Shown here in pieces: positions 1-25,094 of a stretch of DNA of 25,094 nt; position 1 is the stretch's first letter; every line of letters starts with the position of its first letter. The stretch is from positions 1 through 25,094 of IMG/VR virus record IMGVR_UViG_3300042453_002988; one strand, written 5' to 3'. The position numbers were made by a program, and so were the translations under genes. Under the pieces are notes generated by a model. It ran no database searches and had not been told where the DNA came from. It saw nothing but the letters and a program-made list of their open reading frames with translations. Source of the stretch: a virus.

Positions 1-1884
1 AGGCGGAAGCAGATAGGGCTTGGCGTCGATGTCCAGGCTGTCCGCCCAGTCCGAGATCAAGGCGTTCAGCGGGTCCACCATCCCCATCGGAACCAGCCCT
101 TGCAGGATCGGCCCAAGCGTCTGGAGAGCGGCCTGCATCTGCTCCACGCGGGTCGCCTTGTTGGGCTTGCGGGCCGAGCCAGACTCCACCCGGTACTCAA
201 ACTCCCGAGCGACCGATGCTGGGTCCATGCTGGCGACGTGCTGCGCCCATGCCGCCGCCCCCAACGGGCCGACAATCGAATCGACATCCTGCGGACGCAG
301 CAGCCACCGAGCCGCCAACGCCTCGCGGCGGGCCAGCAGGCTCATGGCGTCCTCCAGCCGGTTCGCCATGTCGTCCGGGCGTACGCTCAGTTGCTCCGCC
401 TTCACGTTCGCCTCTGTGGCGCTCCGTATCTGGCTGGAGGACATTGCGTACGCGAGTTCCGTCAGGCCCACCCGCTTGTCGAACTGCTGGGCAACGGCCT
501 CCACGATGCGCCACAACTCCGGAGACACCTCCGGCAACTGAAAGACGCTGATGAGGTCGTTGACGCTCCGCCCGAGCGTCTCGCTGATCTCCACGACCTT
601 GAAGCCTTTTTCCGACTGCGCCAGGATTTGATCCTTGATGTCCTGGTCCGCCGCCTTGCTCACGCCCAGCAGCGTCTCGCAACTCGTGGCGACACGCTGG
701 GCGATGAACGACATCGCGAAGTTGAGGAACCGAAGTTCCCCGATGCCCGGCTTGATGTGGCTGATCGGCCACACGTAGCCCGGCTTGCGGTGGAAGTCGA
801 GATGCACGAACGGCCAGCCGTTGGCCTCCGCCCAGAACGGAATCGGCCACTGCACGGCCCGGAACATACCGGGCGGCATGCCGGTCGCCTCATCGACCTG
901 CTCCTCAAGAGCAGACGGCGGCATGTTCAGCGGGTACGGGATGCCCTCGCAGACGACGATGTAGCAGTTGTCGCCAACGGCGTCGAAGGTGCCGATCAGT
1001 TCCTTCGGCGTGTCCTTGAGGCGGTCGCCCAGCCCCGTCTTGCTCCAAATCTTCCAGTAGGTGACCAGTTCGTTGGACTTGCCAGCCTTGCGGCCCTTGT
1101 AGGTCTGGTCGTCCTCCGAGAAGATTTGGGCGTCCCCGCCGTCGCCAACCGGCTTGGCCCCGTCCAGGTGCCCCTTGAGTTGCTCGCGATCCAGGCCGTA
1201 CTGGCGGGCCACAACGTCAATCGGGTGCGTGCAACGCCTGGCGCACCACGTAATGTCCTCGATCTCGGTGGCGTCCGGGTCCATCGTGAAGTTGTCCACG
1301 CTGTCCGCGAACGACCCCACGATCCCGATGTCCGATCCGGGAAGCGTGACCATCTCGGTCCACCACACTCCCATGCCCTTGATGATTGCCTCGTCCACGA
1401 CGCGGCGACTGTGCGTCTTGAGGTCGAGTTCGTTGGGCGTGTAGTTCAGATACCGCTCCATGAGCAGGGCGGCGACCTTGCGAACCTCCGTCCGCTGGAT
1501 CGTGTCCTGAGCGGCCTGCTGGTACGCCATCATGGACTGGTCATCCATGACGCCCACCACCTCCGGCGAGACGAACGGGTACTTGGCAGGCGTCACCGTC
1601 CGCACCGGATTGCGGTGGTAGATGACGGAGCCGAACAACTTGACCGCCTCAAAGACGCGATTCACCTGCATGCGAAACGCGGGCGGGGCGATGGTCCGGT
1701 TGTAGCCGTACTCGTGGCGGGCGTAGGTGTCTTTCCAGAACCAGTTGTGCGGGCCGTCAAAGAACGACATGGCCTCCCGCCCGTCCTCCGTGAAAGGACG
1801 CTTGTGCTTGAGAGACAGTTCGATCTTCTTGAGCCACCCAGTCGCCAGAGAGCGAAGGGCGTCCTCACCCGTTCTTGGTTCCAC
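1..1884 (-). CDS. Phage portal protein (3' end outside window)
   Basis: This is the head-to-tail connector that forms the DNA entry and exit ring at one capsid vertex. The frame is open for 628 codons and runs off the left edge. It starts at a GTG at 1884 with an AAGGAAG ribosome binding site just upstream. Portal-like features include an N-terminal helical part (NWFWKDTYARHEYGYNR), the segment GYVWPISHIKPGIGELRFLN in the wing region, and a late GSARKPNKATRVEQMQAAL segment typical of long podophage-type portals. It overlaps the preceding small gene by 20 nt, and TerL lies just upstream, the usual company for a portal. The length exceeds that of compact siphophage portals. The family call is secure; the phage morphotype is not. 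Confidence 0.88.
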   Translation of the reverse strand, partial: MEPRTGEDALRSLATGWLKKIELSLKHKRPFTEDGREAMSFFDGPHNWFWKDTYARHEYGYNRTIAPPAFRMQVNRVFEAVKLFGSVIYHRNPVRTVTPAKYPFVSPEVVGVMDDQSMMAYQQAAQDTIQRTEVRKVAALLMERYLNYTPNELDLKTHSRRVVDEAIIKGMGVWWTEMVTLPGSDIGIVGSFADSVDNFTMDPDATEIEDITWCARRCTHPIDVVARQYGLDREQLKGHLDGAKPVGDGGDAQIFSEDDQTYKGRKAGKSNELVTYWKIWSKTGLGDRLKDTPKELIGTFDAVGDNCYIVVCEGIPYPLNMPPSALEEQVDEATGMPPGMFRAVQWPIPFWAEANGWPFVHLDFHRKPGYVWPISHIKPGIGELRFLNFAMSFIAQRVATSCETLLGVSKAADQDIKDQILAQSEKGFKVVEISETLGRSVNDLISVFQLPEVSPELWRIVEAVAQQFDKRVGLTELAYAMSSSQIRSATEANVKAEQLSVRPDDMANRLEDAMSLLARREALAARWLLRPQDVDSIVGPLGAAAWAQHVASMDPASVAREFEYRVESGSARKPNKATRVEQMQAALQTLGPILQGLVPMGMVDPLNALISDWADSLDIDAKPYLLPP

Positions 1885-2224
1885 CGTTTTGCTTCCTTGC
1901 AAGGGCAACCTGTTCCGTCAGGTTGGCAATCTGGGACATGAGCCCGTCCAACTTTCGCAACTGGGCGGACTGCGGAGTGAAGTCCCAGCAGCCCCACTGC
2001 CGCCAGTCGGCGTTCTCCTGCAAGCCGGGATCGTCCTTGTGCCGCACGGACGGACGCTCCAGGAACCCGGTGTTCGGAGAGAAGGTCAGGATGCTGACCG
2101 TCAGGATGCCGGGACGCTCCACGATCCAGCCCAGCGTCGGCTCGTTGCAGTTGAGGGGGTCGTGATACCAGTACACGCTGTCGCCCACGCGAACCTGCGG
2201 CGGGCTAAAGGACTCGGCTTCCAT
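1865..2224 (-). CDS. Small unknown protein between TerL and portal
   Basis: A 119-residue protein that I do not recognise. It starts at ATG 2224 behind a good AGGAG site, overlaps the end of TerL by 20 nt and overlaps the portal start by 20 nt, so translation of the three is probably coupled. The first half is beta-rich (VRVGDSVYWYHDP, GWIVERPGILTVSIL). The last 25 residues look helical (LDGLMSQIANLTEQVALARK) and could form a short coiled coil. Such a protein could be a minor head component or packaging accessory; that is inference from position only. Confidence 0.75.
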   Translation of the reverse strand: MEAESFSPPQVRVGDSVYWYHDPLNCNEPTLGWIVERPGILTVSILTFSPNTGFLERPSVRHKDDPGLQENADWRQWGCWDFTPQSAQLRKLDGLMSQIANLTEQVALARKQNGGTKNG

Positions 2225-3911
2225 ACTTCGCTCCTGACTGTGGGCCTAAGAAGATGAACTCGTCGGAATCGGCTGCGAGACGCTTCTTGCGCTTCCGCAT
2301 CCAATCGACGTACCAGGGATCGGGGCCGACATCGACTTTAGGCTTGTGCCAGCGAGGTCGATAGGCGCAGAGATACTCCAAACACTGGCAGGCGTGGACT
2401 TCCCCCCGCGTGTTCGGCTGGTCCGTGACCACGTAGGTGCCGCCCACCAACTGGGTTTTGTGCTTGTACCGCTTGAGTTCCCGCTCCAGGTCGGGGACGG
2501 CGTTCCGCAGCACCCGCAGCATCGGCTTGCCGTCTGGGCGGATGTGGAGGTAGTTGCGGACGGCCGACATGCGGGCCTGCACGTCGTCGCACCCCGCCAG
2601 GAAACTGTGCCCCGTCGTCTCGCTCGCCACCCCCTGCGACTTGAGTTGCTCGGTGTACAGTTCCACCGGCAAGCGGCCCGAGCCGATCTCGCGGAGCCGG
2701 CCGCCGTGCATGTCGATGAGGAAGGCGTAGAAGTTCTGCCCCTTGCACTTCTCCGCCATCTTCTCGCCAAACACGATGGCGTTGCAGTTGCGGATGTAGA
2801 GTTGGTCGTAGACCAGCATCATTGACTCGTCGGGCGGCACGGCGGCGAACAGCACCGACGTGACGGCGTGACCAGGGTCGATGGCGGCGTACCGGCACCA
2901 GTCGTTCGGGACTGTCAGGTTCTCCAGGTCCGTCCGGTCGTAGCCGTGAACGTGCATGGCAAACGTCGGGTAGCAGAGGATCGAGTCGCTGATGAACTCG
3001 CCCTCACTGCGCATCCGCAGCACGTCGTCGCCCAGTGCCGCCCAGCCTTCGATACGCTTCCGCTTCTCGTCGTCCGGGATGTGCGGGTTGTCCAGGAATC
3101 GGAGTTGGAACTTGACGATGGTCGGATTCTCGACGCCCTCCTCCGCCAACTTGTCGGCCCGCTCCGCAAGCGACTGGAGCGAGTCGTTCTTGCTGTGCGG
3201 CATAGCCGACCACGCAAATACACCGCGACGGTCAGAGAGGCGGGCCTGCATTTCCGGAACCCACGCATCGCCGTTGTTTACGTCTTCGTCGATGTGGACC
3301 CTGTTCGCCTGCCAGCCCTGCGGCGGCTCTCCTTCCGACGAGAAGAAGTAGATTTGCCAGCCGTTGGTCAGCGTGCAGGACTGGATGTAGCGGGCGGACT
3401 TCAGAATCCACGACTTCTTCGCCACCATGCGGGGCGGGATCAGCGGCGGGGCCGGCTTGGCCTCCCGCTCGCGAGCCGCATCGGTCACTGGGTTGTAGGC
3501 CCGCCATTCGCCCGTCTGCTCGTCCTTGATGATCTTGAACGCCCCAGCCATGAACAGCATGGGGTAGACCACGAGGCCGATGTGCTTCCAGTCCTTGCCA
3601 ACGATGGCGAGGATGCCGTCCTTCTCTGGGTACTTCCCGTGCGGGTCTTTGCCGCACACAGCCCGAGCATCTTCCACGAACGTGCAGAGCGACTTGCCGG
3701 AGCGGTTGCCGCCCAGCACCAGCATCTCACTCGACCGGGACTGGTGGATTTCCTCCTGCTTGGGTGTCGGCCTGTAGAGCCGCAACGCCTCGATCCGGCG
3801 GCTCGCCAACTCCGCCTGCATCTCCTTGAGTTCGCTCTGCTGGAACGACCCCAATCGCTTGACGGACGGCAGCGGCGAAATCTGCGGGGGTTTGCGGCGT
3901 GACTTCGACAT
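2205..3911 (-). CDS. terL: Terminase large subunit (packaging ATPase/nuclease)
   Basis: The motor that pumps DNA into the prohead and cuts the concatemer. The protein has 568 residues from ATG 3911, chosen because GGAGGG sits upstream. The Walker A motif is GGNRSGKS at residues 67-74 and the Walker B-like acidic stretch is VHIDED at 205-210. The C-terminal RNase H-like nuclease shows candidate metal-binding aspartates in AAIDPGH (about 345) and FLIDMHGG (about 400). The size is normal for the family. Its first 61 codons lie over the end of the upstream gene in another frame, an unusually long overlap. A later start at 3821 has no proper ribosome site, so the longer form is preferred. Confidence 0.92.
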   Translation of the reverse strand: MSKSRRKPPQISPLPSVKRLGSFQQSELKEMQAELASRRIEALRLYRPTPKQEEIHQSRSSEMLVLGGNRSGKSLCTFVEDARAVCGKDPHGKYPEKDGILAIVGKDWKHIGLVVYPMLFMAGAFKIIKDEQTGEWRAYNPVTDAAREREAKPAPPLIPPRMVAKKSWILKSARYIQSCTLTNGWQIYFFSSEGEPPQGWQANRVHIDEDVNNGDAWVPEMQARLSDRRGVFAWSAMPHSKNDSLQSLAERADKLAEEGVENPTIVKFQLRFLDNPHIPDDEKRKRIEGWAALGDDVLRMRSEGEFISDSILCYPTFAMHVHGYDRTDLENLTVPNDWCRYAAIDPGHAVTSVLFAAVPPDESMMLVYDQLYIRNCNAIVFGEKMAEKCKGQNFYAFLIDMHGGRLREIGSGRLPVELYTEQLKSQGVASETTGHSFLAGCDDVQARMSAVRNYLHIRPDGKPMLRVLRNAVPDLERELKRYKHKTQLVGGTYVVTDQPNTRGEVHACQCLEYLCAYRPRWHKPKVDVGPDPWYVDWMRKRKKRLAADSDEFIFLGPQSGAKYGSRVL

Positions 3912-4404
3912 TGAGGAACCCTCCACTAATGCTCATGGCAATGCGGCCGAGACGCTGATCCAACTCGTCCTCCAACTCCTCGTCGGACCACTGAGTCAGC
4001 GGCTTCTTGGCCCCGCCCAGTTCGGTGTTCTTCGTGACAAGGCGGACGATGCCCTCCAGCAACTTGGTGCGGTGCGATCCGCCGGGAGGGGCGTCGAAAT
4101 ACTGCTTGACCATCATGGCGGCGAACCCGTTGGAGCCGCCGAAATACTCCATCAGCCGCTCCAGGAGTTCGCTGGAGTGCGGGATGTTCTCTCCTCCCCT
4201 GCCAGCCGCCTTCGTGAAGGCGTCGAGGGCGCCATCCTCGATGGCCTTCATGTCCCGCTGCTTCTGCTTCAACTTCTTCCCGCGATTCACCTTCGCCCGG
4301 CACATGACGCAGCGAGCGTCCCACGACCCGTCCTTCTTGACGCGGAAGTGGTTTCTGGAAAGCGGAAAAGACTGGCCGCAGTCGGTGCAGGTCTTGTCGT
4401 TCAT
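3727..4404 (-). CDS. Zinc-finger protein in the terminase small-subunit position
   Basis: A 225-residue protein directly upstream of TerL. Residues 6-35 hold two cysteine pairs (CTDC and CVMC) that fit a small zinc ribbon of the HNH/recognition type, followed by a lysine-rich stretch (GKKLKQKQRD). The middle (about 60-135) is helical, and the last third is alanine/glycine-rich and lies over the TerL start in another frame. It overlaps the preceding gene by ATGA. Position and size suggest the DNA-recognition small subunit of terminase, but no HNH catalytic pattern or known TerS signature is clear, so this stays an inference. Confidence 0.6.
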   Translation of the reverse strand: MNDKTCTDCGQSFPLSRNHFRVKKDGSWDARCVMCRAKVNRGKKLKQKQRDMKAIEDGALDAFTKAAGRGGENIPHSSELLERLMEYFGGSNGFAAMMVKQYFDAPPGGSHRTKLLEGIVRLVTKNTELGGAKKPLTQWSDEELEDELDQRLGRIAMSISGGFLNVEVTPQTPADFAAAVRQAIGVVPAERTQGDAGGVGEPPDRGVAALQADTQAGGNPPVPVE

Positions 4405-5054
4405 CGCTGCTCCCGCAAGCCGTCGAGGACGCCAGGCTGCCGGGAGGCACCAACGCCAATCGCCGCAGGAACAGCCATGATCCGCACGGCTTTCCGCAAG
4501 TGCTGGTCAGGAAGCACGAACTCCCTGTCGTGGTTTCTGGAACTCCCGGCGAACGGCGTGTTGCGGACGTTGTATTGCGGCAACTCAGCCGCCGGAACGT
4601 CGAACCGGTAGACAGGGGCGCTCAAATCGTTGTCGCCAACGTAGAAATCCAGTTCTCCTGGAGCGTCAGTCGCCCAGCGGCCAGCGGCACCTGCCGGATT
4701 GGTGTCGAACGCCCCTTTCATGGCTTCGTCGCGGGACAGCCGCCATTCGGCGTAAGGAATCTCCCTGCCCCACATGCGCACCGTGTCCGGCGGCTTGTAG
4801 TTGGTTGCGATCTCACCGACCCGATAGAGCCGCACGTGACCATCCGGAGCGGGCTCAGAAGCCTCGATGCGCTGAGTCAGTTCGGCAAATCGTTGCTGAT
4901 GCGGGTCGCTGTCGGCGTGGTATCCGCGAACAGGGCGCGCCGGAGGAGCCGGCTTCGGCGGCGGGGGCGGGGGCAGTTTTGCCTCCTTCGCCAACTCCGC
5001 AACTTTGTTCGCTCGACCGAGCCGGGCAGCAGCAAGTGCAGCAGGTGTTGCCAT
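4401..5054 (-). CDS. Probable ADP-ribosyltransferase-like virion-module protein
   Basis: A 217-residue protein with three parts. Residues 1-25 are an alanine-rich head whose first 22 residues are identical to those of the HExxH protein at 9870-10898. A proline-rich linker (28-40) follows. Residues 74-185 resemble a compact ART fold: LYRVG (Arg76), GRWATD (Thr129), a beta segment VYRFDVPAAEL and REFVLP (Glu178), in the order of an R-S/T-E triad. The tail ends QPGVLDGLREQR, again like the other protein. It lies inside the head module and overlaps the next gene by ATGA, so it may be carried in the virion. The ART call rests on motif order only. Confidence 0.5.
   Translation of the reverse strand: MATPAALAAARLGRANKVAELAKEAKLPPPPPPKPAPPARPVRGYHADSDPHQQRFAELTQRIEASEPAPDGHVRLYRVGEIATNYKPPDTVRMWGREIPYAEWRLSRDEAMKGAFDTNPAGAAGRWATDAPGELDFYVGDNDLSAPVYRFDVPAAELPQYNVRNTPFAGSSRNHDREFVLPDQHLRKAVRIMAVPAAIGVGASRQPGVLDGLREQR
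4982..5054 (-). repeat. Direct repeat encoding shared N-terminal head, copy 1
   Basis: A 73-bp stretch ending exactly at the start codon of the ART-like gene. It matches 10826-10898 at 70 of 73 positions, with differences at three sites only. The match stops abruptly upstream of the ATG, so this is a duplicated coding module and not a duplicated gene start region. Confidence 0.9.
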
Positions 5055-5057
5055 GCG

Positions 5058-5336
5058 TCACCAACTCCAGTTACACGACCACCAGCCGGGCGTCAGTTTG
5101 TCGGTCTTCTCGCCGCAGTTGTGGCGGGACTTGAAGTTCGCACGACGGCCCTCGTCGCCGTGACCGTCACCCTCGCTTCCGCCCTCCCGATAGTGCCCCA
5201 TCGAGGAGTCACCAAATCGCACGACCCGCTCCTCGTCGCCCACCTTCGCCCGCACGACGAACTTCTTGCCGCCCTGCGAGTCACGCACAGGGCGATTGGG
5301 GATCAGACTGCGGATGCTGTCCTCTGTCTTGCCCAT
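5058..5336 (-). CDS. Small conserved phage protein with RFGD and RHNC motifs
   Basis: A 92-residue basic protein with the pattern GKKFVVR, VRFGDSSM, RRANFKSRHNC and WWSCNWSW. Small proteins with this RFGD...R..F..RH.C...W.C..W pattern recur in the head regions of many phages, especially marine ones, as far as I recall. Function is unknown. The Cys/His residues (RHNC and WWSC) could bind a metal ion. It ends 4 nt before the ART-like gene and starts 4 nt after the previous gene, so it belongs to the structural transcription unit. Confidence 0.7.
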   Translation of the reverse strand: MGKTEDSIRSLIPNRPVRDSQGGKKFVVRAKVGDEERVVRFGDSSMGHYREGGSEGDGHGDEGRRANFKSRHNCGEKTDKLTPGWWSCNWSW

Positions 5337-5339
5337 ACG

Positions 5340-5549
5340 TCACCTGTCAGCCTGCGGAACCGACGAGATCATCGGGGCCATGCCGTCCTTCGGGGCCGGA
5401 ACGCGACCGGCACCCACCTCCCGCTTGGCCTTGAAGTCCTCCAACTCCGGGAAGTCCAGCAGCCCCGCCGTGTGCAACTGGGCCATGATCGCCTGCCGGT
5501 CAGGCTGATCGAACTGGCTCATCGGACTAGGTTCGTTGGGAAGCGGCAC
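5340..5549 (-). CDS. Small unknown protein
   Basis: A 69-residue acidic-to-neutral protein, not recognised. The start is taken as GTG 5549, preceded by GGGAG at good spacing; an internal ATG at codon 10 lacks a ribosome site. Residues 11-45 (QFDQPDRQAIMAQLHTAGLL onward) look helical, and the C-terminus is proline-rich. It follows a strong hairpin after the decoration-protein gene and is packed tightly against the next gene. A minor head role is possible but unproven. Confidence 0.55.
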   Translation of the reverse strand: MPLPNEPSPMSQFDQPDRQAIMAQLHTAGLLDFPELEDFKAKREVGAGRVPAPKDGMAPMISSVPQADR

Positions 5550-5575
5550 TGTCGATACTCCCTATGCAAAGAGTA

Positions 5576-5613
5576 GGGGCCGCAGGTGGGCGTCCCTCCC
5601 CTCCTGCGGCCCC
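5576..5613. terminator. Strong hairpin after the capsid/decoration genes
   Basis: A perfect 11-bp inverted repeat (GGGGCCGCAGG at 5576-5586 pairing with 5603-5613) encloses a 16-nt loop. It lies between the decoration gene stop at 5643 and the next gene start at 5549. On the minus strand it is followed by only a weak T-rich tract, so partial termination or 3' end protection of the capsid mRNA is likelier than a full stop. This would let capsid transcripts outnumber terminase and portal transcripts. Confidence 0.6.
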
Positions 5614-5642
5614 AAAACGTCGCGACGTGTTGATGACCCGAC

Positions 5643-6179
5643 TCAGAAGCCAGCGTTCGTCCGGACCAGAATCCGGCCGGAGGTCGTGGCACTCGTCTCG
5701 ATGGCGAAGCCCAGTTGGGCGTTGGCGCCCTGGGCCGCAGCCGAGCCGGCGGTGGCGGACGGGCCGTAGGAGGCACCGGCCGACACGCTGGTCGCCGTCT
5801 TCGTCACCGTCGAGGGGCCACGCACAACCAGCCAGAACACCTCGTTGTTCGGCACGCCAGCGGCCGGGAGGTACTCGTCCACGACGCCCATGAGGGTCGT
5901 GGCGGCGACCGCAAGCCCGTCCACTTCGGACAGGATGGCGGCGTCCTTGAACTTGGCGACCGCACCCGGAAGCAGAGCGCTGCCGCTCGTGTTCTTCACG
6001 GCGATGCACTCGACCGTCCGGTTGCTCTTGAGAGCGCCGGTCTTCGGGTCTTCGTCGCGGAACACCTTGCGAGTGCCCACGACATTGGACCCGTCGCCGT
6101 TCTCGGCCTCGTACATCGTCACGGTGACGCCAAGCGTCTGGCCGCGAGCGAATCCGGGATCAGCAGTCAGCGTACTCAT
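5643..6179 (-). CDS. Probable capsid decoration/head-stabilising protein
   Basis: A 178-residue protein encoded directly after the major capsid protein with a GGAG ribosome site. It is beta-rich and small-residue-rich. The first 70 residues contain the pattern GVTVTMYEAENGDGS and TVECIAVKNTSGSALLPGAVAKF. The later part has long runs of Ser, Thr, Ala and Gly (VTKTATSVSAGASYGPSATA), as in DUF2190-like decoration proteins that sit on the outer capsid. Position downstream of the capsid gene supports this. No direct motif proves it; a minor coat or fibre-like role is the alternative. Confidence 0.6.
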   Translation of the reverse strand: MSTLTADPGFARGQTLGVTVTMYEAENGDGSNVVGTRKVFRDEDPKTGALKSNRTVECIAVKNTSGSALLPGAVAKFKDAAILSEVDGLAVAATTLMGVVDEYLPAAGVPNNEVFWLVVRGPSTVTKTATSVSAGASYGPSATAGSAAAQGANAQLGFAIETSATTSGRILVRTNAGF

Positions 6180-6215
6180 CTGCGAGGACTCTCCTTCTCT
6201 GGTGGCTGTTGAGGG

Positions 6216-7334
6216 TCAGGCGAGGGCCGCGAACTTCACAAAGTTGCGGGGCGACTTCATCTTGATGTTGGCGAGGACCGACACGGCGTACCGGTACGCG
6301 GATAGTTCCTCGTTGTAGAACGGTCCCTCCGCTTCCAGCAGGTTGCCGGTCATCACCTTCATCTCCATGTTGCCGATGGAGAGGGCATAGCCCACGCCCG
6401 GCGGCACGGCGTAGTCCGACGCGGTTTCGATGCCGTCGATTTCCACGACATCCCCGAAGCCGTAGGACTTCAGACCGTTGGTCTTCGAAACGATGGCCCG
6501 CTCGCGGCTGTCCAGCCGGTTGAGGAACTGGATGTACATCGACCGATCCAGGAGGATCATGTCGATCTGGTTCTCGCGAGTGTCGTTCCGCTTCGCGTGG
6601 TTGACCGACTCGCGGATCGCCTCGATGCACTGATCCTTCCAGGTCGCCGTCGCACCGCCGAAGGCCGTGCTCGTGTAGTTGCACACGAGGGGCGACCAGA
6701 AGTCGTACTCCGGATCGGCCGGAACTCGGGGCCACGAACCGGTCGCCAACTGCGAGCCAGCGTACTGACCCAGACCGGTCTTCAGCCCGGCGTACTCGTC
6801 GTTCGGGAAGCCGAAGGGGTCAGCGGCGTTCGCGGCACGCTGGGCACCGGTGGCGACGTTGACCGTCCCGTTCACGGCGAACATGGACTCAAGCCCATGC
6901 CACCGATTCTCGTTGCCGCTGGCGTAACCGTCGATGAACACCTCCTTCGCGAGATGTTCCTGCATCGACTCCGTGAGCCGGTTCGTCATCTTGCCGGCCA
7001 CGTCGATCAACTGGGCCTGACCGCGATTCTCAAGCATCTCCCGCTTGCTGATCTGATCGGTGACCGAGTAGCCCCGATACGGGAGGTTGGCTCTCTGCCA
7101 GAGCGCGTGGCGTGCGAAGACTCGCGGCGACTCGCCCGTGTACGTGGACACGGGGATGTTGCGGTAACGCACCTGCCAGTCGAATCCACGACCTCCCTGA
7201 TTCATGGCGACGTTGCCGTTCGCCTGGAGGGCAGCGAAGACCTTGAACTTGCGGAAGGTCGTCTGCTCCTCTTCCTTCAAGTGAAGGGTCAGAGTCGTGC
7301 CAATCGAACGAGCCCAGTCAACGCTCGACGCCAT
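6216..7334 (-). CDS. Major capsid protein
   Basis: A 372-residue protein immediately downstream of the scaffold gene, the standard order for a HK97-fold coat protein. Supporting features are an N-terminal extended region (LKEEEQTTFRKFKVFAALQA), a helix with TNRLTESMQEHLAKEVFIDG like the long spine helix, a segment of variable sequence carrying GLESMF, and a late domain with DMILLDRSMYIQFLNRL and VVEIDGIETASDYAVPP typical of the axial domain. The C-terminal half contains ALSIGNMEMKVMTG and SVLANIKMKSPRNFVKF. The start at ATG 7334 has AAAGG upstream. No cleavable prohead domain is evident, matching a separate scaffold. Confidence 0.85.
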   Translation of the reverse strand: MASSVDWARSIGTTLTLHLKEEEQTTFRKFKVFAALQANGNVAMNQGGRGFDWQVRYRNIPVSTYTGESPRVFARHALWQRANLPYRGYSVTDQISKREMLENRGQAQLIDVAGKMTNRLTESMQEHLAKEVFIDGYASGNENRWHGLESMFAVNGTVNVATGAQRAANAADPFGFPNDEYAGLKTGLGQYAGSQLATGSWPRVPADPEYDFWSPLVCNYTSTAFGGATATWKDQCIEAIRESVNHAKRNDTRENQIDMILLDRSMYIQFLNRLDSRERAIVSKTNGLKSYGFGDVVEIDGIETASDYAVPPGVGYALSIGNMEMKVMTGNLLEAEGPFYNEELSAYRYAVSVLANIKMKSPRNFVKFAALA

Positions 7335-7347
7335 GTCGCTTTACCTT

Positions 7348-8460
7348 TCAGTTGATGCCGTCTCGTGCCAGTTGGCGAGCGAGACGCTGTTCAAAGGTCA
7401 GAGGTGATTGCGGGGTTCTCGGGTCGCTTGACCCCGCAGCCCTACTCGGATTGCGAGACGCTTCCCTTCTAAGAAAATCTATGTCCTTCTGGGCCTGAGT
7501 TGCGGCATCGGCAACCGGCGCAGATGCAGCAGCGGCGGGCATTGCAGCCGCAGCCGCTGGTGCGATGTGCTGCGGTAAAGCAGCCTCAAACGCACTTCGC
7601 TGTGCGCCCTGCGCCTGCATGCCACGCAGCCGATCAAGCAGGTCACGCTCGATCATTTTCGTAGCGTATTCCCACCGCGCCTCTGCGTTCTGGATGCCCA
7701 TGCGAGAGGCTTCCTCGATGTACGTCTGGGCCGCCAAGCCCTCTGCCGTCGGCGTCTTGCCGTCCGCCTCGTACAGCCAGTCCGCGTTCTCCTTCTCCAG
7801 CCCAGAGACGTACTGGTGCTGCTGCACCTCCTGGAACTGGCTCTCCACGATCTGCTGGGCCTGCCGCTGGGCGATCTCCTGGATCATCGGCCCCAGCGCT
7901 TCCTCCGGGTTGGTGAGGAACTTCTGGGCGAAGTCGGCCTTGTACTTCTGGTACTCGTACAGGGCGTGCTTGGCGTCGAGCGGAGCGTCGGCCGAGATGA
8001 CCTCCCGCCCGTTCTCGTCTTTCACGAGGTACTGCTTGTACGACTCGCGGACCTCCGGCGGGCTCCACCACTTCTTCACCGCCTCTGCGGCAGTGGTCTT
8101 CTGGACAGGCTGCTGGGGGGCGGGTTGCTCTCGCTGGGAGGAGAGCCATCGCTCAAAGGGCTCTCGGTTCTGGAGGTACTGCTGGGCGTATGGGATGTAC
8201 TGCTGGTACTGCTGGAGGGCTTGAGTTGCGGCTTTCTCCCGCTCCATGGAGGCATAGAGGCGACGAGCAATCGCCAGGTCGTCCTGCCCCTTGAACTCAT
8301 CGAGATTCTTGAAGGCGTCCCAGACCGACTGCTGTGGAGCCGGCGAAGCAGCCGCCGCAGGTGCAGTTTCCGGCGTCGAAGGGGCACTGGAGGTGCTTTC
8401 AGTCGAGGTGTCGGGCGTGGTGTCTACGGATTCGTCGATGACTGCTGCTTCGTCTGACAT
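7348..8460 (-). CDS. Capsid scaffolding protein
   Basis: A 370-residue protein just upstream of the capsid gene. It is acidic and disordered at the start (many Ser/Thr/Pro/Ala up to about residue 45), then strongly helical and glutamine-rich (QQYQQYIPYAQQYLQ, IAQRQAQQIVESQFQEVQQH). The last residues are basic (FEQRLARQLARDGIN), as expected for a scaffold tail that binds coat subunits. An alanine-rich hinge lies at about residues 300-325. Such proteins direct procapsid assembly and leave before packaging. A GN-rich portal-like alternative is excluded by composition. Confidence 0.8.
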   Translation of the reverse strand: MSDEAAVIDESVDTTPDTSTESTSSAPSTPETAPAAAASPAPQQSVWDAFKNLDEFKGQDDLAIARRLYASMEREKAATQALQQYQQYIPYAQQYLQNREPFERWLSSQREQPAPQQPVQKTTAAEAVKKWWSPPEVRESYKQYLVKDENGREVISADAPLDAKHALYEYQKYKADFAQKFLTNPEEALGPMIQEIAQRQAQQIVESQFQEVQQHQYVSGLEKENADWLYEADGKTPTAEGLAAQTYIEEASRMGIQNAEARWEYATKMIERDLLDRLRGMQAQGAQRSAFEAALPQHIAPAAAAAMPAAAASAPVADAATQAQKDIDFLRREASRNPSRAAGSSDPRTPQSPLTFEQRLARQLARDGIN

Positions 8461-8467
8461 GGTGGCC

Positions 8468-9868
8468 CTACTGCTTGCTGGACGAGTTCATCCTCCACTG
8501 CGGACGCGGGTGGAGGTCACTGCCGGGCTGTGGGAGGACGCCCGTAGCGACAAGCCGGTTGTATGCCTCGCTGTCCGCTCTCGATACTCCGTCATCATCC
8601 TTGAGCCGGGCATGGAGTTGGTCGCCTGCACGTCGGGCCTGCTCGACCTCCGCGTCGGTTTTGTAGGCGAAGTCCACTCCGGGCTTTCCACCGCCCATCC
8701 AGAACTGCCCATCAGAGCGTCCTGGTATTCCGCCAAGCGACCCCTGGATGCCGGAGCCCATCGCCTGCTCGGAGGCCATGTCCCACCCAAAGTTCGCGGC
8801 AGTCGGGCCAACGGCACTGCGGATGGCTGGAGCGGCCCATCCCGTGCCCGCAATCTTGGAGGCCATCAGCCCAGCCCTTGCGGCGTTGGTCAGTGCTCCA
8901 ACTCCCTTTGCGGCAGGAATGACGACGGTCGGGTCGATCATGCTGATCGCGAAGTCTCCGGTGTCGGAGAGCCACCCTGGAGGCGTCACTCCAGTCGTGC
9001 GTTGCCACCGCTCGTCCGCAAATGGCACCCCTGCGGAGCCTACCTCAGCCTGCAATTTCGCAATCCTTTGGGAGATGTCATTGCCGCTGGCGCCTTCCGG
9101 CAAATCCAAGATCGCGTGCGGCGATGTCAGCCGGTAGCGGTTGTTCGCCAGCCTTGCAGATTGCGCACGCCGCCACGACTCGGAAGACGTGTCAGACTCG
9201 CCGCTGCCCTGCATGCGTAAGTAATTCGGCACCGTCTCGGATGCCTGCATGTAGTTGCCAACCGGAACGTCAGGGTTGGACATGTTGTCCAATGCAGCCT
9301 GCGACACCGTATCGAACCGCTGGTAGCCGCGCGGCATGGCGAACGGGCTGATGCCTCCGGCTCCAGACAGACGCTCGCCGTCGCTGCCCTCGTAGTGCCG
9401 GATCGCGTTGGCGTCGAGCATGCGGCGGGGCGTCTTGAGCCGTGACGCGGCCTCTTCCTGCTGCTGCTCGCTTCCCAAAAAGTCCAGGTCACGTCCGAAG
9501 TTCTGCATGTACTGGTGGGTGCGTGGGTCGAGCAGGTGCGTGGACTCTTCCCACCGCTTGCTGACCTCCGCCGGAGTCTTGCCCTGCCGGGCGTACTCCT
9601 CCCTGGCCCTCGCCCGCTCCTCCGGATTCGCCCATGCCGACTGCTGACCGCCGTCCACGCCAAGAGCAGACCGCATCTGCGACCGCTGCTCGATCTGCTT
9701 CATCGCTTCGGCGAGCGGCGTGTCAGGGGAGATTTTGTGCCGGCGGTAAATCTCCCCGCGAATGGCATCCGCACGCTCAAACCCCAACGCACCCGGCCGG
9801 GCGGCAGGACTCTGCTTGGGGCGTGACGCGAAGATCGCGTCGATGCCTGCTTCGTTCAGTCCAGCCAT
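8468..9868 (-). CDS. Large unknown protein of the head module
   Basis: A 466-residue protein located 7 nt before the scaffold gene and 1 nt after the HExxH protein gene. Residues 1-200 are polar and helical (EQRSQMRSALG, EERARAREEYARQG). Residues about 288-350 are weakly hydrophobic and glycine/alanine-rich (FAISMIDPTVVIPAAKGVGA onward), resembling proteins that interact with or cross membranes during DNA ejection. The C-terminal part is again polar. I recognise no enzyme motif. An internal virion or ejection protein is a reasonable inference from position and the amphipathic Gly/Ala segment. Confidence 0.6.
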   Translation of the reverse strand: MAGLNEAGIDAIFASRPKQSPAARPGALGFERADAIRGEIYRRHKISPDTPLAEAMKQIEQRSQMRSALGVDGGQQSAWANPEERARAREEYARQGKTPAEVSKRWEESTHLLDPRTHQYMQNFGRDLDFLGSEQQQEEAASRLKTPRRMLDANAIRHYEGSDGERLSGAGGISPFAMPRGYQRFDTVSQAALDNMSNPDVPVGNYMQASETVPNYLRMQGSGESDTSSESWRRAQSARLANNRYRLTSPHAILDLPEGASGNDISQRIAKLQAEVGSAGVPFADERWQRTTGVTPPGWLSDTGDFAISMIDPTVVIPAAKGVGALTNAARAGLMASKIAGTGWAAPAIRSAVGPTAANFGWDMASEQAMGSGIQGSLGGIPGRSDGQFWMGGGKPGVDFAYKTDAEVEQARRAGDQLHARLKDDDGVSRADSEAYNRLVATGVLPQPGSDLHPRPQWRMNSSSKQ

Positions 9869-9869
9869 G

Positions 9870-10898
9870 TCAGCGGGTCTCCGTCAGGCCAGAAAGGACG
9901 CCGGGCTGCTGCTGCTGGGCACCTGCGCCGATGGCGAGCGGGGCGAGGACGGCCGGAATCTGCGTCATCCGCTTGAACATGATTTGCTTGGAAGAAGCGG
10001 GCAGCGCGTCGTAGGTGTCAAAATGACTTCGCATCATTGACGGCAAGTCGGTCGGCGTCGAAAGGTCTTCAAGCCACTCTCGGTTGGCCCGCCACCACTC
10101 CCACGCGCCGGCGGCATCTTCTGGCGTCAGAACGTCCTTTCCGGTGTAGAAGGCATAGCGACGGCGCACCTCCGCAATGCGCGGATCCAGTTCTGCGCGT
10201 TGCATGAGGTAGTTTTCGTTTTCGACAAGCGGACGCAGCCTTTTCTCTGCAAGAAAGGCGTCCGGCCCTCCGGCGCTGTACTGGGCCGCCAACTGTGGGT
10301 TCTGCGCCAGCGTGGCACTGCCGTATGCCGTGTCATCGAATCGCTGAGAGGCGTTACGCCATTCCTCCGACCCAAGCAGGCCGGGCGACCGGCCTTTGTC
10401 CAAAAGGGCGTGCGTCAACTCATGCTCGACCACCGGGTTGATGCCCTTTGGCGCGGCATCCAAAAACGCGGGATTGAGTTGCACCTCACGGCTGGCGCCT
10501 CCGTATGTTCCGCGAGCATCAAACGGGCCCAGTTTCCAGTTGACGCGCACGGGAGTTGGCTTGTCCACGTCCTCCGGCGACCAGTTCCCGTATGCCGGCG
10601 AGTTAGAGTGCGGATAGACGGCGCCATGCTCCCGGAGCGCGCGCTGCGAGTTCTCCACCGCCGCATCAAAGCCGCCGGGCACGGCCTCGTACCAGCGAGA
10701 CACGGCCTGCCGAAACGTCACCGGAACTGGCTCTGGATTGGAGGCGGCGACACCTCCCGGCTCGGCACTCTCCGCAATCCGGCCACGCGCGTCGGCTAAG
10801 GTGTCGGGAGGATTGAGCCGACGAGCCTCCTCCGCCAACTCCGCGACTTTGTTCGCGCGACCGAGCCGGGCAGCAGCAAGTGCAGCAGGTGTTGCCAT
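9870..10898 (-). CDS. Putative zinc metallopeptidase-like virion-module protein
   Basis: A 342-residue protein starting at ATG 10898 behind GAGGGA. Residues 1-22 are identical to the start of the ART-like protein at 4401-5054, and the DNA matches at 70 of 73 positions. The centre has the HExxH zinc motif HELTH at 159-163 in the context NPVVEHELTHALLD, typical of small zincin domains. A third metal ligand is not obvious. The C-terminus (IPAVLAPLAIGAGA then QPGVLSGLTETR) resembles the tail of the ART-like protein. A virion-carried peptidase, perhaps for maturation or entry, is the leading idea; a catalytically dead homologue cannot be excluded. Confidence 0.6.
   Translation of the reverse strand: MATPAALAAARLGRANKVAELAEEARRLNPPDTLADARGRIAESAEPGGVAASNPEPVPVTFRQAVSRWYEAVPGGFDAAVENSQRALREHGAVYPHSNSPAYGNWSPEDVDKPTPVRVNWKLGPFDARGTYGGASREVQLNPAFLDAAPKGINPVVEHELTHALLDKGRSPGLLGSEEWRNASQRFDDTAYGSATLAQNPQLAAQYSAGGPDAFLAEKRLRPLVENENYLMQRAELDPRIAEVRRRYAFYTGKDVLTPEDAAGAWEWWRANREWLEDLSTPTDLPSMMRSHFDTYDALPASSKQIMFKRMTQIPAVLAPLAIGAGAQQQQPGVLSGLTETR
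10826..10898 (-). repeat. Direct repeat encoding shared N-terminal head, copy 2
   Basis: The second copy of the 73-bp coding repeat, at the start of the HExxH protein gene. Same orientation and same reading frame as copy 1 at 4982-5054. The high DNA identity indicates recent duplication or ongoing homogenisation. Confidence 0.9.
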
Positions 10899-10926
10899 AG
10901 AAATCCCTCACGGGATTTATGGCCGC

Positions 10927-11070
10927 CTACCTCGTCGCCAAGTACAGGCCGACGTTGGAAAAAGCGTACCCCAAATACGCGATCCCCATGCCCGTATTCC
11001 CACGCCAGAACTGCTCGGCGGAGACGTAGGCGTAGATCAGACCGGTGAGTGCTATCAGCCAGCCGCTCAT
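10927..11070 (-). CDS. Small two-helix membrane protein
   Basis: A 47-residue protein starting at ATG 11070, overlapping the stop of the upstream 32-aa gene as ATGA. Two hydrophobic segments are visible: WLIALTGLIYAYVSA (4-18) and MGIAYLGYAFSNVGLYLA (28-45), joined by a short polar turn (EQFWRGNT). The size and hairpin topology fit a small inner-membrane protein such as a holin-like or superinfection-exclusion protein, but no lysis gene is nearby, so the function is open. It lies directly before the virion genes. Confidence 0.65.
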   Translation of the reverse strand: MSGWLIALTGLIYAYVSAEQFWRGNTGMGIAYLGYAFSNVGLYLATR

Positions 11071-11165
11071 TCGTCGTACGGGTAGCCGTCCTCCGGGTCG
11101 TCCGCGTACGGGCCGGGCTCCGCGTCCTCGTGGAACCAGGGGCGAACGTCTGGGTGGTCGCTCAT
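11067..11165 (-). CDS. Tiny acidic protein coupled to the membrane protein
   Basis: A 32-residue protein starting MSDHPDVRPWF at ATG 11165, behind AGGAGG. It is very acidic, with DAEPGPYADDPEDG in the middle and YPYDE at the end. Its stop overlaps the start of the two-helix protein, so the two are probably translated together. The start region (ribosome site and first codons) is closely similar to that of the DUF551 gene at 11846, which suggests both derive from the same cassette type. Function unknown. Confidence 0.6.
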   Translation of the reverse strand: MSDHPDVRPWFHEDAEPGPYADDPEDGYPYDE

Positions 11166-11189
11166 GTCCGCAGCCTCCTGTGTTCGATG

Positions 11190-11213
11190 CCGCTGATCGC
11201 TGGCGTTCTGTGG
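11190..11213 (+). repeat. attC-like site A, right arm only
   Basis: A 24-bp segment identical to 11507-11530, the right arm of attC-like site B. It begins CCGCTGATCGC and ends GTTCTGTGG. The expected complementary left arm is degenerate: only a GAACCAGG-like trace at about 11134 remains, inside the 32-aa gene. The TAG stop of the leftward gene 11214-11429 begins at the very next base. Confidence 0.55.
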
Positions 11214-11429
11214 CTACTTGCTCGCCCGTGCTTTCGCGTAGAGCGGAACAACAACAAGCCGCCGCTCAATCTCGTTGCATGATGCGACCTCTGCGGCCAG
11301 CCTCGTCCCGTAAACCGTTGGCTCAAACAGGCCGCATGAGTCGCGAAGCCCCCACAGCACCGGGCGCGAGGCGTGCCGTTTCTTGGCTTTCTGCGACACG
11401 TTTTTCTTACCTGTCGTCTCCCGAGTCAT
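11214..11429 (-). CDS. Small basic unknown protein in attC-bounded segment
   Basis: A 71-residue protein taken from ATG 11429, which has GGGGG upstream. A GTG at 11480 in the same frame would add 17 residues and lies within attC-like site B. The first 22 residues are strongly basic (GKKNVSQKAKKRHASR). The C-terminal half is a compact alpha/beta segment (TVYGTRLAAEVASCNEIERR then LVVVPLYAKAR). The VPLY ending is common in short phage proteins of unknown function. The gene fills the interval between attC-like sites A and B, in the opposite orientation to the sites. Confidence 0.6.
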   Translation of the reverse strand: MTRETTGKKNVSQKAKKRHASRPVLWGLRDSCGLFEPTVYGTRLAAEVASCNEIERRLVVVPLYAKARASK

Positions 11430-11476
11430 ATCAGCCAGCCCCCGATTTTCGTCGATTTCTGAATACGTTCGATTCG

Positions 11477-11530
11477 CCACAGAACCAAGCGATGCAGCGG
11501 ACAGAGCCGCTGATCGCTGGCGTTCTGTGG
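11477..11530 (+). repeat. attC-like site B (complete)
   Basis: A 54-bp imperfect inverted repeat. The outer arms CCACAGAAC (11477-11485) and GTTCTGTGG (11522-11530) are perfectly complementary. The inner arms CAAGCGATGCAGCGG and CCGCTGATCGCTGG pair except for an extra base in the left arm and a short mismatched spacer, around a 6-nt loop. Outer boxes ending AAC and starting GTT, an extrahelical base in the left arm and an unpaired spacer are the hallmarks of integron attC sites. The outer boxes deviate from the RYYYAAC/GTTRRRY consensus (GTTCTGT), as I recall for Rhodopirellula-type sites. Confidence 0.65.
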
Positions 11531-11531
11531 G

Positions 11532-11846
11532 CTACTTGCCGTCCGTCGGCGGTGCCGGCTCCTCAATCTCCATCCAGTGCGTGATCCCATGCAGACGCTC
11601 GCTATTCAGCCCTTCGCGGTCGCATGATGCGCCGTATGACTGAAAGCCGTCTTCCCCCCAATATTCGCCCATTTCAACGTCAGTGCCGTCGAACACCCAG
11701 ACGGTCGACCCGCGCTCCGGCAACCGCTCCGTCACGGGAATCCAATCCGGCTCGGTCGCAATCCGAATGATGTCCGCGATGCCCTTCGCCAGCACTTCGC
11801 CCACAGAACCAGCCGATGCAACAGACCGCTCGTCAGTGTCGCTCAT
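11532..11846 (-). CDS. DUF551-type small protein
   Basis: A 104-residue protein starting at ATG 11846, with AAAGGAGG upstream. Residues 35-100 carry the DUF551 pattern: WIPVTERLPERGSTVWVF, then GEYW in the middle, then GITHWMEIEEPAPP at the end. DUF551 proteins are widespread in phages and phage-like islands; their function is not known. The first 30 residues are a separate polar/helical extension. The stop codon TAG is 1 nt from the right end of attC-like site B and the start lies in the loop of site C, so the gene occupies one cassette-like unit in reverse. Confidence 0.8.
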   Translation of the reverse strand: MSDTDERSVASAGSVGEVLAKGIADIIRIATEPDWIPVTERLPERGSTVWVFDGTDVEMGEYWGEDGFQSYGASCDREGLNSERLHGITHWMEIEEPAPPTDGK

Positions 11847-11892
11847 GTGCGCCGCCTCCTTTGTTCGCGGCTGTTGATCGTTCACGTTCTCA
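11801..11892 (+). repeat. attC-like site C (long-loop form)
   Basis: The left arm CCACAGAACCAGCCGATGCA begins at 11801 and continues ACAG. The right arm CTGTTGATCGTTCACGTTCT ends near 11890. The arms pair as CTGTTG-ATCG against the left arm with one extra base on the left, the same asymmetry as site B, around a 45-nt loop. The loop contains the start codon and ribosome site of the leftward DUF551 gene. The stop codon of the next gene (11890-11892) lies at the right end. The outer boxes match less well than in site B. Confidence 0.55.
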
Positions 11893-12165
11893 GCCTAGTC
11901 GTTCCAGTGCCGTGTTGATAACGACCGCGATTTCCGTTCGCCCTGCGTCCTCGCAGATGCAGGCTGCCGCGCTCATCGCCTCCCGCTCCGCGCCGGTGAG
12001 CGTGCCGTCCACCGTCACCGTCACGCCGCCGTTGCACACCGATAGCGTGGCATCCTGATCCGCGAGCCGGCGGATGGCTTCTCTGAGGCGTTCGATCTCG
12101 GCCCGCTGATCCTTGATGATCTGATCCGCCTGCTCCCATGACATGATGCCCGCATCAGGACTCAT
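11890..12165 (-). CDS. Small coiled-coil-like unknown protein
   Basis: A 91-residue protein from ATG 12165, which overlaps the previous stop as ATGA. Residues 9-35 are a helical, heptad-like segment (ADQIIKDQRAEIERLREAIR), followed by a beta strand (GGVTVTVDG) and a second helix (LTGAEREAMSAAACICEDAG). The ending TALERLG resembles the C-terminal module shared by the two upstream genes. The stop TGA lies in the right box of attC-like site C. Function unknown; short proteins of this style are common in phage early regions. Confidence 0.65.
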   Translation of the reverse strand: MSPDAGIMSWEQADQIIKDQRAEIERLREAIRRLADQDATLSVCNGGVTVTVDGTLTGAEREAMSAAACICEDAGRTEIAVVINTALERLG

Positions 12166-12407
12166 TTCGTCCGCTCCAGTAGGCCGCGAAGCGCCACCAC
12201 TCTGCCGGGCTCAGGCCCGCCGTACCACTCGGCGTCCAACTCTCTCCCGATGGCAATCTCAATCGCCTCCCGCTCCTCGTCGGTGAGCCGCAGTCGCTCA
12301 ATCGCGTCGGCCGCCTCTGTGATGCACTGCACGGCGATCCCGTCCTCGCAATGGATGTCGCGAGCGAGGACACGCAAGGCCCGAACAAGTGTGGCGGTGT
12401 CGCTCAT
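12162..12407 (-). CDS. Small helical unknown protein with shared C-terminal module
   Basis: An 81-residue protein starting MSDTATLVRAL at ATG 12407, coupled by ATGA overlap to genes on both sides. The first half is of the form ...ITEAADAIERLR, common in short phage proteins. The second half, LTDEEREAIEIAIGRELDAE to LRGLLERTK, is similar to the end of the next upstream protein (ITAEECEAIELAA to LLGLLARTK), so part of the gene has been duplicated. No enzymatic motif is seen. Confidence 0.65.
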   Translation of the reverse strand: MSDTATLVRALRVLARDIHCEDGIAVQCITEAADAIERLRLTDEEREAIEIAIGRELDAEWYGGPEPGRVVALRGLLERTK

Positions 12408-12955
12408 TTCGTCCTCGCCAGTAGCCCAAGCAACTGCTCTCGTATCCACTGCGCCCGGCCGCCAGGGTCTGGGTGGTAGAGGTGATCGTAGGCGGCCAAC
12501 TCAATCGCCTCGCACTCCTCTGCGGTGATCGCGGGCTGGCGGTAGAGCGGGACGATACCGTGATTCCCTGTCACTGCCTCGTCAATCGCCTTGGCGTCCT
12601 CTTCGATGGCATAGACATCGTAGATGCGTTCGCCGCCCGCGAGCATGACAGCCCACGCAACTGGCTCCTGTGTATCTCGCCCCCGCCCACCCGGTGCGTT
12701 GTCCCTTGTCGGGGCGCAGTCGTCTAGGGGCTCGCCTCCACCGCACTCGCTGGCCGGTGACTGCCGCTCTGGTGCGCTGCGGTTTAGCGATCCGCCGCTG
12801 CCAGAGCCGGATGGAGACACCGCGCCGTCGCAAGCCGACGCGGTTGTGCCGCCGGTGCCCGCATCGCTCTCGCGACTCCGACAGGCGGCATGATCCGCCT
12901 CCGGCAACTGGGCTCTCGCCTCCGGCGCGGCGTCATGATTCGCTGGCAATGTCAT
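12404..12955 (-). CDS. Unknown protein with low-complexity N-terminus
   Basis: A 183-residue protein from ATG 12955, ATGA-coupled to the upstream gene. Residues 1-95 are low complexity, rich in Ser, Gly, Ala, Pro and charged residues, with scattered cysteines. Residues 96-143 form a compact module (EPVAWAVMLAGGERIYDVYA to IVPLYRQP) of a type repeatedly seen in phage proteins that begin with PVAW and end in VPLY. Residues 145-183 are the EAIE...LLARTK module shared with the downstream gene. The function of these modules is unknown. Confidence 0.65.
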   Translation of the reverse strand: MTLPANHDAAPEARAQLPEADHAACRSRESDAGTGGTTASACDGAVSPSGSGSGGSLNRSAPERQSPASECGGGEPLDDCAPTRDNAPGGRGRDTQEPVAWAVMLAGGERIYDVYAIEEDAKAIDEAVTGNHGIVPLYRQPAITAEECEAIELAAYDHLYHPDPGGRAQWIREQLLGLLARTK

Positions 12956-13272
12956 GGTTTCTCCCGCAAAAACTCCGCCTGCTTGGGCGGTCCCATCACC
13001 GCATGCACGTACCCAGCCACCGCCATTCCGGCCGCAAGGCTGACCACTAGCACCCACACCACCCGCTCGGTGCGGTTGATGAGCCGTAGTTTGGCCTCCT
13101 GCTCACGGTAAACCGCGTCGGCCCGACTGGCAGCAAACTGGACTCGCCAGTCAGCCGTCGCCTGCCGCGCCTCCTTGATGGCGTCGTCAGGCGTGCCGCC
13201 AGCCACCGGAGCGGGACTCCCTTCCCACTCCGGCAACCCGGCGACGATGCGGTCCAGTTCCTCGACGCTCAT
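12952..13272 (-). CDS. Small single-pass membrane protein
   Basis: A 106-residue protein from ATG 13272, overlapping the ssb stop as ATGA. Residues 28-70 are a polar helix (DDAIKEARQATADWRVQFAA), and residues 71-92 form one clear transmembrane helix (VVWVLVVSLAAGMAVAGYVH). The tail after the helix is short and basic. The arrangement suggests a helical domain anchored in the inner membrane. It follows ssb in the leftward operon. No function can be assigned. Confidence 0.7.
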   Translation of the reverse strand: MSVEELDRIVAGLPEWEGSPAPVAGGTPDDAIKEARQATADWRVQFAASRADAVYREQEAKLRLINRTERVVWVLVVSLAAGMAVAGYVHAVMGPPKQAEFLREKP

Positions 13273-13622
13273 GCGAAGGGAATCTCGTCGTCCGCCCCCA
13301 CGCCAGCCTGCTCCCGCTTGGGCCACCGCAGGCTGACGCCCACCTCGTTCGCCATCAGACGCAATGAGAAGCCCTGTGAGCCGTCCTTCTTCTCGTACGT
13401 CTCCAAGCCCGCCCGACCGGAGACAACGACTCTCTGGCCCTTCTGGAGCGTCTGGGAGCATGTCTCCGCCTGCTCGTCAAAGCAGACCACCTCCACCCAC
13501 GTCGTCGGCCCGTCCTTCTTCTCCGTCGAGGCCACCGAGAAGGTCAGCATCGCCTTCCCGCTCTTGGTGATCCGGAGTTCGTTCACCTTGCCCACATTGC
13601 CAGTCACGGTCGCTTCGATCAT
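13269..13622 (-). CDS. ssb: Single-stranded DNA-binding protein
   Basis: A 117-residue OB-fold protein that coats single-stranded DNA during replication and recombination. The N-terminus (MIEATVTGNVGKVNELRITK) and the strand-rich core (AMLTFSVAST, TTWVEVVCF, GQRVVVSGRAGLETYEKKDG) follow the bacterial SSB pattern. The protein ends DDEIPFA, close to the canonical acidic tip DDDIPF that recruits partner proteins, with one added alanine. The linker is very short, so it is a compact phage version. The start at 13622 has GAGAGAGGA upstream. It is the first gene of the leftward unit, with a plausible promoter 40-65 nt upstream. Confidence 0.93.
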   Translation of the reverse strand: MIEATVTGNVGKVNELRITKSGKAMLTFSVASTEKKDGPTTWVEVVCFDEQAETCSQTLQKGQRVVVSGRAGLETYEKKDGSQGFSLRLMANEVGVSLRWPKREQAGVGADDEIPFA

Positions 13623-13660
13623 CGGTTCCTCTCTCTCATTGGGACGCTGGACAGGTGGAC

Positions 13661-13688
13661 AGCATACGCCTGGACGGGCGTTTAGCAA
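13661..13688 (-). promoter_or_regulatory. Candidate leftward promoter for ssb operon
   Basis: On the minus strand, TTGCTA (13683-13688) and TATGCT (13661-13666) are separated by 16 nt, an acceptable sigma70-like spacing. The spacer contains an inverted repeat (ACGCC and GGCGT) that could be an operator. The -10 lies about 39 nt before the ssb start. It is a sequence match only. Confidence 0.4.
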
Positions 13689-13765
13689 CCCCCTCACAGG
13701 CTGGGGTCGATCTGTTTTGGGAAAAAATCCAGGAGGGGAACGTGACTGATACGTGATGCGGCTGG

Positions 13766-13807
13766 GGGGGCTCGGGGGCGTTCCATCTATACGCCCCCCT
13801 CAGCCCC
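13766..13807. other. GC-rich hairpin in divergent region
   Basis: The left arm GGGGGCTCGGGGGCG (13766-13780) pairs with 13792-13807 with one small bulge, around an 11-nt AT-richer loop (TTCCATCTATA). No T tract follows on either strand, so it is not a standard intrinsic terminator. A cruciform, transcript leader or replication-related structure are alternatives. Confidence 0.55.
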
Positions 13808-13889
13808 AGTCCTTTCAAGGACTTCCGCTTCACGCTGTCGAGGGCTGGCGTGAAGCCGGCCGCCGAAACGCTCAATCATCGCGGTCCAT

Positions 13890-13904
13890 CCGCTGCGGAG
13901 TCTG
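13890..13904 (+). repeat. CCGCTGCGGAGTCTG motif, copy 1
   Basis: An exact copy, 58 nt before the first rightward gene. It is the only copy not placed just after a stop codon. The downstream hairpin is weak (ACGG...CCGT around 13923-13937). Confidence 0.85.
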
Positions 13905-13962
13905 CCTTTTGTCGGAACGACGACGGCGTTCGACCGTCCCGTTACCGAATGGAGACTCTGCC

Positions 13963-14091
13963 ATGCACCGACTCGTTCGCCATTGCATCCGCCACTTCGA
14001 TGCCCGCTACGCCGCGTTCCTCGCCATCCACAAGGGCGATGCCTGGCGTGCGCTCGAGTCGGCTTTGATTGCCAGTGTGCCGATCCGCTGA
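13963..14091 (+). CDS. Tiny unknown protein
   Basis: A 42-residue, histidine/arginine-rich protein (MHRLVRHCIRHFDARYAAFL start). The ATG at 13963 follows ATGGAGACTCTGCC, a weak ribosome site. It opens the rightward gene series and is followed 5 nt after its stop by motif copy 2, like other genes in the series, which supports it being real. The composition suggests one amphipathic helix. No function can be proposed. Confidence 0.5.
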   Translation: MHRLVRHCIRHFDARYAAFLAIHKGDAWRALESALIASVPIR

Positions 14092-14096
14092 TTCCG

Positions 14097-14111
14097 CCGC
14101 TGCGGAGTCTG
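14097..14111 (+). repeat. CCGCTGCGGAGTCTG motif, copy 2
   Basis: An exact copy 5 nt after the stop of the 42-aa gene. It is followed by a hairpin at 14117-14141 (GGCCGA and TCGGCC around CGT, extended by four outer pairs after a mismatch), then the next ribosome site. Confidence 0.9.
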
Positions 14112-14168
14112 TCTTTCGGCTGGCCGACGTTCGGCCTGCCGTCCCGTCCCTCTCACCCGGAGCCTCCC

Positions 14169-14348
14169 ATGTTCTGCGTCGTGTCCATCGCCGTCACTGG
14201 CGAGCGTCGTTCCTACGTCTTTGCCAGTGAGCGGAAGGCTCGCTGGTACGTCAACGATCACGCCGATGGTGTGACGTTGTTCGTGCTCTACGACCCTGCC
14301 GGAGAGGTCGTGGTCGAGTCTCGGTTCCCGGTGCTGCTCTGCGGCTGA
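14169..14348 (+). CDS. Small unknown protein
   Basis: A 59-residue protein from ATG 14169, with GGAG upstream. It reads as a small beta-alpha-beta unit: a strand (FCVVSIAV), a helix with SERKARWYVNDH, and strands (VTLFVLYD and GEVVVESRF). Proteins of this kind occur in phage early regions without known function. It is bounded on both sides by motif copies (14097 and 14354), so it sits in one repeat-delimited unit. Confidence 0.65.
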   Translation: MFCVVSIAVTGERRSYVFASERKARWYVNDHADGVTLFVLYDPAGEVVVESRFPVLLCG

Positions 14349-14353
14349 TTCGG

Positions 14354-14368
14354 CCGCTGCGGAGTCTG
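14354..14368 (+). repeat. CCGCTGCGGAGTCTG motif, copy 3
   Basis: An exact copy 5 nt after the preceding stop. It is followed by two hairpins: 14376-14401 (GCGGCATCG with CGGTGCCGC) and 14407-14421 (CCCGC with GCGGG). Confidence 0.9.
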
Positions 14369-14456
14369 GATGGTAGCGGCATCGGCTTGTGTCGGTGCCG
14401 CCTCCACCCGCACTTCGCGGGATTGCTCGGTTGTTCCTTTCCACGAGGAGATTGCC

Positions 14457-14873
14457 ATGACGATTGCCCAAATCCAGAAGATCGCTGCCGAAGCCGTTGC
14501 CAACGCCCTGCGGCTCACGCAGACCCAAGATGCCCCCGCACCCGCGAAGAAAGCGGGCGGCGACCTCCAGGCCAAGCGGCTGGCCGCGTTGGAGAAGGCT
14601 CGTGCCGCGAAGAAGGCAAAGGCACAGGCCAAGCCCGCCGCCGTTGTCGCGGAGCCCGTGCAGAAGCCCGCGAAGGCCAAGAAGTCTCGCCCCGCCTGGA
14701 GCGTGAAGGATCATGTCACGAAGAAGGGCGTGAAGGGCCAGATCGTGCAGATCGGACCGCTCACCGCCTGGCTCCCGGAAGGCAACAAGGCCCGCAAGGC
14801 GGAGTTGTTCGCGGCGATCAACAACGTGATCCGGAGCGACGAGATCCGCAAGGTTGCCGCCCAGATTCGCTGA
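14457..14873 (+). CDS. Lys/Ala-rich, possibly nucleic-acid-binding protein
   Basis: A 138-residue protein from ATG 14457 with GAGGAG upstream. Residues 1-20 form a helix (IAQIQKIAAEAVANALRL). Residues 28-82 are a highly basic Lys/Ala/Pro tract (RAAKKAKAQAKPAAV and similar), like histone H1-type tails in bacteria. Residues 83-138 are a small folded domain (WSVKDHVTKKGVKGQIVQIG then ending with ELFAAINNVIRSDEIRKVAA). Binding to DNA or RNA is likely from charge; a more precise role is not visible. Confidence 0.7.
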   Translation: MTIAQIQKIAAEAVANALRLTQTQDAPAPAKKAGGDLQAKRLAALEKARAAKKAKAQAKPAAVVAEPVQKPAKAKKSRPAWSVKDHVTKKGVKGQIVQIGPLTAWLPEGNKARKAELFAAINNVIRSDEIRKVAAQIR

Positions 14874-14879
14874 TTCCAC

Positions 14880-14894
14880 CCGCTGTGGAGTCTG
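14880..14894 (+). repeat. CCGCTGCGGAGTCTG motif, copy 4 (one mismatch)
   Basis: Reads CCGCTGTGGAGTCTG, 6 nt after the stop. Two hairpins follow: 14901-14924 (GGGGCTG with CAGCCCC) and 14946-14969 (GCCCATCGC with GCGGTGGGC). Confidence 0.85.
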
Positions 14895-15007
14895 GGATGC
14901 GGGGCTGTGCTGCCAGCCAGCCCCAAATCCTGCACTCGCAGGCTCGCCCATCGCAACTTCGCGGTGGGCGTTTGTGTTTCTAGTCCCTGTTTCACAAGGA
15001 GTTTCCC

Positions 15008-15226
15008 ATGCGTTCACCCATCCGCCAGTTCACCGGCAAGGACGGCTGCTTCTACCTCGTCAACCTCAAGAGCGACAGCCGCGTGTACGGCCCATACCTG
15101 GACACGAAGCAGGTCCGCATGGCACGCGCCACGATTCCCGGTCACGAGCGGAGCAACGACGTTGTGCGTGCGTTCCGCGACGGCCTGCCAGCGGAGGAGG
15201 CCGACGTCAACCCGCTGACCCGGTAA
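15008..15226 (+). CDS. Small unknown protein
   Basis: A 72-residue protein starting MRSPIRQFTGKDG, with AAGGAG upstream. It has a strand-rich first half (CFYLVNLKSDSRVYGPYLDT) and a polar helical second half (RSNDVVRAFRDGLPAEEAD). It is flanked by motif copies at 14880 and 15231. No family is recognised and no catalytic residues stand out. Confidence 0.65.
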   Translation: MRSPIRQFTGKDGCFYLVNLKSDSRVYGPYLDTKQVRMARATIPGHERSNDVVRAFRDGLPAEEADVNPLTR

Positions 15227-15230
15227 ATCA

Positions 15231-15245
15231 CCGCTGCGGAGTCTG
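15231..15245 (+). repeat. CCGCTGCGGAGTCTG motif, copy 5
   Basis: An exact copy 4 nt after the TAA stop. It is followed by a perfect 10-bp hairpin, ACGGGGCCAG (15261-15270) with 15286-15295. Confidence 0.9.
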
Positions 15246-15317
15246 ATTTTCACACTGCGAACGGGGCCAGTCGTCACGGTGGCGGCTGGCCCCGTCGCAT
15301 TTCACAGGAGAGTTCCC

Positions 15318-15488
15318 ATGCGCACGCATGTCACCACCACCAACCCCCGACTCATGCACTTCGTCTCGCTCGCCCGTGTGGCGCGCGAGGTGGGGGCGAA
15401 GTCGCAACGACACCTTCTGGCCGACCTCCGCACGCTCACCCATCGTGAGCGTCGTGACGTGGCCGACCTCGTGAAGCAGGAGGACTGA
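15318..15488 (+). CDS. Tiny unknown protein
   Basis: A 56-residue basic protein from ATG 15318 with CAGGAG upstream. It is mostly helical (MHFVSLARVAREVGAKSQRH then LLADLRTLTHRERRDVADLV). Its stop overlaps the next start as TGATG, so both are probably translated together. The helix-turn-helix-like spacing in the middle is suggestive but not sufficient for a DNA-binding call. Confidence 0.6.
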   Translation: MRTHVTTTNPRLMHFVSLARVAREVGAKSQRHLLADLRTLTHRERRDVADLVKQED

Positions 15489-15616
15489 TGGGCAACAAGT
15501 GGAACGATCAGTGGTGGTCACTGGTCAAGGCTGAACGAGTCAAGGAGGAGGAGCGACTGCGAGTGGCACGCAAGCACGCCAAGCGTGCCACTCGCCGCAG
15601 GAAAAAGCAGCGGTAA
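15488..15616 (+). CDS. Tiny basic protein coupled to the upstream gene
   Basis: A 42-residue protein starting MGNKWNDQWWSLVKAE, with no ribosome site of its own; it depends on TGATG coupling with the gene before. The C-terminal half is an arginine/lysine run (KHAKRATRRRKKQR), which would bind nucleic acid non-specifically. It is followed 4 nt later by motif copy 6. Confidence 0.55.
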   Translation: MGNKWNDQWWSLVKAERVKEEERLRVARKHAKRATRRRKKQR

Positions 15617-15620
15617 TTCG

Positions 15621-15635
15621 CCGCTGCGGAGTCTG
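15621..15635 (+). repeat. CCGCTGCGGAGTCTG motif, copy 6
   Basis: An exact copy 4 nt after the TAA stop. The hairpin that follows (15648-15670) is the one copy with a real T tract behind it. Confidence 0.9.
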
Positions 15636-15647
15636 GTTTTCGGCATG

Positions 15648-15681
15648 GGCCGTCCCGTCGTGGGGCGGCCTTTTCTTTTTC
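15648..15681 (+). terminator. Intrinsic-terminator-like hairpin before the amidoligase
   Basis: GGCCGTCCC (15648-15656) pairs with GGGGCGGCC (15662-15670) with one G-T pair around a 5-nt loop, followed at once by TTTTCTTTTTC. This is a fair intrinsic terminator and would separate the small-gene series from the amidoligase unit, which then needs its own promoter or read-through. Confidence 0.6.
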
Positions 15682-15702
15682 ACCTTCGCTGAGGAGCGAG
15701 AC

Positions 15703-16935
15703 ATGAGCGACGAGAACGAAGTTCTGTACGACAACTACGGGTTCAACGATGCCACCGGCCTGCACCGCGATACAGGAACGGCGGTCGATCCCAACGGGTT
15801 CTACCGGGATGGGATTCACCGGACCACCGAGACGGAGTTCAGCCCACTCACCCGACTCACACGCGACGGCTATGCCTACGACTCGAGGGGGTACAACTAC
15901 GCGGGATACAACGATGAGGGGTACGACCGAGAGGGCTACGACTCGGACGGGTACGACCGCGACGGCCTGGACAGCGCCACCAATTCGCGGTGCGACAACG
16001 GCGAGTGCGACAACGGCAATTGCTCGTGCCGCGACTCCTTCGATGACCAACTGGACGGGTACGGCACGCGAGCCCCGCGTGTGCTGGGCTGGGCACCACA
16101 CCCAGACTTGGAGCCGACGTACCTGTACGCCGGCCACGAGATCGAGATGTACTCGGACGACGAGGACTTCTCTGACGTGGAGCACACGCTCCACCAGGTA
16201 AACACCCTGTACGCGGGCCTCAATCCACTGACTCGCAACCGCCGGTGTGCCATCGCCAAGCACGACGGCTCACTGGAGGACGGCGGTTTTGAGTTGGTGA
16301 CTGTGCCGCTCACGACCGAGCAGGTCTACGGCATCTTCGGCAAGATCAAGACGCTGGGGGACGGCCGCTGCTCTGCGTGGGACAGGGGCGACGACGTTGG
16401 GCACCACATCCACCTGTCCAAGCGGGCCATCGGGCCGCTCACGCTGGGCAAGTTGCTGGTGTTCATGAACGCGGAGAGAAACCGTTCGTTCCTTGAAGCC
16501 ATCGCCTGCCGCCCGGCCGGGTTCAATCACTTCTGCACCAAGAAAGTGACTGACCAGGGCAACTCCGACAGGTACGAGGTTCTCAACGTGACCGACAGCA
16601 CGGTCGAGTTCCGCCTGTTCAAGAGCAACCTGTACGGGCGGGCGATCCTCAAGAACCACGAGTTCGCCGTCGCTGCCGTGCGGTTCTGCGAGCAGGTGTC
16701 GCACGGGTTCGGGGAGGTGGACAGCCACATTGACCCGCTGCACTTCGTCAACTTCCGCACGTTCGTAGCGGCCAACCGCCACACCTACCGCTACCTGCAC
16801 GAGTTCTTGCTGTCTCACACCTCGCTTCGCGTCGGCTACCGCAACAACGCGGGCCTGCCCGACAGCGTGGCTAACCCGAAGGAGAAGTCGCCCGTGTTCC
16901 GGATGATTCGCCGCACCGACATCGAAGGTGCTTGA
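15703..16935 (+). CDS. GS-like amidoligase (Amidoligase_2 type)
   Basis: A 410-residue protein from ATG 15703 with GAGGAG upstream. The catalytic part has the family's marks: GHEIE at 144-148, HDGSLEDGGFELVT at 187-200, HHIHLS at 234-239 and TVEFRLF at 300-306, in the right order for the glutamine-synthetase-like amidoligase fold, which joins a carboxylate to an amine using ATP. Residues 56-90 are tandem GY(D/N)xxGYD units, and residues 97-109 are a cysteine cluster (CDNGECDNGNCSC). The next gene is a class II amidotransferase, the partner described for this family. The substrate is unknown; a peptide or cell-wall target are both possible. Confidence 0.82.
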   Translation: MSDENEVLYDNYGFNDATGLHRDTGTAVDPNGFYRDGIHRTTETEFSPLTRLTRDGYAYDSRGYNYAGYNDEGYDREGYDSDGYDRDGLDSATNSRCDNGECDNGNCSCRDSFDDQLDGYGTRAPRVLGWAPHPDLEPTYLYAGHEIEMYSDDEDFSDVEHTLHQVNTLYAGLNPLTRNRRCAIAKHDGSLEDGGFELVTVPLTTEQVYGIFGKIKTLGDGRCSAWDRGDDVGHHIHLSKRAIGPLTLGKLLVFMNAERNRSFLEAIACRPAGFNHFCTKKVTDQGNSDRYEVLNVTDSTVEFRLFKSNLYGRAILKNHEFAVAAVRFCEQVSHGFGEVDSHIDPLHFVNFRTFVAANRHTYRYLHEFLLSHTSLRVGYRNNAGLPDSVANPKEKSPVFRMIRRTDIEGA

Positions 16936-16987
16936 TCGGTTCCGTTTCTTGACCCCCTCACTTTCACACTCACAAGGAGATTCCTGC

Positions 16988-17839
16988 ATGTGCCTCGCCA
17001 TCTACAAGCCCGCCACCACCCAGCCCGACTGGTCCGCCTACCGCAACGGCTTCGCCGTGAACGACGATTCGTGGGGATTCGCCGCAGTCGTGGACGGCAC
17101 GCTCGTCACCCGCTGCGGTGTCGGCACCTTTGAGGAGTTCCGCGAAGCCCTTGAACCGTACGCCGACAAGCAGGCCATCATCCACTTCCGATGGGCCACG
17201 CACGGCAAGAAGGACACGGGCAACTGCCACCCCTTCATGGTCAGCGACTCGCTGGCCGTGATCCACAACGGAATTATCTCGATCAAGTGCGATCTGGATA
17301 AAGACCGCAGTGACACCTGGCACTTCAACGAGTTGGTCCTCAAGCCCATGCACGCCAGGGACGAGGGCTTCTACCAGCGCAGCGAGGTGGTGTACACGCA
17401 GCAACTCGCCCACTCCGGCAGCAAGTTCGTGTTCCTGCGGGCGGACGGCGACTACTGCATCTGGAACGAGGACGCTGGCGACTGGGCCCGTGACGGGCAC
17501 TGGTACAGCAACGACTCGCACGAGGGATCGTACTACCGCAGCGTCGGCTTCGGCTTGACGGCCCGCACCAAGACGACCACCACCACCACAGAGCGGTCGT
17601 GGATCGAGGAGTCGGACGGCAAGTGGAAGTACGTGGAGGACGACAACTCCGTGTCCACGCTCCGCGATGCGTACTCCCGCATGGCAGACGAGCAGGAGGA
17701 GGAGGACCGGGAGGATTCGTTCTACACCAGCATGCGTGTGGATGACTTGATCGCCTACGGTTTCAGCCGCAAGTGCTTGGCTGAAGTGCAAGACATGCTC
17801 GGCCACGACGGCATCGAGTTGCTGCACGACGCCATCTGA
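16988..17839 (+). CDS. Class II glutamine amidotransferase
   Basis: A 283-residue protein beginning MCLAIYKP, so Cys2 becomes the N-terminal nucleophile after Met removal. The Ntn-hydrolase core is visible: DSWGFAAV at 28-35, HFRWATHGKKDTGNCHPF at 66-83 and VIHNGII at 91-97 with the oxyanion Asn-Gly pair. It releases ammonia from glutamine or, in related enzymes, hydrolyses or forms amide bonds. It has no fused synthase, so it must act with a partner, most likely the amidoligase 52 nt upstream. Residues 190-240 are a Thr/Ser- and acid-rich linker. Start confirmed by AAGGAG. Confidence 0.85.
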   Translation: MCLAIYKPATTQPDWSAYRNGFAVNDDSWGFAAVVDGTLVTRCGVGTFEEFREALEPYADKQAIIHFRWATHGKKDTGNCHPFMVSDSLAVIHNGIISIKCDLDKDRSDTWHFNELVLKPMHARDEGFYQRSEVVYTQQLAHSGSKFVFLRADGDYCIWNEDAGDWARDGHWYSNDSHEGSYYRSVGFGLTARTKTTTTTTERSWIEESDGKWKYVEDDNSVSTLRDAYSRMADEQEEEDREDSFYTSMRVDDLIAYGFSRKCLAEVQDMLGHDGIELLHDAI

Positions 17840-17844
17840 TTTCC

Positions 17845-17859
17845 CCGCTGCGGAGTCTG
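17845..17859 (+). repeat. CCGCTGCGGAGTCTG motif, copy 7
   Basis: An exact copy 5 nt after the stop of the amidotransferase. A hairpin follows at 17866-17898 (GCGGGGCC with GGCCCCGC). Confidence 0.9.
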
Positions 17860-17921
17860 GTTTCTGCGGGGCCAGTGGCACTGGGTCACCGGCCCCGCTT
17901 CCCTTTCTTCACGAGGTTCCC

Positions 17922-18644
17922 ATGAAAATCCCTGCGTTCATCAAGCAACTCGCCAAGTTCTGCGACCCAGAGCAAGCACGCTACGCACTCGGCTGCATCA
18001 AGTGCGTGAGCGATGGCACGACGGCCAGCATGACGGCAACCGACGGGCACATCCTCGCCAGCGTTCATTGGAAGGACGAGGACGGCATCGAACTGAACGC
18101 CCTCGCGGACGCGAAGGAGTTGTCCTCGCCGCCAGTCAAGGCGTTCTCGCATCCGCTGGGGGTGCGATTCGACGGCGAGGAGTTTCGCGGCGGCGTCAGC
18201 GGTCCCGTCACGACCATCGAGACTGGCCGGTTCCCTGACTGCGAGAGGGTGATGGCGATTCACGACAGCCCGAAGGGGTACGTGTCCGTCAAACTGGACG
18301 CCGCCCTGCTCGGCAAGTTGTGTGCCTTGTCGCACGCCATGAACGACCACAAGCACAAGGGAATCACGCTGTTCGTCAAGGACTCGCAGTCCTGCGTGTT
18401 CGCCACCACGCTGGGTCAGGACGGGCACGTTGCCCGCTTCGCCATCATGCCACTGGCTGCGGATGACGGGACTGTGCCTGCGTACCCGCCGCGACCGGGT
18501 GCGGCAGCGACGGCCAAGCCTGCCGCTCGCTCACGTAGGGCGGCGTCACCGCCCGCCCCCGTCCCGGAACTGATGGACGACGAGCAGGTGGCAGTGGCAG
18601 TGGCGGCCGACGACTGGTCGGTCTGCCTGCCCCCCATCGGCTGA
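17922..18644 (+). CDS. Sliding-clamp-like (DnaN-type) protein
   Basis: A 240-residue protein from ATG 17922 with GAGG upstream. Its start (EQARYALGCIKCVSDGTTA then MTATDGHILASVHW) has the clamp pattern of an opening helix and an ATDGxxLA strand. The middle (TTIETGRFPDCERVM) matches the clamp GxFPDYxRV signature, and VSVKLDAALLGKLCALSHAM matches the second-domain helix. Full bacterial clamps have about 370 residues in three domains, so this looks reduced to about one and a half domains plus a Pro/Ala-rich disordered tail (190-225). It could serve phage replication or compete with the host clamp. Moderate confidence. Confidence 0.55.
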   Translation: MKIPAFIKQLAKFCDPEQARYALGCIKCVSDGTTASMTATDGHILASVHWKDEDGIELNALADAKELSSPPVKAFSHPLGVRFDGEEFRGGVSGPVTTIETGRFPDCERVMAIHDSPKGYVSVKLDAALLGKLCALSHAMNDHKHKGITLFVKDSQSCVFATTLGQDGHVARFAIMPLAADDGTVPAYPPRPGAAATAKPAARSRRAASPPAPVPELMDDEQVAVAVAADDWSVCLPPIG

Positions 18645-18663
18645 CATTTTCCCCGCAATTTCC

Positions 18664-18678
18664 CCGCTGCGGAGTCTG
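18664..18678 (+). repeat. CCGCTGCGGAGTCTG motif, copy 8
   Basis: An exact copy 19 nt after the stop. The extra upstream part (TTTTCCCCGCAATTTCC) is shared, with small changes, by copy 9. No downstream hairpin is evident; the next ribosome site is only 15 nt away. Confidence 0.9.
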
Positions 18679-18705
18679 TTTCTACGGCAAGCAAGGAGGC
18701 AAGCC

Positions 18706-18798
18706 ATGCACCACTGGACCCATGCAGAGATCGAACTCTTTCTCGCCATGTGCTACGTCGCCATGAAGGCACTGGCACGGTGGGCGGAACTCGACTGA
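18706..18798 (+). CDS. Tiny unknown protein
   Basis: A 30-residue frame, MHHWTHAEIELFLAMCYVAM then KALARWAELD, with an AAGGAGG site at ideal spacing. It looks like one amphipathic to hydrophobic helix. The strong ribosome site and tight packing before the LexA-like gene (15 nt) support translation. Function unknown. Confidence 0.5.
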   Translation: MHHWTHAEIELFLAMCYVAMKALARWAELD

Positions 18799-18813
18799 AA
18801 GGAGAGATGCCTA

Positions 18814-19155
18814 ATGACTGACATGACAGAACGCGAGCGAGAGATTCTCACGCTCATCGCACGTTCGATTGACACCTATGGATACCAGCCGTCGTACCGG
18901 GAGATCGCCGCCCACTTCGGGTGGTCTGGGCTGAGTTATGTGCAGTACCTCGCACGCCGCCTCGCACACAAGGGCCATGCCCAAGTGGTCGGGGCTCGTG
19001 CGTGGTCGTTCGATTGGAAGTCTTACCTCAAGGAGCAGAAGCATGACGCTGCAAGAACTGATGAATCGACTGATCGCCCTGTGCCCCGACGCCATGTTCG
19101 ACGAAAGCGGAGAGGGGGAAGTCGTCGTCTACACCGGGCTGCGCAAGCACGATGA
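18814..19155 (+). CDS. LexA-type winged-helix DNA-binding protein
   Basis: A 113-residue protein from ATG 18814 with AAAGGAG upstream. Residues 5-70 match the LexA N-terminal domain: EREREILTLIARSIDTYGYQ, then PSYREIAAHFGWSGLSYVQY, then LARRLAHKGHAQVVGARAW. There is no Ser/Lys protease domain, so it cannot self-cleave like LexA. It is probably a small phage repressor or operator-binding factor. The last 38 residues are basic and are read over the start of the next gene (113 nt overlap), so the functional unit is likely the first 75 residues. Confidence 0.75.
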   Translation: MTDMTEREREILTLIARSIDTYGYQPSYREIAAHFGWSGLSYVQYLARRLAHKGHAQVVGARAWSFDWKSYLKEQKHDAARTDESTDRPVPRRHVRRKRRGGSRRLHRAAQAR

Positions 19156-19207
19156 TGACGACTGGAACGTAGGCTCCCTCCGCGTCGAACCGTTGACGGA
19201 GAACTGA
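19043..19207 (+). CDS. Small acidic unknown protein overlapping the LexA-like gene
   Basis: A 54-residue protein, MTLQELMNRLIALCPDAMFD onward, with AAGGAG at good spacing before ATG 19043. It has a first helix, then strands (GEVVVYTGL) and an acidic loop (KHDDDDWNVGSL). This pattern is common in short phage proteins. It overlaps the end of the LexA-like frame by 113 nt in another frame; both have convincing starts, so both are kept. The overlap could couple their translation. Confidence 0.6.
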   Translation: MTLQELMNRLIALCPDAMFDESGEGEVVVYTGLRKHDDDDWNVGSLRVEPLTEN

Positions 19208-19220
19208 AGATATGTACACT

Positions 19221-19232
19221 CACACAGGAGGC
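19221..19232 (+). promoter_or_regulatory. Shared leader 12-mer CACACAGGAGGC, copy 1
   Basis: Contains a full AGGAGG ribosome site 5 nt before ATG 19238. The same 12 bases occur at 21879-21890 and 23588-23599. Confidence 0.7.
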
Positions 19233-19237
19233 GGGCT

Positions 19238-19414
19238 ATGCCATACCCGACTACTACCGTGACACTCACGCCACGCGAGATCGACCTCATCATCACGGCC
19301 TTGCACGAGAGTGCGGAGGATCGTGAGCAGTTCGATGAACCCGAGCAGGCAGCGGCGTTCGCTGTCCTGCAACGACGGTTCGTCAAAGCACAGACCCAAG
19401 TCATCACCCACTGA
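19238..19414 (+). CDS. Small helical unknown protein
   Basis: A 58-residue protein from ATG 19238, preceded by CACACAGGAGGC, a 12-mer used before two other genes here. It reads TVTLTPREIDLIITALHESA with a second helix (EPEQAAAFAVLQRRFVKAQT). The opening strand followed by two helices resembles small phage proteins of the form LTxxExxxLxxAL. No function is known to me. Its stop lies 11 nt before the next start. Confidence 0.65.
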   Translation: MPYPTTTVTLTPREIDLIITALHESAEDREQFDEPEQAAAFAVLQRRFVKAQTQVITH

Positions 19415-19425
19415 AAGGATCACCC

Positions 19426-20304
19426 ATGACACCGACAACTCTCACCATCGGTTCGGGGCTGGGCGGCATCGCCATCCTCAACACCAAGACGGTGAACCGA
19501 GACCGCCTCTATTACGCGGCAGATGCGGTGGGCTGCGGGAAGTTCGTCCCTGCCCAGCCCGCTCGCACGACCGTGCTGCGGGACTGCATGAAGGACGTGG
19601 CCACCAGCCTGTACGGCCGCATCCGCAGGCAACCCAACGTGGTGCGGCAACTGGATGACCCCGCCTCGTTTGAGGTGGTGCGTGTGGTGCCGGGCCAGTC
19701 GCAGAACGAGTACCGCTTCCTGTTCTCTGCCCTCATCGGCACGAACTGGGACGTTGGCATCCTGGAGTACGACTCCGCAGGGCCACGCGGCTCACAGGTT
19801 CTCGCCGCGCTCGACCCGGCGGTCGTGCAGCAGCGGGACTACCTGCCGGCCAGCGTGGTCGGGCAGGTCGTGGTCAAGATGCTCCGCCACTGGAAGGCCA
19901 CGCCCCTCAAGGACGACGGCGGCGTGTGGTTCATGCTGGGCCAGACGCTTGAGGACTTCCGCACGTTCGCTGGCCTGCTGCTTGGACCGCACGCAGACGG
20001 CCCGCGATTCACCGTTCACCAAGTCGAGATCGCTTCCGATCCCGACACGGTGATGCACGTCCTCGACCGGCTCGGCACGGAAGTGCAGGCCGGGCTGGCG
20101 GAGATCATGACCGACGTGATGGAAGCGACCGGCGGCATGGCCGACCGCTCCATCAGCGTGCGGATCAACCGGGCCGACAGGTTTCTGGAGAAGGTGCGGC
20201 TGTACGAACAGGTTCTCGGGCGCCCCATGCCCGACCTGACTGCGGCCATCGAGCAAGTCAAGCAGGCAGTCGCCGTCAATCGGCTACTGGCTGCGGCTGT
20301 CTGA
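19426..20304 (+). CDS. Unknown 292-aa protein
   Basis: A 292-residue protein from ATG 19426 with AAAGGA upstream. The first part is strand-rich (TTLTIGSGLGGIAILNTKTV), the middle has EYRFLFSALIGTNWDVGILE and GVWFMLGQTLEDFRTFAGLL, and the last 60 residues are helical (DRFLEKVRLYEQVLGRPMPD onward). No active-site motif is visible. A similar layout occurs in large phage proteins of unknown function that sit beside AAA ATPase/VWA genes, so a role with the following MoxR/VWA pair is conceivable, but that is inference from the neighbourhood only. Confidence 0.65.
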   Translation: MTPTTLTIGSGLGGIAILNTKTVNRDRLYYAADAVGCGKFVPAQPARTTVLRDCMKDVATSLYGRIRRQPNVVRQLDDPASFEVVRVVPGQSQNEYRFLFSALIGTNWDVGILEYDSAGPRGSQVLAALDPAVVQQRDYLPASVVGQVVVKMLRHWKATPLKDDGGVWFMLGQTLEDFRTFAGLLLGPHADGPRFTVHQVEIASDPDTVMHVLDRLGTEVQAGLAEIMTDVMEATGGMADRSISVRINRADRFLEKVRLYEQVLGRPMPDLTAAIEQVKQAVAVNRLLAAAV

Positions 20305-20331
20305 CCAATCCCACCCACTAAGGAGAGTGTT

Positions 20332-20661
20332 ATGCGTACGCTTCGCCTCGACTACAGCAAGTTCATCAGCGAGTACAAGGAAGCCCTGTCGTGTGACCTG
20401 CACTTCAAGGAGTTCTTGCAACTCGCCGGCATCAGTCCGTTCATGCTCAACGACCGGCTCAAGACGCTGGCCCAGAGGGGACTCGTCCTGCCCAAGTTGA
20501 GGGGCATGCGGAACAGGTCGAGCGGGATCGTGGCCGCCAAGCGGAAGGCCAAGCGGAGGGCCAAGATCACCCGCCAGCCCAGCCGCCCGCAGGCCCGGCC
20601 CAGCGAACCCGCCGCCGTGCTAGAGGCCACGCCGACGTTCGTGATCTGCGTCGGAGGCTGA
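20332..20661 (+). CDS. Small probable helix-turn-helix protein
   Basis: A 109-residue protein from ATG 20332 with AAGGAGAG upstream. Residues 19-57 (SCDLHFKEFLQLAGISPFML then NDRLKTLAQRGLVLPKLRG) resemble the short HTH seen in many phage proteins: a helix, an AGIS-type turn, a recognition helix, then GLxLPKLR. Residues 60-85 are very basic (AAKRKAKRRAKITRQPSRPQ). Together these suggest DNA or RNA binding. Its target is unknown. It is followed by motif copy 9 and precedes the ATPase gene. Confidence 0.65.
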   Translation: MRTLRLDYSKFISEYKEALSCDLHFKEFLQLAGISPFMLNDRLKTLAQRGLVLPKLRGMRNRSSGIVAAKRKAKRRAKITRQPSRPQARPSEPAAVLEATPTFVICVGG

Positions 20662-20680
20662 CGTTTTCCCCGCAGTTTTC

Positions 20681-20695
20681 CCGCTGCGGAGTCTG
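20681..20695 (+). repeat. CCGCTGCGGAGTCTG motif, copy 9
   Basis: An exact copy 19 nt after the stop, with the extended upstream part seen at copy 8. It is followed by a hairpin at 20702-20734 (GGGGGCGAGG with CCTCGCCCCC). Confidence 0.9.
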
Positions 20696-20770
20696 GTTTG
20701 TGGGGGCGAGGTGGCATCGTGCTGCCTCGCCCCCGTCCCATTTGTCCACCCCTTGAGGAGTTCCCCTGTC

Positions 20771-21874
20771 ATGTCTCGCACCACACTCGGCAACACCCCC
20801 GCGTTCCTCGCCTGCCAGGTCGCCCCCGTGCTGGTCACGGGCGGCACTGGCGTCGGCAAGTCCTCGACGTGGGAGGCACTGGCTGCTGCACTGGAGCGGA
20901 CGTTCGTCCCGCTGCTCGGTGCCACCCACCTGCCCGAAGATTTCTCTGGCTACCCCATCCCCGACCACAAGGCAGGCGTCGTCCGCATGATGCCGACCTC
21001 CCTGTGGGACAAGACCAAAGACGGCAAGGCTCTCGTCCTCGTGGACGAGGTGACCAACGTGCCATCCGCCACGCAGGGAGGCTTGCTCTCCGTCCTGTCC
21101 GAGCGACGGGTCGGTGAGTACGTGATGCCGGCATCGACCATCATCGTCGGTGCCTGCAACCCACCGGAACTGTGCCCCAATGCGGTGCCCCTCGCACCTG
21201 CCATGCGTGCCCGGTTCGTCCACTTCCCTTGGGAGGTGGACTACGAACACTGGTTCACCGGCCTGCGTGCCGGGTGCCAGTGGACGGCACCGCAGTTCCC
21301 CATCGTGCCGGAACACTGGACAGACTTCCTTCCGCAGTTCGGCTCGCTGGTCGAGGCGTTCCTCCGCTCGGCACCCGACGCTCGGGAGAAGTTGCCGCAG
21401 GACGACGAGACGATGGCGTTCCCGAACCTGCGGACCTGGACGTTCCTTGCCCGGTGCTTCGCGGCAGCGGGTGCCTGCGGGTACGAGCAGAAAGACCCCA
21501 TCTACCGGCCGCTCGCCGTTGGCTGCGTCGGTGCGGAGGTGGGCGGCGAGTTCCTCCGGTACTGGCACCGGCTCGACCTGCTCAACCCGGAGGCGTACCT
21601 GTCCGGTGCGGAGGACTACAAGTACGAGCGTCGGCCCGACGCCAACATCTGCTTCCTCACTGGTCTGGTGAAGTCCCTGCGTGACAACACCAGCAAGGAG
21701 CGGTGGACTCGTGCGGCGGAGGCGTTCATCACCATCGGGGAACAGGAGATCGAGTCGTTCCTCATGCAGTTCCGTTCGTTCTGGAACCCCGTCAGCAAGG
21801 GTGGCGTGCGACCGGAGGGCTGGAACCCGCCGAAGGATGTGCTTGCGAAGTTGATGGCGTTGGTTCAGTCGTGA
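20771..21874 (+). CDS. MoxR-type AAA+ ATPase
   Basis: A 367-residue ATPase from ATG 20771 with GAGGAG upstream. Walker A is GGTGVGKSS at 24-32, Walker B is ALVLVDEV at 87-94, the sensor-1 asparagine is in GACNPPE (130), and MRARFVHF (145-152) supplies the arginine finger region. The Walker B-adjacent VTNVPSATQGGLLSVLSERR is typical of MoxR/RavA-like proteins, which remodel partner proteins and are paired with VWA proteins. The C-terminal 170 residues are helical and less conserved. Its partner is probably the VWA protein at 22146, in the same unit. Confidence 0.85.
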   Translation: MSRTTLGNTPAFLACQVAPVLVTGGTGVGKSSTWEALAAALERTFVPLLGATHLPEDFSGYPIPDHKAGVVRMMPTSLWDKTKDGKALVLVDEVTNVPSATQGGLLSVLSERRVGEYVMPASTIIVGACNPPELCPNAVPLAPAMRARFVHFPWEVDYEHWFTGLRAGCQWTAPQFPIVPEHWTDFLPQFGSLVEAFLRSAPDAREKLPQDDETMAFPNLRTWTFLARCFAAAGACGYEQKDPIYRPLAVGCVGAEVGGEFLRYWHRLDLLNPEAYLSGAEDYKYERRPDANICFLTGLVKSLRDNTSKERWTRAAEAFITIGEQEIESFLMQFRSFWNPVSKGGVRPEGWNPPKDVLAKLMALVQS

Positions 21875-21878
21875 CCTG

Positions 21879-21890
21879 CACACAGGAGGC
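21879..21890 (+). promoter_or_regulatory. Shared leader 12-mer CACACAGGAGGC, copy 2
   Basis: Full AGGAGG ribosome site just before ATG 21895. Identical to 19221-19232 and 23588-23599. Confidence 0.7.
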
Positions 21891-21894
21891 AACC

Positions 21895-22149
21895 ATGTGC
21901 ATCGGAATTGTGTGGCATGAAGTCGAGCAGGGCGAACGGAAGTGCCTGCCCGACAGCCCGCGTCGTGTGCTTGTCGCACAGGACGATGGCTACATCGAGA
22001 TGGCGTACTGGGACGGCACGGTCTTTGCCTTCGACTGGCCGTTAGTCGTGTACGGGTCGGCCAAGCCCGGCACGCTGCCGCCCAGAATGGTGCCGCGAGT
22101 GCGGTACTGGTGCGACCTCCCGGAAACCCCTACGGAGAACCTCCCATGA
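21895..22149 (+). CDS. Small unknown protein between MoxR and VWA genes
   Basis: An 84-residue protein, MCIGIVWHEVEQGERKCLPD onward, rich in tryptophan, tyrosine and valine, probably all-beta (RRVLVAQDDGYIEMAYWDGT). Its stop overlaps the VWA gene start as ATGA, and it stands 20 nt after the MoxR gene, so the three are one unit. It begins Met-Cys like the class II amidotransferase upstream but lacks the rest of that fold, so this is coincidence or a convergent start. Function unknown. Confidence 0.7.
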   Translation: MCIGIVWHEVEQGERKCLPDSPRRVLVAQDDGYIEMAYWDGTVFAFDWPLVVYGSAKPGTLPPRMVPRVRYWCDLPETPTENLP

Positions 22150-23603
22150 CCCCACGACAACTACTGGGGCAGGCACGGGTGCATACCTTTGAGTACGTCC
22201 CGTACCTCGCCTCATACATCTACTCCCTGCGTGAGCAGGAGACGCCGGGCATTGGCACGGCAGCGGTGGATGCGGCTGGCAACCTGTACTGGGATGCCGA
22301 GTTCGTATCCAAGATCGGCCGGGATCAGACCGCCTACCTCGTGGCTCACGAGGTATTGCATCTGATCTTTGACCACCACTCCCGGTCGCAGGAGATACTC
22401 GGCCAGAACCCGAGTGACCTGGAGCGGTTCGTCTGCAACGTAGCCGGTGATCTAGTCATCGAGCAGACACTCGACATGATGCGGCACCTGCGACCGGAGG
22501 GTGCCGTGCATCTGGGAGTGGAAGTCCCGGCATGGGGTATCACGCTCGACTTTCCTGAGAACAAGTCGATGCAGGAGTACTACCGCCTCATCATGGAGAA
22601 GTTGAAGAAGAGTGGCGACAACAACCAACAGCAAGGAGACAACGATGGGGAGTCTGATTCCGATGGGTCTGCCGGAGGTGGTGGCGAGCAGGGGGATTCG
22701 TCCGCATCCGGCGGCGATGCTCCCGATGGGGCAGGGCAAGACGATGGTGAACGGGACGGCGATGGCGGCGACGATAGTGAGGCGGATGGCGAGAGCGGTG
22801 CGTCTGGCAGCGGAGCGGGATCGCCTCCGTCTGGGCAGGGCTCGGCACCGCCCCCGCCCGGTTCGCCGGGCACCGGCGGCTCGTGTGCGGACGGGTGCCC
22901 TCGCCCCTACGAGATCGAAAGCGACGGCTCATGGGAAGCGTACGGCGAGGACATGGCCGCAGCCCAAGCGGAAGAGGCCATAGCCAAGTACGAGTCCAGC
23001 AATCCTGGCAGGGTGCCCGGCTCCATCAAGCAGGCACTCAAGCAGAAGTTGCGGCCGACGCCTGACCCGTTCGCCCAGTTGCGGTCGGCGGTCTGCACCA
23101 GCGTGGCATCTCCGGTAGGCGGACGGGACTACTCCCACCGCCGCCGGTCACGCAAGCAGCCGCCGGGAGACGATGCCCCACTCCTGCACGGCCGCATCAC
23201 CGTGCAGCCCCACGCCGTCGTGATCGTGGACACGTCTGCCTCGATGATGATGACGGAGGTGCAGGCCAAAGCACTTTCCGTCATCGCTCAAGGGCTGCGG
23301 AAACTGGGGCGGGTCAAGGTCTACTGTGCCGACACGCAAGTGCAGTCGCACAAGATGGTCGCCACGACCAAGTTGTTTGAGTGGCACGGTGGCGGCGGCA
23401 CGGACATGTCCACCGCCATCGAGCAGGTGGAGAAGGCCGACAAGCCTGACTCCATCGTTCTCATCACGGACGCCGCGACGGACTGGCATGGCAAGAAGCC
23501 CCGTGCCCGCGTCGTCGTGGCGTACACGGGCCTAAAGGCTTCGCACTGGTACTACGCCATCCCCAAGTGGGCTCGCGTCGTGCCGCTCACACAGGAGGCA
23601 TGA
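22146..23603 (+). CDS. Metallopeptidase-like/VWA fusion protein (DUF2201 type)
   Basis: A 485-residue partner of the MoxR ATPase. Residues 1-155 are a zincin-like domain with HEVLH at 68-72 in AYLVAHEVLHLIFDHHSR. Residues 157-250 are a long acidic Ser/Gly/Asp linker. Residues 355-485 are a VWA domain with the MIDAS residues DTSAS (362-366), the Thr of GGGGTDM (419) and the Asp of LITDAAT (442). This is the domain order of DUF2201 proteins. The MIDAS would bind a metal-coordinated partner, and the ATPase would then remodel it. The start at ATG 22146 overlaps the previous stop. Confidence 0.85.
   Translation: MTPRQLLGQARVHTFEYVPYLASYIYSLREQETPGIGTAAVDAAGNLYWDAEFVSKIGRDQTAYLVAHEVLHLIFDHHSRSQEILGQNPSDLERFVCNVAGDLVIEQTLDMMRHLRPEGAVHLGVEVPAWGITLDFPENKSMQEYYRLIMEKLKKSGDNNQQQGDNDGESDSDGSAGGGGEQGDSSASGGDAPDGAGQDDGERDGDGGDDSEADGESGASGSGAGSPPSGQGSAPPPPGSPGTGGSCADGCPRPYEIESDGSWEAYGEDMAAAQAEEAIAKYESSNPGRVPGSIKQALKQKLRPTPDPFAQLRSAVCTSVASPVGGRDYSHRRRSRKQPPGDDAPLLHGRITVQPHAVVIVDTSASMMMTEVQAKALSVIAQGLRKLGRVKVYCADTQVQSHKMVATTKLFEWHGGGGTDMSTAIEQVEKADKPDSIVLITDAATDWHGKKPRARVVVAYTGLKASHWYYAIPKWARVVPLTQEA
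23588..23599 (+). promoter_or_regulatory. Shared leader 12-mer CACACAGGAGGC, copy 3
   Basis: Lies over the last codons of the VWA gene and provides the ribosome site for the gene starting at 23606. The spacing favours ATG 23606 over the ATG at 23600. Confidence 0.7.
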
Positions 23604-23605
23604 GC

Positions 23606-24496
23606 ATGACACAGCGACAGAAGAAACTCAGGAAGCAGGTCTACACCTACGAACAGTTGGAGGCGATCCTGCATGCACACGCGACTGGAGCACGACGGTC
23701 CTCGTCCCTGTACGGCAGCGTTGTGGCGGCTCCAAGTCGGGCGTGGCCGTGCGCCATTGCGATTGCGTACGAGACAGACCGGCTCGTCGTACCGCTGGCG
23801 TACGTGTACCGTGCGGCGAACGGAGGCACGGCCTACTTCGTCGCCGGCCCCGACACGTACTACCGCAGGCAGAACCGCCAGCGGCACGAGCGGATTCGGG
23901 AGACATGGAAACGCTACGTGCGGGCGTTCACCCCGTACGACGAGCGGCGGGTGTTCGCGGACTCCATCCGCATCCACTACATCGTTCGCGACGGCGTTGC
24001 CACGCATGTCCCTCGACTGCCTGGAGTGTGGCAGCACGTCCCACGCGGGCTGCTGCCAGAGCCGAAGAACTGGGCCAAGCCGTTTGAACGTCGCAAGTAC
24101 AAGACGCTGGCCCGCAGGTGCAGGCTGTTTGCCACCCGCCTGAAGCGGGCACTGGCCGATGGCCCGCCATGCGTGGTGCAGGTCTTTGACGAACTGCATG
24201 GATACCATGCCCACATTCCCTTCGTGGGCGCCACCCTGCACGTCTGCACCGCACCGACAGCGGAGCAGAACGGCAAGCGGCTGCTCATCAAGGTCGGCCC
24301 GTACGACGACGCGGGGCGGACGCATCACCACGTTGACGGTGACTACGCCCGCAAGCACAGCCAGTTCTTTGCCGTCGAGGAAGGAAAGTCCTGGCGAGAC
24401 GGCGGCATGCGGTGGAAGTGCAGCAAGGACGCCATCGCCGGCATCACGGAGTGGATTCTCGGTGACCTCTACATTCCCGGACCCGACTCATTCTGA
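23606..24496 (+). CDS. Unknown basic 296-aa protein
   Basis: A 296-residue protein from ATG 23606, chosen over the overlapping ATG at 23600 because that one is only 1 nt from AGGAGG. The start is basic (TQRQKKLRKQVYTYEQLEAI) and residues 80-110 are strongly so (YYRRQNRQRHERIRETWKRY). The second half is strand-rich (ALADGPPCVVQVFDELHGYH, GATLHVCTAPTAEQNGKRLL) with several histidines (GRTHHHVDGDYARKHSQFF). These could mark a metal or nucleic-acid site, but no known family is evident. It follows the VWA gene directly, so it may belong to the same system. Confidence 0.7.
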   Translation: MTQRQKKLRKQVYTYEQLEAILHAHATGARRSSSLYGSVVAAPSRAWPCAIAIAYETDRLVVPLAYVYRAANGGTAYFVAGPDTYYRRQNRQRHERIRETWKRYVRAFTPYDERRVFADSIRIHYIVRDGVATHVPRLPGVWQHVPRGLLPEPKNWAKPFERRKYKTLARRCRLFATRLKRALADGPPCVVQVFDELHGYHAHIPFVGATLHVCTAPTAEQNGKRLLIKVGPYDDAGRTHHHVDGDYARKHSQFFAVEEGKSWRDGGMRWKCSKDAIAGITEWILGDLYIPGPDSF

Positions 24497-24509
24497 AAGG
24501 AAAAATGAC

Positions 24510-24722
24510 ATGGATTTCTTGGACTACAAGTACAGCCACAGCACTGTCCGCGAACGGTTCCGCAACATGCTCGGCCTCGACGCCGGGCCTATCGAGTGGG
24601 TGTTCCGGCTTGCGATCCTGGCGTTGATGGTTCGCACCAGCATCGACCCGACCGAGCCCATCTACATGGGTCCGTTCGGCTGGCTCTGCGTCGTGGTCTT
24701 CGTCTTCTTCTACTTGATCTAG
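24510..24722 (+). CDS. Small two-helix membrane protein
   Basis: A 70-residue protein from ATG 24510 with AAAGGA upstream. The first 28 residues are polar and soluble (MDFLDYKYSHSTVRERFRNM). Two hydrophobic segments follow: WVFRLAILALMV (30-41) and FGWLCVVVFVFFYLI (56-70), separated by a short polar loop (RTSIDPTEP). The topology resembles small phage membrane proteins. It is not obviously a holin by sequence. It lies between the unknown protein and the recombinase. Confidence 0.7.
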   Translation: MDFLDYKYSHSTVRERFRNMLGLDAGPIEWVFRLAILALMVRTSIDPTEPIYMGPFGWLCVVVFVFFYLI

Positions 24723-24733
24723 GAGGCACACAC

Positions 24734-25094
24734 ATGCCCATCGTCTATGCGTATGGCCGGGCATCCACCGGCCGACAGACCATCACGGAGGACGCCCAGC
24801 GCTCCGTGTGCGAGGAGTACATCAAGCGGGCACTCGTCCCGGAGGGATACACCTATGGCGGCTGGCTCTACGACTCCGCCACCAGCGGCACCAAGCCGAT
24901 GTTTGAGCGGGACGAGGGCCGCAAGGTGTGGGCTCTCGTCCAGCCGGGCGACAAGATCGTGTGGGCAAAACTCGACCGGGCCTTCCGCTCCGTCATCGAC
25001 GCCGCCCAGACCATGCAACTCCTCAACCGGAAGGAGGTGTCGTTCAACTCCCTCGATCTCGGGCTGGACACCGGCAGTCCCATCGGCCGCTGCG
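24734..25094 (+). CDS. Serine recombinase, N-terminal catalytic domain (3' end outside window)
   Basis: The first 120 residues of a resolvase/invertase-type recombinase. AYGRASTGRQT (6-16) is the YxRxSTxxQ catalytic signature with the nucleophile serine in RAS, and KIVWAKLDRAFRS is the conserved LDRxxR segment. The later VSFNSLDLGLDTGSPIGR also fits the family. It cuts and rejoins DNA through a covalent 5'-phosphoserine. The window ends before its DNA-binding region, so a small resolvase and a large phage integrase cannot be told apart. AGGAGG precedes the ATG. Confidence 0.88.
   Translation, partial: MPIVYAYGRASTGRQTITEDAQRSVCEEYIKRALVPEGYTYGGWLYDSATSGTKPMFERDEGRKVWALVQPGDKIVWAKLDRAFRSVIDAAQTMQLLNRKEVSFNSLDLGLDTGSPIGRC

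Follow-up and report, generated by a model that had tools for sequence, protein, structure and literature searches.

A 15-bp oriented repeat with a downstream pyrimidine-purine step, a candidate promoter in one gene block of uncultured phages

Short repeated elements have been described in several phages and viruses. Promoters of the phiEco32 sigma factor gp36 and of the phage 7-11 sigma factor are short, highly conserved elements located 5' of genes, with transcription starting 6-8 bp downstream; among related phages, the positions of such promoters are kept while their sequences differ (PMC8948821, PMC4281155). In phiEco32, the single promoter element accompanies loss of sigma region 4 (PMC8948821). 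The halovirus HF2 possesses conserved, oriented intergenic repeats that keep their positions among relatives and were shown to be promoters (PMC8707807). The 15-bp SPBRE motif of SPbeta occurs at several intergenic or promoter sites, where the tyrosine-recombinase-like repressor MrpR binds (PMC10516654), and mycobacteriophage stoperators are asymmetric repeated sites (PMC9283540). The SAS/ESAS repeats of Cluster K are 13 bp long, asymmetric and present in 11-19 copies, about half of them with upstream inverted repeats (PMC3203893).

We analysed a 25,094-nt stretch of viral DNA, hereafter the window (IMG/VR record IMGVR_UViG_3300042453_002988), together with related records. The repeat found there shares with the phiEco32 and 7-11 systems a sigma70-family factor encoded by the phage, detected in 13 of 16 records. 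In contrast to both, it is a GC-rich element of 15 bp, with 4-13 copies placed before small units of one gene block; unlike in phiEco32, a variable hairpin usually comes next, the sigma factor retains region 4, and the transcription starts are only predicted. Like the HF2 repeats, the copies are conserved, oriented and intergenic, whereas the HF2 elements are archaeal and 29 or 56-58 bp long, and the word hairpin is absent from the available text of PMC8707807. SPBRE is likewise a 15-bp motif at several sites of one phage, in that case as a repressor site. The single orientation of stoperators is present here, but stoperators are spread across the phage genome, whereas our copies lie in one block. 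The start-codon proximity of SAS/ESAS is absent: SAS are typically found 3-7 bp before start codons (PMC3203893), compared to 27-113 nt for the motif in the window.

Within the window, CCGCTGCGGAGTCTG occurs nine times on the plus strand, eight times exactly and once with a single mismatch, and the gene units of the rightward block start with these copies, the first unit included. Allowing up to three mismatches, 14 matches were found, where 100 dinucleotide shuffles averaged 2.41 and never exceeded 6; a tenth match at 17110, with two mismatches and within a gene, was treated as chance. Among the six records compared, no other 13-mer was repeated as often as the motif. All nine copies are non-coding by our gene calls, which assign 13.7% of positions 13890-20695 to non-coding DNA. 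A preliminary description, made from the letters of the window alone, had listed nine plus-strand copies, six of them 4-6 nt and two 19 nt after a stop codon; our pattern search recovered every copy at its listed position, and the spacing was reproduced.

Copy 1 (13890-13904, exact) is without an upstream gene on its own strand. It ends a conserved non-coding leader (13640-13889, plus strand) situated between the SSB gene and the copy, possibly a main promoter or origin, and lies 5' of the gene that opens the rightward block. Its hairpin (13906-13954, -17.4 kcal/mol), like those that follow, is on the plus strand, with a pyrimidine-purine (YR) step at 13910/13911. Copies 2 (14097-14111) and 3 (14354-14368), both exact and 5 nt past a stop codon, precede hairpins at 14117-14141 (-17.6 kcal/mol) and 14371-14406 (-25.5 kcal/mol). 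The mismatched copy 4 (14880-14894, C7 to T) is 6 nt past its stop codon and is followed by a hairpin at 14895-14930 (-22.1 kcal/mol). Exact copies 5 (15231-15245) and 6 (15621-15635), each 4 nt past a stop codon, are associated with hairpins at 15256-15299 (-38.0 kcal/mol) and 15647-15671 (-20.4 kcal/mol); the latter is terminator-like, with a T-rich tract next to it, and copy 6 lies 5' of an amidoligase-like gene. Copy 7 (17845-17859, exact, stop codon 5 nt before) is found 5' of a 240-aa clamp-like or RusA-like gene, and its hairpin (17866-17898, -25.9 kcal/mol) begins at element position 22. Copies 8 (18664-18678) and 9 (20681-20695) are exact and follow their stop codons by 19 nt. Copy 8 lacks a strong hairpin and has its YR step one base earlier, at 18683/18684, while copy 9, 5' of a MoxR-type ATPase gene, precedes a hairpin (20702-20734, -30.7 kcal/mol) that also begins at position 22 and shows compensatory changes in relatives. 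Hairpins of -15 kcal/mol or stronger follow eight of the nine copies, the copy at 18664 being the exception; the earlier observation of hairpins after most copies is upheld, its count of seven becoming eight.

The motif marks a family of uncultured phages. Of 25 IMG/VR records counted, picked mostly for having several matches, 22 carry 4-13 copies each, confined to one gene block, with 193 copies in one orientation and 2 in the opposite one; this search in related phages had been proposed in the preliminary description. Single-copy viral matches (such as G016 and G018) were treated as chance. When four proteins were searched by tblastn in 50,697 phage records, no match exceeded 37% identity. 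The exact 15-mer gave 0 matches in an open-access literature search, nor was the element described among the matches listed in further searches of that literature. In two lineages the motif has changed in concert, in 7 of 7 copies in G028 and 8 of 9 in G021. The earlier claim that all copies lie between genes applies to the nine in the window, but some copies of relatives are located within coding sequence, 5' of the next gene. One copy in G009, 141 nt upstream, is the closest one to a gene whose own copy is 25 nt away in three relatives.

Gene content between the GATase-like gene and a 30-aa gene differs among relatives: the window has the 240-aa gene, G003 a different gene and G008 none, with the junctions at the motif. 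These junctions, and an ERF-type recombinase encoded by G003, would fit a boundary at which gene cassettes are exchanged by recombination, as the preliminary description had suggested. Exchange is indeed seen at this one compared place, but the same would be expected of any promoter-plus-gene module, and the within-gene copies and the YR step are left unexplained; we regard this reading as very improbable.

A profile of 94 non-redundant copies, which still holds coding and two-mismatch copies, consists of the 15-mer, a T-rich stretch (T18 in 72/94, T19 in 54/94), Y21 (88/94) and R22 (89/94), with G25 (64) and G26 (61) favoured; no conserved -35 element is evident in it. The YR step at 21/22, 6/7 nt past the motif, is a new observation of this analysis. 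It is found in 70 of 73 non-coding, hairpin-bearing copies against a background of 24%, a set that leaves out nine coding-region positions and 17110 (both from a list entered by hand), any copy with two or more mismatches and any lacking a -12 kcal/mol hairpin. Within this set, it is found in 29 of the 30 copies whose main stem begins at 24 or later. At the 30-aa-gene site, where the copies are hairpin-less and outside the 73, the distance between motif and YR step shifts by a base or two.

In phages with a sigma that is 48-49% identical, the same gene block carries a distinct repeated element. Here a YR step lies 8 or 9 nt past GGCGA in all 22 copies, where 43% would be expected for a step at either of two neighbouring offsets, and the offset is constant within each record. 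This element has an upstream inverted repeat, with 122 of 132 cells paired among the 22 copies, which were gathered with a pattern fixing part of the loop and the right arm.

From these sequence features, we postulate that the copies are promoters from each of which a message headed by a hairpin would start, and that the phage sigma may read them, as happens in phiEco32. We give this reading slightly less than an even chance; its chief competitor is RNA processing or antitermination. Under this proposal, the invariant 15 bp would be the contact region of RNA polymerase holoenzyme, spanning roughly -21 to -7. Melting would take place at the T-rich bases of positions 17-21, and the first RNA base would be the purine of position 22, preceded by a pyrimidine. 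The gene-specific GC-rich hairpin would then lie at or within a few bases of the message 5' end, which it could shield, with the ribosome site next. In the single rightward block, nine units of at least one gene each would be driven by the nine window copies. The host polymerase core would presumably be used, and the phage ECF-like sigma is the candidate factor that would recognise the motif. Copies in coding sequence 5' of the next gene and the G009 copy 141 nt upstream argue for promoters, as does the precedent of phiEco32, where starts lie 6-8 bp downstream of one conserved element (PMC8948821).

A promoter for a phage polymerase was among the options of the preliminary description. Promoters are the best supported of these, owing to the YR step in both the window family and the distant element; however, a T7-type polymerase was not found, and an ECF-like sigma is present instead. 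The T7-type domain PF00940 was found in 0 of 16 records, in a search with no positive control registered, and in 0 of 10 phage records, none rated complete, in a search where the T7 positive control scored E 9.9e-110; a T7-type promoter was rejected on this basis. Standard sigma70 promoters in the block were likewise rejected, the one weak match being at chance level (mean 0.7). The window itself stops short of the sigma gene, which is known from relatives; Sigma70_r2 was missed in G002, G011 and G015. The protein comprises regions 2 and 4 (Pfam) and is similar to solved ECF sigmas (PDB). The pattern of phiEco32- and 7-11-type promoters, in which a single element accompanies a sigma devoid of region 4 and two elements accompany one that retains it, was not seen, and retention of region 4 without a conserved -35 in the window-type element argues against promoters. 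So does G028, whose altered motif is accompanied by no obvious matching change in the DNA-binding regions of its sigma. The variable YR distance at the 30-aa-gene site and the upstream inverted repeat of the distant element also count against them.

Upstream of the motif in the window family, the pairing of each arm with the spacer and motif of its own copy is stronger than that of permuted arms (z -4.3 to -5.6; after stricter de-duplication z -1.6 to -2.9, control gene ends z 0.9 to 2.3; G006 dropped as a near-duplicate of G003). This is a hint of transcription through the region and weighs against promoters. Downstream, at the MoxR site, 6 of 14 pairs have changed on both sides, with a covariation of 0.321 compared to 0.169 in shuffled alignments. 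Alignment A4 of this site took 14 of 17 references (omitting L252, wrong site; L133, near-duplicate; L132, shorter hairpin) and alignment A6 took 9 of 14 (omitting the near-duplicates L133, L130 and L136 and the wrong-site L135 and L140), while A5 was left out of the counts. The covariation check proposed earlier gave a positive result for one hairpin, and the suggestion of a selected element is supported. An Rfam search of window positions 13600-21000 gave two matches (E 2.3 and 4.3), both far under the gathering score.

Such RNA structure could reflect processing, named as an option in the preliminary description. In a polycistronic message, a nuclease would cut the U-rich linker that separates an upstream structure at the stop codon from the hairpin downstream, protecting the 5' end of each unit. 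The compensatory changes, the upstream pairing, the inverted repeat of the distant element and the sense orientation of almost every copy agree with this, but within-gene copies would cleave coding message, and a YR step conserved across the class and set at a nearly constant distance from the motif, wherever the hairpin starts, is more typical of initiation; we consider processing with end protection unlikely.

The hairpins themselves bear on pausing, attenuation or antitermination, in which polymerase would pause past the motif and a factor would set readthrough of a terminator-like hairpin. Among 70 strong hairpins, which include some at coding-region copies, 16 have at least five T in the next 8 nt and are terminator-like, which would be odd directly past a start site and so also tells against promoters. 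The sigma is weakly similar to Q-like antiterminators (E 0.0041 in Pfam, under the cut-off; 5.4e-4 in PHROGs), and by eye the hairpins travel with the downstream gene. In contrast, the other 54 hairpins have fewer T, and no terminator-like hairpin was seen by eye after within-gene copies, leaving this mechanism improbable. More broadly, the copies may represent a phage element, as yet undescribed, that is transcribed and serves as punctuation. It would consist of an upstream structure at the stop codon, a conserved U-rich core with a YR end and a gene-specific hairpin, would set unit ends or readthrough within the one block, and would exist in lineage versions matched to a trans factor. This we hold to be rather doubtful.

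Asymmetric, mostly intergenic repeats in a single orientation also recall mycobacteriophage stoperators (PMC9283540), and the concerted lineage-specific variants suggest a co-evolving binder, as expected of repressor operators or stoperators along the block. The confinement of the copies to one block speaks against this, the YR step and T-rich stretch would be unexpected, and the recognition helix of the candidate binder, a LexA-like helix-turn-helix protein, is very variable among phages sharing an identical motif, which disfavours it as specific binder. Operators thus appear quite improbable.

The 15-mer occurs beyond phages. A genome scan that required exact CCGCTGCGGAGTCTGNNTNNYR, with variant motifs outside its reach, matched 29 stretches. 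No phage-like prophage or chromosomal array was present in the fetched stretches among them; L173 holds three near-copies (38 genome-wide), and, judged by position, tandem near-copies were disregarded in L034, L106 and L110. A planctomycete link, raised in the preliminary description, was not established: four of the 29 matches are planctomycete (two by title, two Candidatus Kuenenia records that we take to be planctomycetes), and the fetched stretch of each holds one exact copy. Near-copies there, compared to a reversed-pattern control, number 3 vs 0 (G019), 5 vs 1 (G020), 11 vs 0 (G036) and 3 vs 2 (G037), from which we draw no interpretation. A Hyphomicrobiales MAG (G035) contains 38 near-copies in 4.7 Mb, nine exact, 19 per strand, compared to 0 in the control. 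As in the phages, the 15-mer directly precedes a GC-rich palindrome, and we presume this repeat to be REP-like; the phage motif could then be a REP-like repeat common to bacterial genomes. However, the MAG hairpin is nearly constant in sequence, its copies divide evenly between the strands and 1 of 20 has a YR step at 21/22, whereas the phage hairpins are variable and 193 of 195 copies lie on the array strand, so a shared REP-like identity is scarcely probable. Frequency in unrelated genomes, which was to count against a selected element, was observed in part, in this one MAG and within a different repeat. The same 15-mer before a hairpin, with so rare a YR step, lowered our estimate for promoters from an even chance to just under it.

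This tag offers a way, by sequence, into the gene control of an uncultured phage lineage, and if the copies are promoters it would show how these viruses turn on one gene block. Should the promoters be sigma-directed, the two phage clades would represent matched, diverged pairs of sigma and element, with natural single-base variants, for the study of sigma-promoter co-evolution. If the copies are RNA elements instead, they would add a new form of punctuation to phage mRNA.

The 15-bp element CCGCTGCGGAGTCTG is present in the window as eight exact copies and one copy with a single mismatch (14880), all on the plus strand within 13890-20695 and starting at 13890, 14097, 14354, 14880, 15231, 15621, 17845, 18664 and 20681. 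By our own gene calls all nine are non-coding, in an interval of which only 13.7% is non-coding. Distances from stop codon to motif are 5, 5, 6, 4, 4, 5, 19 and 19 nt, the first copy having no upstream gene on its strand. A hairpin with an energy of -15 kcal/mol or lower comes after eight of the nine copies. The preliminary description of the motif is borne out. Eight copies carry a pyrimidine-purine (YR) step at positions 21/22, counted from the first base of the motif; at 18664 the step lies one base earlier. Copies 8 and 9 are preceded by TTTTCCCCGCA(A/G)TTT (18647-18661 and 20664-20678), found again in relatives, which can pair with the motif or may be a decayed partial copy. In units 3 and 4 a second small hairpin (CCCGCACTTCGCGGG, 14407-14421; CCTGCACTCGCAGG, 14929-14942), also seen in relatives, follows the main one.

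All nine copies lie inside a rightward block. Besides small genes, this block encodes an amidoligase-like protein (weak, E 0.0026), a glutamine-amidotransferase-like protein (below cut-off), a 240-aa protein with a PHROG labelled RusA-like as its top match and a polymerase processivity factor as the next, a LexA-like helix-turn-helix protein (18814-19155) consisting of the DNA-binding domain without the protease part, a DUF6744 protein, a MoxR-type ATPase, a VWA-type protein and the start of a serine recombinase (integrase/invertase-like; 24734-25094, cut by the window end). The amidoligase-like and glutamine-amidotransferase-like genes adjoin (15703-17839) upstream of the MoxR and VWA genes and may form a peptide-modifying module. 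A conserved, long non-coding leader (13640-13889), possibly an origin or main promoter, separates the SSB gene from copy 1. The leader's AAAAAATCCAGG block is common to many of 20 aligned relatives and to the three distant phages read, and the neighbouring AGGAGGGGAACGTAACT was found once per record in the six tested. Elsewhere, a 74-nt direct repeat, 96% identical (4981-5054 and 10825-10898), covers the 5' ends of two leftward genes. Simple ORF calling in the related record G003 gave mostly leftward genes, among them ERF and portal-like genes, the latter at E 4.2e-7, just under the Pfam cut-off. In relatives, a convergent gene sits just past the rightward block and encodes a sigma factor of 174 aa that contains regions 2 and 4; the window stops short of this gene. 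Sigma70_r2 was detected in 13 of 16 records, and not found in G002, G011 and G015.

An exact-motif scan of IMG/VR returned 118 stretches. Copies at no more than one mismatch were then counted in 18 and later 7 further viral records, mostly picked for having several matches. Four to 13 copies were present in 22 of the 25, with 193 in the array direction versus 2 opposite, the latter being outlying ACGCTGCGGAGTCTG copies, one each in G017 and G027. The other three held a single copy (G016, G018) or two (G026, a 9.8-kb fragment). Several records are apparent near-duplicates (window/G002, G003/G006, G013/G015, G017/G027, G011/G022), so the independent phages are fewer than the records counted. G001 has motif copies at both contig ends, each with a MoxR gene (L127 and L142, 91% and 81% identical to the window), and may be a chimeric assembly. 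G007 (60.4 kb) and G009 (62.6 kb) carry direct repeats at their termini, of 127 nt and 99 nt respectively. Near-copies within short-period tandem repeats in L034, L106 and L110 are unrelated to the arrays.

The bases after the motif also show a pattern. In a non-redundant set of 94 copies, which takes in coding and two-mismatch ones, we observed T at 18 in 72, T at 19 in 54, a pyrimidine at 21 in 88 and a purine at 22 in 89, with G favoured at 25 and 26 (64 and 61). The YR step at 21/22 is independent of the hairpin: of the 73 non-coding copies that have a hairpin, those with a main stem starting by position 22 show the step in 30/31 cases, those with a start at 23 in 11/12 and those with a start at 24 or later in 29/30, against a background of 24%. 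In the hairpin-less copies excluded from this count, chiefly those before a 30-aa gene, the step often lies one or two bases earlier. Since base class, not base identity, is kept, and the step follows a T-rich stretch at an almost constant spacing, the arrangement resembles a transcription start. We therefore favour, tentatively and at just short of an even chance, the reading of the copies as promoters. A promoter for a phage-specific polymerase had been among the original proposals; the promoter part is the one we retain, and searches of 16 and then 10 records found no T7-type polymerase, T7 itself serving as positive control in the second.

Judged by eye, the hairpin sequence goes with the gene that comes after it and not with the gene before. 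At the MoxR site (copy 9), where 14 of 17 sequences were used, the hairpin has 14 pairs, and 93.7% of its cells are paired. Two-sided changes affect six pairs (shuffled mean 3.4; 16/500 shuffles as high), and the covariation score was 0.321 versus 0.169 shuffled (0/500 as high). At the amidoligase site (copy 6; 9 of 14 sequences), both-sided change affects only one of nine pairs, in two of nine sequences, which leaves support for the hairpin thin there. Stems of 70 hairpins of -15 kcal/mol or lower start at positions 16-34 (mode 22, 12 hairpins). At least five T occur in the next 8 nt after 16 of the 70 (23%; background 3.4%), so that a minority look terminator-like. Control of pausing or antitermination by the element seems improbable to us.

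More distant phages, those with a sigma 48-49% identical, carry a different one-strand element where the block was read (G031, G032, G033 and part of G034). It consists of an inverted repeat, CCCYTG-TTTT-CARGGG, with CGGCGA(G/T)T next and a T-rich stretch after that. The pattern used to gather 22 copies fixes the right arm and the loop in part; across these copies the first six pairs are paired in 122/132 cells, against 43-66% when slid. A YR step follows GGCGA by 8 nt in 12 copies and 9 nt in 10, and no record mixes the two offsets (43% expected by chance for one or the other). In the window family, pairing between the motif and the sequence upstream of it is better than at motif-less gene ends (57 versus 317 segments, p 1.6e-5), and a copy's own arms outperform permuted ones (z -4.3 to -5.6); after stricter removal of similar copies z drops to -1.6 to -2.9, with control gene ends at 0.9 to 2.3. 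We regard this as no more than suggestive of an upstream structure in the window family too. Such pairing favours an RNA role and counts against the promoter reading. We rank RNA processing next after promoters, as unlikely but ahead of pausing or antitermination.

Copies inside genes bear on both processing and the proposal of a boundary between exchangeable gene units. Relatives contain about five homologous sets that fall within a coding region and precede the next gene. Each of the 15 copies tested can be read in an open frame as GCT GCG GAG TCT (Ala-Ala-Glu-Ser), preceded by a start codon, although most have a second open frame. Three sets sit in genes recognised by homology (the 240-aa gene, a 58-aa gene and, as two-mismatch copies, a 138-aa basic gene); the fourth lies at the end of a called gene and the fifth (G004 1059 and the like) is least certain. 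In three relatives a copy lies 25 nt from the 30-aa gene and belongs to it, and in G009 the nearest copy to this gene is in-gene, 141 nt upstream. These cases argue against a pure boundary or a pure cut site.

Some lineages have their own versions of the motif. All 7 copies in G028 read CCGATCCGGAGTC, with no usual copy in its first 14 kb; a GTCCG ending marks 8 of 9 copies found at no more than one mismatch in G021, and CGGCGTC 5 of 11 in G003. Such concerted change suggests a partner that changes as well. The LexA-like protein is a poor candidate, because its recognition helix is strongly variable among phages with the same motif. In those phages the sigma differs little in regions 2 and 4; the G028 sigma shows no obvious change matching its altered motif, which we count against sigma as partner. 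The distant phages, whose sigma is 48-49% identical (L242-L247), have no 15-mer arrays, L243 and L247 having one two-mismatch match each.

A slightly longer exact pattern, scanned against genomes from 84,980 species, gave 29 stretches, none with a phage-like array in the part fetched. One of them, from a Hyphomicrobiales MAG (L173), held three near-copies. Its genome (G035) has 38 copies at no more than one mismatch, 9 exact, with 19 per strand and none for the reversed pattern. In the 20 copies read, the 15-mer directly precedes a near-constant GC-rich palindrome, GGTCCCCGC-CTGC-GCGGGGACGAC, and only one has the YR step at 21/22. We take this to be a different, REP-like repeat sharing the 15-mer by chance or distant kinship. 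The 15-mer is not confined to phages, and finding the bacterial repeat moved our estimate for promoters from evenly balanced to slightly below.

The closest precedent is phiEco32, in which one conserved element is read by the phage sigma and transcription starts 6-8 bp further downstream (PMC8948821); the match is imperfect, since the phage sigma here has region 4 and the window element lacks a conserved -35. Other reports describe a different sigma with a two-part element at similar positions in phage 7-11 (PMC4281155), oriented intergenic viral repeats that can act as promoters in halovirus HF2 (PMC8707807), and repeats that can act as repressor sites, namely SPBRE (PMC10516654) and stoperators (PMC9283540). 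The 15-mer sequence was not found in the open-access literature searched, nor, among the matches listed, a description of such an element. Repeated, oriented phage control elements are an already known kind; what we rate as particular here is the long GC-rich core, the single copy per small unit, the variable hairpin and the lineage-specific versions.
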